Shown here: piece by piece, positions 1 through 64,000 of the stretch
Numbering within the stretch: position 1 is the stretch's first letter
Layout: every line of letters starts with the position of its first letter
Assembly (NCBI GenBank): GCA_016871495.1
Contig: VHDF01000015.1
Coordinates: 1-64,000 of the forward strand
From: Verrucomicrobiota bacterium
GTDB lineage: Bacteria > Verrucomicrobiota > Verrucomicrobiia > Limisphaerales > VHDF01
Length of the DNA stretch: 64,000 bases
Direction of reading: 5' to 3'
Notes under the pieces: model-generated
What the model was told of the DNA's origin: nothing
The model's database searches: none
What the model saw: only the letters and a program-made list of their open reading frames with translations
Translations under genes and position numbers: made by a program

Positions 1-80
1 TCTGGCAAGGCGTCGTTAGGCATGCGCCAAACGTTACCAGCGTAGTCCGGTAAGGACAAGTCATTAGGTTAATGCTTATG

Positions 81-100
81 GCCCGGTGTCCTCACCGGGC
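81..100. terminator. GC-rich hairpin downstream of the cyclase gene
   Basis: A perfect 8-bp stem (GCCCGGTG/CACCGGGC) with a TCCT loop lies about 50 bases beyond the stop of the minus-strand cyclase gene. No T-run follows on either strand, so it is not a canonical intrinsic terminator; it may stabilise the 3' end of the glucose-dehydrogenase/cyclase transcript. The rest of bases 1-147 shows no gene. Confidence 0.35.
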
Positions 101-147
101 GTCCCGTGCATGAAATAGGCAGGCTAGAGGAGTGCGTCGTGTGCGCT

Positions 148-843
148 TCAGTGGGAGGCTCGAGGCAATCCACGTGCTGAGGATCGCTCCTTTCGCGGGC
201 GCAGCAACGCCCGGGCCGGTGCGCCGTCACTCTTCGCGATCAACATCGGCAGGCAGATCAAATCGTATCGGCCCGGATTGATCTTGGAGAGATCAAGCCC
301 TTCGATAATCCAGACCTCAGCGCCGAGGAGAATCTGATGCGTCTCCACGCCATCCTTGTAGAATCCTCCCACCGAAAGATAATCCACACCCACGGTCCTC
401 ACCCCCCGGTCCACCAGGTATTGCGCCGCTTCTTTCGAGAGGTATACGAAGTCTTTGTCGAAATCGTCCGTCTTCCACGACCTTCGGGTGTTCGCCGTTT
501 TGAAAAGGATGCGTTCGCCTTTCTTCAACCGATGGGGCGCCAAATGCCCGGGTTTGATGCTCTCCGGATCGTGGATGGCGATCACCCGGCAAGGGCCCAT
601 CGTCGCCTCAAACGGCAGCGCGTCCAACCCGCGCCCGTCCCGAATGAAGTGCCTGGGGCCATCCATGTGGGTTCCGGTATGGCAACCCATCGACATGATC
701 GACACGTTGCAAACCGCGCCTTGCTCCATGCTGAGCATCCGCTCGACCTCGACGGGAGGATTGTCCGGCCAATGCACCATGCCGGAACGCACCGGAAACG
801 TGACGTCGATCCATCCCCGTTTAGATTTTAGGTTTCGCCGCAT
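148..843 (-). CDS. Cyclase-family (kynurenine-formamidase-like) metal hydrolase
   Basis: The 231-residue protein belongs to the cyclase/arylformamidase family (PF04199), metal-dependent amidohydrolases acting on formamides, lactones or related bonds. The family signature HTGTHMDGPRHF at residues 55-66 supplies the metal ligands (H55, H59, D61, H65), and a later ETHQILLG stretch is the usual second conserved histidine region. Its start lies 15 bases beyond the stop of the zinc dehydrogenase gene on the same strand, so the two are probably co-transcribed. The C-terminus is Arg-rich and slightly long. The true substrate cannot be told; a role next to a polyol or sugar oxidation step is an inference from the neighbour. 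Confidence 0.85.
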   Translation of the reverse strand: MRRNLKSKRGWIDVTFPVRSGMVHWPDNPPVEVERMLSMEQGAVCNVSIMSMGCHTGTHMDGPRHFIRDGRGLDALPFEATMGPCRVIAIHDPESIKPGHLAPHRLKKGERILFKTANTRRSWKTDDFDKDFVYLSKEAAQYLVDRGVRTVGVDYLSVGGFYKDGVETHQILLGAEVWIIEGLDLSKINPGRYDLICLPMLIAKSDGAPARALLRPRKERSSARGLPRASH

Positions 844-858
844 GGGGTTGAGTGGGGC

Positions 859-2007
859 TTAGTCCAAACAGATGATGTTTTTGATCCCGACCGCTTTGCC
901 GAGGAGGAGCTTCTCGAAATCGTCGATCCCGTGACGACCCGTGATCACCGCCCTGACCGAATCCGGCCACCGTTTCATGAAGATCCCTAGATTCGCGATG
1001 GCGGATTCAAAGGCTGCCCGGTCCGCGTTGACGGTCCCAATCATCACTTGGTTTTTCAAAACGATGTTCTTCATCGTGGCGTCGCCCTGCACCGGAATCG
1101 GTGCGTGTGGCCCCGGGATTCCCGTAAAAATGAACGCCCCATTCATGCCCAACACCCGCAAAACATTGAACGAGATGTCCGCCTTGCCCACCGCTTCATA
1201 CACCACGTCGATGTTCCCGACTCGCTCCGCCAGTTCTTCCACCGAAACCTCCTCCGACGAGAGGTAGGGGACACCGAACGACTCCACAAGCTCCGCCTTC
1301 CGATTCGGCTTCCTCGATCGCGAATAGACGGTGGTGTTGAATCCTTGCGACTTGAACAGCATGGCGCCGAGAATGCCCACCGGTCCGGCTCCCAGCACCA
1401 CCGCATTCTTGCCCAGGCCCCGGGCCGATGAAGGCGCTCCCGACGGCAGCCAAGGCAACCGTTCCTGCACCTTCCAAAGTTGTTCCATGCCCTTCTCGGC
1501 CACCGTCAAAGGCTCAACCAAAACCGCAACCTCCCTCAATTCCGGAGGGGCATACGTGAAGTACTTCTCATAATCGACGTAAAACTCGGTCATGAACCCA
1601 TGCGTCATCTTGATGCCCCGCTCGGTAAAGTCCCCCGTCCAGCAAAAATCCTGGCGGTCATTTTGGCACGAAAGGCAATGGATGTGCTCGCAAGGCCGGC
1701 GAACGGACGGCACCACCAAATCGCCCGGCTTGAAGCGGGTGACTTGGTCGCCCACTTCCAAGACGCAACCCAATGACTCATGCCCTAGCACGAGATAATC
1801 ATGGCCGTGAGGAGGGGATCCGTAAACGAAGGTGCAAATCTCGCGGTCCGTTCCGCAGATGCCCACCTCCAACGCGCGTACTTTGACTTCGTGGCCGCTG
1901 AGAACTTGAGGATGGGCGTGGTCAATCAGGCGAACTTCCTTGCGGGAAGGCACCACCCCAACGGCTCGCATCTTCGTGCTCTTCATAAGTGCTTCGCTTT
2001 GTGCCAC
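859..2007 (-). CDS. Zinc-dependent glucose 1-dehydrogenase-like MDR oxidoreductase
   Basis: The 382-residue protein is a medium-chain dehydrogenase of the archaeal-type glucose dehydrogenase group. Visible are GICGTD (catalytic zinc Cys), LGHES (His-Glu catalytic pair), a Cys-rich structural-zinc lobe (CEHIHCLSCQNDRQDFC) and a Rossmann motif GAGPVGILGAML for NAD(P). It probably oxidises a sugar or polyol to a lactone or ketone. Start candidates are the ATG at 2007 and an in-frame ATG 21 bases downstream that gives MKSTKMRAVGVV; the second fits the family N-terminus better. It lies upstream of, and probably in one transcript with, the cyclase-family gene, which could act on the product. Confidence 0.85.
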   Translation of the reverse strand: MAQSEALMKSTKMRAVGVVPSRKEVRLIDHAHPQVLSGHEVKVRALEVGICGTDREICTFVYGSPPHGHDYLVLGHESLGCVLEVGDQVTRFKPGDLVVPSVRRPCEHIHCLSCQNDRQDFCWTGDFTERGIKMTHGFMTEFYVDYEKYFTYAPPELREVAVLVEPLTVAEKGMEQLWKVQERLPWLPSGAPSSARGLGKNAVVLGAGPVGILGAMLFKSQGFNTTVYSRSRKPNRKAELVESFGVPYLSSEEVSVEELAERVGNIDVVYEAVGKADISFNVLRVLGMNGAFIFTGIPGPHAPIPVQGDATMKNIVLKNQVMIGTVNADRAAFESAIANLGIFMKRWPDSVRAVITGRHGIDDFEKLLLGKAVGIKNIICLD

Positions 2008-2121
2008 TCAACCCACCGTCCCGGCAAAGACGGAACCTGCGTCATGTCTCACAGGGTGCTTCCATTCTAAAGGGGTGTCCCGGGGAGGACACAAGCCCAA
2101 ATCCCGCTGCGTCATCTTCCG

Positions 2122-2278
2122 CGGTGCAGCCGCAAGTTGTCGGACCGCGGCTGTGCTGAAAGCCAGCCGCAGCGGGTCGCGGTTGCGACGCGGGAGGAAC
2201 AATCGACGAGCTTATGCAAGACAACCTTGCTGCGGCTGATCCTTCGGACACAGCCGCGCTCCTCCGCCGGACCGCGCC
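2122..2278. repeat. Palindromic repeat R4, left part (interrupted by the IS)
   Basis: This gene-free stretch carries large imperfect inverted repeats (arms containing CGCGGCTGTG and CAGCCGCAG). Its outer end matches the shared terminal sequence GTGYATCCNNANGTTGTYGG found on other repeats in the window. The matching opposite end lies at 4667-4716, on the other side of the IS. I infer a short non-autonomous element into which the IS inserted. No target duplication is visible outside the two outer ends. Confidence 0.55.
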
Positions 2279-4666
2279 GTTCACCTCAACATTACACACA
2301 TCGTTTGGAGAGTATTCACGGGTCATTTTGCTGGCGGCGCTTGTGAGCCAGCAGGAGGGCCAAGTTGGCAAATCCCTGGGCGATCACCTCGGCACCGGGC
2401 TCACCGTCGCCTTTGCGGAGCAGCGCTCCCCCCAGCTTTGCCAGCCAATGGGTCGCTTGTCTTACATCCGGCTGAGTCGCGTCCTCCGCTTTTTTTATAG
2501 CAGCTCAGGATCGTCAGCTCTTCCTCTGAAAACACCGTCGTGGCGGGAAGGTTCGGGTTTTCCCGGTTCATTTTCGTCAACATCAACGTTCGCCAAGCCA
2601 CGATCAGATCAAACGCCAAAGCGCGCCGCAAATTCAAGGCTGTGCCAAACTCCCGTTTTTCGACCCGACAGCCGGTCTTGAGGACGCGGTGCCATTCTTC
2701 GATCCGCCACCGCAGGCAATACCACTGCACTTTTTCCACCGCCTGCTCCCAGTGGTTGACCGGCAGGTCCGTCAGCAGCATCCACTCCAACGGCTCTTCT
2801 CCTTCCGGGGGATCGACTTCCCTGACCCAAACCGCGTGGAGTTTCAATCCCGGCCAATGCCTCTTCAGGCGCACGTCCGACGCGCAGATCGTGACCTCAC
2901 CCCACCTCACCTCAAGCATCGCTTGGCGGGCGCGCCGTCCGGCCCGGCGGGGCACCCGCAGATGCAGGTGTCCGCGCACCGGTTGCCGGCCCATGTGCTC
3001 CCAGAGCCGGGCTTGAGGTTCGAGCGCGCGGTTGTGCTGTGCTCGAACCACCACATGCAGATTCTCCGGCCCGATGAGCGCTTGATCGAACAGTTCGTAG
3101 ATGTCCGACTCCCGGTCTCCCATTTCCACCACGGTGGTTTGGGGCATGCGACGGGCGAGGTCGGCGGCCCGGTTCAGGCTCTTGACCCAGCGGGCGCTCT
3201 CTTTTTGATCCAGCGATTTGGCGTTGCGGCCCACGCCCTCCTCCTGAGGCTCCCGGCCCCAGCACTGGGCATCCACCACCCCCAGGGGAACGCCGGCGCG
3301 GTCCATCACCAGCGTCGAGTGCAAGTGCAACCCCAGGCTCCCCTCATGATTGATCGGTCCGAGTCCCTCGGTTTGTTTGAGCCCGCTGTAGTTCAAACTG
3401 GTGGTGTCCTGCGCCAGCAGCACCAAGGGCTCCGCCGCCATCCGTTCCGCCGTGCGCGCCTTGTGGCCCGCCAGCAAAGCGTCCAAATCGATTTGTCCGC
3501 AGGCGTGCGTGACCAGCCGATACGCGCCCTGAACTTGACTCCACCCTCCGAAACTTTGCGCGTAGCTTTTCTCCGGATGATCCCACCGGCCTTGCAGCAC
3601 CTTCACCGCCCGTGCCTCCAGACGTTGATCTCCCAAATCCAACCCCGCCATCTCCGCCTCCGCCCAGTCTGCGGACTCCAGTTCTTCGCGCCACGCGCGG
3701 GCGGGGATCCTCTCGACGGGCTCCCTTTGCAACTGCTCGCGCGCTCGGCCATCCAGCGCGTAGACATAAATGTCTTTGGCCTTGTGGGGATTGGCTTCCT
3801 GGGGTCCCTTGCGCCCCCGCCCTTGACTGGTGCCGATGAGCTGCCAGTTGGCCGCCCGGTAACTCTGGCCCGTGAACTGATGACGATCGATGAAACTCTC
3901 CACCAGCAAGGGAGTGTGCCCATAGCGCTCCTGCCAATCCGCGCCGACCCGCTTCAAGGCCAGCGCCATCACTTTGCTGGCCAGGTTGGAGCACCGCACC
4001 TCCTGGCGAATCAACAGCCGCGACAGTCCAATCACGCTCTGTAAATTCGCTCTCCGCGCCCGGCTGCTCCACCCAATCCACAGATCGCGCGGCCCCAGAT
4101 GCCAGGCTGGGGGACCAAACCCGATCGCGCCCAGCCAGCCGTGAGCCGATCCCATCAAGTAGCGCATTTGACAGCCCACCAGCGGAGCGTCCTTGAGCGG
4201 ATGCTGCTGCACGATGATCTCATTCCACAGCGGGCTCAAGGGGTCCTCCCAACCTTCGATCCGATACAGATAAAGCCCCTCCACCTCATCCACCCGGCCA
4301 GGCACGGGCCCCAACGCAGGCAACGGCTCACCGCAGGAGGCCAGCCGCCGCGGTTGCCCGGCTCGAGGCCCCCGCGCCGGGGGCAGTTTCACATGGCCGG
4401 CACGATCCAGCCTGCGCAGCAAATCTCGCGCTCGGTGCAGCTTCGGCTCGTCCTCCCGACCACGCCAGTTGAGTTCCTGGCAAACATGTCGGGCCACCCT
4501 CGTCCGCGAAGGTGAAGGCTCCTGTTCACAGAAATGCTTGAGTTCTTCGAGAAACTCCACCCCGAGAATTTGTCCTCCAACGCGCAATGTTTTCATCGCG
4601 CTCACTTTGACCCAAAACCCTTCGCGTGTTTAGGTATTCAGTTTGTGTGCAATGTCGAGGTGAAGG
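2279..4666 (-). mobile_element. IS4-family insertion sequence with DruA-like/transposase fusion
   Basis: The element is bounded by 20-bp inverted repeats TTCACCTCRACATTRCACAC at 2280-2299 and (inverted) 4645-4664, matching at 18 of 20 positions. It contains a single transposase gene on the minus strand. A 7-bp direct repeat CCGCGCC flanks it at 2272-2278 and 4667-4673; it could be part of the 9-bp-type target duplication of the IS4 group, but it is GC-rich and only suggestive. The element, about 2.39 kb, is nested in repeat R4. Confidence 0.8.
2401..4605 (-). CDS. IS4/Tn5-like transposase with N-terminal DUF4338 (DruA-like) domain, C-terminus frameshifted
   Basis: The 734-residue product has a DUF4338/DruA-like region (about residues 30-290, with DLWIGWS, RCSNLASKV and YRAANW) followed by a Tn5-type DDE transposase. 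The acidic triad is visible: Asp in QDTTSLNYSG (about 400), Asp in GDRESD (about 498) and Glu in the IS4 signature Y-x2-R-x3-E-x6-K (about 634). After YKK the frame breaks at an A7 run (T7 on the plus strand, 2490-2496). With one A fewer, reading continues to 2316 through the expected Tn5-like tail (THWLAKLGGALLRKGDGEPG). The annotated 3' end is therefore out of frame. This is either an inactivating indel, a consensus error, or slippage. Confidence 0.85.
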   Translation of the reverse strand: MSAMKTLRVGGQILGVEFLEELKHFCEQEPSPSRTRVARHVCQELNWRGREDEPKLHRARDLLRRLDRAGHVKLPPARGPRAGQPRRLASCGEPLPALGPVPGRVDEVEGLYLYRIEGWEDPLSPLWNEIIVQQHPLKDAPLVGCQMRYLMGSAHGWLGAIGFGPPAWHLGPRDLWIGWSSRARRANLQSVIGLSRLLIRQEVRCSNLASKVMALALKRVGADWQERYGHTPLLVESFIDRHQFTGQSYRAANWQLIGTSQGRGRKGPQEANPHKAKDIYVYALDGRAREQLQREPVERIPARAWREELESADWAEAEMAGLDLGDQRLEARAVKVLQGRWDHPEKSYAQSFGGWSQVQGAYRLVTHACGQIDLDALLAGHKARTAERMAAEPLVLLAQDTTSLNYSGLKQTEGLGPINHEGSLGLHLHSTLVMDRAGVPLGVVDAQCWGREPQEEGVGRNAKSLDQKESARWVKSLNRAADLARRMPQTTVVEMGDRESDIYELFDQALIGPENLHVVVRAQHNRALEPQARLWEHMGRQPVRGHLHLRVPRRAGRRARQAMLEVRWGEVTICASDVRLKRHWPGLKLHAVWVREVDPPEGEEPLEWMLLTDLPVNHWEQAVEKVQWYCLRWRIEEWHRVLKTGCRVEKREFGTALNLRRALAFDLIVAWRTLMLTKMNRENPNLPATTVFSEEELTILSCYKKSGGRDSAGCKTSDPLAGKAGGSAAPQRRR

Positions 4667-4716
4667 CCGCGCCTCGGCGCTGCCGCGCGCATCACCGACA
4701 ACCTGTGGTTGCACGG
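4667..4716. repeat. Palindromic repeat R4, right part
   Basis: Immediately outside the right end of the IS lies the second terminus of R4: CCGACAACCTGTGGTTGCAC, the inverted counterpart of the end at 2122-2143. Together with the left part it suggests one short element split by the IS. Between here and the DUF481 start at 4873 I see no gene. Confidence 0.5.
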
Positions 4717-4872
4717 GCACCGGAATGAGCTGAAAAATTCCCCTTGCACCACTTTCGCACCTCATCCACTTTCCCCCGGCTCCGCGTCGGGTTCCCTCAC
4801 TCAGGCTCCTGTTGTGCCCGGAATGGGATTCCCAGACACGTCCAATCGGCTTTGATCTTAGCGCATCCATTT

Positions 4873-5595
4873 ATGAACATCACCGGCATCCTCACATCCA
4901 TCATTCTCGCGACGGCGATGGCCGTGCCGGCCATGGCCCAAGAGGCCACGAAGAAATGGGACAGCTCGGCGGCCATCGGCGCCACCGTGACCAAAGGCAA
5001 CAGCGACACCCTGCTCTTCAGCACCGGCATTCAAGGCACCCGCAAGTGGGACAAGAATGTCTGGCAACTCGGCGCCGACGGTGCTTACGGCGAAAATCAA
5101 AGCGTCAAGAACACCGAAGTGTTCCACGCCTTCACCCAATTCAACCGCCTGTTTTCCGACATGGTCTTCGGGTACCTGCGCGCGGACGGACTGCACGATT
5201 CCATCGCCGACGTGGAATATCGTTTCACTCTTTCTCCAGGTGCCGGTTACTACTTCATCAAGAACGACCGCATGACGCTCTCCGGCGAAGTCGGTCCGGG
5301 CTTCATCTCCGAAAAAGTGGGATCGACGACCAAGAATTACCTTTCGCTCCGCGTCGCCGAGCGCTTCGATTACAAGATCAACGACCGCGCCAAACTCTGG
5401 CAATCAGCCGAGTGGCTCCCCCAGGTCGATAACCTCAACAACTACATCATCAACGCCGAAATCGGTGTGGACACCAAAATCACCACCAATCTCTCGCTAC
5501 GCGTGACGCTCAATGACACTTATGACAATGAGCCCGCTCCGGGTCGCAAAAAGAACGATCTGAAGTTGATTGCAGGCGTAGCCTATTCGTTCTAG
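4873..5595 (+). CDS. DUF481 outer-membrane protein (YdiY-like)
   Basis: The 240-residue protein starts with a clear signal peptide (MNITGILTSIILATAMAVPAMAQ) at the ATG at 4873; longer upstream starts in the same frame would bury the signal and are rejected. The mature part is the DUF481 family (PF04338): alternating polar/hydrophobic strands, SAAIGATVTKGNSDT near the N-terminus, GAGYYFI in the middle and a terminal aromatic residue (GVAYSF), typical of an outer-membrane beta-barrel. E. coli YdiY is the known relative; its function is unknown. Two hairpins follow the stop. Confidence 0.85.
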   Translation: MNITGILTSIILATAMAVPAMAQEATKKWDSSAAIGATVTKGNSDTLLFSTGIQGTRKWDKNVWQLGADGAYGENQSVKNTEVFHAFTQFNRLFSDMVFGYLRADGLHDSIADVEYRFTLSPGAGYYFIKNDRMTLSGEVGPGFISEKVGSTTKNYLSLRVAERFDYKINDRAKLWQSAEWLPQVDNLNNYIINAEIGVDTKITTNLSLRVTLNDTYDNEPAPGRKKNDLKLIAGVAYSF

Positions 5596-5612
5596 CCTTT
5601 ATCCTCCTACCT

Positions 5613-5679
5613 AGGGCGTGCACCGACACGCCCTCAAGAGCCGCCGGTGGCCTGGGCGCACGCCCTCGCGCCGGCGGCT
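5613..5679. terminator. Two consecutive GC-rich hairpins after the DUF481 gene
   Basis: An 8-bp stem AGGGCGTG/CACGCCCT (5613-5634) is followed by a 9-bp stem AGCCGCCGG/CCGGCGGCT (5639-5679) with a smaller inner stem. There is no T-run, so termination would have to be Rho-assisted or the structures simply protect the mRNA end. They lie between DUF481 and the next plus-strand gene. Confidence 0.4.
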
Positions 5680-5727
5680 TCCCATTGCCCGGTAAGCCTT
5701 TGACTCGGCTCCCGCCTCTGGATCACT

Positions 5728-7500
5728 ATGCCGCACCCCATGAAATCGCGCCTGATTCTGCCCGCACTCCTCACGGTGTCCTCCATCGTTTCGACCTCGA
5801 CCTTCGCCGCCGACCACTATGAGCTCGGATCCGATTCCTTGTCGCGCCACACGTTCGCCCGGGCCGGACGCGTCGAATCGTTTTCCTTCAATGAATCCAA
5901 GGTCTTCCCGGGAACGCATCGGGACGGGTGGCTCTACATCCCCGCGCAATATGACGGGCGCACTCCGGCAGCCCTGATGGTCTTTCAGGATGGACACGCC
6001 TATATCTCCGAATCCGGCCTCATGCGCGTGCCGATCGTCTTTGACAATCTCATCGCCCGGGGGGAAATCCCGGTGACGATCGGAATCTTCATCAACCCGG
6101 GCCACGAAAAAGCGGGTGAGCCCGACGGATGGCGCTCCCGCAGCAACCGTTCCCTCGAGTACGATTCCCTCGGAAGCAACTACGCCCGATTCCTCATCGA
6201 GGAGCTCATTCCTCACGTGACGGCGAAGTTCAAGTTGAACCTCACTTCCGAGGCCCGGTTGCGCGCCCTTTCCGGCATGAGCAGCGGCGGCATCTGCGCC
6301 TTCACGGCCGCCTGGGAACGTCCCGACTACTTCTCCAAAGTGCTCTCGCATATCGGCAGTTTTGTGAACATTCGCGGAGGGCATGTTTATCCTGCCCTCA
6401 TCCGCAAAACCGCTCGCAAGCCACTCCGCGTGTTTCTCCAAGACGGCTCGAACGACCTCAACAACCAACACGGAGACTGGCCGCTGGCCAACCAGGAGAT
6501 GTTCACCTCGCTCAGCTTCGCCGGCTACGAAACGAAGCTGGTGTTCGGTGATGGCGCTCACAACGGAAAGCACGGCGGAGTCATTCTCCCCGATTCACTG
6601 CGCTGGCTCTGGCACCCGGAAATGCACCGCCCCCAACCCGGCACCTCTCTCGCCACCAACCTCTTCCCCAACCCCGCCTCCGGCGAGGGATGGGAACTTG
6701 TCGGACAGGGCTATGCATTCACCGACGCAGCCTGCTCGGATCCCCAGGGCAACTTCTATTTTTCCGACCTCCCCAAAGGCATCGTTTACAAAGTCGCCGC
6801 CGCCGGAGGAACCCCGTTTCCCTGGCTGCAAAGCGGACTCAAGATCAGTGGACTCAAATTCGGGGCGGACGGACTTCTCTACGCCTGCGTTCAAGGACAA
6901 GGGACCAACAATGTGAAGAGGGTCTCCAGCATCGACCCGGTGTCCCATCACGTCACCGACCTGGCCACCGACGTCCAGCCCAACGATCTCGCGGTTTCGA
7001 GCCGGGGCTGGATCTACTTCACAGACACCGGGGCTGGTCAGGTCGTGACCGTCCCCACGGGAGCGCGACGCATGTCCCGTCCCCGCCCCGCCTTCGGCGG
7101 CATCAACCGTCCCAACGGCATCGCCCTCTCGCGTGATGAAACTCGACTTTATGTGAGCGAATACGGCGGCACTTTCCTGTGGATCTTTCATCTCGATGAG
7201 TCGGGCAAAATCACTTCGGGCGATCGGCACGGCGGATTGCAAACCCCGGAAGGCAAGCCGGACAGCGGGGGGGACGGAATGATCACGGACGTTTATCAGC
7301 GCGCTTTTGTCACCTCTCACCTGGGCATCCAAATCTTCGAGGACAACGGTCGTTTGGGAGGCGTCGTGCCGCGTCCGCAGGCCAAGGGAACGGTGAGCTG
7401 CGCTTTCGCTGGGGCAGGTCACAGCTATCTTTACGCGTGTTCCTCGGACAAAGTCTTCCGCCGGAAATCCACCACCCACGGTTTCGCACCCCGACGCTGA
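5728..7500 (+). CDS. Secreted esterase (EstD/Fes-like) fused to an SMP-30-type beta-propeller
   Basis: The 590-residue protein has a Sec signal peptide (residues 1-28, ending STFAA). Residues about 50-315 form an alpha/beta hydrolase of the enterochelin-esterase/feruloyl-esterase (PF00756) type, with nucleophile elbow GMSSGG (Ser185) and a C-terminal HNGKHGG that can supply the histidine. Residues about 330-590 are an SMP-30/gluconolactonase-like propeller (ACSDPQGNFYFSD, NRPNGIALSRDETRLYVSE). Such fusions occur in polysaccharide-degrading Verrucomicrobiota and Planctomycetota, which suggests de-esterification of plant or algal polymers plus lactone hydrolysis; the substrate is inference. Bases 7501-7773 after it hold nothing I can support. 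Confidence 0.85.
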   Translation: MPHPMKSRLILPALLTVSSIVSTSTFAADHYELGSDSLSRHTFARAGRVESFSFNESKVFPGTHRDGWLYIPAQYDGRTPAALMVFQDGHAYISESGLMRVPIVFDNLIARGEIPVTIGIFINPGHEKAGEPDGWRSRSNRSLEYDSLGSNYARFLIEELIPHVTAKFKLNLTSEARLRALSGMSSGGICAFTAAWERPDYFSKVLSHIGSFVNIRGGHVYPALIRKTARKPLRVFLQDGSNDLNNQHGDWPLANQEMFTSLSFAGYETKLVFGDGAHNGKHGGVILPDSLRWLWHPEMHRPQPGTSLATNLFPNPASGEGWELVGQGYAFTDAACSDPQGNFYFSDLPKGIVYKVAAAGGTPFPWLQSGLKISGLKFGADGLLYACVQGQGTNNVKRVSSIDPVSHHVTDLATDVQPNDLAVSSRGWIYFTDTGAGQVVTVPTGARRMSRPRPAFGGINRPNGIALSRDETRLYVSEYGGTFLWIFHLDESGKITSGDRHGGLQTPEGKPDSGGDGMITDVYQRAFVTSHLGIQIFEDNGRLGGVVPRPQAKGTVSCAFAGAGHSYLYACSSDKVFRRKSTTHGFAPRR

Positions 7501-7773
7501 AACCACGGAGACCAAGTATTCGTACGATGGAGCCGGGAGTTCGCAGCGGAAGCATACGTTCCTCAAAATCACCGGGCAGGCTCCCGCACCCGTGGAAGGG
7601 CAAACCGCGGCGCGCACGCAATGCGTGCAGCCTTGGAGCGATCCGCTTCGTCGAGAGGCCGGTTTCATGTTCCGGGCTGGGGTCGTCAAGGAATCGAAAG
7701 GGTCCGCGATCCACTCCGCCCCTTTCTGGATTGTTGCCTTGAATCGAAGGCGGCCTTTGAGGGAAGAAGAAGC

Positions 7774-10116
7774 ATGCACACCAACTTCCGACGGATCGGC
7801 CCGTCCCTCGCCGTCCTCATCATGGCCTGGACGCTGGGTCTTCATGCCGCTCAACCCGGACCCAAACTCCCCGGCACCGACGACCTCACCGCCAGCGGTG
7901 ATCTTTCCGCACTCATGGTAGATGGCATCCGGAAGTTCCTGCTGCGCGAAATCGACCTGAGCCATGAGCGTCGGTCCACGCTCTGGAAAAGAAACCTTTC
8001 GTCCGCCCAGGCTTTCGACCAATCCATCGCCCCCAATCGCGAGCGCCTGGCCCGTTACATCGGCGCCATGGATCCACGCCTGCCCATGATGGCGCTCGAC
8101 TATGTCGGAAGCACCGAACTGTCCTCCAAATGGGCCGAATCGGAAGGCTGCGCCATCTACGCGGTCCGATGGCAGGTGTTTAGCCGCGTTTACGGGGAAG
8201 GACTTCTCCTGCAACCCAAGACCACACCTCGCGCCGCCGTCGTGGTCCTGCCCGACGCCGATCAAACCCCGGAAAGCCTTGCCGGGCTCGGCTCCTCCGT
8301 TCCCTTGGAACATCAGATTGCCCGCCGTCTCGCCGAAAGCGGATGCCTCGTCGTCGTCCCCGCGCTCGTCGATCGTTCCGATATCCACTCGGGCAACCGC
8401 GCCATCCATCGATTCACCAACCAGCCGCATCGTGAATGGCTCTACCGGCAAGCGTACCAAATGGGACGGCACCCGGTGGGCTACGAAGTTCAAAAAGTTC
8501 GCTCTTTGCTCGACTGGATGGAGCGCTTTAAACGCAATGCCAATCTCAAGCTGGGTGTTTGGGGCTGGGGAGAAGGCGGCCTGATCGCCTTGCACACCGG
8601 AGCCCTCGACCCCCGCCTCGACGTCATCGGGGTCAGCGGTCATTTCGGACCCCGGAACAAAGTCTGGGAAGAGCCGATCTATCGAAACATTTGGGGGGGG
8701 CTGGAAGAGTTTCCCGACGCGGAACTCGCCGCCATGGCGGCCCCGCGCCACGTCATCATCGAAGCCGTCCCCGGCCCTGTCGTTGCCGGACCTCCGCCGG
8801 CTCGACCGGGCCGAAGCGGCGCGGCCCCCGGCAAACTTTCCCCCATCCCGGTCAACGAGGTCCAGACGGAGGTCCAGCGCGCCAGCACGCTTGTGCCACA
8901 AATCGGCGGCAAGCCTTGGGGGCTAACGCTCGTCATTCCACCCGATCCATCGTCCGCCCGTCCCGGCACCGAGCCGGCTCTGCGCGAATTCCTCACCGCC
9001 CTCGGCATTCCCGCGCTGCGACCGGCCGGACCGCTGACGCAAAGCCGTCCCATCGCCTCCGAGATCATTTACGACCGCCAGCAGCGCACCCTCGAGGAAT
9101 TGGTGGATCACACTCAACACCTTCTGCTCATCTCGGAGCGGACGCGCCAAAGCAATTTCTGGAGCCAGCTCAAAGCCGAGCCCGATTGGTCTGAGAAGGC
9201 GGCGCCTCATCGCGATCGATTCTGGAACGAAGTCATCGGCAAATTCCCGCCCGCATCGCTCCCCGCCAATCCTCGCTCGCGCCTCTCGGAAGCCAACGCC
9301 CGTTGGGCCAGCTACGATGTCATGCTCGACGTTTGGCCCGACGTCTTCGCCTGGGGTTTGCTGCTGCTGCCCACGGATCTCAAACCCGGAGAAAAACGGC
9401 CTGTCGTCGTCTGCCAGCATGGCCTGGAAGGGGTGCCGGTGGACACCGTTAACCCGGCGGGAAAACCCGGCTATGACGCCTACAAATCCTACGCCGCCAA
9501 GCTGGCAGAACGCGGCTTCATCGTCTTTGCGCCGCACAATCCCTATCGGGGCATGGATCGCTTTCGCGTGCTGCAACGGATGGCCAACCCGCTCCGGAAG
9601 TCCCTCTTTTCTGTCATCATCGCCCAGCACGAGCGCATCCTCGACTGGCTTGAATCGCTGCCGTTCGTGGACTCCAAACGCATCGGCTTCTACGGCCTGT
9701 CCTACGGAGGAAAAACCGCCATGCGCGTCCCCGCCGTCGCGGAGCGCTACTGCCTTTCCATATGCTCCGCCGACTTCAACGAGTGGATCAAGAAGAACGC
9801 CACGATCGAGTCGGGCTACAGCTACCTCTACACCATCGAATACGAGATGCCGGAGTTTGATCTCGGCAACACGTTCAATTACGCCGAAATGGCGGGACTG
9901 ATCGCGCCTCGTCCCTTCATGGTCGAGCGCGGACACGACGATGGAGTCGCTCCCGACGAATGGGTCGCCCACGAGTACGCCAAAGTCCGCCGCCTGTTCG
10001 CCAAACTCGGTCTTCCGGGAAAAACGGAAATCGAGTTCTTCAACGGTCCCCACACCATCAACGGCCAGGCTACATACGACTTTCTCCATCGTCATCTCGA
10101 CTGGCCTAAACGTTGA
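7774..10116 (+). CDS. Large secreted protein with two alpha/beta-hydrolase lobes (dienelactone-hydrolase/acetylxylan-esterase type)
   Basis: The ATG at 7774 has a purine-rich ribosome site (GAGGGAAGAAG) and opens a signal peptide (MHTNFRRIGPSLAVLIMAWT), so 780 residues is preferred over the longer in-frame upstream ORF. The C-terminal half is an active-looking hydrolase: nucleophile elbow GLSYGG, an acidic GHDDGVAPDE region, and a terminal GPHTINGQ histidine. The N-terminal half also has a hydrolase-like fold pattern, but its elbow reads GWGEGG with no serine, so it is probably non-catalytic. The likely role is removal of ester groups from polysaccharides or a related periplasmic ester hydrolysis. 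It overlaps the next gene's earliest start by a few bases. Confidence 0.8.
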   Translation: MHTNFRRIGPSLAVLIMAWTLGLHAAQPGPKLPGTDDLTASGDLSALMVDGIRKFLLREIDLSHERRSTLWKRNLSSAQAFDQSIAPNRERLARYIGAMDPRLPMMALDYVGSTELSSKWAESEGCAIYAVRWQVFSRVYGEGLLLQPKTTPRAAVVVLPDADQTPESLAGLGSSVPLEHQIARRLAESGCLVVVPALVDRSDIHSGNRAIHRFTNQPHREWLYRQAYQMGRHPVGYEVQKVRSLLDWMERFKRNANLKLGVWGWGEGGLIALHTGALDPRLDVIGVSGHFGPRNKVWEEPIYRNIWGGLEEFPDAELAAMAAPRHVIIEAVPGPVVAGPPPARPGRSGAAPGKLSPIPVNEVQTEVQRASTLVPQIGGKPWGLTLVIPPDPSSARPGTEPALREFLTALGIPALRPAGPLTQSRPIASEIIYDRQQRTLEELVDHTQHLLLISERTRQSNFWSQLKAEPDWSEKAAPHRDRFWNEVIGKFPPASLPANPRSRLSEANARWASYDVMLDVWPDVFAWGLLLLPTDLKPGEKRPVVVCQHGLEGVPVDTVNPAGKPGYDAYKSYAAKLAERGFIVFAPHNPYRGMDRFRVLQRMANPLRKSLFSVIIAQHERILDWLESLPFVDSKRIGFYGLSYGGKTAMRVPAVAERYCLSICSADFNEWIKKNATIESGYSYLYTIEYEMPEFDLGNTFNYAEMAGLIAPRPFMVERGHDDGVAPDEWVAHEYAKVRRLFAKLGLPGKTEIEFFNGPHTINGQATYDFLHRHLDWPKR

Positions 10117-10130
10117 ACGTGAGGTGCGGC

Positions 10131-10814
10131 ATGCCCGCTCAAGCGCTCCCGGATTGCCAATGGCTGCGTTACGGTCCTCATGCCATTCTTCTCCGATGGT
10201 CCGCACCCCTGTCGGGTCCGCAGTGCCGGCAAAGAGACGGCTGGGTTCAGGCTCTCTCCCGCTTGCCAGCCACTGAATTGGTCGAGGCCGTTCCCTCCTT
10301 CCAAAGCCTGCTTCTGGAATTCCCTCCCGGCACAGAAGACCCGATGGGACGCGCCCAACAGCTCTGGGCCAGCCGGCCTCTTGCAGCCGAGCCGCCCCTC
10401 CGTCCTCTCACCCGGCACCTCATCCCCTGTCGCTACGATGGACCCGACCTCGAACGCGTCGCCCGGTGGTGCGGCCGCACCGTGCAGGAAGTGATCGAGC
10501 TTCATGCAGGTGCCACCTATCAAGTCGAATGCTTGGGATTCTCGCCAGGCTTTGCTTACCTTCATGGACTCCCAGCCGCTTTGCATGCCCCGCGGCTCGA
10601 GACCCCGCGTCCACGCATCCCCGCCGGCTCCGTGGCCATCGGCGGATCTCACGCAGGAGTCTATCCGTCGGACTCGCCGGGTGGATGGAACATTCTGGGA
10701 CACACCACGGTCCCCGTCTTCAACAAGAACCTCCTCCAAGATCCGGGTCGTCCCGACGAAGCATTCCTGTTTCACCCGGGCGATGTCGTCCGCTTCGTCT
10801 TATCCCCCGGGTGA
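10131..10814 (+). CDS. pxpB: 5-oxoprolinase subunit B (KipI-like)
   Basis: The product (227 residues from ATG 10131, preceded by GAGG six bases upstream) is the PxpB/KipI family (PF02682). The hallmark block GFSPGFAYL and the following PRLETPRPRIPAGSVAIGG, SDSPGGWNILGHT and a C-terminal FLFHPGDVVRF are all present. With PxpC and PxpA it forms the ATP-dependent 5-oxoprolinase that opens 5-oxoproline, a damage product of glutamate and glutamine, to glutamate. The three genes lie in the order B-C-A. Earlier in-frame TTG and GTG codons (10113, 10119) overlap the previous gene and are less likely starts. Confidence 0.93.
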   Translation: MPAQALPDCQWLRYGPHAILLRWSAPLSGPQCRQRDGWVQALSRLPATELVEAVPSFQSLLLEFPPGTEDPMGRAQQLWASRPLAAEPPLRPLTRHLIPCRYDGPDLERVARWCGRTVQEVIELHAGATYQVECLGFSPGFAYLHGLPAALHAPRLETPRPRIPAGSVAIGGSHAGVYPSDSPGGWNILGHTTVPVFNKNLLQDPGRPDEAFLFHPGDVVRFVLSPG

Positions 10815-10863
10815 ACGGAACCTGGATCCACCAAGGCGTCCGATCGCTTGACCTCGTCTCTGC

Positions 10864-11769
10864 GTGTCCTCCGAATTCACCCCGATTCTTCGAGTCCTCC
10901 AACCCGGCCTTGGTCTGACGGTGCAGGATCAGGGACGTCCTGGATGGAAACGATTCGGCGTGCCTGCCAGCGGCGCAATGGACCCTCATGCCGCGCGCTG
11001 GGCCAACCGGTTGGTCGGCAATCCCGACACCCATCCTGTGCTCGAGATGGCTTTTCAAGGCGCCAAGTTGGAGCTCCTGCAAGCCGCCTGGATCGGGCTG
11101 GCCGGGGCGGAACAAGGTTGTGCGATCGCGAGTTGGACCGCCCGCCTCCTGGGTCTCGGGACGATCCTGTCGTTTCCCCAGAATCAGGCCGGAGTCTGGG
11201 CCTACCTCGCGGTTCGGGGCGAATTGGCCGTCACCTCCTTTCTTGGCAGCGCGAGCACCGAAACTCGGTCGGGTCTCGGCACAAATCTCACTTCGGGGGA
11301 CGTGCTTTGCCTGCGTACCCCCACCTCGCCATGGCTGGAAGTTTCCGTGACCTCACGCCGGGTTCCTACGCACGAGATGAATCGGCATGAATGTTCCGAT
11401 ATCCAGGTGGTTCCCGGTCCTGATTGGGCTTCTTTTGCGCCACAAGCCCGCCAACATTTGTTGAACTACCCCTGGCGGGTTTCACCTCAATCGAATCGCG
11501 TCGGCTATCGCCTCGAAGGCGAGCCTCTGCCCGTCGCGCCCCTGCTGGGTTCGCACCCCAACTCAACTTCGAACGTTCCCAGCGAACCCATGGTGCTCGG
11601 GACGGTCCAAGTCCCGACGTCCGGACTTCCAGTGGTAGTGATGCGAGATGGACCCACCCTCGGTGGATATTCCAAAATCGCGGTCATCACGGACGAGGGC
11701 CTCGCTCGTCTGGCCCAAATCCGGCCTGGCCGGTGCATCCGATTCATCGAAGCGACGTATGGAACTTAA
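10864..11769 (+). CDS. pxpC: 5-oxoprolinase subunit C (KipA-like, biotin-dependent carboxyltransferase family)
   Basis: The 301-residue protein starts at GTG 10864 (MSSEFTPILRVLQPG) and belongs to PF02626. LTVQDQGRPGW, GVPASGAMDPHAA and the C-terminal block with TVQVPTSGLPVVVMRDGPTLGGY are the conserved family blocks. It is the partner of PxpB in the 5-oxoprolinase complex. It lies 49 bases after pxpB, and its last 11 bases overlap the start of pxpA, which implies translational coupling of the last two subunits. Confidence 0.93.
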   Translation: MSSEFTPILRVLQPGLGLTVQDQGRPGWKRFGVPASGAMDPHAARWANRLVGNPDTHPVLEMAFQGAKLELLQAAWIGLAGAEQGCAIASWTARLLGLGTILSFPQNQAGVWAYLAVRGELAVTSFLGSASTETRSGLGTNLTSGDVLCLRTPTSPWLEVSVTSRRVPTHEMNRHECSDIQVVPGPDWASFAPQARQHLLNYPWRVSPQSNRVGYRLEGEPLPVAPLLGSHPNSTSNVPSEPMVLGTVQVPTSGLPVVVMRDGPTLGGYSKIAVITDEGLARLAQIRPGRCIRFIEATYGT

Positions 11770-12541
11770 TTGTGATCTGGGTGAAGGCGAATCCCCGCGC
11801 CGCACGGTCGCCCTGCTCCGGCTCGTCACGGCTTGCAATATCGCCAGCGGCGGCCACGCCGGAACCATCAAGTCCATGAGCTTCTGCTTGAACCAGGCAG
11901 GAAAACTGGGCGTCAAAGCCGGAGCCCACCCGGGAATTGCCCAAGGCGCTGGCTTCGGACGCCAGGCCGCGCCCGTCACGGAGTCCGAACTTGAAATGAT
12001 CCTCCTCCACCAAGTGAGCGCCTTCAATCAGCTCGCACTTCGGCTCAAGGTTCGGCCGCATCACGTCAAATTGCACGGCGCGCTCTATCTCGCCACAGAA
12101 CATTCGCCCGCACTCGCCCGGCATTACATTGAAATCATGCGGAAATACTGGCCCGGACTCGTGGTCTACGGCCTCGCAGGCGGACGCGTGGAAAAATCGG
12201 CCCGCCGCGCAGGCCATCCATTCCAGGCCGAGGCTTTTGCGGACCGTGTTTATCGATCCAGCGGACACCTTCTCTCTCGAACCGAACCCAAAGCCATTCT
12301 TCACGACGCCAGAGATATCGTCGCTCAGGCGATCGACATCACGAGGAAATACCAAGTCCGCACTTTCGATGGAGCGATGATCCGTATCCGTGCGGACACC
12401 CTTTGTGTTCATGGCGACACTCGAGGCGCTCTGGGTGCTCTCCGCTCGATCAGAGCGTTGCTTGGATTGAAAAAAAAAACCAGGGAGCCGTCCCCTCGAC
12501 CGAGTCCAAGCCTCGTGCCGTTTCCTAGGGACGGTCGATGA
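11759..12541 (+). CDS. pxpA: 5-oxoprolinase subunit A (LamB/YcsF family)
   Basis: The ATG at 11759 inside the end of pxpC gives MELNCDLGEG, the canonical YcsF/PxpA N-terminus (MxxDLNxDLGEG), so this start is preferred over the longer in-frame ORF. The 260-residue protein shows ACNIASGGHAG, GAHPGIAQ, VKLHGALY and DTLCVHGDT, the conserved acidic/His blocks of PF03746. It supplies the third subunit of ATP-dependent 5-oxoprolinase. A run of eight A's near 12472 encodes Lys in the C-terminal tail, which is longer and more polar than usual. Confidence 0.93.
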   Translation: MELNCDLGEGESPRRTVALLRLVTACNIASGGHAGTIKSMSFCLNQAGKLGVKAGAHPGIAQGAGFGRQAAPVTESELEMILLHQVSAFNQLALRLKVRPHHVKLHGALYLATEHSPALARHYIEIMRKYWPGLVVYGLAGGRVEKSARRAGHPFQAEAFADRVYRSSGHLLSRTEPKAILHDARDIVAQAIDITRKYQVRTFDGAMIRIRADTLCVHGDTRGALGALRSIRALLGLKKKTREPSPRPSPSLVPFPRDGR

Positions 12542-12588
12542 TCGGAGTTCACTTGACCACCTCGCCAAGTGGTCGCATTTTCCATTAC

Positions 12589-13092
12589 ATGATCAAACGA
12601 CTTATCTTGATTTTCGCCTTCACCTCGGGCCTCAGCGTTTCGTCAATTAAAGCCGCGGAGCTCTTCCTCCAAATAGACGGGGTAGATGGTGACGCGAAAG
12701 AAAAGTCCTATGAAAAGCACATTGTTGCGGACTCCTATCAGTTGGATTTCCAGACTCGGGGCACCTTCCGATTCGCTTTTGGGAAATCCCTTGATATCGC
12801 CACGGTGCCTCTGATGCTGAATGGCGCCAGCGGCAAGGCAATCAAGAGTGTTGTCCTCCGGGTGGCTGAGCGTGCAGCCACCGGCAGGCGTGATATTTAT
12901 GTGGTGACCCTCGAAGGGGTCACGATTGAATCCGTGGGTTCTTCCGGCCAAAGCGGTGGTGGCACGCCCCGGGAGTCGTTCTCACTCAAATACAACGTCG
13001 TGCGCTGGGATTACAAAGCCTATGGCGCGGATGGCAAACTCTTGAACTCCGTCAGCGCGGGCTGGCATGTCACCGAAAACCGCCCGCTTTGA
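12589..13092 (+). CDS. Sec-exported Hcp-like (type VI tube protein family) protein
   Basis: From ATG 12589 the product is 167 residues; the ATG at 12538 overlaps pxpA but would add 17 residues before the signal peptide. After the signal peptide (MIKRLILIFAFTSGLSVSS to AA) comes LFLQIDGVDGDAKE, then VVLRVAERAA, YVVTLEGVTIESV and SFSLKYNVVRWDY. These are the strand pattern and landmarks of the Hcp family (PF05638). True T6SS Hcp proteins lack a Sec signal and sit in T6SS loci; none is seen here. The protein is therefore probably a periplasmic or extracellular Hcp-fold ring protein of unknown role, paired with the next gene. Confidence 0.75.
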   Translation: MIKRLILIFAFTSGLSVSSIKAAELFLQIDGVDGDAKEKSYEKHIVADSYQLDFQTRGTFRFAFGKSLDIATVPLMLNGASGKAIKSVVLRVAERAATGRRDIYVVTLEGVTIESVGSSGQSGGGTPRESFSLKYNVVRWDYKAYGADGKLLNSVSAGWHVTENRPL

Positions 13093-13159
13093 GCATCGTC
13101 GGCGAATCGCGCCGGTCGCCATCACGGACGAATTTCGAATGCACTTTGGTTCCAGCCGT

Positions 13160-13948
13160 ATGAATCCACAATGCGCCCTGCCCTGCTTGCGCCACCCTTC
13201 AGCCCAGTGGTTTCGCTATGCCGCGGTTCTGAGCATCCTCTGGGTTTCCTGCCATCCCCTCTTCGCCCAGTTGCAGGGATTCATGCGAGTCGGAACCATC
13301 GCCGGCGAAGTCAAGACCTCGACCCACCTCGATTGGAGCGGTTTTGACGCTTCGAGCCTCATCCTTTACCGGCCTCAAGGAAGCCCACGGGTGCAAGCCA
13401 CCTCCGCTTCCTTGTCCAAGCCTTTGGACCGTTCTTCTCCCCTGCTCCACAAAGCTTGTGCCTCCGGGGAAACATTCGCCACCGTCAAGATCGACCTGGC
13501 CCAACCCCGGAGTGGAGCGCCGCTGCTCGTCGTTTACCAACTTATCCTCGAGAACGCCCGCCTTTCCTCCATCAACCAGTCCGGTTCAATCGACGGTGTT
13601 TCGGAATCCTTGGCCATCGATTTTACCAAGTTATCCTGGACCACCCGGCTGCTTTCCACCAACGGGACGGTCGTCAATAAAGGGGCCTTCTGGGATATCG
13701 CGCGGAATCTGGGCGGAGAAACGCTGGGGGAACGCTTCGAAGTCTATGGACTCTCGCTGACCTCCGGCGGCGTTCAGCTGGCCTGGCCCGCCCACCAAGG
13801 ACAGAAATTCAAGATCCTCGGCAGCGCGAAGGTCGAAGGCCCTTATCAATTGGTGCGCGAAATCACCGCGGCGGAAACCGGCGGCCTCGAGATCGTGCTT
13901 CCACCCACTGAACCTTCCTTTTTCTTCAGCGTCCTCAGAGAACTTTGA
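13160..13948 (+). CDS. Second Sec-exported Hcp-like protein with C-terminal extension
   Basis: The start is uncertain; ATG 13160 (262 residues) leaves a good signal peptide ending HPLFAQ. Residues about 40-180 follow the Hcp pattern (FMRVGTIAGEVK, FATVKIDLAQ, YQLILENARLSSINQSG, ESLAIDFTKLSW), though more diverged than in the preceding gene. The remaining 80 residues (LAWPAHQGQKFKILGS through FFFSVL) resemble a small C-terminal beta module common on verrucomicrobial exported proteins. It starts 67 bases after its neighbour's stop, so the two form a tandem pair likely expressed together. Function unknown. Confidence 0.65.
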   Translation: MNPQCALPCLRHPSAQWFRYAAVLSILWVSCHPLFAQLQGFMRVGTIAGEVKTSTHLDWSGFDASSLILYRPQGSPRVQATSASLSKPLDRSSPLLHKACASGETFATVKIDLAQPRSGAPLLVVYQLILENARLSSINQSGSIDGVSESLAIDFTKLSWTTRLLSTNGTVVNKGAFWDIARNLGGETLGERFEVYGLSLTSGGVQLAWPAHQGQKFKILGSAKVEGPYQLVREITAAETGGLEIVLPPTEPSFFFSVLREL

Positions 13949-14057
13949 TCCGGGTTGGTCCTCCGCATTCGCATCAATCTCGGGGACCTTGCACCAAAGC
14001 CACGAGTTCCATCCTGGACTTGTTCCTCCGAATCGGCGACGAACCGGATTCCCATGC

Positions 14058-14786
14058 TCAACCCATGGCACGCGCGAACCGGGCCGCCACTTCCTCCCAG
14101 TGGATCACTTGGTAAAACGCCGCGATGTACTCCGGACGCCGGTTTTGATACTTCAAATAGTAGGCGTGTTCCCAAACATCCAGTCCCAGTAAAGGCGCAT
14201 GATTCTTCATCCAAGGTGAGTCCTGATTCGGAGTGGACTCGATGACGAGCTTCTTCTCCGGAGTCATGGACAACCAAGCCCAACCGCTCCCGAACACCTT
14301 GGTGGCGGCATTCGTAAACCCCTCCTTGAACTTCTCCATGCCCCCGAGATCGCGATCGATCGCGCGCGCCAGCGCGTCGGGGACCTTGCCTCCACCGTTC
14401 CTCTTCATGACGGTCCAAAACTGTGTGTGATTGAGGTGACCTCCCCCGCTGTTGCGAAGGACGGTCCGAACCGCGTCGGGAGCCTGATCCAGGTGCTTGA
14501 CCCAGTCCTCGACCGATCGGGCGGCGAGCGAAGGATGGTCGGCGAAAGCCTTGTTGAGATTGTTGAGAAATGCCTGGTGATGCTTCCCATGATGAATCTG
14601 CATCGTCATGATGTCGATGTGAGGCTCGAGCGCGTCGTGCGGATACGGAAGCGCAGGCAGGGCAAAGGTGGACGCACTGGCTCCAGAGGAATCCAACGTC
14701 GAGGCCAGGGCCAGCGACCCGGCGGCAGCAAGCTTCAAAGCTTGGCGACGATTCAGGGCAAGGGAAGCGGTGCGGGATGTGGTCAT
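14058..14786 (-). CDS. Tat-exported Fe/Mn superoxide dismutase
   Basis: The ATG at 14786 gives a 242-residue protein with a twin-arginine signal (LNRRQALKLAAAGSLALA). The mature enzyme is a full Fe/Mn-SOD: MQIHHGKHHQAF, GGHLNHTQFW, FGSGWAWL and DVWEHAYYLKYQNRR hold the metal ligands (three His and one Asp). It converts superoxide to oxygen and peroxide, here outside the cytoplasm, which is less common than cytosolic SOD and means the metal is loaded before export. A longer upstream reading frame runs into repeat DNA and is rejected. Confidence 0.93.
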   Translation of the reverse strand: MTTSRTASLALNRRQALKLAAAGSLALASTLDSSGASASTFALPALPYPHDALEPHIDIMTMQIHHGKHHQAFLNNLNKAFADHPSLAARSVEDWVKHLDQAPDAVRTVLRNSGGGHLNHTQFWTVMKRNGGGKVPDALARAIDRDLGGMEKFKEGFTNAATKVFGSGWAWLSMTPEKKLVIESTPNQDSPWMKNHAPLLGLDVWEHAYYLKYQNRRPEYIAAFYQVIHWEEVAARFARAMG

Positions 14787-14861
14787 AAAAGTATGATGAT
14801 GGGACAGTATGGACTCGAAGCCGCCACTCCGCAATAGTGATGCGGATGATCCCAGCAGTCC

Positions 14862-15079
14862 CCGTGCATCCCGAAGTGGTCTTTCGTGTGGCGCAGGCTG
14901 CCCAGCCTGCTGTATCGCCGACGGCCAGTCGGCCCGGCGGGTGAGGAACGAGGCCCTTCCATGCTCTCCACGCGCCTGATTTCCTTCGCCGCCCGCAGGC
15001 TGGGCAGCCTGCGAAACAGCAGACAGGGCTGTCTGCGTGACCACGACAACCCGGTCACCGACAACCTCTGGATGCACTG
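14862..15079. repeat. Dispersed repeat R2, full-length copy (about 218 bp)
   Basis: The ends are inverted copies of the shared terminal sequence (CCGTGCATCCCGAAGTGGTC on the left; CAGTGCATCCAGAGGTTGTC read from the right). Flanking 9-bp direct repeats CAGCAGTCC (14853-14861) and CAGCAGTTC (15080-15088) differ at one base, as expected of a target duplication. The interior has nested inverted repeats (GCAGGCTGGGCAGCCTGC). A partial second copy lies at 62527-62640. Confidence 0.7.
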
Positions 15080-15091
15080 CAGCAGTTCTCA

Positions 15092-15224
15092 CCGTGTATC
15101 CCGATGTTGTTGGTAGGGCGGGCCTGTCCCAGCCCGCCGCCCACTGGATGCAAAACATCATGCTCCGGCGGCGCGCCAGGACGGACGCGCCCTACCTGCA
15201 TCACCGGCAACATCGGGAGGCACC
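15092..15224 (+). repeat. Dispersed repeat R1 (MITE-like), copy A
   Basis: This 133-bp unit has inverted ends (GTGTATCCCGATGTTGTTGG on the left, GTGCCTCCCGATGTTGCCGG read from the right) and is flanked by the perfect 10-bp direct repeat GCAGTTCTCA at 15082-15091 and 15225-15234. It sits directly beside R2. Two more copies are at 20388-20520 and 28438-28570. Confidence 0.85.
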
Positions 15225-15234
15225 GCAGTTCTCA

Positions 15235-15936
15235 TGTTGACTCCGCGGCGGCCTCTGCAAGCCCAAGCCCTTCCATTTCCGATACTCTGTGAAGGACTCC
15301 ATCATCCAGCATGTTGGTCTCAATAAACGCGCGCTGCCCCATCGCACTGATCTCGGGTGCCAAGGCAGTCAGATGGCTCCACGCCGAATGTTGACCGCAG
15401 CAGGTGTCAGCGCAGAACCGCTCGAACTCCCAACCACGGACCGGGATCGATCGGCGTCAACGACCAGACACTGCGAGTCTCCAGGACAATGTTGTACCGG
15501 GACTTGGCGGCGAGCTGAACTTGACCGCATCCGACCGCGGGATAAACTGACGATTGTGACGACGATGACCGTGACCACGAAGCGACAGGTGGTCTTGTCG
15601 AAGGCCGTGCCCGAAGGCAAGTGCGCCCGACCAGGAAGCTCCCGGCGGAGCACCGAGGTCGGCGATGGCTCTGATGGAACGCCTGGGTGGGAACCGACCG
15701 AAGCCGGACAGGCTGCAGTGCTCAGGGCACTCGAAGCGGGCCGGCTCGCCCGGCCCAGCACCGCGGTTGAGGAGGCCTTTCCCCGGAACGAGATCATGAA
15801 AGTCCGGGTAGAAAAGCGCAGGTGCAAAAGGTGATCATCGTCCTGGTGATGATCTCCTCAAGGGAGATTCGTGGCCGGTTGAAAATGTAAGCCCCTCGGG
15901 CCTGATCCCGGCAGCGACGCCTATTCATTTCCGACC
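15235..15936. other. Region without a supported gene
   Basis: Both strands carry open frames (15289-15834 plus, 15369-15827 minus), but neither has a recognisable domain or natural composition. On the minus strand a 75-codon open stretch ending at 15232 (containing MLDDGVLHRVSEMEGLGLAE) reads like the tail of a real protein but has no start, so it may be a gene remnant. No clear promoter or RNA structure was seen. Confidence 0.4.
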
Positions 15937-16743
15937 ATGCCAAAGGTGCTGCTCCAGGAAATCGAAAACCTCATCCACCCCCTGGGGTTCGTCTGGATGC
16001 TTCTCCTGCTCGGATTCGCGCTGAAACTCAAAAGAAAGCAATTCCGCGGTGCGGGTTTTCATGCTCTGCTGGCTGCGCTCCTCTGGGTCGGCGGGGCGAG
16101 CCGCTTTCCCGACTGGGCTGCCGGTCGCCTCGAAAATTTCGCCCCCAAACCCGACTGGAACCAGATTCCACCCATGGACCTTGTCGTCATGCTTGGGGGT
16201 GTGCTCAATGCTTCCGACGGGGACATTTTTGGATTCGAACTCGCGGGGGCCGCCGATCGCGCTCTCACGGCCATCGAATTCGTCCGCCGGAACCCGCCCA
16301 AGACCCTCGTCTTCATGGGCTCTTTCGAACGCGGCCGAGGCAAGGCCGAAGGTGCCCTGGTGAAAGAATGGGTGGAGCAATGGAAAGTCACGCCACCCGG
16401 CGTCGAGATCCGTTTCGGACCTCCCTGCCGGAACACTTTCGAAGAGGCACGGGCGATCTCCGCTCTGGCCTCGGAACTGAAGGCGGAACGCATCGCGCTC
16501 ATCACTTCCGCCACCCATATGAGACGGGCGGTGGCGGTCTTCAAAAGCGCCGGACTCAACGTCCTTCCTGTCCCTTGCGATTTCCAGGAGGCCCATCGCG
16601 GAGACCTCGTGAAATCCCCCACCCGCATCGTTCCCAGCGGACTCAAGATGCAGCTCTTGGCCACCGTGCTCCACGAACACCTTTCCTGGAACTATTATCG
16701 GCTGCGAGGATGGATTCACGACGGGACAGCCGCATCGAAATGA
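15937..16743 (+). CDS. YdcF/ElyC-like DUF218 membrane protein
   Basis: The 268-residue protein has an N-terminal membrane anchor (FVWMLLLLGFALKL and a second segment near HALLAALLWVGGASRF), followed by a DUF218 domain (PF02698): MDLVVMLGGVLN, a central NTFEEARAISAL, and ERIALITSATHMRRAVAVFKSAG. Relatives (E. coli ElyC, SanA, YdcF) act at the envelope; ElyC affects peptidoglycan assembly and lipid-carrier use. The next gene starts four bases after its stop, so the two may be co-transcribed. Exact role unknown. Confidence 0.85.
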   Translation: MPKVLLQEIENLIHPLGFVWMLLLLGFALKLKRKQFRGAGFHALLAALLWVGGASRFPDWAAGRLENFAPKPDWNQIPPMDLVVMLGGVLNASDGDIFGFELAGAADRALTAIEFVRRNPPKTLVFMGSFERGRGKAEGALVKEWVEQWKVTPPGVEIRFGPPCRNTFEEARAISALASELKAERIALITSATHMRRAVAVFKSAGLNVLPVPCDFQEAHRGDLVKSPTRIVPSGLKMQLLATVLHEHLSWNYYRLRGWIHDGTAASK

Positions 16744-16747
16744 TCGC

Positions 16748-18490
16748 GTGAGCATGTTCATCAAGCTGGCTCCTTCAGGTTCGACTCGTCCTTTTTCCGA
16801 GTCGCCCCCTTTACAGAGAGGCCGCCCCGCCCTACCCGCATGGTCGGCCTGGTCGTTGTTCCTGGGGCTCGTTTTCGTTTCACTGGCAAGGGCAGGAGTC
16901 CCTGTTGCGACGGAGTCCGCTCTCTTCACACATTCAATCCGCGTCACGCTGGACGAACCGGAGCGTGGCACGACGATCCGCTCCACTCGCGATGGAAGCA
17001 TTCCCTCGGACGTCCACGGGACACCTTATCACTCTCCATTCACCCTTCAGGACACCACCATCCTGCGCTTCGCCGTATTCCGCGAAGGACAAAGGGTTTC
17101 TCCGGTGATAACCCGCAGTTACATCCGGCTCGACCAGGTCGAGCATCAAACCGGATCGGGATCGCCTTCCACCTGGGGAGTGAGAAATGGACAGCCTGTT
17201 CGATCGTCCTATCGTCTGGCCTCCGAGATTCTTGCTGATCCAGAGGTCCGGGCCGATTTCCTCGACGGCCTGCGCCGTCTTCCCACCGTTTCCCTCTCGT
17301 TCGACCCTCAGGATCTTTTCGGTGCCGACCGGGGACTCTACGCCCATCCCATGGAATACGGCGAAGCGTGGGAACGGCCTTGTTCCCTTGAGTATTTCCC
17401 CGCCAACGGCTCCCCTCCGTCGCGAGTGGAGGCCGGTGCTCGGATCCAGGGAGGCTGGAATCGGCGTCCGGAAGAATCTCCCAAGCACGCCTTCCGTATT
17501 TTTTTCAAATCGAAGTATGGTCCCGCCCAGTGGCAGTATCCGCTGTTCGGGCCCCAAAATCCCACCACGTTCAACTCCCTCATCCTTCGCGCCGGGTGCA
17601 ACAACACATGGCTCCATTGGAGCGGAGTGGAACGCGCACGCGGTGATTACATCCGCGACCAATGGATGCGCGACACGGCCCGTGAGATGGGACTCGCCGC
17701 ATCCCGGGGCCATTTCGTCCATCTCTATCTGAACGGACTGTACTGGGGCCTGTACAATCTCACGGAGCGCCCGGACCATGCCTACGCAGCCAGCGTTTGG
17801 GGAGGGAAGAAAAGCGACTATGAATCGCGCAATGGAGAGAACCTGCTCGAAGGGGATGACCAGGCCTGGAAATCCCTCTTCGCCGCGGCCAATGGTCCGG
17901 CGAGTCCCGCCGCGCTAAGCGAGATCGAGCGCTTGCTCGATGTTCAGGCTTTCGCGGATTACATGCTTCTGAACTACTACGGCGCCAATGGTGATTGGGA
18001 CCGCGTTTCCAACTGGTACGCCGTTCGCCGCAAGCCTTCCGGAAAATTCCTCTTCCTCGTCTGGGACGGCGAACGCACTTTGGAGCAGGTCCGCGACAAC
18101 ACGCTGTCGTCCGACGACGACTTAAGCCCCACCCGGCTGTTTCACCGGTTGAAGACTTACCCGGAATTTCGCGACATCCTGGGAAAGCGGGCTCGCCATC
18201 ATCTCGTGAATCGGGGAGGCGCGTTGCGTCCCGACCGAGCCGCCGCCCGTTATCAATATTGGGCAGACCTTCTTCGCCAGCCCATCGTCGCAGAATCGGC
18301 CCGCTGGGGAGCCTATCGTCGAGACATTCACCCCTACAAGACCGGCCCCTACGAACTCTATCAACGAGGCACTCACTGGAGCCCCGAAATCCTTCGCCTG
18401 ACCCGGGAATACTTTCCGCAGCGAACCGGAGTTTTTCTGGAACAACTGCGAGAGGCGGGACTCATCGGTGATTTGGGGACACCACCCTGA
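16748..18490 (+). CDS. Exported CotH-kinase family protein with chitobiase-like N-terminal domain
   Basis: The 580-residue protein starts at GTG 16748 (or ATG 16754) with a signal segment (SLFLGLVFVSLARAG). Residues about 55-120 resemble the chitobiase/hexosaminidase C-terminal-like domain (STRDGSIPSDVHGTPY). The rest is a CotH-kinase domain (PF08757): ARIQGGWNRRPEESPKHAFRI, LRAGCNNTW, YIRDQWMRD, GLYWGLYNLTERPD and FLFLVWDGERTL, the last holding the metal-binding Asp. CotH proteins are atypical protein kinases in Bacillus spore coats; the exported bacterial homologues are of unknown substrate. It is convergent with the DsbA-family gene, 3 bases away. Confidence 0.85.
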   Translation: MSMFIKLAPSGSTRPFSESPPLQRGRPALPAWSAWSLFLGLVFVSLARAGVPVATESALFTHSIRVTLDEPERGTTIRSTRDGSIPSDVHGTPYHSPFTLQDTTILRFAVFREGQRVSPVITRSYIRLDQVEHQTGSGSPSTWGVRNGQPVRSSYRLASEILADPEVRADFLDGLRRLPTVSLSFDPQDLFGADRGLYAHPMEYGEAWERPCSLEYFPANGSPPSRVEAGARIQGGWNRRPEESPKHAFRIFFKSKYGPAQWQYPLFGPQNPTTFNSLILRAGCNNTWLHWSGVERARGDYIRDQWMRDTAREMGLAASRGHFVHLYLNGLYWGLYNLTERPDHAYAASVWGGKKSDYESRNGENLLEGDDQAWKSLFAAANGPASPAALSEIERLLDVQAFADYMLLNYYGANGDWDRVSNWYAVRRKPSGKFLFLVWDGERTLEQVRDNTLSSDDDLSPTRLFHRLKTYPEFRDILGKRARHHLVNRGGALRPDRAAARYQYWADLLRQPIVAESARWGAYRRDIHPYKTGPYELYQRGTHWSPEILRLTREYFPQRTGVFLEQLREAGLIGDLGTPP

Positions 18491-18493
18491 CCG

Positions 18494-19153
18494 TCATTCC
18501 GGCGGACTGACATGATGCGCCGCGTAGGAGGCGTAAGCCTTGGCATCCCTGAGGAGCGCGGACAATGCTGACTCCAAGGGCTCAATCGTGGCCAGGCCCG
18601 AGAACACCACCCGGTCGCCAATGTTGCTTTCCAGCAGGAACGAAGGGCGCGAGGTCATCTTGAAAGCCTGAAACTCGGCGGTGGTGGCTCGCATGCGGTC
18701 GAGAATCGTCTGCGACTGAGCGAGTGATCGCAACGTGCCGGCATTCAGGGAACACCCCCGCACAGCCGCCTGCACCGCCACCTCCCATTCGGCGAACTTC
18801 AACCCTTCGATCATGCCCGCCCGAGCAATCACGATGCGCACGGAGTCATCGGTGACCCCCATCGACCTGGCGGCTTCCGCCACGGCATTCGGCGCCAGGT
18901 ATTCCTGCAATCCAGGGACGAACCAATGGGCGTTCAGCCGATAAGGCGACCTCATGATCGTGCCGCTGCGTCGGTAGTACCATTCTTCCTCCGCCTGGCT
19001 GTTCGGCATGCTGGAAGCGTCCATCAAGGCAATCTTCTATTCAAACTCCACCTCCGAGGCATGCCGCGATTTCAACGCCGACCAAGCAGGCTCCGCCCAA
19101 TGGCACCAGGAGGATATGACATCGAGATAATAAGTGACTTTGGCGATTTTCAT
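18494..19153 (-). pseudogene. DsbA-family thioredoxin-fold protein interrupted by an in-frame amber codon
   Basis: Reading from ATG 19153 gives MKIAKVTYYLDVISSWCHWAE..., then VEFE-stop-KIALMDASSMPN, continuing unbroken to 18494 (219 codons plus stop). The stop is TAG at 19038-19040; relatives of this DsbA/HCCA-isomerase-like family typically carry an aromatic residue there, so a TGG to TAG change is likely. The C-terminal part (SRPSFLLESNIGDRVVFSG) is typical of the family. Only one Cys is present in the SWCHW motif, so it would not be a dithiol oxidase. The downstream piece alone could start at 19027 but would lack the active site. It lies behind gap and its terminator. Confidence 0.75.
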
Positions 19154-19190
19154 ATCGTCAGTCCTGAAGGTGGGAGAGCTCATCCCCAGT

Positions 19191-19220
19191 AAAAAGGCGG
19201 CGCTCGTCAGGAGCGCCGCC
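19191..19220 (-). terminator. Intrinsic terminator of gap
   Basis: On the minus strand a perfect 10-bp stem (GGCGGCGCTC/GAGCGCCGCC) with a 5-base loop is followed by TTTTT. It lies 19 bases past the gap stop codon and upstream of the DsbA-family gene, so it should end the gap transcript. Confidence 0.85.
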
Positions 19221-19238
19221 CGGGGAGAGTTCAGGGCA

Positions 19239-20361
<1,123 letters not shown>

Positions 20362-20387
20362 CGATGAACTCCCCCCGTCGGGCAGGC

Positions 20388-20520
20388 GGTGCATCCCGAT
20401 GTTGCCGGTGATGCAGGTAGGGCGCGTCCGTCCCGGCGCGCCGCCGGAGCATGATGTTTTGCATCCCGTGGGCGGCGGGCTGGGACAGGCCCGCCCTACC
20501 AACAACATCGGGATACACGG
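20388..20520 (-). repeat. Dispersed repeat R1 (MITE-like), copy B
   Basis: This is a 133-bp copy in inverted orientation relative to copies A and C. It is flanked by the direct repeat TCGGGCAGG at 20378-20386 and 20521-20529 (10 bp if the boundary is shifted by one). It lies between gap and the divergent CHASE3-PAS gene, just outside the gap promoter. Confidence 0.85.
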
Positions 20521-20651
20521 TCGGGCAGGGCGGAGTGGCGCCTTTCTCATCGTGCGAGGCCACGAGCCATGCAGGTTCCCAAAATTCCCGGTCGGCGGCG
20601 AACTTCGGCGTGGCCTTGAACTCGTCGCGGGCGATTGTTACCGTTCGGGAC

Positions 20652-21876
20652 GTGGCTGACCACCCTGACCCCCGCGCCAACCCTTCTCCATTCACCACCC
20701 CGCGTCGATCGATCGAGGGCCGCATCGCACTCGGCTTTTTCCTCGCTCTGGCGATCTCAGCCTGGGCGTGCTGGGCAGCCATCCAAAACTCCCGCCAAAG
20801 CCGGGCCACCGCCGATGAAGTGCGCCACACCTACGCGCTCGTGCTCGAAGTCACCAGCCTCCTGGCCGCTCTGGAGTCCAGCGAAACTGCGCTTCGCAAT
20901 CATCTTCTTGGGGGCGAGTCTGCCGACACCGAACGCTGGCAGCGCGAGACCCATCGTGCCCGAGAGCATCTTCAGGTGGCGCGAAGCCTGGCGCCCCCCC
21001 CCCGCACCTGCCTCCAGCCAATGGCCTCGGATCGAGCAACTCGTTTCGGCCGTCCTTCAGGAGGCGGCCTTCATCCACGCCCTGCGCGTCGAGCAAGGAT
21101 TCGACCCCGCACGTGCACGGCTCCGCGCCTCGCCCTCGTTCGAACTGATCCTCGACCTGCGCCGCAGCATTTCCAACCTCATCACTGCTGAAAACCAGCG
21201 GCTCTTGAAACTCGACCAGCAAGCTCACGCCGATGCCACCGCCACTCGCCGCTCCCTGGTCATCGGTTTCGTTCTGAATGTCGGGCTCCTTGCCTCTGCC
21301 TTCTGGCTCATCCGCGATGATTTTCGCCTGCGGCGCGAGCAAGCTGCTTCCCTCGCACAAATGAATGAAAAGTTGGAGCGGAAAGTCTTCGAACGCACCG
21401 CCGAAATCGCCAAGTCCAATGCTGCATTGGAAGTCGAGAATCTTGAACGTCAATGGGCCTTCGCCTCACTGGAACGGTTCCAACGCCACAACGAACTCAT
21501 CATCAACTCGATCGTGGAAGCCGTGGTGGTCATCAGCGCCACGGGAGTCGTTCTGCGCATCAACCAAGCCGCGCAGCATTGGACCGGATTCACTCATGAA
21601 CAATGGATCGGACGAAGGCTTGCCACAATCCTTCGCCCCGCCGCGAACCAAGCCGCTCCGGTCGATTGGAGTTCACATCCGGTCGCCCAAGCCCTGCGCA
21701 AAGGGCAGGCCACCACGCTCCAGGGCATGGTCCTCACATGCCAGGACAGGCCCGACGCCGTATGTTCCCTGCGCCTGCAACCAATTCACGACGGCGGCAA
21801 AGTCGTGGCCGGCATCCTCTGCTTCAATCTGGCCTCCACCGCCAGTGAGAAAGGTCCCAACCCAGCACCCGCGTGA
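20652..21876 (+). pseudogene. CHASE3-PAS membrane sensor, frameshifted at a C10 tract
   Basis: From GTG 20652 the frame encodes a first membrane helix (IALGFFLALAISAWACWAAI) and a CHASE3-like extracytoplasmic helix (LAALESSETALRNHLLGG). At the C10 run at 20994-21003 the coherent protein moves to the +1 frame. That frame continues through a second helix (SLVIGFVLNVGLLASAFWLI), a coiled-coil and a PAS domain (IINSIVEAVVVISATGVVLRINQAA) to 21876. With nine C's the product would be 407 residues. There is no histidine-kinase or other output domain. The stop overlaps the next gene's GTG by 4 bases. A C10 tract could be a phase-variable switch or an assembly error. Confidence 0.75.
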
Positions 21877-23891
21877 GAATCCCCGTCCCATGGCTTGCCG
21901 CCACTCTGGTTTTCGCCGCCACAGAAACCCACCACGCAGCCGCTTTTCATAATCCCTTTGGAAAATGGCCCAGGCCTGAAGGCCCCGGCGATCAACGCAT
22001 CCACGAAGTGCTGAACGCCGAGGCCCGACACCTCGCTTCACTCTCCCTGGCCGAAATTCAATCGCTGGAAGATTGGGAAAGGCGCAAAGCCTCGTACCGG
22101 ACCCAACTCTTCGAGATGCTCGGACTGGATCCACAGCCGCCCAAAACCGCACTTCACGCGACCGTGACCGGAAAGCTCGAGGAGTCCGATTTCATCGTCG
22201 AAAAGTTTCACTTCCAATCCCTGCCCGGGCTGTACGTCACCGCCAATCTTTACCTCCCCCGGCCAACCGACCAACCGGTCCCCGCCATCCTTTACGTCTG
22301 CGGCCATTCGGTCGTGAAAACCAACGGCGTCAGCTTCGGCAACAAAGTGGGCTATCAACACCACGGCGTCGGCTTCGCCCGCAACGGATACGCCTGCCTC
22401 GTCCTGGATACCGTGCAACTCGGTGAAATCGAAGGCATCCACCACGGAACCTATCGCGAGGGCATGTGGTGGTGGAACTCCCGCGGCTACACCTCCGCCG
22501 GCGCCGAGGCCTGGAACTGCATCCGCGCGCTGGACTACCTCGAATCCCGGCCGGAAGTGGATGCCCGCCGCATCGGCGTTACGGGCCGAAGCGGCGGCGG
22601 CGCCTACTCCTGGTGGATCTCCGCCCTCGATGACCGCATCCGGGCCGCCTGTCCCGTCGCCGGCATGACCGACCTCGAAAACCACGTCGTGGACGGCACC
22701 GTGGAAGGCCATTGCGACTGCATGTTCCACGTCAACACCTACCGATGGGACTTCGACCGCGTCGCCGCCCTGGTCGCGCCCCGCCCCCTCCTCATCGGGA
22801 ACACCGACAAAGACACCATCTTTCCTCTCGACGGTGTCGTCCGGATCCACGAGCGCGTCCGCCGCATCTATGATCTCCACCGTGCCACCGACCGGCTCGG
22901 ACTCCTCATCACCGAAGGCCCCCACAAGGATAACCAGGACCTTCAAGTGCCGGTCCTGCGCTGGTTCAATCGATTCCTGAAGCACCGTGCTCCCGTGGTG
23001 AAAGACGTGGGGGAGCCGCTGTTTACCGGACAGCAATTGAAAGTGTTGGACCGCATTCCGTCGGACGAGATTACGAGTCGGAGCTACGAACATTTCCCGC
23101 GGCTTGCCCCGGAAACGACAACCTCATCCCACGAATCGCTCGTGGATACCCTCCGCCATAAAACTTTCGGGGGCTGGCCGGAAGACTCCACGCCGCCGCA
23201 AGCCAGACTCTTGCAGCAGTCTGCCCACACTTCGCTGGGCCTGGAATTATCCGTTTATGAATTCGTTTCTCAACCCGGGCTTCCCTTGCGGCTTTATCGC
23301 CTGCTTCCGACACAAAGCCGGGTGGACAACGTCGTCGTTGAGATCGCCGACTCCGAACTCTGGAACCATCGCATGGCCGCGATGGGCTCCAACTTTCCTC
23401 GTGCGTGCGAAGAGGAATTAAAATGGTTTCCAACCCCAACCACCGCCACGACCAACCTCGCCAACCTGGCCAGCACGCTGCGCCAATCCAACTCGGCGCT
23501 CATGCTCCTCGCACCTCGCGGCGTCGGGATGACGGCGCTTGCCTCGGATGCTCGATTCATCACCCAAACCCGGCGACGATTCATGCTGGTCGGACAGACA
23601 CTCGCCGGCATGCAAGTGTGGGATGTGCGGCGCGGACTGCAGGCGATCCAGGCTTTGGCGGATACGCGCGGACTCCCCGTCACCCTGGCTGCGCCCTCCG
23701 CCATGACCGAGGTCGCATGCTTCGCCATCGCCCTCGGTGCTCGCGCCGAACGCGTCGAACTCGCCCACGCCCCTCGTCAGGATAAAGAGGCCCCGGATTT
23801 TCTCAATTGGTCGAGATGGGTCACGCCTGCCCGCCTGCTCGATCTCGCCCGAGCCAAATCCACGGTTACCCTCGATCATTCAAAACGATAG
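21873..23891 (+). CDS. Exported alpha/beta hydrolase, acetylxylan-esterase-like
   Basis: The 672-residue protein starts at GTG 21873, overlapping the previous stop (GTGA), with a signal peptide (IPVPWLAATLVFAATETHHAAA). Residues about 85-370 are a hydrolase of the acetylxylan-esterase/glucuronoyl-esterase-like group: AILYVCGHSV, nucleophile elbow GRSGGG, a DKDTIFP acidic region and GPHKDNQD histidine. The remaining 290 residues look like a second, sandwich-like or degenerate hydrolase module with no visible catalytic residues. It likely removes ester decorations from polysaccharides in the periplasm; the substrate is unknown. Coupling to the sensor gene is suggested by the overlap. Confidence 0.8.
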   Translation: MRIPVPWLAATLVFAATETHHAAAFHNPFGKWPRPEGPGDQRIHEVLNAEARHLASLSLAEIQSLEDWERRKASYRTQLFEMLGLDPQPPKTALHATVTGKLEESDFIVEKFHFQSLPGLYVTANLYLPRPTDQPVPAILYVCGHSVVKTNGVSFGNKVGYQHHGVGFARNGYACLVLDTVQLGEIEGIHHGTYREGMWWWNSRGYTSAGAEAWNCIRALDYLESRPEVDARRIGVTGRSGGGAYSWWISALDDRIRAACPVAGMTDLENHVVDGTVEGHCDCMFHVNTYRWDFDRVAALVAPRPLLIGNTDKDTIFPLDGVVRIHERVRRIYDLHRATDRLGLLITEGPHKDNQDLQVPVLRWFNRFLKHRAPVVKDVGEPLFTGQQLKVLDRIPSDEITSRSYEHFPRLAPETTTSSHESLVDTLRHKTFGGWPEDSTPPQARLLQQSAHTSLGLELSVYEFVSQPGLPLRLYRLLPTQSRVDNVVVEIADSELWNHRMAAMGSNFPRACEEELKWFPTPTTATTNLANLASTLRQSNSALMLLAPRGVGMTALASDARFITQTRRRFMLVGQTLAGMQVWDVRRGLQAIQALADTRGLPVTLAAPSAMTEVACFAIALGARAERVELAHAPRQDKEAPDFLNWSRWVTPARLLDLARAKSTVTLDHSKR

Positions 23892-24060
23892 TGCCCGACG
23901 GCCATCGACCGGGAGGTGAAATCAAACGGCGTTTTCACCAGTAAAGATTTGCCCCTCTGCCGTTTCCTGGAACACTTTCGGCATGCACCCTCGCCATCAG
24001 CCCCGCCCGTACCGCGACAACTCCAGCATGATCCGGTTGCCGTCCAATCGAGCGTGCATC

Positions 24061-26346
24061 ATGCGGGCTGGATGGCTGTCCCTGGCTCTCAGTTTGGCCA
24101 ACATTTCCTGGGTCACCAACGCTTTCGGCGCCCAACCTTCGCCAGCTCCGCAGCGATTCCGACAGGAGATCGCTCTGCATCATCAACCGGACCCTGGCAA
24201 ACCTTCCGGCCCCATCCAATGCCTCGATGCGCCGCCGTCCGCGAGCCTGCGTGTGTTCGCGTCGGGACGCTGGTGGCAACAGACTCAGGATCGCTGGTCA
24301 GAAATCGCGTCCTGCGCCAACACCGAGCCCGATCGCTTTCGATTTCCCGGCCCCGATCACCAACCCCTCACCGTCGGGGTCCCATGGGGACAGGTGCGCC
24401 AGTTGTTGCGCCAAGGCGAATCAACCTTGATCGCCACCGCCGACTCGATCCAAGTCCATCAAGCAGGAGGTTCCGAGCTCATCCCATTGCCGGGTCCTTC
24501 GACCCTTCACCAGATCGCCCTCGGACCTGGCAACACGCTCCATGCCGCCACCAGCCGCGGACTCTTCAAGCGCGTGGGTTCGGATTGGAAACCGATGACC
24601 GCCCTGGATGCGGGCAAGCGCGCGTGGGGCACGGACGAAACGCTCGGCGTGGGATTCGATGGCAAACAACGCCTTTGGTTCTGCACCTCGGCGGGGATCG
24701 CCCGAGCAACCGATGAAGGCTGGGAGTTTCTCACTCCCGCTGAAGGGCTGCCCTGGAATCAGTTCACCGGAATCGCTTTCGGCCCGGCGAGTGAGGCCTG
24801 GTTCGCCACCAGGCTCGGCGTCATTCGTCTGGACGAATCCGGTTTTCATTACCGGCAAGGTCCCCGCTGGCTTCCTCACGACCACGTTCGACAGGTGGTC
24901 GTGGACTCGAACGGGACTGCCTGGATGGCCACCGAGTCCGGCCTTGGCGCCATCGCCCGGCGTTCCATGACGCTCGCCGAGAAAGCGGAGCACTACGAAA
25001 GCGAGATCGAGAAGTACGTCAAGCGAACCCCGCTCGGCTACGTGGCCGAAGCGAGACTCCAACGTCCAGCCGATAAATCGAGCGCCCATCCCGACGACAG
25101 TGACAATGACGGGCTTTGGACCTCGATGTACGGCGCCGGCCAATGCTTCGCGTATGCGGCGACGAAGGATCCCCAATCCAAAGCACGCGCCGGAAAAGCC
25201 TTCACTGCGCTTCGCTTCCTGCAAAAGGTCACGCAGGGAGGCCCCCATGCGCCACCACACGGCTACGTCGCTCGAACCGTGCGCTCGACCTCCCTGCCCG
25301 ACCCCAATGCCGGACGCCTTGAGGCCGATCGAGAAATGAAGCAGCGCCATGACCGGCTCTGGAAAGTATACGCTCCCCGCTGGCCGCGCAGTGCCGATGG
25401 TCAATGGTTCTGGAAAGGCGACACCAGCAGCGACGAATTGGACGGACACTACTTCTTCTACCCGCTCTATTACGATTTCTGCGCCGATACCGAATCCGAA
25501 AAAGCGCGCGTTCGCGAAGTGGTTCGCGACCTGACCGATCACCTCGTCCGGCACGGATTCAACTTGGTGGATCATGACGGACAACCAACCCGCTGGGGCG
25601 TGTTCAGCCCCGAACAGCTCAATCACAACAAGGATTGGATGATTGAACGGGGGCTGAATTCGTTGAGCATGCTGTCGTACCTGGCCGTGGCCGAGCACGT
25701 GACGGGCGACGCCAAGTACGGTGAAACTTCGAAAATGTTGATCGAGCGGCATCACTACGACCAAAACGCGGTCGTGCCAAAAATCCAAATGGGCACGGGT
25801 TCCGGAAATCAATCGGATGATGAAATGGCCTTCATGTCTTTTTACTCGCTGTTCCGCTATTCGAAGAACGCGGCGCTAAGGGAAAAACTGATTTTCGCGT
25901 TCTATGGTTCCTGGGCTTTGGAACAACCGGAAATGAATCCCTTTTTCCACTTCGCCTACGCGGGCCATGCCGCAGGCGCCAAGATTGACAATCCCTTTGG
26001 ATCCTATCCGCTGGCGCCCTGGGACGGATGGCACCAAGACTCCATGGCAACGTTGTACGGATTTCCCCTGGACCGGCTGAACTGGCCTCACAAAAACAGC
26101 CATCGCCTGGACTTGCAATGGCTCGAACCCCAGCGATCCGTGGACATCTACGAACCGCGCAAACGCACCCGCGGTTTCCGCGGGAACGGGAAAGTTCTGC
26201 CGGTGGAAAACCGCCACTTCAACCATTGGAACACCGATCCGTGGCAACTGGATTACGGAGGCTCGGCCCACGAACTCGCCTCCGGCACGGTGTTCCTCCT
26301 CCCCTACTATATGGGTCTTTACCACGGCTTCATCGAAAAGCCATAG
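24061..26346 (+). CDS. Exported protein: beta-propeller N-terminus plus helical (alpha/alpha-toroid-like) C-terminus
   Basis: The ATG at 24061 gives a signal peptide (MRAGWLSLALSLANISWVTNAFGAQ) and 761 residues; earlier in-frame ATGs (23983, 24028) add a polar leader. Residues about 90-305 contain repeated short blade motifs of the two-component-regulator-propeller kind (GNTLHAATSRGLFK, KQRLWFCTSAGIAR, SEAWFATRLGVIRLD, NGTAWMATESGLGAI). The C-terminal 430 residues are rich in Trp, Tyr and His with helical hairpins (DWMIERGLNSLSMLSYLAVAEHVTG), reminiscent of six-hairpin enzymes, but no family can be named. It may bind or cleave polysaccharide. No TCS output domain is present. Confidence 0.65.
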   Translation: MRAGWLSLALSLANISWVTNAFGAQPSPAPQRFRQEIALHHQPDPGKPSGPIQCLDAPPSASLRVFASGRWWQQTQDRWSEIASCANTEPDRFRFPGPDHQPLTVGVPWGQVRQLLRQGESTLIATADSIQVHQAGGSELIPLPGPSTLHQIALGPGNTLHAATSRGLFKRVGSDWKPMTALDAGKRAWGTDETLGVGFDGKQRLWFCTSAGIARATDEGWEFLTPAEGLPWNQFTGIAFGPASEAWFATRLGVIRLDESGFHYRQGPRWLPHDHVRQVVVDSNGTAWMATESGLGAIARRSMTLAEKAEHYESEIEKYVKRTPLGYVAEARLQRPADKSSAHPDDSDNDGLWTSMYGAGQCFAYAATKDPQSKARAGKAFTALRFLQKVTQGGPHAPPHGYVARTVRSTSLPDPNAGRLEADREMKQRHDRLWKVYAPRWPRSADGQWFWKGDTSSDELDGHYFFYPLYYDFCADTESEKARVREVVRDLTDHLVRHGFNLVDHDGQPTRWGVFSPEQLNHNKDWMIERGLNSLSMLSYLAVAEHVTGDAKYGETSKMLIERHHYDQNAVVPKIQMGTGSGNQSDDEMAFMSFYSLFRYSKNAALREKLIFAFYGSWALEQPEMNPFFHFAYAGHAAGAKIDNPFGSYPLAPWDGWHQDSMATLYGFPLDRLNWPHKNSHRLDLQWLEPQRSVDIYEPRKRTRGFRGNGKVLPVENRHFNHWNTDPWQLDYGGSAHELASGTVFLLPYYMGLYHGFIEKP

Positions 26347-26791
26347 CCCGGGGATTTCTGGGCGCGCAGAAGCCGTGAGATTTCCGGGCCAGTCTCACCC
26401 GGCGTCGTTTCACGCACGTCTTCACAGCACCGTTCAATGCGGCGTGAACGCTGCGCTCCGAGCGGAACCTTTCGAATGCACCGAAATCAGCCCGCAATTC
26501 ACCCTTAATCCTTAAATCGGCAGTTGAACCTGGTGAAGCTCAGCAAGGCCTGGATGAGAAAGACACGACGAAGCACCAGGGCTATCCTTTTTCCTGGAAC
26601 CGGCAATTCAGCAGCGAAACTTGAGAAAAGCGTCTGACGCCAAGATCTGGCGATAGATCGATGCGGATCCATTGCCGTTTCCAGCAAAAAGACTCCGCCG
26701 GGCCGAGGTGCGGAAGGGTGAGAAACTTCAGCATTAAGTAAGTCGGGAGGTTTAAGGGCAACTGACGCTCGAAAGTTCAACCCGTCGCAAC

Positions 26792-26973
26792 CGACTTAAC
26801 GCAACTCAAACTCGTCCCGCCAGGAATCCCAACGGGATTCCGTCCCGAAGCCCAAGGTTGCGAGGAACGAGCTACCTTGGGTCACAGTTCGACAATGGAA
26901 ACCAACCCCAACGGGGTTGTGACAAAATCCTATTTCCGTTTGGCGGGGTAAAGCCACAACCGCGTTGCGGTTG
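26792..26973. repeat. Dispersed repeat R3, copy 1, with an adjacent inverted arm (26991-27050)
   Basis: About 182 bp shared with 28852-29033 at roughly 90% identity or better by eye. It is built of small palindromes (GGAATCCCAACGGGATTCC, AACCCCAACGGGGTT, CAACCGCGTTGCGGTTG). In this copy bases 26991-27050 repeat the first third in inverted orientation, making a long hairpin. The rest of 26347-26791 shows no supportable gene. Confidence 0.75.
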
Positions 26974-27041
26974 AATTCATTTCAAACGGCGACCCAAGGT
27001 AGCTCGTTCCTCGCAACCTTGGGCTGGAGGACACAATCCCT

Positions 27042-27584
27042 TTGGGATTGAAGGCGGAACTGGACATCGAGGCAGCGAACATGGTCACCACCACCGCCAC
27101 GCGGTTGAAGGCGACCCGACTGACGTGGGACCGCGTTGACCTGACGGAAGGCACCATCACGCTCGACCGCAGCATGGCGAAGACGCGCCAGCGCCGGATC
27201 GTGAAGTGGCCGGAGAATGCGATTGCGTGGCTGTTGAAGAAGTGCTGGTGGATTCCTTGGGGCGACGACCTTTACCAGTTCGAAAACATACGCACGCGGC
27301 TCAAGGAGCGCATCCGCGCGCGCGTGATCCGGTGGCTGGGCCACATCGTGACCTACATCCCGGGTGAACACGCGCTGGCGCGGGAATGGTATGCGACGGG
27401 CGCGGCCTTCCACGAGTGCCTGTGTTACGCGAGCAATACGGTGGCGCTGCGGCCACCGCGACCGAAGGCCGGCTCCACGCTCGTCATCCAGGTGGACAAC
27501 TCCGCATATGCGCGCAACAACCACATGAATGCGATGGACCGGATCCAACGATCCCGGCAGGGCCAAACCACTCGAATCCGCTGA
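27042..27584 (+). pseudogene. Tyrosine-recombinase (integrase) remnant
   Basis: The open frame contains a stretch RLTWDRVDLTEGTITLDRSM followed by AKTRQRRIVKWPENAIAWLL. This is the typical phage-integrase pattern (LxWxDVD...ITI...KT...RRIVPLP...AWL) around the first catalytic Arg/Lys region. The N-terminal part is replaced by repeat R3 sequence, and the downstream half lacks the HxLRH and Tyr motifs, so this is a decayed fragment. It suggests an old integrated element here. Confidence 0.4.
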
Positions 27585-27630
27585 TCCGGCATTGGGAACA
27601 AATCTTCGAGATGGCTCGTGAGCCTTCTGC

Positions 27631-28347
27631 TTAAGGCGGACTCGGTTGGGTTACGTCGCCGAAGGGCTTCCAAAGGCGGCTCATGGGTTTCATATAGCCA
27701 TACGTCAGGAACTTCCTCTTGTTCCAGGTTTCAACTCGAGAGTCACCCATGAGGATGTTACCGAGGCCGGCCTGCTCGCGCTTCCCGGGTCCGCCCAACA
27801 CCCCCCAACCTTGTCCTTTTCCCTGGTGGCGTGTTGCCAGCACGTCCACTTCATTGGGCCAGACATGACCGTCGTTGAGGGGAGCGTCCAAGGCTTCCTC
27901 CATGAAGATCATTGACTTGAGCGGTTCAACCCAAGCCGAAAGCTTCCCGTTGTAGGCGGTGATGTCCGTGCCTGGGCCACTGATCGCATAGCTAAAGTCC
28001 CGGCGATCTGACCATGGACCGGGCCTCTTTAAATGAATCCTATCGGTCGGGCAGAGGTAAACGTTCGTCGTGGTCAGGTACTTGAAAAGTTGTCCCTCTG
28101 TCAGTTTCCTATTGTTGTCCTTATCGAGCCAATTCTGCATGTGCGGAACTCGTTCATCATTGTCATCTGCGAAGAAAATGACCGCCAAGCCGAATTGTCT
28201 CAAATTGTTCAAACAGCCCGTGAGCCGGGCCTTTTCTTTAACCCGGCCAAGTGTGGGTAGGAGCATGCTGGCCAGGATGGCAATAATGCCGATAACCACC
28301 AGCAGCTCGATCAAGGTAAAGCCAGCCTTCGAGGTTTGGACTTTCAT
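27631..28347 (-). CDS. Isolated type II pseudopilin-like protein (prepilin N-terminus)
   Basis: From ATG 28347 (238 residues) the protein begins [20 protein letters not shown], a class III prepilin leader cleaved before Phe, with the conserved Glu5 and the hydrophobic spine. The globular part ([37 protein letters not shown]) is the DUF1559-like large pseudopilin type expanded in Verrucomicrobiota, Lentisphaerae and Planctomycetota. Such genes are often scattered away from the secretion operon, as here. It lies between repeat-rich blocks. Role unknown; it probably enters a T2SS-like pseudopilus or is surface displayed. Confidence 0.8.
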
Positions 28348-28437
28348 AGGACGTTTGATTACGGTTGCGGGAATCATGTGGCCGCTACATTGGAACTCCC
28401 ACGATTGCAAGCTAATTCTACTCCAATCAAATCGAGG

Positions 28438-28570
28438 CCGTGTATCCTGATGTTGTTGGTAGGGCGGGCCTGTCCCAGCCCGCCGCCCACGGGATGCAAA
28501 ACATCATGCTCCGGCGGCGCGCCGGGACGGACGCGCCCTACCTGCATCACCGGCAACATCGGGATGCACC
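28438..28570 (+). repeat. Dispersed repeat R1 (MITE-like), copy C
   Basis: A 133-bp copy in the same orientation as copy A, flanked by the direct repeat AAATCGAGG at 28429-28437 and 28572-28580. It lies about 90 bp upstream of the pseudopilin gene. The following stretch to 28851 shows no gene. Confidence 0.85.
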
Positions 28571-28851
28571 GAAATCGAGGTCATATCTCTGTATTTGACG
28601 AATAGGAATTTGCTATTCACGGCTGGAAGCGAAGCCTGAACGTTCCGGGTCTCTGCCGCAGGACAAACGCCCTTTTGAGGCGATCCTTGGAGTCTTCCCG
28701 GCTGAGAGGGTCTCAGAGGCCGCCCAAGGCGGGAATCCTGTCCCGCGAGCTCTCGGAAAAAGGTGGTGGAGACCCGAATTCTAACCCCACCCGGACAGAG
28801 GGGGAGGCTCAAACTGTCCGCCGCGTTTCGCAAAATCTCATGCGGACCGCC

Positions 28852-29033
28852 CGACTTAACGCGACTCAAACTCGTCCCGCCGGGAATCCCAAAGGGATTC
28901 CGTCTCGAAGCTCAAGGTTGCGAGGAACGAGCTACCTTGGGTCACAGTTCGCCCATGGAAACCAACCCCAACGGGGTTGTGACGAAATCTTATTTCCGTT
29001 TGGCGGGGTCAAGCCACAACCGCGTTGCGGTTG
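28852..29033. repeat. Dispersed repeat R3, copy 2
   Basis: This copy matches R3 copy 1 from CGACTTAACGCRACTCAAAC to CCACAACCGCGTTGCGGTTG, in the same orientation. It lacks the additional inverted arm. It ends 27 bases before the stop of the phosphodiesterase gene on the minus strand, so it is 3' of that gene and could be transcribed into its mRNA end. Confidence 0.75.
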
Positions 29034-29060
29034 TCATGAGGACAACTGCCGTTCCAAGGT

Positions 29061-30455
29061 TTACAGGTCCATCCTTTTCAACAGAATCCCTGCAATGTCC
29101 GTCGATTCCAAGGTCTCCCGCTCCTCCTTCCGGTCCGGCACAATCAGCACAGGCCCGTCGATCGGATCATCCACCGGACGTCCATGGGATCCTCCCACCA
29201 ACCCGGCATCCAACGGAATGACGTCCATCAGCATCCGGAAACCGAGTTTCTTTTGCAGCAACCGCCAGGCGATCCTCGCTTTCACCGCCGGAATCTTGGG
29301 ATCCAGGAACAACTCCACAGGATCATAGCCGGGTTTGCGGTGGATATCGACGCAGCGTGCGAAATCCGGGGCGACTCGATCCTCCATCCAATAGTAATAG
29401 GTAAACCACGCGTTGGGAGCGGCGATGGCGATCAAGTCTCCCGCCCGCGCATGATCAACACCCCAGGCGCGCTTGGCGTCACCTTCCAGCAACTGGTCCA
29501 CGCCCGGAACGGACCGCAACACCCGGGCGACATCGTCCTTCACGCGGGGATCGTTGCAGTAGACATGAGCCACTTGATGATCCGCCACCGCGAAAGCGCG
29601 GCTTGCACCGGTGTTGAGCAGTTCCAGCCCCAATTCTTCTTTCACCACCAGCCATCCCTTTTCGCGCAAGACGCGATTGAGATGAACGGGATGGTCCACC
29701 GCGGTGATTCCGTATTCGGAAACCACCAAAGGCTGCACCTGCCGCTCCTCGAAGAAATCGATGAGATCACCCGCCATCGCGTCGATTTCCGCGATGTCCC
29801 GGGCAACGCGAGCATCCCTCGGACCCCAGCGTTGAAAGTTGTAATCGAGGTGCGGAAGATAGATGAGTGAAAGCGTGGGTTGATGTTCTTCCTCCACCCA
29901 CTTCGCCGAAGCCGCGATCCAGCGTGAGACCGCGTCGGCTCTGCCCGCCGGTGAATCCACTCCCGCTGACGGACCCCAAAAACAAGGGAACGGAAATTCT
30001 CCCAACTGCGCCTTGACCGAGGACCGCAACGCTTCCGGCCACGCGTAAACATCGAACACCTTTCGCCCGTCGGCGGGATACATGGGTCGAGGCGTGATGG
30101 ACCAGTCGGCGCTGGAAAACATGTTGTACCACCAAAACAACTTGGCGCAGGTCATCCCGGCGGCGCGACCGCGTCCAATCTCCCAAACCTTGGGAGCTTG
30201 CACGAGGTGATTGGACTGCTTCCAAAAGTGGACCTCGGCGAGATCTCGGTCGTACCATCCGTTGGCGACGATGCCATGTTCGGACGGCCGCTTCCCGGTC
30301 AGGTAATTGGCTTGGGCGGTGCAGGTGACGGCGGGGAAAGCGGCGCGAATCGAGTGCAGCCTCCCCTTTCGGGCAAAAGCGGCCAGCCTGGGAGCATGTT
30401 GTTCCAGACAATGCGGGGTCAAACCCACCACGTTGATCAGGGCGAGACGTTGCAT
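29061..30455 (-). CDS. Type I phosphodiesterase/nucleotide pyrophosphatase family protein
   Basis: The 464-residue protein belongs to the alkaline-phosphatase-superfamily phosphodiesterases (PF01663). The nucleophile is the Thr in AFPAVTCTAQANYLTG (typical PAVTxPxxxxxxTG), with metal ligands in YLPHLDYNFQRWG (Asp/His), VSEYGITAVDHPVHLN, and a later His in IHRKPGYDP. There is no signal peptide, so it would act in the cytoplasm. Members hydrolyse nucleotide or other phosphodiester bonds; the substrate is not evident. It is divergent from ppdK, with about 200 bases between them. Confidence 0.85.
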   Translation of the reverse strand: MQRLALINVVGLTPHCLEQHAPRLAAFARKGRLHSIRAAFPAVTCTAQANYLTGKRPSEHGIVANGWYDRDLAEVHFWKQSNHLVQAPKVWEIGRGRAAGMTCAKLFWWYNMFSSADWSITPRPMYPADGRKVFDVYAWPEALRSSVKAQLGEFPFPCFWGPSAGVDSPAGRADAVSRWIAASAKWVEEEHQPTLSLIYLPHLDYNFQRWGPRDARVARDIAEIDAMAGDLIDFFEERQVQPLVVSEYGITAVDHPVHLNRVLREKGWLVVKEELGLELLNTGASRAFAVADHQVAHVYCNDPRVKDDVARVLRSVPGVDQLLEGDAKRAWGVDHARAGDLIAIAAPNAWFTYYYWMEDRVAPDFARCVDIHRKPGYDPVELFLDPKIPAVKARIAWRLLQKKLGFRMLMDVIPLDAGLVGGSHGRPVDDPIDGPVLIVPDRKEERETLESTDIAGILLKRMDL

Positions 30456-30569
30456 GACAAACTCCGGGCCGTGACCAACCCTGGAGCGGGAAGAATTACG
30501 CTCTGAAAACGGTCTCAGCGCAAGCGTGTTGCCTGTATTTTGAGCGCGCGAAACCGACCCGACTAACCG

Positions 30570-30597
30570 TTGACATCCCCCCCGCCGTTGCTATCTT
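30570..30597 (+). promoter_or_regulatory. Probable sigma-70-type promoter of ppdK
   Basis: TTGACA (30570-30575) and TATCTT (30592-30597) are separated by 16 bases and lie 57 bases upstream of the ppdK start. The -35 box is a perfect match. A transcript would start near 30604, leaving an approximately 50-base leader. Confidence 0.55.
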
Positions 30598-30653
30598 GCC
30601 GCCTCGATTTTTCGCGGCATTTCACTCCCGAATACGATCCAGAAGAACAATTT

Positions 30654-33392
30654 ATGGCAAAATCAAAATTCGTTTACACGTGGGGCAATAAAAAGGCCGA
30701 TGGCGATGGCAGCATGAAAGCCTTGCTCGGCGGCAAAGGGGCCAATCTCGCCGAAATGACCCGCATCGGTCTGCCCGTGCCTTCGGGCTTCACGATCACC
30801 ACCGAGGTCTGCACCTACTACTACGCCCACAAGCGAACTTATCCGCCCGAACTCCAGAAACAAATGGAGGCAGGCGTCGCCAATATGGAAAAAATCATGG
30901 GCACCCGCTTCGGCGCGACCACCGGCATCCCCCTGCTCGTCGCCGTCCGCTCCGGCGCCCGCGATTCCATGCCGGGCATGATGGACACCATTCTCAATCT
31001 CGGGTTGAACGACCAAACCGTGCTCGCTTTGGCCCAAGCGACCGGCAACGAGCGCTTCGCCTGGGATTGTTACCGCCGGTTCATCCAAATGTACGGCGAC
31101 GTCGTCCTCGGCGTGCAAAAACGCGAAGGCGAAGATCACGAGCCGTTCGAAACCGAGATCCACGGTTACAAACACGAAGTTTACCACGCGGACATCGAGG
31201 ATTCCAAACTGACCGCCGCCGATCAGCAGGAACTCGTCAAGCGGTTCAAAGCTCTGGTGAAGGAACGCACCGGCAAGGTTTTTCCCAACGATCCCTGGGA
31301 CCAACTGCGAGGAGCGGCCGGCGCGGTCTTTAGTTCATGGATGAACGACCGGGCCATCGTGTACCGGCGCAAATACAACATCCCGACCGAATGGGGAACC
31401 GCCGTCAACGTTCAGGCCATGGTCTTCGGCAACACCGGCGACACCTCCGGTTCCGGCGTGGCCTTCACCCGGAACCCCGCCAATGGCACGAACGAGTTCT
31501 ACGGCGAGTTTCTGGTCAACGCCCAGGGTGAGGACGTCGTCGCCGGCGTGCGCACACCCGAACCCGTGCTCAAGCTCCGGGATGTCATGCCCAAGAGCTA
31601 CGCCGAGTTGCTCAACGTCCGCAAACTCCTCGAGAAACATTTCAAGGACGTGCAGGACATCGAGTTCACCGTTCAAGACGGCAAGTTGTTCATGCTCCAG
31701 ACACGCAACGGCAAGCGAACCGCCGCCGCCGCGCTCAAGTTCGCCGCCGACATGGTGCGGGAAAAATTGATCGATTGGGAAACGGCCGTGCTGCGCAATC
31801 CCGCCGACCAGCTGGAACAGTTGCTGGCGCCCATCTTCGACCTCGCCGAAGTCAAGAAAGCCAAGGTCATCGCCACCGGGCTTCCAGCCGGTCCCGGCGC
31901 GGCCACGGGCAAGATTTACTTCAACGCTGAGCGCGCCGTCCAGGCCGCCGACAAGAGCGAAAAGGTGCTCCTGGTTCGCGTGGAAACTTCGCCGGAGGAC
32001 CTTCGCGGAATGATTGCGGCCGAAGGCATCCTCACCGCCCGCGGCGGGGTCAGTTCCCACGCCGCGCTGGTCGCCCGCCAGATGGGCAAAGTTTGCGTTT
32101 GCGGCGCAGCCGCCGTCCAAATCGACTACGACCGCAAGGTCGCGACGATCGATGGAAAAACCTTCAAGGAAGGCGACTTCCTTTCCATCGATGGCACCTC
32201 CGGACTGGTCTATGCCGGTCAAATCAAGACGGCTCCTTCCGAGATCATCTCCGGCCTGCTCAACGGGGACAAAGCCTCGCAGGCCACCGAGAAATACAAG
32301 AACTACACCCAGCTGATGGCGTGGTGCAAGAAAGCGACGCGCCTGAGTGTTCGCACCAACGCCGACACGCCGGAACAAACCGCGCAAGCCATCGCGTTCG
32401 GCGCCCAAGGCATCGGCCTGACCCGCACGGAACACATGTTCTTTGAAGGCGACCGCATCGACGCCATGCGCGAGATGATCCTCGCGGACACGCTCGAAGC
32501 CCGCGAAACCGCCCTGGCCAAGCTGCTCCCTTACCAACGGGAGGACTTCTACGGCATCTTCAAGGCGTTGAAGGGTTACCCGGCGACCATCCGTTTCCTC
32601 GATCCGCCCCTCCACGAATTCCTGCCCCACTCAAAGGAGCAGCAGCTCGACCTGGCCAAGAAACTGGGCATTGCCGTGGAAAAAATCATGAGTCGTGTCC
32701 ACGAATTGCACGAATTCAATCCAATGCTTGGTTTCCGCGGATGCCGGCTTGGCATCAAGTATCCGGAAATCACCCGCATGCAGGCCCGTGCCGTTCTCGA
32801 AGCCGCCGCCCAAGCGAACAAGGACGGCCACAAGGCGAAGCCGGAGATCATGATTCCGCTCGTCGGCTTCAAGAAGGAGCTCGATCTGCAAGTCGCCCTC
32901 GTCCACGAAGTCGCCGCCCAGGTGCAGAAGGAAAAGAAAGTCAAAATCGCCTACTCTGTTGGCACCATGATCGAAATCCCCCGCGGCGCCCTGACGGCGG
33001 ATGAGATCGCCCAAACCGCGGAATTCTTCAGCTTCGGCACGAACGACCTCACGCAAACCTGCCTGGGCATGTCGCGCGACGATTCCGGCTCGTTCCTTGG
33101 CGCTTACACCGAGAGCGAGATTGTGAAAAAGAATCCTTTCGCCTCCATCGACCAGACCGGTGTCGGCCAGTTGGTGCGGATCGCGGCCGAGAAGGGCAAC
33201 GCGACCCGTCCCGGCATCAAACTCGGCATTTGCGGCGAACATGGCGGCGATCCCGATTCCGTGAAGTTCTGCCACCGGGCCGGCCTCACTTACGTGAGTT
33301 GCTCACCTTACCGCGTTCCGGTAGCCCGCCTGGCGGCGGCGCAGGCCGCGATCGAAGAAAAACGCAAAGCCAAGCCCGCCAAGAAAAAGTAG
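30654..33392 (+). CDS. ppdK: Pyruvate, phosphate dikinase
   Basis: From ATG 30654 the protein is 912 residues, the normal size for PPDK. The N-terminal nucleotide-binding domain begins [21 protein letters not shown]. The swivelling phosphohistidine is in [19 protein letters not shown] (His469), and the C-terminal PEP/pyruvate barrel has [22 protein letters not shown] and the catalytic Cys in [10 protein letters not shown] (Cys860). It interconverts pyruvate + ATP + phosphate and PEP + AMP + PPi, serving PPi-linked glycolysis or gluconeogenesis. A promoter precedes it and a strong terminator follows. The upstream in-frame extension to 30570 overlaps the promoter and is rejected. Confidence 0.97.
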
Positions 33393-33421
33393 TTCACGCG
33401 CGCCCGCTTGTTCAGTTCAAC

Positions 33422-33454
33422 AAGCCGCCCGGCTCAACCCGGGCGGCTTTTTTT
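33422..33454 (+). terminator. Intrinsic terminator of ppdK
   Basis: An 11-bp perfect stem (AAGCCGCCCGG/CCGGGCGGCTT) with a 6-base loop is followed by seven T's. It starts 29 bases after the ppdK stop codon. Confidence 0.93.
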
Positions 33455-33492
33455 GATTCATGGCCATGTTTTGAGTGAGTTCCGGCGCGCCC

Positions 33493-33514
33493 CGACAACT
33501 TGCGGATGCACCGC
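33493..33514. repeat. Solo copy of the shared repeat terminus
   Basis: CCGACAACTTGCGGATGCAC is the inverted form of the terminal sequence found on R1, R2 and R4, here without a second end nearby. It is probably the remnant of another short element of the same superfamily. Confidence 0.5.
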
Positions 33515-33586
33515 GCCCCCCGCGGTGGCTCCTTTCGCCTTGCCTTGGCGAGGACTTCGTCGATCATCCGCAGTCGAACCCGTCCC

Positions 33587-35080
33587 ATGAATCGACGCCG
33601 ATTTCTTGGCACCGCCTTCTCCGCCGCCGCTCTGGGAGATCCCAAACTCTGGCCCAACCTCCCGCGTGTCTGCGCGAAGGAAGCCCGGCTGCCCCAAGCA
33701 TGGGTCCGGTTTCATCCCGATCTCGAACCCGTCGTGCACTGGATCGAGAACACTCCCCGTGAACGCATCCTGGGCGAAGCCGTTCATCGCATCCGGCGCG
33801 GACTCGCTTATCGAGATCTGCTGGCGGGTCTGTTCCTCGCGGGAATCCGCCAGGTCCAACCCCGCCCCATTGGCTTCAAATTCCACGCGGTGCTCGTGGT
33901 CAACTCCGCCCATCTGGCCAGTTTGGAATCAGGGGAAACAGACCGCTGGCACCCCATCCTTTGGGCGTTGCATCGATTCAAATTGTCGCAGGAGGCAGAC
34001 GAGCGGGAAGGAGATTGGGCGTTGGGCGCCGTCGAGGAATCCAAGCTTCCCCCTTCGCACCTCGCCAGGTCCGCCTTCATCGAAGCGATGGAGCGATGGG
34101 ATGAATCCGCCGCCGATGCCGCGATCACCGCCCTGGCCCGTACCGCCGGCGCGCACGAGATCTTCGATTTGCTTTGCCGCTTTGGGCTCCGCGACTTCCG
34201 CGAAATCGGTCACAAACAAATCTACATTTCGAACGCTTTCCGGGTGCTCGACGTCATCGGCTGGCGGCACGCCGAACCCGTGCTCCGCGGCATCGTCTAC
34301 GGATTGCTCGATACCGACCGCGATCCGAACCCCTCCAAATCCGACCTGCCGGCAGACCGGCCTGGGCGACGCAACCGCGAACGTCTCAAGGACATCCCGG
34401 ATCCGTGGCTCGCAGGACGGCCCAACGACGACACGTCTCGCCGCATTCTTGCCGCGTGTCGCGACGCGTCCGCCATCGACCTCGGCGAAATCGTGATCCA
34501 GTCGTTGCGCCAGGGATCGAGTCCGGCCTCGATTTTTGACGGACTGCATGCGGCCACGGCGGAACTTCTCCTGCGCGAGCCGGGCTTGGTGTCGATGCAT
34601 GCCTGGACGACGACCAACGCGGCGCGCTATGCCTGGAACCGCGTTTCCCATGATGAAACGCGCCGGTTCATGCTCCTGCAAAACGCCTCGTTCATCCCGC
34701 TCTTCCGAGGGCAGCCGAAAAAGAGCACCGTCGCGCTCGACCAGTTGCCCGTGGAACCTCTCGAGGAATCCGGACCCGAAGCCTTGCACAAACTCTTCGA
34801 GGGGCCGATTCGGCAGCCGGGCGCCGCCATCCGATTGCATTCCTGGCTTGAGGCCGGCCATGACCCGGGAGCGTTCGCCGCCACAGCCCGGCGATTTCTT
34901 TTCGCCAAAGGAACCGACGCTCACGATTACAAGTTCTGTTCGGCCTTTTTGGAGGACTACCCGCACATCGCGCCGCGATGGAGAAACCCCTTCCTGGCCG
35001 CCAGCATTCTATACCTGCGGGGCGCTCAAGATCCTGATAATGCGGTCATCCAGCAGATCCGCGAGGCGCTGAAATCGTGA
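33587..35080 (+). CDS. Exported protein of unknown function with Tat-like signal
   Basis: I do not recognise this family. From ATG 33587 the product is 497 residues with a twin-arginine-like start (MNRRRFLGTAFSAAALG). The longer in-frame ORF would begin inside repeat-like DNA and is rejected. The mature protein is mostly helical. It has several conserved-looking His-containing segments (GFKFHAVLVVNSAH, REIGHKQIYISNAFR, YDFC-like HDYKFCSAF), which could bind a cofactor or metal, but this is only an impression. The gene follows the ppdK terminator, so it needs its own promoter. Confidence 0.7.
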   Translation: MNRRRFLGTAFSAAALGDPKLWPNLPRVCAKEARLPQAWVRFHPDLEPVVHWIENTPRERILGEAVHRIRRGLAYRDLLAGLFLAGIRQVQPRPIGFKFHAVLVVNSAHLASLESGETDRWHPILWALHRFKLSQEADEREGDWALGAVEESKLPPSHLARSAFIEAMERWDESAADAAITALARTAGAHEIFDLLCRFGLRDFREIGHKQIYISNAFRVLDVIGWRHAEPVLRGIVYGLLDTDRDPNPSKSDLPADRPGRRNRERLKDIPDPWLAGRPNDDTSRRILAACRDASAIDLGEIVIQSLRQGSSPASIFDGLHAATAELLLREPGLVSMHAWTTTNAARYAWNRVSHDETRRFMLLQNASFIPLFRGQPKKSTVALDQLPVEPLEESGPEALHKLFEGPIRQPGAAIRLHSWLEAGHDPGAFAATARRFLFAKGTDAHDYKFCSAFLEDYPHIAPRWRNPFLAASILYLRGAQDPDNAVIQQIREALKS

Positions 35081-35221
35081 TCACGCCATCATTCCTTCCG
35101 AATCGCCGCTTGCTTCAAGCGAGCCGGGGTTATTTGTTTGAGATTCACGAAACAAACGCCAGGAAACCGCAGGTAGCGATCGAATCGACGACCAGATCGC
35201 GCTGAATTCTTTTCCCGTACT

Positions 35222-35462
35222 TCATCGGTATCGAAAGAGCAGAGGAAAGAGGAAGACCACCACCACCGCCCACACGCCGTAGACCGGCAGGTAATCCGTC
35301 TGCCACTGGACAAGGGAGGTGAACGAGCCGCGTCCTCTGAGGAATCGGATATAGAGCGCGCCGGACCGCGACCGTCATGAAACCCAGTCGCGCGAGGGCA
35401 TATCGCCTCGCCAGCATTGGCCAATCGCGAAGGGCCTGAAACGGGGTTTGATTCATCATCAT
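35222..35462 (-). pseudogene. Possible small membrane-protein gene broken by a frameshift
   Basis: The minus strand starting at 35462 encodes MMMNQTPFQALRDWPMLARR and continues to RRALY. The neighbouring frame then continues YIRFLRGRGSFTSLVQWQTD and ends in a hydrophobic helix (GVWAVVVVFLFPLLFRYR) at 35222. The two halves join smoothly near 35350, with amino-acid usage more natural than either single frame. No family is recognised. The remainder of 35081-35741 has nothing else I can support. Confidence 0.3.
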
Positions 35463-35741
35463 CCCCCCCTCCCACCCAAGATGAAGGGACCGTTTTCGCA
35501 TGCGCTTTGCAAGGCAAACACCGGAGGGAGCGAAAGCAATCTCACGGGTCGAAAAAGAAACCCTTCGACCGCCTCCCGCTTCGAATGAAATCTCTGATCA
35601 ACCAGGGGTCAGGAACTCCGCCACCATGCCCCTTCCCCGCTCCCGAGAATTTCTTCCAAGTCAACTCTTGCCAAATCAAAACCAATTTCCAGGATTGTTT
35701 CGCGCGGGGTTTGCCGGTTGGAATGTGCCCCGACACGACTT

Positions 35742-36899
35742 ATGGACATCACCAGAACTGCCTACGGAACCTGGAGTGGCGGACGCTACATGCACTTTGG
35801 CGAGCCGCTTTCCGAAGAACGCTTCATCCAAGTCATCCAGCACGCCTACCGGCGCGGGGTCCGCACTTTTGTCACCGCGGACGTCTATGGCAACGGCGCC
35901 GCGGATGCCATGATTGGACGAGCCCTGGACGGCCTTCCCCGGGATTCCTACTGCCTCGTCGGGGCGGTAGGACACGACTTCTACTCGGGGAAACGGGACG
36001 GTTCCAAAGGTTTCCCCCGCTTCACCCACCCGAGCCTGCGTTCCCCGCGCGACTACGCGGACTATCTGCGCATGGCCACCGAGAAGTCCCTCGAACGCTG
36101 CCGCGCCAGCCGCTTTGACACCATTCTGCTCCACAATCCTGATTCCACCGGCTACAGCCACGATGCGGTCTGGAAAGGGATGGAACAGCTTCGCGAGGCC
36201 GGCCTCACGGATATGCTGGGAATCGCTCCCGGCCCCGCCAACGGGTTCACCCTCGACATGATTCTCTGCTTCGAACGCTTCGCCCCACTCCTCGACTGGG
36301 CCATGATTATTTTGAACCCGCTCGAACCCTGGCCCGGCCGTCTCTGCCTGCCCGCAGCGGTCCAGCATGAAATCAACATCCTCACGCGCGTGGTCGATCA
36401 TGGCGGACTCTTTCACGACGACGTCAAACCCGGCCATAAGTTCGGACATCAGGACCACCGGGCCTTTCGCCCCGCAGGATGGGTCGAGGCAGGGACTGCC
36501 AAGATCGAGCGCATGCGCGATGTCGCTCAACGGCACAACTTGTCCCTCCTTCAGCTGGCCTGTTTGTGGAACCTCGCCCATCCCAACGTCCGGAGCGTCG
36601 TCCCCACCTTCATCCAAGAGACCGAAGGCTCCGCCAAGACCATCGAATCGAAACTCGACGAATTCGCCGCCCTTCCTCAGGTGTCCTTGACCGAAACCGA
36701 GCGCGATTTCATTGCCGAGATCGGAAACAATAAGGGTTGCATGGCACTGAAAGGCGCGAGCCTCTCCCACACCGGTGAAGCCGAAGCCGATCGCTGGTGT
36801 CTCAATGACGACCTGCGGGCCGTGGCCCGGCGCTGGTCCATCGATCCCGCCGCCGAACTCGAATACCTTCACGCCCCCGCCGCAGGCGCTCGCGCATGA
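35742..36899 (+). CDS. Aldo/keto reductase family protein
   Basis: From ATG 35742 (385 residues) the protein has the AKR layout: MDITRTAYGTWSGGRYMHFG, a YRRGVRTFVTADVYGNGAADAMIGRAL block (catalytic Asp/Tyr region), a long KSLERCRASRFDTILLHNPD strand-helix, and RSVVPTFIQET followed by the nucleotide-binding helix. It probably reduces an aldehyde or ketone with NAD(P)H. The stop overlaps the start of the molybdopterin oxidoreductase by 4 bases (ATGA), indicating translational coupling. The upstream 24 bases in frame are unlikely to be coding. Confidence 0.85.
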   Translation: MDITRTAYGTWSGGRYMHFGEPLSEERFIQVIQHAYRRGVRTFVTADVYGNGAADAMIGRALDGLPRDSYCLVGAVGHDFYSGKRDGSKGFPRFTHPSLRSPRDYADYLRMATEKSLERCRASRFDTILLHNPDSTGYSHDAVWKGMEQLREAGLTDMLGIAPGPANGFTLDMILCFERFAPLLDWAMIILNPLEPWPGRLCLPAAVQHEINILTRVVDHGGLFHDDVKPGHKFGHQDHRAFRPAGWVEAGTAKIERMRDVAQRHNLSLLQLACLWNLAHPNVRSVVPTFIQETEGSAKTIESKLDEFAALPQVSLTETERDFIAEIGNNKGCMALKGASLSHTGEAEADRWCLNDDLRAVARRWSIDPAAELEYLHAPAAGARA

Positions 36900-37528
36900 A
36901 AGAAAGCTACATCGCCGCCAAGGAACGGTGGGCGCGGAAAATGAGCGGCCAAGCCAAACCGCAACCCCGCTCCATCGACCGCCTGCCCCCGGGACAGCGC
37001 CAGGTCCACAACTTCCCCGTCCTCGATCTCGGGGTGCATCCCGTCATCCCCCCCGAATCCTGGGAATTGAGAATCCACGGACACGTCGAAACGCCCGTCA
37101 CCCTCGATTGGGAACGGTTCATGGCGCTGCCCCAGTTCGAAGACGTCAGCGACTTTCATTGCGTCACCACCTGGAGCCAGTTCGACATGGCGTGGAAGGG
37201 AGTTTCCTTCTTCACCCTGGCCGAACTGGTGCAGCCAAAATCGACCGCCACCCACGTGTTCTTCAAATCCCACGACGGCTATTCCACGAACAATCCGCTT
37301 GAGGTGTGCCTGGACGACGACGTGCTCCTCGCCCACACCTGGAACGAAAAACCAATCTCCAAAGAACATGGCGGACCCGTCCGGGTGATCATTCCGAAAC
37401 GGTATGCGTGGAAAGGCGCGAAGTGGGTCCGGGAGATTGTCTTCCTCGACCGCGACTTGCTCGGCTTCTGGGAAGTGCGGGGATATTCGAACACCGCCGA
37501 TCCTTGGAAAGAGGAGCGATTCGCGTAG
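36896..37528 (+). CDS. Sulfite-oxidase-like molybdopterin-dependent oxidoreductase
   Basis: The 210-residue protein is an oxidoreductase molybdopterin-binding domain (PF00174) of the compact YuiH/MsrP-like type. The molybdenum ligand Cys is in DFHCVTTWSQFD, preceded by ELRIHGHVETPVTLDWE and followed by KGVSFFTLAELV and GPVRVIIPKRYAWKGAKWV. No signal peptide or Tat motif is visible and no dimerisation domain is present, so it may act in the cytoplasm. It is coupled by ATGA overlap to the aldo/keto reductase. Substrate unknown. Confidence 0.88.
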   Translation: MKESYIAAKERWARKMSGQAKPQPRSIDRLPPGQRQVHNFPVLDLGVHPVIPPESWELRIHGHVETPVTLDWERFMALPQFEDVSDFHCVTTWSQFDMAWKGVSFFTLAELVQPKSTATHVFFKSHDGYSTNNPLEVCLDDDVLLAHTWNEKPISKEHGGPVRVIIPKRYAWKGAKWVREIVFLDRDLLGFWEVRGYSNTADPWKEERFA

Positions 37529-37543
37529 TCAGCCAGGTCAGCT

Positions 37544-39040
37544 TCAGCCGCGTGCCAGCGCCTTCAGGTGTGAAATGCGGAAGATCGCGCCCCGCGGCTT
37601 GCGGTCGGTACATTCGATGTCCCAGCCGTGGGCGGCGACGATTTGCTTCACCACGGCCAGACCTAGACCCGTCCCTTCACGATGGGTTGTGAAATAGGGC
37701 CTGAAAATATCCTGCTTGCGATCGTCGGGCACACCCGGACCGTCGTCCTGAATCTCCATCGCCGCGTGCCCGTTCGTCCGGCTCACCCGCACTTCGATCT
37801 CGCCGCCTTCGCCGATGGCCTGCAAGGCGTTGAGCAAAAGATTGAAGAGGGTCTGCCTCAGCAACGGCTCGTCCGCTTCCACCACGAGATCATCGCAAGC
37901 CATGGCCAAGCGGGCCTTTTTTTCCTCGATATCGAAGGCCAAAGCACGCGCCACATCGGCGGTCACAGCCGAAAGCCGCACCGGACCCAGCCGCACTTCG
38001 CGAGGCCGCGAATAATTGATGAACTCGTTCAACTGCGCCGTCACGCGGTCCGACTCCTCCACGATGGCGGAGGCGCGTTCGAGGATTTCCGAGGGCGCCG
38101 CGCGTTCACGGACGATCAACTGGGCGAGACCTCGAATGATGTTCAGGGGATTGCGCGTCTCATGGGCGAGCCCGGCGGCGGCCACATTGAGTTGTTTGAG
38201 CTGTGAATTCATCTCGCCTGCCTTGGCCAGGCGAATCTCCAGATCGGCGGACCGCAACACATTGCCCCACGCCAGTCCGAGTCCGGCGCAAGCCGCGGCC
38301 GCCAAGGCCGCAATCATGAATCGCAATCGGAGATCGGCCGCGACCGCCTCCCGCACCGAATCCGTGGGCAGCACGATCACGAAGCTATGCAGCCCCTGCT
38401 TGGCAATGAGATTCCGATACTCCTCCTCGGACATCCACGGAGGCCGCCCGCCGCGCCCTCGATTCCGATCCCGGAAAGGCCGCGGGTTGGGTGCGTTCGT
38501 GACCGAGGGAGCAGCCACGCGCCCAGGCTCGTCTTCCGTCTGGCTCCGCGAAGCTCTCGCGGTGCCGGAGTCGGGTCCAAATGGAGGCGCGGTGGGAAAG
38601 TCGGCAACGACGATGGCCTGCCGTTGCTGATTCGTTTCAGAGCCGGGAGTCACTCCGAGATCCACCAGATTGGCGAGGACGAGATTGTCACCCTGCCAAG
38701 TCACGCCGGCCGCCGCGTGCTGCGCGGCCTCGTCAAGATCGGCCCGACCCGCAGTCACCACGCTTTCCCCGTTGGTGTTGAGCAGCGTGATGGAGCGGAG
38801 ATCGCCTCGCTGCAAAAGATCCCGCAAGGCGGATTCCATGCGCTCCTTGGACACAAGCCCGCCCCAACGCCGTTCGGAGCGGATCACGATGCCCAAGGTG
38901 GAGGTGATGTCGCGGCCGCGGCTGATCAGGGACTGGCGCGCCCCCTCTCCGACACGTCGGTGCTCGCCCCATTGCCAGGCGAGCACGACCGCCCACACAG
39001 CGGCCAGCATCACATAAACCCAATTTCCGCGCGGAGTCAT
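37544..39040 (-). CDS. Membrane sensor histidine kinase at the end of the T2SS operon
   Basis: The 498-residue protein has a first helix (WVYVMLAAVWAVVLAWQW), an extracytoplasmic region of about 210 residues, and a second helix (FMIAALAAAACAGLGLAWG). The H-box (GLAHETRNPLNIIRG) comes next, then HATPase_c with NLLLNAL, DDGPGVPDDRKQDIF and GTGLGLAVVKQI. It autophosphorylates on His and should pass phosphate to a response regulator, but none is encoded nearby. It starts 15 bases after the secretin gene on the same strand, so it is probably transcribed with the secretion operon; whether it senses secretion is inference. Confidence 0.92.
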   Translation of the reverse strand: MTPRGNWVYVMLAAVWAVVLAWQWGEHRRVGEGARQSLISRGRDITSTLGIVIRSERRWGGLVSKERMESALRDLLQRGDLRSITLLNTNGESVVTAGRADLDEAAQHAAAGVTWQGDNLVLANLVDLGVTPGSETNQQRQAIVVADFPTAPPFGPDSGTARASRSQTEDEPGRVAAPSVTNAPNPRPFRDRNRGRGGRPPWMSEEEYRNLIAKQGLHSFVIVLPTDSVREAVAADLRLRFMIAALAAAACAGLGLAWGNVLRSADLEIRLAKAGEMNSQLKQLNVAAAGLAHETRNPLNIIRGLAQLIVRERAAPSEILERASAIVEESDRVTAQLNEFINYSRPREVRLGPVRLSAVTADVARALAFDIEEKKARLAMACDDLVVEADEPLLRQTLFNLLLNALQAIGEGGEIEVRVSRTNGHAAMEIQDDGPGVPDDRKQDIFRPYFTTHREGTGLGLAVVKQIVAAHGWDIECTDRKPRGAIFRISHLKALARG

Positions 39041-39055
39041 GGCTGGCCGGACCCG

Positions 39056-40273
39056 CTATTGCGGCGGTGTTGGCTGTGTCTTGCCGCCGGAGTTCTTGCC
39101 GGATTTTTTTGCGGCGTTCTGCTTTGCTTTCTGGGCGGCTTTCGTGGTTTCCTGCCCGGGAATGGGGGATTGGCCGTCGAAAAACCGGTTCACTTCCTCA
39201 TCTTTGAACGATTCCGGTGTCATCTTCAAATTCGAGCTCTCCACCTGCGACATCTTCGCGAGCTCGGACGGATGTTGAATCACAAAGGGCGTCAGGAAGA
39301 TCAGCAGTTCCGTGCGAGTGTCCGCCTTCACTTTGCGCTTGAACGCGTAGCCCAGGAGCGGGATGTCGCCGATCAAAGGGACCTTGCGATCCTGGTCGGT
39401 CTTCTGTTTCTCAATCAATCCTCCGATGACGACCGTGCTCCCGTGCGGAGTCACGACGACGGTGTCGGCGGATCGCTTGTCGATGACGGGCGAATTGACG
39501 GTGTCCGAAATCGGAACCGTGCGGTCGCTCAACGAGGAAATCTCCGGAGTCAGGATCATTTCCACCAGCCCATCGGATGTGATGAAGGGGGTGACGCGGA
39601 GGATGATGCCAATGTCCTGGTATTGCACGGTGTTGACCGTCTGTCCTTGATCGGTGATGCGCGAGTTCGTGATGAAGGGCACCTCCTGGCCCACGATGAT
39701 CGTCGCTTGCTGGTTGTTCCGGGCCAGGATGGACGGGCGTGAGAGAATTTCTGTTTTCCCGGCGACCGACAGGCCGCGCAACACCACTTCCAAATCGTCT
39801 TTTAGAACTCCGTAAGTGCCTCCTCCAAAGGCTTGCTGCGCGGCGCCCAATCCGAAGTTGGACAGCGCGTTATTGGTCATGCCGGATCGAGGCTTGTGGG
39901 TGATGCTTCCTTCCACGCCGAAATCCAGGTTGTCGCCGTGGGTGACCTGGGCGAACACCACCTTGATGAGCACTTGCGGCTTCGGACGATCGAGACTCTT
40001 GATGACGGTCTTGATGCGTTCGTTTGTTTCGTCGTCGGTGACGATGATTAACTGCCGCGTCTCCGGATCCGAGGTGATCATCGCGTCACCCACCATCGTG
40101 CTGTTTTGATAATCTCGCGCCCCCCCTAAACCACCTCCCCCGGCCCGTGCTCCCCCGGTGGTGGCTCTCGTGGTCGCGCGTTGTTGAGCAAGAGCGTCGA
40201 CGGTAAACGTGGCCAGTACCACGGCCAGCAACACCATCCGCATCCCCGATCTGCTATTAGGCTTCATGATCAA
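39056..40273 (-). CDS. Type II secretion secretin, C-terminal half
   Basis: The 405-residue protein carries a signal peptide (MRMVLLAVVLATFTVDALAQ), a last N-type subdomain (QLIIVTDDETNERIKTVIKSLD) and a complete secretin domain: PQVLIKVVFAQVT, QEVPFITNS, QYQDIGIILRVTPFI, VVTPHGSTVVIGGLI and KVPLIGDIPLLGYAF. It should oligomerise into the outer-membrane ring of the T2SS. It lacks the N0-N1-N2 domains, which are encoded by the preceding gene (32 bases apart), so the secretin is split. The C-terminus is Lys/Ala/Gln-rich. The gene symbol gspD would apply to the pair. Confidence 0.9.
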   Translation of the reverse strand: MIMKPNSRSGMRMVLLAVVLATFTVDALAQQRATTRATTGGARAGGGGLGGARDYQNSTMVGDAMITSDPETRQLIIVTDDETNERIKTVIKSLDRPKPQVLIKVVFAQVTHGDNLDFGVEGSITHKPRSGMTNNALSNFGLGAAQQAFGGGTYGVLKDDLEVVLRGLSVAGKTEILSRPSILARNNQQATIIVGQEVPFITNSRITDQGQTVNTVQYQDIGIILRVTPFITSDGLVEMILTPEISSLSDRTVPISDTVNSPVIDKRSADTVVVTPHGSTVVIGGLIEKQKTDQDRKVPLIGDIPLLGYAFKRKVKADTRTELLIFLTPFVIQHPSELAKMSQVESSNLKMTPESFKDEEVNRFFDGQSPIPGQETTKAAQKAKQNAAKKSGKNSGGKTQPTPPQ

Positions 40274-40305
40274 AAATCCTTTCGCGAATCATTCTCCTCG
40301 GGCCC

Positions 40306-41976
40306 TCAGCGGAACCCGCCTCCACCGCCGCCCCCACCCCCCCCAAACCCGCCTCCGCCCCCGCCTCCGAATCCCGATCCGAACGCGTTCCCTTGTTGTC
40401 GGCTGGTGTTTTGCAGCCGGTTCTGCAACGCGTTATTCTGCTGGCTGTTCAGGCTGGTGTTGCGGGAATTCTGCGACTCAAAGAGGTTTCGCAGAACCGT
40501 TTCCACTTCCGTCGAATCGGCGTTGTCGAGCGAGTAAACGAACACTTTTTGTTTCCGGGCCGGATTCATATCCAATTGTTCGATCATCTCAGAAATCTGC
40601 GGCATCAACTCCTTGGCCGCGCTCACCACCACCGAGGAGGTGCGTGGGTCCGCCACGGCCAGCACTCGTCCCTGGCGTTTCTTCCGTTCGCTGTCGCCCG
40701 ACGCGGTGTTGTTGCCGCGACCTCCGCCCCCACCGCCGCCAAACGGAAACCCGCCCCTACCCCCGCCGAAAGTAAATCCGCCCCCTCTCGTATCCTGCGT
40801 GGTCGCCGTGTCGGGAAAGAGTTCCGACAAGAGTTCCGCCATTTCGGCCGGGTCGGAGTGCTTCAGAGTGAACACCCTTAACTCCGTGAGGTCTTGAACA
40901 TCCGTGTCCACCGACCGGATCAATTCCTCGATGGTCTGCATGAACTCCTCGGAAGCGTTCACAATGAGGGCGTTGCTGTGTTCGTCCGCGACCGCGACGA
41001 CCCGCTTGGCGGACGTTTGCGCCGTGCTGTTGCCACCGCGGCCTCCCCCACCCCCGCCGCCGCCACCAGCACCACCTCCTCCTCCAAAACCAGCCAAACC
41101 AGCTAACCCGGCCCGGCCCCCGAAACCTCCAAAGCCGCCAAATCCTCCGGCTCCCCCGCCGCGATTGCCCGTCGTGCTGTTGTCCTGGAACAGATCCCGA
41201 ATCGTGCTTGCCAGGGCCTTGGCATCGGCATAACGCAACGGAAAGACTCGAATCGTGGAAGCTCCTGCGACCGAAGTATCGAGCGCGGCGATGATCTCGG
41301 CGACGCGGCGGATATTGACCTGGGTGTCGGTGATCAGAATCGCGTTGCCGCCTTCGTTGGAAGCCACTGACGCGGTGGCCGGCATCAAAGTTTGCAGGTC
41401 GCGCAACAATTGCGGGGCGCTGATGTAGCGCACCGGAAGGATTTGCGTCACCATTTCCTCGTTCTTGGGTATCGAGTCCGGATTGCTGCCCGACTTGACC
41501 GGCACATTCTTCTTCTTGGCGTCGTCCTTCGACAAAACAGTCAAAGTGCGCCCCTCGCGCATGACCGCATAGCCGTTCTTGTCGAGCACCTTGGCCAGGA
41601 GTTCGATCGCTTCCGTGCGGGTCAGGGGTTGATGGCTCCAGATGTCCACGTTCCCCTTGACCTGCGTATCCAGCACGATGATGAAGCCCGCGGCCTCGCT
41701 CAAATAGTTCAACACCATGTCGAGCGGAACGCCTCGAAAATTAAGGCGAAGCTCCGCCTTCTCGGCCTCCTTGGTCTCGGCGGCCCCCGCGCGCTCAGGC
41801 TCGAGGGTGTTACCGCGCCTGGGCACTCGCCGGTCGCGTGCTTCATTGCCCTCCGCCGCCCCCTCGCGAACCGCCGAGGGGCGGGCGCCGCGGACAGACG
41901 GTTCGGATTCCTGGCTTCGGACAGCCTGCGGCAGTGCCATCAGTCCGCACACAAGCATCAGCATCGTGGTTTTCAT
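40306..41976 (-). CDS. Type II secretion secretin, N-terminal domains with polyglycine linkers
   Basis: The 556-residue exported protein has an N0-like domain (LRLNFRGVPLDMVLNYLSEAAG) and repeated N1/N2-type secretin modules (QILPVRYISAPQLLRDLQTL; IRVFPLRYADAKALASTIRDL; LRVFTLKHSDPAEMAELLSEL; VFVYSLDNADSTEVETVLRNL). The modules are linked by Gly/Phe-rich tracts, and the protein ends in a polyglycine tail; there is no secretin pore domain. Together with the next gene it would reconstitute GspD. The ATG overlaps the stop of the upstream gene (ATGA). Such split secretins are unusual in textbook T2SS, though multi-gene variants occur in PVC bacteria. Confidence 0.88.
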   Translation of the reverse strand: MKTTMLMLVCGLMALPQAVRSQESEPSVRGARPSAVREGAAEGNEARDRRVPRRGNTLEPERAGAAETKEAEKAELRLNFRGVPLDMVLNYLSEAAGFIIVLDTQVKGNVDIWSHQPLTRTEAIELLAKVLDKNGYAVMREGRTLTVLSKDDAKKKNVPVKSGSNPDSIPKNEEMVTQILPVRYISAPQLLRDLQTLMPATASVASNEGGNAILITDTQVNIRRVAEIIAALDTSVAGASTIRVFPLRYADAKALASTIRDLFQDNSTTGNRGGGAGGFGGFGGFGGRAGLAGLAGFGGGGGAGGGGGGGGGRGGNSTAQTSAKRVVAVADEHSNALIVNASEEFMQTIEELIRSVDTDVQDLTELRVFTLKHSDPAEMAELLSELFPDTATTQDTRGGGFTFGGGRGGFPFGGGGGGGRGNNTASGDSERKKRQGRVLAVADPRTSSVVVSAAKELMPQISEMIEQLDMNPARKQKVFVYSLDNADSTEVETVLRNLFESQNSRNTSLNSQQNNALQNRLQNTSRQQGNAFGSGFGGGGGGGFGGGGGGGGGGFR

Positions 41977-42761
41977 GGGTTCAATTCCTTTTGTCGTTTC
42001 TCAAGCAACCGTTTCAAAATGTCGTTTTCTCCCCCACTCGACGCGGGGGCCGCGGGAGCGTCGGAGGACACCGGGACCACCTCCGCCTGGGATGGCTTGG
42101 ACCATGCCCCCTGATCTTCCCGCTTCATCTGTTCACCCACTTTCATCTCAAAACCGGCCCCGTCCTTTTCCAACTTGACCCCCGAAGGCTCGATCGCTTT
42201 GACCCTAAATCCAGCGATCGAATCGCCCACCTTCGCGGGCTTGCGATAGGAGGACGCGGCACTCACGAAAAACGCCACGGGACCCTTGTCGTAGCTCATC
42301 GTGCCCCCGAGGGAAAACGTCTCAACGACCGGTGTCCGCCGCGCGGGGCCGTTCGTGGAACGTCCGGCACGGGGTCCGCGATTGGCGTTAAAAATATTTT
42401 TTCCAAGGAGGATCTTGAAGGCGTCGAGGCCGGCAGAACCATTCGTCGCGGAGGTCGCCTCGGAAGAGACGGCATGGGTGGTGGAAGGCTCGGCACCCGC
42501 TCGACGGTCGCGTCCACGGTCTCGGTCCCGATCTCGTGATCTCCGCCCAGATTCGAGATTCGTGGACCCGGCTTCTACGACCTGGAGTGCGCCTGGAGCC
42601 TCGGACTCTGCGGCAGCCGCGTTCGATTCCAAACCCCCGAGAAGAATGGACAACAGGGGCAGCAAAAGAATCCGGATCGGGCATCCCCGAATTGGGATCG
42701 AAGATCGCCTGGTGGCCGGGAGAGCCCGTTTCGACAAAGGGTGGCAAAACGTCATGTTCAA
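41973..42761 (-). CDS. GspC/PilP-like inner-membrane component of T2SS
   Basis: The 262-residue protein has an N-terminal hydrophobic segment (IRILLLPLLSILLGGL), an Arg/Asp-rich spacer (RRSRDRDRDRGRDRRAG), then a beta domain: LLGKNIFN, ETFSLGGTMSYDKGPVAFF, KVGDSIAGFRVKAIEPSGVKLEK and FEMKVGEQM. This matches the homology-region pattern of GspC/PilP, which links the inner-membrane platform to the secretin. Its place directly before the secretin N-domains supports this. Start and stop both overlap neighbours by ATGA. Sequence identity to classical GspC is low, so the assignment is by position and pattern. Confidence 0.7.
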   Translation of the reverse strand: MNMTFCHPLSKRALPATRRSSIPIRGCPIRILLLPLLSILLGGLESNAAAAESEAPGALQVVEAGSTNLESGRRSRDRDRDRGRDRRAGAEPSTTHAVSSEATSATNGSAGLDAFKILLGKNIFNANRGPRAGRSTNGPARRTPVVETFSLGGTMSYDKGPVAFFVSAASSYRKPAKVGDSIAGFRVKAIEPSGVKLEKDGAGFEMKVGEQMKREDQGAWSKPSQAEVVPVSSDAPAAPASSGGENDILKRLLEKRQKELNP

Positions 42762-43297
42762 GGCTTTCGTTCCAGAGGTGCGAGGCGCAGTCCGCTCACC
42801 ACCAGGGCAAGGGCGATTTGGCTGCCTTCGGGATCACGCGAGGTCAATTCAAGCGATTCGATGCGCAACGCCATGGGAGATCGCTCGACCTCATGGATGA
42901 ACTTCGTCAACGAGGAAAGCGATCCCGCCGCGTCGATCCGGCATTCCAAGCTCGAGTAATCCTCAGAGGCTCCGCGTTTCCATTGCGGGTGAAGGGAGAT
43001 GCCCACGGAGGTTTCATCTGACCACTGATAGAGGGACTTCAGCAACTCCTGCTCGGCTTGGGAAACATTCGCTGGAAGCGTGTTCTTCCGCATTTCATTC
43101 CAACGGCGATTCGTTTCCTGCTCCCGTTCGATCAGCATCGAGCCATTCGCAATGGACTTCCGAAGTCCATCGATCTCTTCCGTCCGCTTCTTCCAGGTCG
43201 CGGCCAGGGGCGAAAGGACCAGCTTGTCGGCCGCAAACAGGGCGACCACGGCGATAGCGCCGACGGCTAGGAACTGTTGTCGTTGAGAGGGAGTCAT
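42758..43297 (-). CDS. GspM/PilO-like inner-membrane component of T2SS
   Basis: From ATG 43297, coupled to the previous stop (ATGA), the protein is 179 residues: a single N-terminal helix (FLAVGAIAVVALFAADKLVL), a coiled-coil (KKRTEEIDGLRKSIANGSML) and a small ferredoxin-like domain (SLECRIDAAGSLSSLTKFIHEVE, RIESLELTSRD). This is the topology of GspM/PilO, which pairs with GspL/PilN. A longer frame to 43318 only adds a Gly-rich leader inside the upstream gene. Confidence 0.75.
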   Translation of the reverse strand: MTPSQRQQFLAVGAIAVVALFAADKLVLSPLAATWKKRTEEIDGLRKSIANGSMLIEREQETNRRWNEMRKNTLPANVSQAEQELLKSLYQWSDETSVGISLHPQWKRGASEDYSSLECRIDAAGSLSSLTKFIHEVERSPMALRIESLELTSRDPEGSQIALALVVSGLRLAPLERKP

Positions 43298-44727
43298 GGT
43301 GTCGAGGCCTCCCCCCACTGGAAGGTAAAGGTGAATTGCATCGGTGCTTTGCCTCCAATTTGACCGACTTGTACCTGGGCCACGTCTTTCATGCCACGGA
43401 GTTTTTCAATCGTTTTGAGCAAAGAAGCATGGTCCTTCGCGGTGCCGGCCACCGTCACGCGCTGCGCATTCTGAATGTCGATGCTCTTGGCGGAGACGCT
43501 GCCCTCGTCCGGAAACGATTCCGCCAGCCTCTTCATGACCGCCAGATGATCGGGCTGCGCGCTGAACCACGGACGGAATTTGCGGATCACGGTCTGCGTC
43601 TCCTCGATGCCACCCACGCGGGACTTCATTGCATTCCATTCGGATTGCAGCGACTGCCATTGCAGATACTGTGCTCCAAAAGCCACGAGCGCGAGAACCA
43701 ACAAGGCGGCGCCTGCCGCACCCACACCCGCCAGACGCTTGCCGGAATAGCGCGCCGCCCACTTTTGCATCCAAGTCGCCCGCGGAGGCAGAAACTCGAG
43801 TTGCCCCTCCATTCCGGCGAGATACTGGCCGGCCAGGGCAAGCTCAGGTGTCATCGGCGGCCTGGACGAGAGTTTCAACCCATGAAGGGATCCGCCCTGG
43901 AATTCCTCGTAAGCGACGCGCAGTCCCAAAGACTGAACGGCTGCGGGCAATTCATCCGCGAGTTCGCGGCCCCCCGGAGCCTTTCCCGTCAAGCGAAGTG
44001 TGTTCAGCCGAGACCGCAATTCTTCGGGCAATGCGCGGAGGGTGATCCGCAATTCCCGGGCGAGAAGTTCGGCTTGCCACCGCCGCCGGCCACCTTCCTC
44101 ATCCACCAACCCGTCCAAAACGCGCAGGGCGACAATGCCGCCGGCAGCTCCCACCAGAACCTCCGCACGCTGATCATGCAGCAGGATGGTGATCTGTCCA
44201 CTGCCGTCGGCGGGGACCACTTCCGGCAAGGCCGTGAGCGAGGGTCGGAATCCCTCGGGCTTGAGCCCCGCCGCCTCCAAGCAGGCCTCCAGTTTCGCGA
44301 CATACTCTCGTGGAACACCGAACTGGGTGGCAAACTTGGCCCCCGGCCCTGCCGACATCCTTGAGGACGCCACGACCAGTTCTGAAACATCCCTCGCGAA
44401 GCTCCGCTCGGCCTCGAGGGCCAGGAACTCCGCCACGTCTCCTTCCTCGATGTCAGGAACCCGAGTGTGCAGAGCCAGCACCCAGGAGGCAGGCAGGTTC
44501 ACCACGCATCGGCGCTCCTTCACCCCGGCGGCATCGAGCACCTTGCGAATCTCCCGTCCCACCAGCTCAGGCTCGTTCTTCAGCAAATCCATGGCCAGCG
44601 GTCCTCCGCCTTGCTCCCGGATCTCCAGCGTGGAGCCCGACCGCCGGATCACGACTGCGCCGAGTCTTCCGTGGTCCAGGTCCAGTCCCAGCAATGGATG
44701 GGCCCTTGTTGTCATCGACTTCGTCAT
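43294..44727 (-). CDS. GspL-like protein (PilM-like actin fold fused to PilN-like part)
   Basis: From ATG 44727 (ATGA with the previous stop) the protein is 477 residues. Residues 10-330 are an actin-like PilM/GspL domain (LLGLDLDHGRLGAVVIRRSG, RRCVVNLPASW, ITILLHDQRAEVLVG). A single helix follows (LAGVGAAGAALLVLALVAFGA), then a coiled-coil and a PilN-like periplasmic domain (FPDEGSVSAKSIDIQNAQRVTVAGTA). It should bind GspE in the cytoplasm and GspM in the membrane, transmitting ATPase motion to the pseudopilus platform. Confidence 0.85.
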   Translation of the reverse strand: MTKSMTTRAHPLLGLDLDHGRLGAVVIRRSGSTLEIREQGGGPLAMDLLKNEPELVGREIRKVLDAAGVKERRCVVNLPASWVLALHTRVPDIEEGDVAEFLALEAERSFARDVSELVVASSRMSAGPGAKFATQFGVPREYVAKLEACLEAAGLKPEGFRPSLTALPEVVPADGSGQITILLHDQRAEVLVGAAGGIVALRVLDGLVDEEGGRRRWQAELLARELRITLRALPEELRSRLNTLRLTGKAPGGRELADELPAAVQSLGLRVAYEEFQGGSLHGLKLSSRPPMTPELALAGQYLAGMEGQLEFLPPRATWMQKWAARYSGKRLAGVGAAGAALLVLALVAFGAQYLQWQSLQSEWNAMKSRVGGIEETQTVIRKFRPWFSAQPDHLAVMKRLAESFPDEGSVSAKSIDIQNAQRVTVAGTAKDHASLLKTIEKLRGMKDVAQVQVGQIGGKAPMQFTFTFQWGEASTP

Positions 44728-46100
44728 CGTCTTGCCTGTCGTTGGTTGTGCAATCGTTCGCGGGTCTCCACGCCTAGCGCCCAACCCAATGAGGTCAAGT
44801 CCCGCTGATACATTACCCTGGGCTCGCTGCCACTGTTGTCGAGCACGTAACGAATCCTTCGATATCCCCGGGCGTGACGCCCCACGGCGGCAATATCGAC
44901 ACTGAATTGATGGCTTTCCCCGGTCAAAAAGCGTCCGGCTCGAATCGCGCCCTGTTCATCCAAAACCTCGGTCACCCAGGCCATGGAATTCAATCGATTC
45001 GGATTGGCCATGCGAAAGGCCACCAACCCGGGCGCTTTCTCGGGTCCGATGCCTGGCACGCAACTCAACACGGCCTCGCTCGCCGTGTTCACGTTGATCA
45101 GCCCGGTGGCTCCATTTCCCGTCGCCACGGTTAAATTGGTTTGAATCTGGGCGAATTCGTCGGCGGTCATGCGACTGCGCACGTAGAATTCGAGCACGCT
45201 ATTGAAGTTGCCTCCCCCGGCGAGCGCGGCTTGCAGTTCACGCCCGCGATCCTCCCCAAACTTTTCCGTCAACAACCGCGTCAATTCCTGCCGGCCCGTG
45301 TTGAGATGGATGCGGCGGCTTCCATCCGGCAGGGTCAGCGGCTCGTTCGAAGACACGGTCACATACTCGAACAACCCGGCGTCGAGCCTTCCGTCGCGAT
45401 TGTCGTAGGGAGGCGACTGATCCCCATCGTCCTCATTGGGATCCAGGACTCCATTCAAATTAAGGTCCTCTCCAAAAAGAACCTCCAGTTCGGCTCCCGC
45501 CACGAGGCGGAGTTCCTCCAGCGATTCAAAGGGGGCATTTTTGCACCGGCGGGGAGGCTGAAACCGCGCATACACTTCGTTTTCAGCCCCGTTTTCCGAG
45601 GGCTCCGAATCGGCGTCCCGCCAATCCACGATCGCGCCAGCCAACTGGGGCGTCATGCCCGGCAGTGCTTCCAGCATCGCCGCGGTGGCGGTATTCAGGT
45701 TCAGCTTCGACGCTTCATCCACCACCCCAAACACCGGCTCATCCAGGCGCCGAGGACGATCTCCACGCCCGATGAACCAAAACAACGAATCGCCAACCGG
45801 AACTTCCTCCGGACGACAATCCCGCGGGTCCGGCAGCAATCCGTTCGTCCCATATTGCACCAAGTAGTGCTGAAGGTAACGCAAACCGCCCTGAATCGCA
45901 TACTCGGCTTGAAGACCCGCCACGCGCTGATCCGCCGCCTTCAGCTCATGGCTCGTCGATTGGGCGAAATACAACGCGAGACTGACCAACCCGAACGCAA
46001 CCCAGAGCACTAGAATCAACACCGAACCGCGCTGCGAATACCCGGCGCTTCCCCGCCCTGCCCCCGCCATCGTTTGGAAGGGAGTATGCAAACGCTTCAT
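44724..46100 (-). CDS. gspK: Type II secretion minor pseudopilin GspK
   Basis: From ATG 46100 (ATGA with gspJ) the protein is 458 residues. The start has a prepilin-like helix (GSVLILVLWVAFGLVSLALYFA) lacking Glu5, as in GspK. The large body includes KLNLNTATAAMLEALPGMTP and GLINVNTASEAVLSCVPGIG, the helix-hairpin-helix-like repeats of GspK, and an EF-hand-like DLNLNGVLDPNEDDGD that could bind calcium. GspK caps the pseudopilus tip with GspI and GspJ. It is larger than the E. coli protein (about 330 residues), mainly because of an insertion around the EF-hand-like segment. Confidence 0.9.
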   Translation of the reverse strand: MKRLHTPFQTMAGAGRGSAGYSQRGSVLILVLWVAFGLVSLALYFAQSTSHELKAADQRVAGLQAEYAIQGGLRYLQHYLVQYGTNGLLPDPRDCRPEEVPVGDSLFWFIGRGDRPRRLDEPVFGVVDEASKLNLNTATAAMLEALPGMTPQLAGAIVDWRDADSEPSENGAENEVYARFQPPRRCKNAPFESLEELRLVAGAELEVLFGEDLNLNGVLDPNEDDGDQSPPYDNRDGRLDAGLFEYVTVSSNEPLTLPDGSRRIHLNTGRQELTRLLTEKFGEDRGRELQAALAGGGNFNSVLEFYVRSRMTADEFAQIQTNLTVATGNGATGLINVNTASEAVLSCVPGIGPEKAPGLVAFRMANPNRLNSMAWVTEVLDEQGAIRAGRFLTGESHQFSVDIAAVGRHARGYRRIRYVLDNSGSEPRVMYQRDLTSLGWALGVETRERLHNQRQARR

Positions 46101-46816
46101 GATCCCCCTCCCCCCGCGGAGCTGGTGGTATTCGTCGTCGATTGCACCAGGATGGCGGAGACCACCTCGATGGGTTCGGCCACCGGCCGGCCCCGTTCTT
46201 CTTCGGGGCGCAGGAAGATTCTGACTTTCACGCCGAGGGGAAGATTGGTGCTCTGCGTCGTGTCCCAAACCTCGGACCATTCGTATCCGTTGTAAAACAG
46301 CGCGACCGCATGCTCCACATTCTCAAGCAAGACCGCCGTCTCCAGGTCTTCCGTGGTCACCGGCAGCAGGTTTCTGCTGGTCACCCGCACCAAATCAAAG
46401 CCCGGTGCCGGAGGGGTCGGGTTCGCTAAAAAATACGCGACCTTCTGGACCTCGCCGTACGGACTCCACTCGTCGATCGAACCCGTGGTGGTGTAAAGGT
46501 CGGGCGTCACGCGGCGGCCCGCGGCGTCCATCAGACTTCCACTCGAGGTCGTGAGGGTTTGGAACGTGCCCGACAACACGCCTCCCGGCAGCATCAACCC
46601 GGAAAGGTCTCGCCGGATCAACGCGATCGTCTGTTCGAGGGGCAACGCTCGTTGGGCCGCCTCCGCCGCCTTGTTCCGCAATCGCAGGGTCGCAAAATAC
46701 ACGCCATTGATCGCGACGAGCACGACCGCGAACACGGCCAGGGCCAGCAACAATTCCAGGAGCGTAAAAGCCGCCCGCCCCCGCCCGCTGGCTTGCGGTC
46801 GAATCCCCGCTTTCAC
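46097..46816 (-). CDS. gspJ: Type II secretion minor pseudopilin GspJ
   Basis: The 239-residue protein has a prepilin leader AAFTLLELLLALAVFAVVLV with Glu5, an LxxxxxxL-rich helix (AAEAAQRALPLEQTIALIRRDLSG) and a beta-rich C-terminal domain (VQKVAYFLANP, LVRVTSRNLLP, VEHAVALFYNGYEW, GVKVRIFL), matching GspJ. It overlaps gspI at its start and gspK at its end by 4 bases each. It forms the tip complex with GspI and GspK. Confidence 0.88.
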   Translation of the reverse strand: MKAGIRPQASGRGRAAFTLLELLLALAVFAVVLVAINGVYFATLRLRNKAAEAAQRALPLEQTIALIRRDLSGLMLPGGVLSGTFQTLTTSSGSLMDAAGRRVTPDLYTTTGSIDEWSPYGEVQKVAYFLANPTPPAPGFDLVRVTSRNLLPVTTEDLETAVLLENVEHAVALFYNGYEWSEVWDTTQSTNLPLGVKVRIFLRPEEERGRPVAEPIEVVSAILVQSTTNTTSSAGGGGS

Positions 46817-47265
46817 AGTGTCCCTCCTCGGCTGGAGGTCGTCACCCCCAGGAATGTTTCCGGATCAACCAGCGTCGTCAGCGTGGCGTCATACTCCTGT
46901 CCCTGGGCGTCGAAAAACACCTGCAGGGTCACTTCGGTCAAGTTCTCGAACGGCCAGGGCTCGGTTCGCAATCGCCACCGGTACTCACGACCGCCCTCCC
47001 GCACCATCCCGCTCTGAGTTGCGGATAAAAGTTCGCGCGTGGCGATCATTTCCTGAAGCAATCGGTCGCCAATGCGGGCGGCCGCCGAGCGCCTCTCCCC
47101 CACCTGGCCCGCCAGACCGGCGACGCGAACGGCCTGCACAGCGACCGGAATGACGATCGCCATGAACAGCAACGCGGCCAGCACCTCGGCCAGCGTGAAT
47201 CCCGCGCTCGCTCGTCTCTCAACGCCGAAGCCGGATCCGCTGCATCTGGTTGGTTTGAATTTCAT
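46813..47265 (-). CDS. gspI: Type II secretion minor pseudopilin GspI
   Basis: The 150-residue protein shows the prepilin motif ASAGFTLAEVLAALLFMAIVIP and the GspI arrangement of a long helix (RRSAAARIGDRLLQEMIATRE) followed by a small beta domain (YRWRLRTEPWPFENLTEVTLQVFF). Its start overlaps gspH by 47 bases and its stop overlaps gspJ by 4, a compact arrangement that supports one polycistronic message. Confidence 0.87.
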   Translation of the reverse strand: MKFKPTRCSGSGFGVERRASAGFTLAEVLAALLFMAIVIPVAVQAVRVAGLAGQVGERRSAAARIGDRLLQEMIATRELLSATQSGMVREGGREYRWRLRTEPWPFENLTEVTLQVFFDAQGQEYDATLTTLVDPETFLGVTTSSRGGTL

Positions 47266-47821
47266 AACTCAGGCTACTGCGGGTCAGCCCGATTCGCACT
47301 TCACTGTTCTCGCCTTCGCGAAACACCACGCTCTCCGGACTCGACATCGCAATGAATCCGTCGGGCGTGAATACCATGGCCGGAAGTAATCCCATCACGG
47401 GCCGGGCCGATTCCCGGCTTGACCGGCTTACCGGCGCCTGGAAGCCGCTCCGACCTAACCGCTCGACTTCCATCACAACGTCCTTCCCCAATTCATATTC
47501 CACCGCGCTCTCATCCTCGCGCCGCTCGAATCCGCTCTGCCTGGTCAATCCATAGCGCCGCTCTTTTTCGTCCATCCACAGCACCATCGGCACTCCTTCC
47601 CCCGTCGCCCGGCTCTGCGCGTAACGTGTGAGGGAAAGAAACCGCCGGGCTTCGGAGTCCGGTCCACGCCCCTTGAAAAACCGGGCCAATTGCGGAGCGG
47701 CGAGCGAAGTCACCACGGTCAACAGCGCCATCACCAGGATCAATTCGATCAGGGTGAACGCCGCGCCCGCCCGCCGCTCAACGCGACTTGGAGCTGCTCC
47801 AGTTGGTAATGTCATCTTCAC
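47219..47821 (-). CDS. gspH: Type II secretion minor pseudopilin GspH
   Basis: The 200-residue protein has the leader GAAFTLIELILVMALLTVVT with Glu5. A GspH/FimT-like domain follows: EARRFLSLTRYAQSRATGEGVPMVLWMD, then strands, with VVFREGENSEVRIGLTRSS near the end. GspH sits between the major pseudopilin and the tip complex. Its start overlaps gspG by 44 bases. Confidence 0.86.
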   Translation of the reverse strand: MKMTLPTGAAPSRVERRAGAAFTLIELILVMALLTVVTSLAAPQLARFFKGRGPDSEARRFLSLTRYAQSRATGEGVPMVLWMDEKERRYGLTRQSGFERREDESAVEYELGKDVVMEVERLGRSGFQAPVSRSSRESARPVMGLLPAMVFTPDGFIAMSSPESVVFREGENSEVRIGLTRSSLSYEIQTNQMQRIRLRR

Positions 47822-48251
47822 TGCCCGCCTTGCCGTCCGGACCGGGCGACATCAAGTCATAAGAAGTGGGATTGTTCCTGCCGGGGCACTCATAGACATA
47901 CGCGGCGCCCCACGGATCCACGGGAATTTCGTTCTTGAGATAGGGCCCCTTCCAGCTTTGTGCGTCGCGCGGCGCCGTCACCAGCTCCTGCAAGCCGTTT
48001 TTCCCCTTGGGATAATAGCCGTTATCAACCTCGAAGGCGTCCAAGGCTGTGCCAAACGTGGCAATCTGCGATTTCGCGGCCGTGACACGCGCTTGTTCTG
48101 TGCGTCCCGAAAACTTCGGAACCACAATCGCCGCCAGCACGCCCAAAATGACAAGCACCAGCAGCAGTTCAATGAGGGTGAATCCGGCGCGAGACGCACG
48201 GTCCGTCTGAAGACGGGGTTTGGAGGATAGGCGCATAATCGAAAAGTTCAC
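47778..48251 (-). CDS. gspG: Type II secretion major pseudopilin GspG
   Basis: The 157-residue protein carries the classical leader [25 protein letters not shown], followed by KSQIATFGTALDAFEVDNGYYPKGKNGLQELV, WKGPYLKN and IPVDPWGAAYVYECPG. The C-terminal SPGPDGKAGSEDDITNW includes the acidic GspG calcium site. It builds the pseudopilus shaft. The leader would be cut by a prepilin peptidase, which is not encoded in this window. Confidence 0.95.
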   Translation of the reverse strand: MNFSIMRLSSKPRLQTDRASRAGFTLIELLLVLVILGVLAAIVVPKFSGRTEQARVTAAKSQIATFGTALDAFEVDNGYYPKGKNGLQELVTAPRDAQSWKGPYLKNEIPVDPWGAAYVYECPGRNNPTSYDLMSPGPDGKAGSEDDITNWSSSKSR

Positions 48252-49552
48252 TTCACATGGTCCTGCAGGCTGAAGATCGGGATCACCATGCCGATAAAAA
48301 TAATCCCGATGAAACCCGCGATGAAAAAAAGCATGAGGGGCTCAGCCAAGGCGACCGCCGACTTCAACTGCCGGTCCAGATCGCCCTCCGTAACCTGGGC
48401 CAGCCTCACCAGTTCATGGTCCAGCTTCGCGCTCTCCTCCGCCACCGAAATCATTTCCAGCGTCGAGCCATTGAACAAGACGCGGCATTGGCCCAAACTG
48501 CCGGCGAGCGATTTCCCCTCCTTCACACTGTCGATGGACGCCGCGACGGCATCGACCAGTATTTGATTCCCGATCGACCGGCGTGCCACGTTCAACCCCC
48601 CGATCAACGGCACCCCGGCGCCAAGCAGCGTGCCCAGCATCCGGCAAAATCGCGCCATCGCAAACTGAGCGACCAGACTCCCGATCACCGGTATTCTCAA
48701 GATGGCCCCCTCCCAAACGCGCCGCCCCCGCTCGGAAAGAAACCAGCTGCGAACGAGGTAGCCGACCAAGGCCAGGCCCAAAGCGATGAACAACCCGTAG
48801 CCGCGCATGAACTCGCTGACGGACACGATCAACTGCGTCAATAACGGCAGCTTGGCGCCAAAACCCGCAAAGATGGTCTGAAAGCGCGGAATGAAAAAGA
48901 CGAGCAGAAAGATCAAAACCGCCAGCGCGAGCACGAGCAAAATGGTGGGATACAACAAGGCGGTCATCACCTTGCCGCGCATCTCCTTCTCGCGCGCTTG
49001 AAAATCCGCGATCTGCCCCAGCACGACGTCCAAAAATCCACCCGTCTCCCCGGCCTCCACCATCGCCACATAAACCCGCGGGAATACCCCGGGCGCCTTG
49101 GCCATCGAGTCGGTCAGCGAGACGCCGTCCACCACGGAATCATGAATCTCTTTCCACTGGGCGCCCGCAGTCGGTGAAGCCGCCTCGCGCTGCAAAATCA
49201 CCAACGCCCGGCTCAAAGGCACTCCCGCCGCCAGCAAGCTCGAAAGCAACCGGGTGAAATTCTCCAAAACCCTCGCCGTAATCTTCTGGCTTCCCAGGCT
49301 GAACGACCCGGGCTTCAAGGCCGGAGCCGGATCTGCAGCCGGGGCCGTCCGCTTCTCGGGTCCCCGCCCGCCCGCCGGCAATGCCCCCGACTTGGCCGCA
49401 GCCTTGCCCATGGCGGATCGCTCCGCCAGCTTGAGAGGCCGCAGCCCCATCGCCTCAAGCTGTTTGAAGGCCTCCTGGCGTCCGCCTGCCTCCAGTTCCC
49501 CTTCACGGGTGGACCCGTTCTCAGCCAGTCCTTTGTAGGCGAAATACGGCAT
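48248..49552 (-). CDS. gspF: Type II secretion inner-membrane platform protein GspF
   Basis: The 434-residue protein has the short N-terminal domain (MPYFAYKGLAENGSTREGEL) and two T2SSF modules, each with FxRxLxxLLxAGVPLxxAL (FTRLLSSLLAAGVPLSRAL; FCRMLGTLLGAGVPLIGGL). Membrane helices follow (TILLVLALAVLIFLLVFFIP; GLFIALGLALVGYLV; LMLFFIAGFIGIIFIGMVIP). It anchors the ATPase and pseudopilus assembly. An unusual Lys/Ala/Pro-rich insert lies at about residues 50-85. The stop overlaps gspG by 4 bases. Confidence 0.95.
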   Translation of the reverse strand: MPYFAYKGLAENGSTREGELEAGGRQEAFKQLEAMGLRPLKLAERSAMGKAAAKSGALPAGGRGPEKRTAPAADPAPALKPGSFSLGSQKITARVLENFTRLLSSLLAAGVPLSRALVILQREAASPTAGAQWKEIHDSVVDGVSLTDSMAKAPGVFPRVYVAMVEAGETGGFLDVVLGQIADFQAREKEMRGKVMTALLYPTILLVLALAVLIFLLVFFIPRFQTIFAGFGAKLPLLTQLIVSVSEFMRGYGLFIALGLALVGYLVRSWFLSERGRRVWEGAILRIPVIGSLVAQFAMARFCRMLGTLLGAGVPLIGGLNVARRSIGNQILVDAVAASIDSVKEGKSLAGSLGQCRVLFNGSTLEMISVAEESAKLDHELVRLAQVTEGDLDRQLKSAVALAEPLMLFFIAGFIGIIFIGMVIPIFSLQDHVK

Positions 49553-49563
49553 AACGAGGGCGC

Positions 49564-51315
49564 CTAAGCGTTCGCTTCGGATTCCGCGACCGCCAGCATG
49601 GGGCTTGTGTCCCCCGAGGCGTCCCCAACGGATTGATCTTTCGTAACCCGCAGGACCTCCTCAGGCGTGGTGTGCCCCAGGCCCACCAGCCGCCATCCAT
49701 CCTCGGCCAGCGTCCGCATGCCCGATCGCACCGCGGCTTCCCGAATCTCGCCGCTCGAGGCGTTCTTCAAAATCAATTGCCTCACCTCGAACCCCGCATC
49801 CATCCATTCAAAGATCGCGCGCCGCCCGTGATAACCGGTGTTGCGACATTCGCGACAACCCACCGCCTTGAAAACGGCAGCCTCAGCCGCCAAACCCGCG
49901 GAGATTTTGAACGACGCCGTCGTCGGGGAGCAGTCCGCCACCTTGCAATGCGGACACAAAACGCGAACCAGGCGCTGGGCGAGCACCGCCTCCAGCGACG
50001 AAGCCACCAGGTAAGGCTCGACCCCCATGTCCACCAACCGGGTCAACGCACCCGGTGCGTCATTCGTGTGCAAGGTCGAAAACACCAAATGACCTGTGAG
50101 CGAAGCTTGCACCGCAATCTGAGCCGTTTCCCGATCGCGAATTTCACCGATCAACACCACGTCAGGATCGTGGCGCAAGACCGCCCTCAGCCCGCGCGCA
50201 AAAGTAAGACCCGCTTTCTCCGAGACCTGAATCTGATTGATGCCGCGCAGTTGATACTCGATCGGATCCTCGATGGTGATGATCTTCCGGACCGCGTCGT
50301 TGATCTCGTTCAGCGCCGTGTAAAGCGTGGAGGTCTTGCCGCTCCCCGTCGGCCCCGTCACGAGCACGATGCCGTGCGGCAATCCCAACACACGGCGAAA
50401 ACTCCGGAGCGGCCTCGCGTCCAGCCCCAATTCATTCATGCCTCGCAGCGTTGAATTCTGCCTCAACAAACGCATCACCACCGCCTCGCCATGAAGCATC
50501 GGAATCACCGACACGCGAATATCCACTTCAGCCTCGTCGATGCGGACCTTGATGCGGCCGTCCTGTGGGAGCCGTTTCTCGGCAATGTTGAGATGACTGA
50601 GAATCTTGACGCGTGACACAATGGCCGGCTGGAAGCGCTTGATCTGCGCCGGCACCGGAACCTCCTGCAGCACACCGTCAATGCGATAGCGAATGCGAAG
50701 TTCGTGCTCGAAAGGTTCGAGGTGAACGTCGGACGCTCTCAACTCAATCGCGTCTTTCAACACCTGGTTGACGAAACGGATGATGGAGGCGTCCTCGGCA
50801 GCGTTGTCGAGATTCGTGCCCTCTTCTTCCCCTTCGCGCACCACCTCGAGTCCGGCGGCCACATCCAGGGTGTCAATGGTGTCCGCCCCGACACCGAGGC
50901 GCTTCTTCATTTCGCGCTGCACCGCTTCCCGCGGCGCCAGCACCGGCTCGAGCCGAAGCCCGGTCATCGTCTTGAGCGCGTCCAACCCCTCGGTGGCAAA
51001 CAGACGGCTTGTGGCAATCTCCACCCACCCATCCACGCGCCTCAGCGGAAGCAGCTCTTCCTTCAGCAACAGCCGGGCCGGGAAAAGGGAGAGGACCTGT
51101 TTGTCCGGCTCCACATCTTCCAGCGTCGTGAACTCGAGCTCGTATTCGTCCGCCAGCCAGCGGAGGACGCTTTCCTCGGTCGCCGCCAGGCCCCGGCCAG
51201 ACCGCACGGAGCTCAGGGCGAAGGCCCGCGCGTCCGGCTCCGTCAACTGCCGTCCGGCGACCAAACGCTCCAGGAGCGCTCGCAACTCCGCACTCTCGAT
51301 GTCAGGCAGAGGCAT
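49564..51315 (-). CDS. gspE: Type II secretion ATPase GspE
   Basis: The 583-residue protein has N1E-type domains (residues 1-150), the SDVHLEPFEHELRIRYRIDG region, a Walker A GPTGSGKTSTLYTAL near residue 320, an Asp box (KIITIEDPIEYQL), a Walker B-like DPDVVLIGEIRDRETAQIA and a His box (LTGHLVFSTLHTNDA). A four-Cys zinc module (CPHCKVADC...CRECRNTG) marks GspE rather than PilT. It powers pseudopilus assembly. It lies 11 bases upstream of gspF on the same strand. Confidence 0.96.
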   Translation of the reverse strand: MPLPDIESAELRALLERLVAGRQLTEPDARAFALSSVRSGRGLAATEESVLRWLADEYELEFTTLEDVEPDKQVLSLFPARLLLKEELLPLRRVDGWVEIATSRLFATEGLDALKTMTGLRLEPVLAPREAVQREMKKRLGVGADTIDTLDVAAGLEVVREGEEEGTNLDNAAEDASIIRFVNQVLKDAIELRASDVHLEPFEHELRIRYRIDGVLQEVPVPAQIKRFQPAIVSRVKILSHLNIAEKRLPQDGRIKVRIDEAEVDIRVSVIPMLHGEAVVMRLLRQNSTLRGMNELGLDARPLRSFRRVLGLPHGIVLVTGPTGSGKTSTLYTALNEINDAVRKIITIEDPIEYQLRGINQIQVSEKAGLTFARGLRAVLRHDPDVVLIGEIRDRETAQIAVQASLTGHLVFSTLHTNDAPGALTRLVDMGVEPYLVASSLEAVLAQRLVRVLCPHCKVADCSPTTASFKISAGLAAEAAVFKAVGCRECRNTGYHGRRAIFEWMDAGFEVRQLILKNASSGEIREAAVRSGMRTLAEDGWRLVGLGHTTPEEVLRVTKDQSVGDASGDTSPMLAVAESEANA

Positions 51316-51336
51316 GGGAAAGGCGAACGAGGCGGA

Positions 51337-51891
51337 TTAACGGAGCAATCCGTTCATGACCGCCACCGCTTCTTGACGCACATTCAGAACTTTCTTCAGT
51401 TCCTCTTGCGCCGCTTCCAGCTTGGCTTCATTGGCCTTCCTTGCCTCGCGCAGTTTGGCGAGCAGGTTCTTGATCTCCTGAGCCGGAGCCTTGGCTTCAA
51501 GAGCGGCCCGCAGCGCATCCGACTCGGGATTCCCACCGCCCCATCGCCGGCCACCCCCATCGCCGCCACCATCGCCACTCCGCGCACCGCCCCGCCCCCC
51601 AAACATCGCGCCCATGCCACTGTTGCTGATCCGCAATTCCGCAACCTTGGCAATCCGCTCGGAAATCAACTTCCATTCGGCGTCATCCGGAACCTCCATC
51701 TGCTCCCGATAACGGTCCATCATGCGCTGGCGCATTTGCTCGGGATCGAAATTGCCACGACCCTGCCCAGGCTGGCGCTGTGGTTGCTGGTCCTGAGCCG
51801 AAACCGGCACAGCGCTCAGGCCGATGCCCAAGACCATCATCGCAGCCATGGTGGTGAATTCATGCAAGAGTTTCATAGACTTGATCTTCAT
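51337..51891 (-). CDS. Exported Gly/Arg-rich helical protein at the head of the T2SS operon
   Basis: The 184-residue protein has a signal peptide (KLLHEFTTMAAMMVLGIGLSAVPVSAQ), a Gln/Arg-rich segment (QMRQRMMDRYREQM), a low-complexity Gly/Arg tract (MFGGRGGARSGDGGGDGGG) and a C-terminal coiled-coil (KNLLAKLREARKANEAKLEAAQEELKKVLNVRQEAV). The helical parts resemble the Spy/CpxP-like periplasmic type, but I cannot assign a family. It lies 21 bases upstream of gspE and is probably the first gene of the operon, suggesting a periplasmic accessory or sensor role. Confidence 0.75.
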   Translation of the reverse strand: MKIKSMKLLHEFTTMAAMMVLGIGLSAVPVSAQDQQPQRQPGQGRGNFDPEQMRQRMMDRYREQMEVPDDAEWKLISERIAKVAELRISNSGMGAMFGGRGGARSGDGGGDGGGRRWGGGNPESDALRAALEAKAPAQEIKNLLAKLREARKANEAKLEAAQEELKKVLNVRQEAVAVMNGLLR

Positions 51892-52415
51892 TGTGTTTTG
51901 ATTCGAACGACTACCGGCACAGAACTACTCCTCGTGACGAATACATCACGGGTTTGGTTACACCTCTCGCATTCGCCGTGCCACAAGTCCTCTTTGAATT
52001 GGAATCTTTAAAACCACCTTCTCCCCCCACGCCTTCCAATCCTTATCAATCTCTATGCAAAACCCTTGTTGAAAACACGTTGCACATGACCGTCACAGGA
52101 TTCCGTCGAAGTCCATCGTTTCGTAGATTGAATCGGTGGCGAACCCCAACCGCATCCACCCCAGGTCCATGCGATCCTACCTCCTGCTCCCCGCGCAAGT
52201 TATGCTCAACCGACACCCCCGCACTGCGCAACTCTTGCGCACAAGCCAAGTCTCAGACTCCAGGTCGATTTCGAACCAAGCCAACGCTCTTGAACTCCTG
52301 AGATCTCTTCCAAGGCTGCCACAAGAAACAATCCCTCACGATGGCTCTCCGTTGATTTCGCCCTTCTAAACCTGAAGCCTGCTTTCTAGATTGGCCGCCG
52401 GGCTCCGCCCCCACG
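51892..52415. other. Divergent intergenic region without a gene
   Basis: The 524 bases separate the T2SS operon (minus) from the glycosyltransferases (plus). Open frames here have no coding character. A short inverted repeat CGTGA-N8-TCACG at 51933-51950 lies about 45 bases upstream of the first T2SS gene and could be an operator, but it is too short to claim. The T2SS promoter must lie in this stretch; I could not single it out. Confidence 0.4.
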
Positions 52416-53258
52416 ATGCCAACTGACCACGGCTCTTCCGCCCGCGACGCCAAACTTGCCAGCGTGCTCATCGCAGCTCGCAACGAATCACGCCACGTCG
52501 AGAAATGCCTTCAGTCCCTTCTTGCCCAATCCTATCCCCATATCGAAATCATCGTGATCGATGACGGCTCGACCGATGATACCGCGCAACGCGCCCTTCA
52601 ATCGGGGGTTCGTGTGCTGTCCCAACTTCACTCGGGCAAGGCCAGGGCCCTCGCCGCCGGCGCCCGCATCGCCGCCGGGAAGGCCCTGCTTTTTCTCGAT
52701 GCCGACATGATCTTCGACCAGGATTATGTCCGGCATCTCGTCACCCCCATCTTCTCCGCTGAAACGGTCGGCACAGCGCATGCCATCGAACATGTCGCGA
52801 ATCCGGAAAACCGCTCGAGCCGCTGCTGGCAGCGGCAAGCCGGTCTGCCTCTCACCGAGCGGCTCGTCATCGGCGACGAAGAGTTTCGAAAGGGAAGCCA
52901 GGTGTTTCGCGCCGTCGAATCCGCCGCTTTTCACCGGGTGGGCGGCTTTGATGACATCGGCTACTTGGACGATCAGACCCTCGCCCCCAAACTCGGGTGC
53001 CGCGCCCTCTGGATTCGTGAAGCCATTTGTTCCCATTACAACGTGGAATCGCTGGCGGAGGTCGCCGCCCTCGGACGCTGGGCTTCCGTCGCCCTGGCGC
53101 GGGAAAAAGGGGTTGAGGCGAAGCGGAGGTTCCTTCCCCCTGTCATCGCTTTGCGCGCCCTCCTGAATACGGTGCGCCTCGGCCCGGCCATGGCCGCTTA
53201 CCGCTGCGCTTGGGAATGGGGCGCCTGGACCGGCCTGCGTCACCCGTCAACCCCATGA
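52416..53258 (+). CDS. Family 2 glycosyltransferase
   Basis: The 280-residue protein is a GT-A fold glycosyltransferase (PF00535): SVLIAARNESRHVEKCLQSL, IEIIVIDDGSTDDTAQ (nucleotide site), and ALLFLDADMIF (metal-binding DXD). The acceptor part has FHRVGGFDDIGYLDDQTL. There is no membrane domain, apart from hydrophobic C-terminal segments. It probably adds a sugar to a surface glycan. The stop overlaps the next glycosyltransferase start (ATGA). Confidence 0.9.
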   Translation: MPTDHGSSARDAKLASVLIAARNESRHVEKCLQSLLAQSYPHIEIIVIDDGSTDDTAQRALQSGVRVLSQLHSGKARALAAGARIAAGKALLFLDADMIFDQDYVRHLVTPIFSAETVGTAHAIEHVANPENRSSRCWQRQAGLPLTERLVIGDEEFRKGSQVFRAVESAAFHRVGGFDDIGYLDDQTLAPKLGCRALWIREAICSHYNVESLAEVAALGRWASVALAREKGVEAKRRFLPPVIALRALLNTVRLGPAMAAYRCAWEWGAWTGLRHPSTP

Positions 53259-54172
53259 ACCGCACCACCTCCGCCGTCGTGCTGAGCTATGAGCGGCCAG
53301 CCATGCTGCGCGCTTCCCTCGAGTCCTTGCAGGCGCAGTCCCCCCCCCTCGACGAAATGATCGTGGTCAACAATCCAGGCCCGCGCTCGCCCGAAATCGA
53401 TGACGTGCTCGCCTCCTTCCCCTCCTGCCGCATGATCCGGCCATCTGAAAATCTGGGGTTCACCGGCGGGATGAACCTCGGACTCCGCGCAGCCTCCGGA
53501 CACTGGGTCTATTTCACGGAGGACGACATGATCACCCGGCCCGGCTGCCTAAGTGCCCTGCGGGAATGCATGGAACGTCATCCGGATACCGGCCTGGCAG
53601 CGCCGGTGATGTTCCGGCGCGGCACCCACGAAATCCACTCGGCCGGATGCCGGCTTCATCTGGGGTCCGTTTTCCGACAGGAAGGCTTGGGCCGGGAAAC
53701 CTGGCAAACGGCCGTCGCGCAAGGAACCGTCGAAATCGATTTCGCCGGGGGATCGGCCCTGTTCGCCGAACGTCAGCGAATCCTGGACTGCGGCGGCTTT
53801 CACCCGGACTTCTTCATGTATTACGAGGACGCGGAACTCGCCCTGCGGCTGAAACGCTTCGGATTCAAGGTCCGATTGTCGGGCCACGCGGCGGTGGAGC
53901 ATTTCGATCCGCCCCCCTCCGCGTTCGACCCCGGACTCGAGTTTCACAAAATGAAGAATCTGGTCGCGCTCTATGCGCTGCATGGACAGCCCCACGTCTG
54001 GCCGATTTTCTTTTTGCGCTACGCCCTGATTCAACCGCTTCGGATTTTTCGAGAGCATCCTCGCCGCGCGCGCACGATGTGGCGTGCCTGGGCACGGCAA
54101 CTCTCCCGCTTGCCGGCCTCCTTCGCGCTGGAGCGCGAATCGTGGCCGCCGCTCCCCCATCGGGCTTCTTGA
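53255..54172 (+). CDS. Family 2 glycosyltransferase, rhamnosyltransferase-like
   Basis: From ATG 53255 (coupled by ATGA) the protein is 305 residues: SAVVLSYERPAMLRASLESLQ, EMIVVNNPG, NLGFTGGMNLGLRAASG, VYFTEDDMITRPG (DXD-like), and a C-terminal DFFMYYEDAELALRLKRFGFKV block typical of rhamnosyl-type GT2 enzymes. It acts on nucleotide-sugar donors in the cytoplasm. The two GT genes may build one glycan; the acceptor is not evident. Confidence 0.9.
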   Translation: MNRTTSAVVLSYERPAMLRASLESLQAQSPPLDEMIVVNNPGPRSPEIDDVLASFPSCRMIRPSENLGFTGGMNLGLRAASGHWVYFTEDDMITRPGCLSALRECMERHPDTGLAAPVMFRRGTHEIHSAGCRLHLGSVFRQEGLGRETWQTAVAQGTVEIDFAGGSALFAERQRILDCGGFHPDFFMYYEDAELALRLKRFGFKVRLSGHAAVEHFDPPPSAFDPGLEFHKMKNLVALYALHGQPHVWPIFFLRYALIQPLRIFREHPRRARTMWRAWARQLSRLPASFALERESWPPLPHRAS

Positions 54173-54289
54173 TCATTCCCTCCCCCGCACCCGCCAAACC
54201 ACCGCGCAACAAATTTTGCGCGCCCTATACCAAGGGAGGGTGCGCCATCCTTCGCTTCCGGGTCTACGCTCACCTCGGATCGAAACGCC

Positions 54290-54547
54290 ATGATAACCCT
54301 AGGCTTAGTTCTGACTTTGGACCCGGATCACCCAGAGATTTCCCGGCTCCCGTCGCGCCTGGCGGAGTGGCCGGAATGTTCAACGGGCTCCAGGCAGGAT
54401 GCTTGGCTTCCCCTCGCGGTTGAAGCCTTGGACGAGGAAGCATGCCGGAATTGGCATGACCGCCTCGCCGCCCTTCCTGGTGTGGCGTTCGTCGATGTCG
54501 TTCACGTTCGTTTCAACGATTCCAACTCCGATTCCGGCAACTCATGA
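54290..54547 (+). CDS. NapD-like chaperone
   Basis: The 85-residue protein has the size and pattern of NapD: ITLGLVLTLD, AWLPLAVEALDEEACRNWHDRL and LPGVAFVDVVHVRFN, an alternating beta-alpha-beta plan. NapD binds the Tat leader of NapA to hold back export until cofactor insertion. Its stop overlaps the NapA start by four bases (ATGA), the usual Nap arrangement, which supports the call despite low similarity. Confidence 0.7.
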   Translation: MITLGLVLTLDPDHPEISRLPSRLAEWPECSTGSRQDAWLPLAVEALDEEACRNWHDRLAALPGVAFVDVVHVRFNDSNSDSGNS

Positions 54548-56976
54548 ATTCCCAGATGAACCGTCGCCAGTTTCATCGTCTGGCAGCCCTCGCCGCCGCC
54601 AGCACAGCCGTCCAATGGCGCCTCACTCAAGCCTCCGCCAAGTCCTCGCTTCCCGATGCAAGCGGGATCCAGTGGGACAAAGCCCCGTGCCGATTTTGCG
54701 GCACCGGTTGCCATGTCCGCGTCGGGGTCAAGGAAGGGAGAGTCGTCGCCATCGAGGGCGACCCGCTCGCCGACGTCAACCGAGGCCTGCTCTGTGCCAA
54801 GGGTTACCACGTGGGGTTGGCCCTCTACGGCAAAGACCGGCTGACCCGACCGCTGTTGCGCAAGTCCGGACGTCTCAAACCTATTTCCTGGGAGGAAGCC
54901 ATCGAGGTCATCGCCCGGCGCATCCAGGAGGCTCCAGCCCAGTTCGCCATTTACGGCAGCGGACAATGGACCATCCCCGAAGGCTACGCGGCCAATAAAT
55001 TCATCAAGGGCGGGCTCTCAAACAATCACATCGATCCCAATGCCCGGCTCTGCATGGCCAGCGCCGTGACCGGATTCCTCAGCGTGTACGGGGTCGATGA
55101 ACCGGCGGGGTGTTACGACGATCTCGACCACTGCGATGTCCTCCTCATGTGGGGCAACAACATGGCGGAGATGCATCCGGTTCTCTTCAGCCGTGTCCTG
55201 GATCGTCGCGCTCGCGGCCAAAAGGTCACCCTCATTGACCTGGCCACCCGCCGCACGCGTACCACCGAGCATTGCGATCATTATCTCGAATTCAAACCCC
55301 ATACGGATCTCGCCATCCTCAATGGCATCGCCCATCTCCTGCTCGAAGAAGGACGTCACGACGCGGCCTTCGTCGAACGCCATTGCCGGTTCCGAAAAGC
55401 TCCCCGGGATCCCGCGGCGCCGACCCCGGTGCAACTCCTCGGCGAAGACATGACGTTGGCGGATTACCGTGCGGCCCTCGCACCCTACACCCCCGCCCAC
55501 GTCGAGAAACTCTCAGGCGTTCCCGCGGAAAAGATCCGGTTCCTGGCGGATCTCTTCGCGCGGCGCGACCTCCGCATCACCAGCACCTGGCGCATGGGAT
55601 TCAACCAGCATTCCCGCGGCACCGCGGTCAATCGGCTCTGCCACGGTGTTCATCTTCTGAGCGGACACTTCGGACGACCCGGTGATGCTCCCACCTCCCT
55701 CACCGGCCAGCCCAGTGCCTGCGGCACCGCTCGCGAAGTCGGCACGCTGTGCCACTTCCTGCCGGGCGGGCGATTGATCCTCAACCCCGATCATCGGCGC
55801 GAAACGGAGCAACTCTGGAACCTGCCCGAAGGCCACATCCTCCCTAAGATTGGCCACCACACCGCGCTGCTCTGGGAAAAGTTCTGCACGCCTGCCGACC
55901 AGGGTGGAGACATTTCCACCGTCTGGGTTCAAGTCACGAACCCCGGTCAATCCCTCCCCAACCTCGCCAAGCTCTTCGACCCGAAAGCGCGGATCCCCGG
56001 GAAGTTCCTCATCGTGTCCGATGTGTATCCCACCGCCACCACGGAACTCGCCGACTTGGTCCTGCCTTCCTCCATGTGGGTGGAAAAAAACGGCCTCTAT
56101 GGAAACTCCGAGCGCCGCACCCAACAATGGTTCCGCATGGTGCAACCCCCGGGGGAAGCACGGGACGACGCGTGGCAAATCATCGCCGTCGCACGCCGCC
56201 TTCACGATCTCGGCTTCCCCGGCATGAAGGACAAATCGGGCCGATTCCTCTTCTCGTTCAAGAATGAACAGGGCGCGGAGGTTCCCGTCTGGGATTGGAA
56301 ACGCTACTACGACATCAACGTGGACAAAGCGATCTTCGAGGAATACCGCCAGTTTTCCCGCGCCAAACACAAGGATCTCGCGCCCTACGATGAATACGTC
56401 AGGTCCCGGGGCATGCGCTGGCCGGTCACCCGCCAGCCCGACGGTTCATGGCGCGAAACCAAATTCCGCTTCTCCGAATTCGACAACCCCTACGTGAAAA
56501 AGGGCGCCGGCATCCAGTTTTACCATTCCACCACCAAGGATGACCGTGCTCAAATCTGGTTCGCCCCTTACGAACCCCCACCGGAATCCCCGGACGCCCA
56601 ATACCCCTTCTGGCTCTGCACCGGTCGCGTGCTCGAACACTGGCACACCGGCAGCATGACCCGGCGGGTGCCGCAACTTCATGCCGCCATGCCCCACGCG
56701 TACGTGGAAATGCATCCCGAAGACGCGAAAGATCGAGGGCTCGGCAATGGGGAATCGGTGATCGTGCAGACACGCCGGGGAGAACTGCGACTGCCGCTTT
56801 GGATCTCCGGTCGAGGCCATCCCCCACGGGGTTCACTGTTCATCCCGTTCTTTGACGAACGACTGCTGTGCAACCAACTCACCTTGGGTGATCTTGATCC
56901 CATTTCCAAGGAACCGGACTACAAAAAGTGCGCCGCCGCCGTCCGTCGCGCTCCCCCCACCACCCCTTCTCTTTGA
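54544..56976 (+). CDS. Periplasmic nitrate-reductase-type molybdoenzyme (NapA-like)
   Basis: The 810-residue protein has a Tat leader (MNRRQFHRLAALAAAST), a [4Fe-4S] motif CRFCGTGC...CAKG (C49, C52, C56, C84) and the molybdenum ligand Cys170 in DPNARLCMASAV. MGD-binding segments follow (WGNNMAEMHP, FNQHSRGTAVNRL, TGQPSACGTAREVG, CTGRVLEHWHTGSMTRRV), giving a full-length NapA. It reduces nitrate in the periplasm, or is a close relative with another oxyanion substrate. It is coupled to NapD upstream; downstream genes supply a cytochrome, an Fe-S protein and an NrfD-type quinol oxidase. Confidence 0.9.
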   Translation: MNSQMNRRQFHRLAALAAASTAVQWRLTQASAKSSLPDASGIQWDKAPCRFCGTGCHVRVGVKEGRVVAIEGDPLADVNRGLLCAKGYHVGLALYGKDRLTRPLLRKSGRLKPISWEEAIEVIARRIQEAPAQFAIYGSGQWTIPEGYAANKFIKGGLSNNHIDPNARLCMASAVTGFLSVYGVDEPAGCYDDLDHCDVLLMWGNNMAEMHPVLFSRVLDRRARGQKVTLIDLATRRTRTTEHCDHYLEFKPHTDLAILNGIAHLLLEEGRHDAAFVERHCRFRKAPRDPAAPTPVQLLGEDMTLADYRAALAPYTPAHVEKLSGVPAEKIRFLADLFARRDLRITSTWRMGFNQHSRGTAVNRLCHGVHLLSGHFGRPGDAPTSLTGQPSACGTAREVGTLCHFLPGGRLILNPDHRRETEQLWNLPEGHILPKIGHHTALLWEKFCTPADQGGDISTVWVQVTNPGQSLPNLAKLFDPKARIPGKFLIVSDVYPTATTELADLVLPSSMWVEKNGLYGNSERRTQQWFRMVQPPGEARDDAWQIIAVARRLHDLGFPGMKDKSGRFLFSFKNEQGAEVPVWDWKRYYDINVDKAIFEEYRQFSRAKHKDLAPYDEYVRSRGMRWPVTRQPDGSWRETKFRFSEFDNPYVKKGAGIQFYHSTTKDDRAQIWFAPYEPPPESPDAQYPFWLCTGRVLEHWHTGSMTRRVPQLHAAMPHAYVEMHPEDAKDRGLGNGESVIVQTRRGELRLPLWISGRGHPPRGSLFIPFFDERLLCNQLTLGDLDPISKEPDYKKCAAAVRRAPPTTPSL

Positions 56977-56980
56977 TGAC

Positions 56981-57459
56981 ATGGCCGGAAGCCCCGCCCA
57001 GCCCAGGGTCCACACGGAAGCCCGCTCGCCTTCCGGCACACCCCTCACGGTCGCGTGCGGGACCTGCCACGCTCCCAAACCCCCTAACGTGGCGCGACAA
57101 TCCAGCGAAGGATTGGGCTTCCCCCACGAAAACTTGCATTACCGCCACGGTTCACTCAGCTGCCTGAGCATGTCATCATGCGGACGATTACGACTCGCTC
57201 CGCCTGGCGGATGGACGCCGCATCCCGTTCGCCGAAACCATGGCGCTTTGCGCACAATGCCACGGACCCCAAAAACGTGACTTCGACCACGGATCCCACG
57301 GCGGCATGACTGGCCATTGGGATCTGGAGCGCGGACCGCGCCTGCGCAACCACTGCGTCCATTGCCACGACCCTCACGCGCCGGCCTTTCCTTTGGTCCG
57401 TCCAGTGCTCCCCCCCCCGGGATCGAATCTCCGTCCAACCGCCCTCTCCACGCCACTGA
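56981..57459 (+). pseudogene. Tetraheme c-type cytochrome, frameshifted (two single-base shifts)
   Basis: The frame from ATG 56981 encodes CGTCHAPKPPNVAR and HENLHYRHGSLSC. Then an extra base around 57164-57170 breaks the second heme site; skipping it gives C-L-S-C-H and continues HADDYDSLRLADGRRIPFAE, CAQCH and CVHCHDPHAPAFP. A second shift at the C9 run (57410-57418) would yield a PRDR-type tail and a stop at 57457, six bases before the Fe-S gene start. Four CxxCH sites are present. No signal peptide is visible at the N-terminus, which is odd for a c-type cytochrome. It would carry electrons to NapA. Confidence 0.65.
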
Positions 57460-57464
57460 ACCTC

Positions 57465-58445
57465 ATGACCCCTCCCACCCATCCCAAACCCGATGGCGCT
57501 CCATCCGCAGGCTGCTCGTGCGGCGGCGACTCGTCCGGATGCTCCGGCGGTCTTTCCCGTCGTTCGATGCTTAAAGCACTCGGGGCCACTCTCGGGGCCG
57601 CCGCTTACGCCAAAGCCCTCGCTCCACGGACCCAACTCACCAAGGACATCTCCATGGATGAGTTCCTCCAGAAGCATTACAAGGAACTGAGCGTCGAGGA
57701 AATGGCCCGGGTCCTGCGCCGTCTCACCCGGGAATGCAAAGACCAGTATGGGGCCGACGCGACGATCACGGATCCCAAGGCCGGAGATGGCGTCAAATTC
57801 GGCTATGCTCTGAATCTTTCCATCTGCAATGGGTGCCGCAAATGCGCCGAAGCCTGCCACCTCGAAAACAACCACGATCGCCCCTCCAACCAAAGCTACA
57901 TCCGCGTGTTCGAGATGAGCAAAGGCTCCATGGATTTCGAAAAAGGCTCCGCGCACTACGACCATCCCGTTCCCCAGCCGGATAAATATTACATGCCTGT
58001 CCAATGCCAGCAGTGCGAGTTCCCTCCCTGCGTGGACGTCTGCCCCGTGGAAGCCACCTGGAAGGAAAAGGACGGCATCGTGGTCGTGGACTACAACTGG
58101 TGCATCGGCTGCCGCTACTGCGAAGCCGCATGCCCCTATCACGCGCGCCGGTTCAACTGGACCAAGCCCCAAATCCCCGCTGCGGAAGTCAATCCCAACC
58201 AGGCCTATCTCAGCAATCGCATCCGGCCCCAAGGGGTCATGGAGAAATGTACGTTCTGCTTGCATCGAACCCGGGAAGGCCGCTTGCCAGCCTGCCTCGA
58301 AGCCTGTCCGACGGGCGCTCGCGTTTTCGGCAACCTCCTCGACCCAAAATCGGAAATCCGCTGGGTGCTCGAAAACAAACGCGTGTTCGTGCTCAAAGAG
58401 GACTTGGGCTTGAAACCTCAGTTTTTCTACTTCTTCGATGAGTAA
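57465..58445 (+). CDS. Four-cluster [4Fe-4S] ferredoxin subunit (NrfC/DmsB-like)
   Basis: The gene starts at ATG 57465 (326 residues); the longer open frame upstream belongs to the frameshifted cytochrome. A Tat-like signal (GLSRRSMLKALGATLGAAA) follows a Cys/Gly-rich leader (GCSCGGDSSGCSGG). Four cluster sites are visible: CNGCRKCAEACHLEN, CQQCEFPPCVDVCPVEA, CIGCRYCEAACPYHARRF and CTFCLHRTREGRLPACLEACP. It transfers electrons between the NrfD membrane subunit and the cytochrome or NapA. It overlaps the NrfD start by 8 bases. Confidence 0.93.
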   Translation: MTPPTHPKPDGAPSAGCSCGGDSSGCSGGLSRRSMLKALGATLGAAAYAKALAPRTQLTKDISMDEFLQKHYKELSVEEMARVLRRLTRECKDQYGADATITDPKAGDGVKFGYALNLSICNGCRKCAEACHLENNHDRPSNQSYIRVFEMSKGSMDFEKGSAHYDHPVPQPDKYYMPVQCQQCEFPPCVDVCPVEATWKEKDGIVVVDYNWCIGCRYCEAACPYHARRFNWTKPQIPAAEVNPNQAYLSNRIRPQGVMEKCTFCLHRTREGRLPACLEACPTGARVFGNLLDPKSEIRWVLENKRVFVLKEDLGLKPQFFYFFDE

Positions 58446-59780
58446 CCCCACCCCTGCCGCCATCGCCACCCCACCCCCCGACGGGATCCTGACCGGGGGC
58501 TGGAGACCTTTCGCCCGGTTCGTTCTCAACGCTTTCAGCCAATCCATCGAAGGCGGCTGGTTGTTCTACGCCTGGATGACACTGCTGACCGCCATCTTTC
58601 TGGTCGGGGCCAACGCCTGGGCCGTCCAGGTCCGCGATGGCATGGCGGTCACCAGCATGAGCGATCACGTCTCCTGGGGGCTCTACATCGCCAACTTCAC
58701 CTTTCTCGTCGGACTCGCTGCCGGTGGCGTCATGATGGTCATACCCGCCTACCTCTACCACGACCATGAAATGCACGACATGGTCATCATCGGCGAATTA
58801 CTGGCCATCGCGGCCATTGTCATGAGCATCATGTTCGTCGTCTGCGATCTCGGACGCCCCGAACGTTTCTGGCATCTCCTGCCCGGCCTCGGACGCTTCA
58901 ATTTCCCCGTTTCGATGCTGACCTGGGACGTCATCGTCCTCAACGGCTACCTCCTCATCAACATGCACATCTGCGGCTACTTGCTCTATGCCCGCTTTCG
59001 CAAACAGCCGCCCGTCAAACGCTGGTACGTCCCCTTCGTCTTCCTCAGCATTCTGTGGGCGATCTCCATCCATACCGTCACCGCTTTTCTCTACTGCGGA
59101 CTGGGAGGACGGCCTTTCTGGCACACGGCGCTCCTCGCCCGCGCTTCCTCGCCAGCGCTTTCGTGAGCGGCCCCGCCTTTATCGTCGTGGCGATTCAGAT
59201 CCTGCGGCATTTTACCGGGCAATCCTTCGGCGATGGCCCGATTCGGACGCTGGTCGGCATCATGCGCGTCACCATCCTCATCAATCTGCTCATGGTCGCT
59301 TCCGAAGTCTTCGTCGAGTTCTACACCGGCGGCAGCCACTCGGGAGCGGCCAAATACTTGTACTTCGGACTTCACGGCCATCAGGAATTAGTCGCCTGGA
59401 TTTGGGTTTCCATCGGGTTTACTCTCGCCGCCACCGTACTGCTCCTGCGCCCCAATGTGACCCGGCATCCGCGACTCTTGAACCTGGCCTGCTTTCTAGC
59501 CTTCGCCGGAATCTGGATCGAGAAAGGCATGGGCATGATTGTTCCCGCATTCATTCCAAGCACCCTCCACGAAATCGTGGAATACCGGCCGAGCCTGATC
59601 GAGTGGAAGGTCACGGCCGGAATCTGGGCTTTCGGCCTGATGCTCTACACCCTCCTGCTCAAAATCGCTATCAACGTGTATGCCGGGCGGCTGCGAAGCA
59701 CTCTCCCTACAGACGGAACTCCTCCCAGCACCTCACCAGACTCCGGGCCTGGGTTGCCATCCACGAGTCCGGCGGCTTAA
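58438..59780 (+). pseudogene. NrfD/PsrC-like quinol-interacting membrane subunit, one frameshift
   Basis: The first frame (58438-59166) gives helices EGGWLFYAWMTLLTAIFLVG, SWGLYIANFTFLVGLAAGG, MVIIGELLAIAAIVMSIMFV and more, up to RPFWHTALLA. The second frame (to 59780) continues PRFLASAFVSGPAFIVVAIQ and further helices. At 59138-59140 a CCC run would need to be CCCC to join them into the classical TALLAPRFLASAF of NrfD. The corrected protein is about 447 residues, a normal NrfD length. It would oxidise quinol and feed electrons to the Fe-S subunit. The break may be real or a consensus error. Confidence 0.8.
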
Positions 59781-59784
59781 AAGC

Positions 59785-61035
59785 ATGGCGTTCCCGGTTT
59801 GCACGAAACACGGCGCAACCTCGCCCCGCAAGGCTCACCCCATCAGAGACCGCGGACGCTGGCTGGCAGCCGAACCGTTCCGTCTGTTCTTTGCCAGCGG
59901 CATGCTCTGGAGCATCGCCGCCGTGGCTCTGTGGCCACTCTTTTACAGCGGCCTCCTCCTCCAATACCCCGGGTTCGTCCATAGCCGGCTCATGATCCAG
60001 ACCTTCGCGGGGGCCTTCGTCGTCGGATTCCTTGGCACCGCCGGTCCTCGCATGGCCGAAGCTCCCAAACTCACGGTGATCGAACTCGCCGTCCTCTTCT
60101 CCCTTCACTCCGCCAACGGTATCTTTCACCTGCTCCACTTTCCCCGCGTCGCGGATACCTGCTTCCTGACCCTGCTCGGGGCTCTGCTCTGCAGTCTCGT
60201 CTCTCGCATCGTTTTCTTCCGCAAAGACGCGCCACCCCCGCAGATGATCCTGGCCCTCGCCGGTATCCTCTCGGCCCTCGCCGGCACCGCCCTCGGAATG
60301 CAGGAAAGCGGGATGGACGATCCGGACCGCAAACGCCTCGCCCAATTGCTCCTCCATCAAGGCTTCCTCTTGCCACCGGTGCTGGGAGTGGGAGCGTTCA
60401 TCTTTCCACGGATCATGGGAAAGAATTTTGGAGGAGCCGCCCATGCCTCCGAAGCGAAAGCGCGGGGGATTCGTGCGTTGTTGGCGGCCACCCTGCTTTT
60501 CAGCTCCTTCTTCCTCGAGACCTCCGGATGGCCCCGCGCGGGAGGCTGGATGCGGACCCTGGTCACGGCCTACTACTTGGCGGCCGAAGTGCAATGGCAG
60601 ATGCGTCCGGGTGAACCTATTCCGGGCACCCTGGCCCGAGGACTGGTCCTGGCGCTTCCCACCGCGGTGGCCGGACTCGCCTTGTCGGCGTGCTTCCCAG
60701 TCTGGCGCGTGCCTCTCGAACATCTCCTCTACATCGGAGGGTTCGGCCTGCTCATGATGATTGTGGCCAGCCGGGTGCTTTTCGGCCACAGCGGCGAAAT
60801 CGATGACTTCTCGAAAGTTTCGAAATCTGCGCGAGGCTTGCTCCTCCTGACCCTTCTCGCAGCCGCGACGCGCGCCAGCGCTGATTTCTGGCCACGCATT
60901 CAAATCTCCCACCATAACTACGCTTCCCTGGCCTGGGGATTAGCCGCGCTCCTCTGGCTCTACTGGCACCGCCGCCGATTCGTCAAACGAGAGCCCGCCT
61001 CGTCACACGAACAGACTCTCGCCACCGATTCATAA
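59785..61035 (+). CDS. NnrS family membrane protein
   Basis: From ATG 59785 the protein is 416 residues with about 12 hydrophobic segments. NnrS (PF05940) landmarks are present: RWLAAEPFRLFFASGMLW, HSRLMIQTFAGAFVVGFLGTAGPRM, LLHQGFLLPPVLGVGAFIFPRIMG, HLLYIGGFGLLMMIVASRVLFGHSG and KSARGLLLLTLLAAATRASAD, with conserved His in several helices. NnrS is heme- and copper-containing and linked to nitric-oxide stress tolerance in denitrifiers. Its place behind the nitrate-reductase-type genes fits protection against NO formed from nitrite. The gene begins four bases past the NrfD stop. Confidence 0.9.
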   Translation: MAFPVCTKHGATSPRKAHPIRDRGRWLAAEPFRLFFASGMLWSIAAVALWPLFYSGLLLQYPGFVHSRLMIQTFAGAFVVGFLGTAGPRMAEAPKLTVIELAVLFSLHSANGIFHLLHFPRVADTCFLTLLGALLCSLVSRIVFFRKDAPPPQMILALAGILSALAGTALGMQESGMDDPDRKRLAQLLLHQGFLLPPVLGVGAFIFPRIMGKNFGGAAHASEAKARGIRALLAATLLFSSFFLETSGWPRAGGWMRTLVTAYYLAAEVQWQMRPGEPIPGTLARGLVLALPTAVAGLALSACFPVWRVPLEHLLYIGGFGLLMMIVASRVLFGHSGEIDDFSKVSKSARGLLLLTLLAAATRASADFWPRIQISHHNYASLAWGLAALLWLYWHRRRFVKREPASSHEQTLATDS

Positions 61036-61076
61036 CCCCTCCTGGCAAGAGGCCGCCGAACTCGGGGATCGATCCG

Positions 61077-62459
61077 TCAGGCCCTCTGGGAATAGGGCAA
61101 TTTCCAGGGTTTTCGATAACGCACGCCGACCAACTTGTCGGCCTGCGCATCGTTCGTGACGCGCTCGCGGGCGGCATCCCACTCGATTTTTGAACCAGAC
61201 CTGAACGCGATGTTGCCGAGATGTGCGATGGTGGAAACGTGATGAGCCAGTTCCGCGTGCAGCACCGGCTGTTTCCTGGATTTCACACAGTCGAGAAAAT
61301 TGCGGATGTGTGCGGGATGGCCGTTGCTGCCACTGCCCGGATGCTTGGCCGGTTCCAAATTGCCTTTGCCACGTCGTTCGATTTGCACCTGCCAGCCTTC
61401 TTCGTTCATGGTGACAGTGCCTTCACTGCCGCTCCAGGCAATGCCCCACGACCGGCCGTTCATTCCAAGACCCACCCCGCTCTTATGCTCCCATTGCAGG
61501 AGAAAGTCCTGAAATTCGTAGAGTGCAATTTGCGTGTCCGGCGTCTCCCGCATGTCGGTTTGCACAAAAGTGCCCCCGCTCGCACAGACGGTCCTGGGTG
61601 ACACGACCGGCAACCCCATCATGGCCATGTTCAGCAAATGCACTCCCCAATCCGTCATGAGTCCGCCAGCGTAATCCCAGAACCAGCGGAAGTTATAATG
61701 AAACCGGTTGAGGTTGAACGGCCGCTTCGGCGCCGGCCCAAGCCAAAGGTCGTAATCAACTCCCGGCGGCGGTTCGCTGTTCGCAGGACGTCCGATGTCC
61801 GGCTGCCAGTCCAGCCACGCCCACGCGCGGGCCAGGCTCACCTTGCCAATCCGGCCCGACTGCACAAAGTCAGTGGCCTCGATCATGTGCCGGCAGCTTT
61901 TCCACTGGGACCCCATCTGCACCACTCGCTGATGCTTTTGAGCTGCGGTAACGATGGCCCGGCCTTCGTCAATCGTCGAAGCCAGCGGCTTCTCAACATA
62001 CACATCCTTCCCGGCCTGACACGCGAGGACCGTGGGCAGGGCGTGCCAGTGATCCGGTGTCGCGACCAGCACGATGTCCACATCCTTGCGCTCCAGAACC
62101 CGGCGAAAATCACGCACGGTTTCAGGCTTGGCCCGTCCGCGCTTTTCGCAGATGGCCGCACCCTTCGCCTGCCGGGTATCGTCGACGTCCGCAATCATGA
62201 CGCAATCGACCTCGGGATTGGCGAGAAACATGTCGAGATCCCCGCCCCCCATGCCACCGCAGCCGATGACCCCCAGACGGATCCTCGAATTGGCCCCCAC
62301 CGCTGCCGCATGTCCGGTTCTCACCCAAGGCCCTGTCGCGGCCAGACCCAGCCCTGCCGTGACAAGCCCGGCGGCAGTCAAACCGTTCGTACGGACAAAC
62401 TCACGGCGGGAGATCTTTCCAAACGACGATGAAAGACGTGGTGTGGGAGTGTTCTTCAT
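61077..62459 (-). CDS. Tat-exported Gfo/Idh/MocA-family oxidoreductase
   Basis: The 460-residue protein has a Tat signal (KISRREFVRTNGLTAAGLVT) and a Rossmann fold (RIRLGVIGCGGMGGGDLDMF). The catalytic EKP motif (GKDVYVEKPLASTIDEG) and C-terminal (PF01408/02894-like) WFWDYAGGLMTDWGVHLLNM follow. Members oxidise or reduce sugars and sugar derivatives with tightly bound NAD(P). Exported versions are expanded in Verrucomicrobiota and Planctomycetota. Substrate unknown. It is convergent with the nnrS gene. Confidence 0.92.
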   Translation of the reverse strand: MKNTPTPRLSSSFGKISRREFVRTNGLTAAGLVTAGLGLAATGPWVRTGHAAAVGANSRIRLGVIGCGGMGGGDLDMFLANPEVDCVMIADVDDTRQAKGAAICEKRGRAKPETVRDFRRVLERKDVDIVLVATPDHWHALPTVLACQAGKDVYVEKPLASTIDEGRAIVTAAQKHQRVVQMGSQWKSCRHMIEATDFVQSGRIGKVSLARAWAWLDWQPDIGRPANSEPPPGVDYDLWLGPAPKRPFNLNRFHYNFRWFWDYAGGLMTDWGVHLLNMAMMGLPVVSPRTVCASGGTFVQTDMRETPDTQIALYEFQDFLLQWEHKSGVGLGMNGRSWGIAWSGSEGTVTMNEEGWQVQIERRGKGNLEPAKHPGSGSNGHPAHIRNFLDCVKSRKQPVLHAELAHHVSTIAHLGNIAFRSGSKIEWDAARERVTNDAQADKLVGVRYRKPWKLPYSQRA

Positions 62460-62526
62460 GTTTCACCGCCATGCTGCACTCCGGGGTGCGGACCGTAAAG
62501 CGGGAAGAGCTTCCACAGAAGCGAAT

Positions 62527-62640
62527 CCGTGTATCCACAGGTTTTCGGTGACCGGGTCGTCGTGGTAACGCAGACAGCCCTGTCTGCTGTGGCGCAAGCT
62601 GCCCAGCCTGCGGGGCGACGAAGGGAACCCGGCGCGTGGA
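62527..62640. repeat. Dispersed repeat R2, partial copy
   Basis: The segment begins CCGTGTATCCACAGGTTTTC and matches the inverted R2 copy at 14862-15079 up to GGCGCGTGGA, including GACAGCCCTGTCTGCTGT and GCTGCCCAGCCTGCGG. It then diverges, so the second half is missing or replaced. It lies in the gene-free interval upstream of the zinc-ribbon gene. Confidence 0.65.
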
Positions 62641-62661
62641 TTTCCTCCGCGTTCAAAGATT

Positions 62662-62682
62662 CGGCGAGTTTTTTACTCGCCG
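62662..62682. repeat. Perfect 8-bp hairpin with a T5 loop
   Basis: CGGCGAGT-TTTTT-ACTCGCCG forms a perfect inverted repeat, 58 bases upstream of the zinc-ribbon gene. The T's are in the loop rather than after the stem, so this is not a terminator. It may belong to a REP-like unit that replaces the second half of the R2 copy. Confidence 0.5.
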
Positions 62683-62740
62683 CAGCCGAAGGCCGAGGGG
62701 TAAACTGCCCATGCTCCTGAACCGGACGAATCCCTCTTCT

Positions 62741-63229
62741 ATGGACATTTCTTTTCAATGCCCGGAATGCGGTCAGTTGTTGGAAGCGGATCCCGCAAAT
62801 TCCGGCTCGCAGATTAGTTGCCCGGCCTGCAACAAACCTATCTTGGTGCCATTTTCCGAAGCCGCGCCCACCGCGGCCGCCCCTCCTCCTCCGCAACCCA
62901 CTCCTCCGGCACCCGAGACTTCGACGTCAGAGCGCCATTTTTCCGTCCCGGTGAGAGAAACGCCCGCGCCCAGTTTGATCGAGAAACCCAAGAAGCCGCT
63001 CGACGCGGCCGCCAAAGAAATGGACAAGAGCATCAGGGTTCGGTGTATCCGCAGGCAGGAATGCATCGAAGTGGGTCATGACCGGTTCGAGGAAATCGTC
63101 ACCGCGTTCCTTCAAAAAGTGGGGGAGGCGAACGTCATCAACTTGTGCACCGTGAATTATTCCTATGTGGACATGGGCTCTCGCCAAATCCTGAACGATT
63201 TCGGAATTCTCATCACGTACCGGGGTTAA
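62741..63229 (+). CDS. Zinc-ribbon protein with a C-terminal alpha/beta domain of unknown function
   Basis: From ATG 62741 the protein is 162 residues. It opens with a CxxC...CxxC zinc ribbon (FQCPECGQLLEADPANSGSQISCPACNKPI), then a Pro/Ala-rich linker (APPPPQPTPPAPETST), and ends in a compact domain (VRCIRRQECIEVGHDRFEEIVTAFLQKVGEANVINLCTVNYSY) that I do not recognise. The ribbon and linker are common in PVC bacteria, where they precede varied domains. Cytoplasmic; role unknown. The preceding interval (62460-62740) holds only repeats. Confidence 0.75.
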   Translation: MDISFQCPECGQLLEADPANSGSQISCPACNKPILVPFSEAAPTAAAPPPPQPTPPAPETSTSERHFSVPVRETPAPSLIEKPKKPLDAAAKEMDKSIRVRCIRRQECIEVGHDRFEEIVTAFLQKVGEANVINLCTVNYSYVDMGSRQILNDFGILITYRG

Positions 63230-63379
63230 ACCTGAATTTCGATGAGGTCATGAGGCACTGCGACTCGACGGGATCCGCGTCGACAAGTATTCAAAGTTTC
63301 AGGCGGCGCAAACCCCGCGCTTCAGTTGGAATCCTCCGAGCCACCGTGACCCTCAACCGATCGAAAAGACGCGTGAGCT

Positions 63380-64000
63380 TCAATGAATCTTGAGCCGGTA
63401 GAACCTGGATACACCGGATAATTCTCGATCCAGGAATTCGCCTCGTTCTTGGTCAACGTCGAATTCCACGAAAGGTCGCCCAATACCCTCTGATCTTTCG
63501 ACGGTGTATTTTCTCCCGGGTTCAATAGTCCATCTGAGGTGAAGACCGTCGGAAATTCGAGTCCATTGGATTGGAGTCGGGCGAACGAGTCCCAAAGCTG
63601 GCAGCCCGTAGGATCTCAGGTCATATTGGAAACCGGGAGAAAAGGCGCGGGACGAAACCGCCGCATGGTTGGTGAATGCGCCGGACGGAGAAGGGAATCG
63701 GGTCCACGATCCATTGGAGGGCACGGAATCGTAAACCACTCGGGAGACCAATCGGCCTTCGGGATTGCGCAACTCGATGGAATCTCCTCCGCCATTGTTC
63801 AAACCCAGGCCGGCGGAACCTTCGCTGGCAGGGACCGCGGGTATTTCAGCCGCTAAGCCTGCTCGGCCGAGGGGTCCCCCATAGACCACGACGGCATTGG
63901 ACGATCCCACCACGTAGGGTTCGACGAATCGGTGCCGCAACCGGGCGCTGTCTGACAGGCTCCACCCGGCCAAGTCCAGACTCACTTCCGTGAGATTGAC
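63380..64000 (-). CDS. Lamin-tail-domain protein, C-terminal part (runs off the window)
   Basis: The frame is open to the window edge at 64000, so the N-terminus is missing. The visible 206 residues begin with a lamin-tail domain (VNLTEVSLDLAGWSLSD, VVGSSNAVVVYGG, GGGDSIELRNPEG) followed by a C-terminal module (LHLRWTIEPGRKYTVERSEG, SRFYRLKIH) of the sort found on large exported verrucomicrobial proteins. These proteins are often surface-associated, sometimes with CotH domains. Bases 63230-63379 between it and the zinc-ribbon gene show no feature. Confidence 0.75.
   Translation of the reverse strand, partial: VNLTEVSLDLAGWSLSDSARLRHRFVEPYVVGSSNAVVVYGGPLGRAGLAAEIPAVPASEGSAGLGLNNGGGDSIELRNPEGRLVSRVVYDSVPSNGSWTRFPSPSGAFTNHAAVSSRAFSPGFQYDLRSYGLPALGLVRPTPIQWTRISDGLHLRWTIEPGRKYTVERSEGIGRPFVEFDVDQERGEFLDRELSGVSRFYRLKIH

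What the first reader, a model, noticed from the sequence alone, without database searches (positions are those of the whole stretch)
12589..13948. Tandem Hcp-fold proteins with Sec signal peptides and no type VI genes
Canonical Hcp is cytoplasmic and stacks into the T6SS tube. Here two diverged Hcp-like proteins carry Sec signals and sit behind the 5-oxoprolinase genes, with no T6SS component in 64 kb. They may form periplasmic or extracellular rings, serve as adhesins, or act as carriers through the T2SS. I regard this as a good candidate for an undescribed exported system.
Basis: partly seen in the sequence, partly recalled or inferred. Interest (0 to 1): 0.65.

Follow-up and report, generated by a model that had tools for sequence, protein, structure and literature searches.

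The report
Exported tandem Hcp proteins without T6SS
Two neighbouring genes make ring-type proteins normally found only in the bacterial type VI injection machine, but here both carry export signals, the genome has no such machine, and the same gene pair recurs across the phylum, so this looks like an undescribed exported use of a familiar part.

Summary
Both ORFs match Pfam T6SS_HCP well above cut-off, and AlphaFold models match Hcp crystal structures (Z 21.6 and 20.3). Both start with Sec-type signal peptides. They are the only Hcp genes in a 97% complete genome that lacks TssC, TssK and a VgrG-type spike. The pair is not a local oddity: I found 28 such tandems in 25 genomes of the phylum, always short A then long B. 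A crude scan calls signal peptides in 25/28 A and 26/28 B, but in 0/18 Hcps lying beside TssC. None of the 25 genomes has TssC. B always has a long C-terminal tail (101-615 aa; 24-26 in T6SS Hcp). In 21 of 28 it ends in a ~70-aa module that this genome reuses at the C-terminus of about 20 other ORFs. The 5-oxoprolinase neighbours are not conserved. Best reading: a Sec-exported, T6SS-independent Hcp pair, probably forming rings outside the cytoplasm, with B sorted or attached by its tail. Export (by prediction) and independence from a T6SS are well supported; rings, location and function are inferred. No description was found in the open-access papers searched.

The parts
12589..13092 (+). Gene A: exported Hcp-fold protein, 167 aa
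   Evidence: PF05638 2e-15; AlphaFold pLDDT 90.7, Z 21.6 to Hcp
12589..12654 (+). Predicted signal peptide of A (MIKRLILIFAFTSGLSVSSIKA)
   Evidence: Sequence, crude scan; low-confidence leader in the model
12664..13014 (+). Hcp domain of A, strand 2-3 stacking loop cut to 8 residues
13160..13948 (+). Gene B: exported Hcp-fold protein with C-terminal tail, 262 aa from this start
   Evidence: PF05638; model; Z 20.3 to Hcp1 5xhh
13160..13267 (+). Predicted signal peptide of B
   Evidence: Sequence; helix 13-30 in the model; crude scan
13280..13642 (+). Hcp domain of B
13736..13945 (+). C-terminal module of B, shared with about 20 other ORF ends in this genome

Best explanation
The two genes form an operon for a Sec-exported, T6SS-independent pair of Hcp-fold proteins. 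Shown by sequence and models: both are Hcp domains behind signal peptides, the genome has no T6SS, and the A-then-B architecture is conserved across the phylum. Inferred: after the signal peptides are removed the proteins fold in the periplasm into Hcp-type hexameric rings, either mixed A/B or A rings with B at the end. B's C-terminal module then sorts or attaches the ring to the envelope or cell surface, as it may do for the other ORFs that end in the same module. In this genome the short stacking loops of both proteins argue for single rings or short stacks rather than long tubes.
For: Hcp fold of both. Signal peptides in 25/28 A, 26/28 B, 0/18 T6SS-linked Hcp. No TssC, TssK or PF04717 in the genome and no TssC in any of the 25 genomes with the pair, among them two single-contig genomes. 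Fixed order A then B, median gap 28.5 bp. Tail on every B, with a module reused at ORF ends in this genome. Paralogous Hcps can share one ring: PDB 9vne, Hcp2-Hcp3 heterohexamer (listed). Many A proteins keep the full stacking loop.
Against: No oligomer was modelled or measured. The signal-peptide rule is home-made, not SignalP. The window's pair is among the most diverged (A 28.6%, B 26.2% to the nearest T6SS Hcp) with short loops, so ring formation is least certain here. The role of the C-terminal module is guesswork. Some B proteins end in other domains.
Confidence: 0.45

Rival explanations
1. They are exported monomeric or weakly oligomeric beta-barrel proteins: an Hcp fold reused as a binding module, for example an adhesin or a glycan- or matrix-binding surface protein.
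For: B tails carry TSP3 repeats, He_PIG and LamG domains typical of surface proteins. Strong divergence and shortened stacking loops in B and in the window's A.
Against: Two adjacent Hcp copies in fixed order, and one B with two Hcp domains, are easier to explain by a multi-subunit ring. Many A proteins keep the loop, and some keep about 60% identity to T6SS Hcp.
Confidence: 0.25
2. They are carriers or chaperones: rings that hold a secreted cargo and leave the periplasm through the type II secretion system of the window.
For: Hcp is described as a receptor and chaperone of effectors (PMC5874247). A T2SS-like operon lies at 39056-51315 and the genome has five secretins.
Against: No cargo gene travels with the pair in the window's order. 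No tool here tests T2SS dependence.
Confidence: 0.17
3. They are tube proteins of a T6SS missed in the assembly, or relics of a lost one.
For: The Hcp domain is homologous to T6SS Hcp, and some A proteins are about 60% identical to a T6SS Hcp of the same order.
Against: No TssC, TssK or PF04717 in a 97% complete genome. The pair has spread over the phylum with signal peptides and a B tail, always without TssC. A decaying relic would not keep two open exported frames in 25 genomes.
Confidence: 0.04
4. The signal peptides are an artefact of start-codon choice and the proteins are cytoplasmic.
For: Start codons in draft genomes are uncertain, and B has several candidate starts.
Against: Leaders recur in nearly all of 56 diverged proteins and in none of 18 T6SS Hcps processed the same way.
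Confidence: 0.03

Closest known systems
T6SS tube protein Hcp/TssD (PF05638, TIGR03344; e.g. 1y12, 4tv4, EvpC 3eaa)
   Same: Same fold and Pfam family
   Different: Signal peptides, no T6SS in the genome, below NCBIfam's TssD cut-off, stacking loop shortened, and B has a long tail. PMC2944823 states that T6SS Hcp homologues contain no classical signal peptide
Paralogous Hcp heterohexamer of Bacteroides fragilis (Hcp2-Hcp3, PDB 9vne)
   Same: Two different Hcp proteins that may build one ring; related fold (Z 12.2 to A)
   Different: That pair belongs to a T6SS by its title; here no T6SS exists and oligomerisation is untested
C-terminal sorting domains of secreted proteins (T9SS CTD as recalled; not compared here)
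   Same: A ~70-aa module reused at the extreme C-terminus of many ORFs of one genome
   Different: No Pfam or NCBIfam match for the window copy; no transport role tested

Membership tests
T6SS tube protein Hcp (TssD) | Hcp fold / PF05638 | tested here: met
   2e-15 and 4.6e-14; Z 21.6 and 20.3
T6SS tube protein Hcp (TssD) | Score above the curated TssD cut-off (TIGR03344, 58.9 bits) | tested here: not met
   18.2 and 31.7 bits
T6SS tube protein Hcp (TssD) | No signal peptide (made and assembled in the cytoplasm) | tested here: not met
   Leaders on both; 0/18 T6SS-linked Hcps have one
T6SS tube protein Hcp (TssD) | T6SS sheath, baseplate and spike genes in the genome | tested here: not met
   No TssC, TssK or PF04717
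T6SS tube protein Hcp (TssD) | Long strand 2-3 loop that stacks rings | tested here: not met
   8 residues in A, 14 in B, against 21-24 in T6SS-linked Hcp; role of the loop from PMC4650826
T6SS tube protein Hcp (TssD) | Hexameric ring | not testable with these tools
   Only single chains could be predicted
Phage or eCIS tail-tube protein | Fold closer to phage or eCIS tubes than to Hcp, with sheath or baseplate genes | tested here: not met
   Hcp chains score Z 17-22, phage and eCIS tubes 9-11; no PF04717 in the genome
T2SS substrate | Sec-exported and released through the secretin | not testable with these tools
   A T2SS-like operon is present in the window but dependence cannot be tested

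The most novel reading that the evidence does not exclude
A phylum-wide, Sec-assembled extracytoplasmic Hcp structure: A and B form mixed rings or short tubes on the cell surface, held there by B's shared C-terminal module, with no contractile machine. This would be an independent use of the Hcp tube outside any injection system.
Probability: 0.3. Interest if true: 0.8.

Novelty: new variant of a known kind. Interest (0 to 1): 0.6.

Why it matters
Hcp genes are readily taken as a sign of a T6SS. In this phylum 25 genomes here carry Hcp pairs with no sheath gene, so such a call would be wrong in them. If the exported proteins form rings, the tail-tube fold has been reused outside the cytoplasm without a sheath or baseplate. 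The shared C-terminal module may point to a sorting route for large secreted proteins in this phylum.

Tried and rejected
Mutual exclusion of the pair and T6SS was considered and dropped as a statistical claim: at these frequencies zero overlap is expected by chance (about 0.5-0.7 genomes expected per set). The usable point is that the pair does not need a T6SS. A tree of 86 Hcp domains was poorly resolved (43 of 83 inner branches open), so the number of origins of the exported pair is unknown. The genome-contig scan with window B found nothing and an alignment of diverse B proteins was too diverged to search. A scan with three closer B proteins named Luteolibacter pohnpeiensis (L114) and a Verrucomicrobiia MAG (L120); the other hits inspected were Hcps without such a pair. 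The window's own species could not be named. Neighbour comparison found no gene travelling with the pair in most loci. Fold lists for B are filled by its Hcp domain, so the fold of the C-terminal module was not properly tested.

Full report
Observation. ORF A (12589-13092 +) and ORF B (likely start 13160, end 13948 +) lie in tandem about 67 bp apart. Both match Pfam T6SS_HCP (2e-15 and 4.6e-14, over twice the cut-off in bits) but stay below NCBIfam's TssD cut-off. They also match solved Hcp chains by sequence. AlphaFold gives A at pLDDT 90.7 and B at 80.5. Against the PDB, A matches Hcp 4tv4 at Z 21.6 and B's Hcp domain matches Hcp1 5xhh at Z 20.3, well above phage and eCIS tube proteins at about Z 9-11. 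Both begin with a Sec-type leader.

No T6SS. In the whole genome (G000, 5.06 Mb, 97.1% complete) these two are the only PF05638 matches. TssC, TssK and the VgrG-type PF04717 are absent; each of these searches rings in the E. coli control.

A phylum-wide pair. Among 97 genomes of the order, 22 have PF05638 and 6 have TssC. Among 388 genomes drawn from the phylum the numbers are 33 and 15. Reading the loci splits the Hcps cleanly. Class T (18 proteins) sits beside TssC; in the six order loci read in full, five or more other proteins are shared among the clusters, as expected of a T6SS. Tandem exported pairs (28 loci, 25 genomes) sit alone, and none of these genomes has TssC, including the single-contig genomes G348 and G415. 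A crude rule (basic n-region, hydrophobic core, small residues at -3 and -1) calls a signal peptide in 25/28 A, 26/28 B, 7/7 of a third class of single exported Hcps, and 0/18 T. The A and B misses look like signal peptides by eye. The short protein always comes first and the long one second, with a median gap of 28.5 bp. After the Hcp domain A has 18-32 aa, T has 24-26 and B has 101-615. Luteolibacter pohnpeiensis KCTC 22041 is a named isolate with the pair.

The tail of B. Several B proteins carry bacterial TSP3 repeats, one has He_PIG and LamG domains, and one has two Hcp domains. In 21 of 28 the last ~70 residues align as one module (LxWxSxxGxxYxI...PF...FFRV). A profile of it finds 25 further places in the window's genome. 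In 19 of these the match ends within 15 aa of the stop codon (one search's count includes one truncated frame), and several others run on to the end by reading; the ORFs are up to 3,112 aa long. No Pfam or NCBIfam family matches the window copy; two of 21 members show a weak Pfam hit (Glyco_hydro_39_C, best E 0.0022). So B shares its end with many other ORFs, which fits a sorting or attachment module. That role is inferred, not shown.

Ring and stacking. In T6SS Hcp the loop between strands 2 and 3 contributes to ring stacking (PMC4650826). It is 21-24 residues in T, median 22 in A, median 16.5 in B, and 8 (A) and 14 (B) in this genome. B's loop is shorter than A's in 22 of 27 pairs (Wilcoxon p 0.0005; related sequences, so only indicative). 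Some A proteins keep up to 61% identity to a T6SS Hcp. I infer that rings are still made, and that B, and in the window also A, stack poorly. Paralogous Hcps can share one ring (9vne, listed). A mixed or capped ring is therefore plausible but untested.

Surroundings. pxpB, pxpC and pxpA upstream are not found beside the pair elsewhere, so they are probably just neighbours. The Fe/Mn superoxide dismutase downstream has a homologue near the pair in one other genome (L052), on the other side of it. Two other genes do recur. In six loci from the family of Luteolibacter a DUF7059-MTS-DUF7782 methyltransferase follows B directly or overlaps it. In four loci from four families a fused MFS/spermidine-synthase-like membrane protein adjoins the pair. 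By reading, A's leader follows these neighbours: '[IL][YFL]LLP[FL]' occurs only in the four, 'S[RKS][TS]LAL..P' only in the six, and genome G337 has one locus of each kind. This was seen after the fact, in small numbers, and the window's pair has neither. It is a lead that leaders are matched to partners.

Literature. Searches for Hcp with signal peptides or in Verrucomicrobia found no description. PMC2944823 says that T6SS Hcp homologues contain no classical signal peptide. Only open-access papers were searched.

Verdict. This is a real, conserved, T6SS-independent pair of Hcp proteins with export signals. It has the Hcp fold but fails four tested features of T6SS tube proteins, so it should not be filed as TssD. 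Function is open: surface ring (most likely), binding protein, or carrier.

Noticed in passing
G000 genome-wide; in the window 13736-13945 (+) and 63464-63559 (-): A ~70-aa C-terminal module (B's tail) recurs at the ends of about 20 other ORFs in this genome, up to 3,112 aa long, without a Pfam or NCBIfam name. It may be a sorting or anchoring signal.
   Followed up: partly
L098:9085-10527, L101:9053-10525, L103:9443-10930, L106:6557-8035 (-), L107:4809-6449 (-), L108:5765-7411 (-): In six tandem loci of the Luteolibacter family a DUF7059-MTS-DUF7782 methyltransferase with an NPP[FY] motif follows B directly or overlaps it.
   Followed up: partly
L049:5803-8028 (+), L095:7091-9622 (+), L097:9274-11547 (-), L100:9099-11573 (-): A fused MFS/spermidine-synthase-like membrane protein adjoins the pair in four loci from four families; exactly these four A proteins share an LLP[FL] leader.
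   Followed up: partly
L050, L051, L054, L057, L102, L104, L109: A third class of exported Hcps: single genes, one supported clade (98), with a 'SHEI.SPRD..SG..TGRRQH'-like stretch in most. In L051 and L054 a conserved ORF without Pfam match precedes it.
   Followed up: partly
window 39056-51315 (-): T2SS-like operon: secretin at 39278-39766, several ORFs with pseudopilin-like FTL(I/L)EL leaders, and likely GspF and GspE by reading.
   Followed up: no
L055:4961-6184 (-): A B protein with two Hcp domains in one chain (G072), so three Hcp domains in the operon.
   Followed up: no
L112:1-10000 (G331): A tandem of two short Hcp-like ORFs without signal peptides or tails, in a genome with no TssC match; not counted as a pair of this kind.
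   Followed up: no
L047:10273-11190: The B gene of G042 is split over two frames: a sequencing error or a broken gene.
   Followed up: no
L113 (G176:C2:301000-318000): Four consecutive diverged Hcp genes just downstream of TssC, none with a signal peptide by eye.
   Followed up: no
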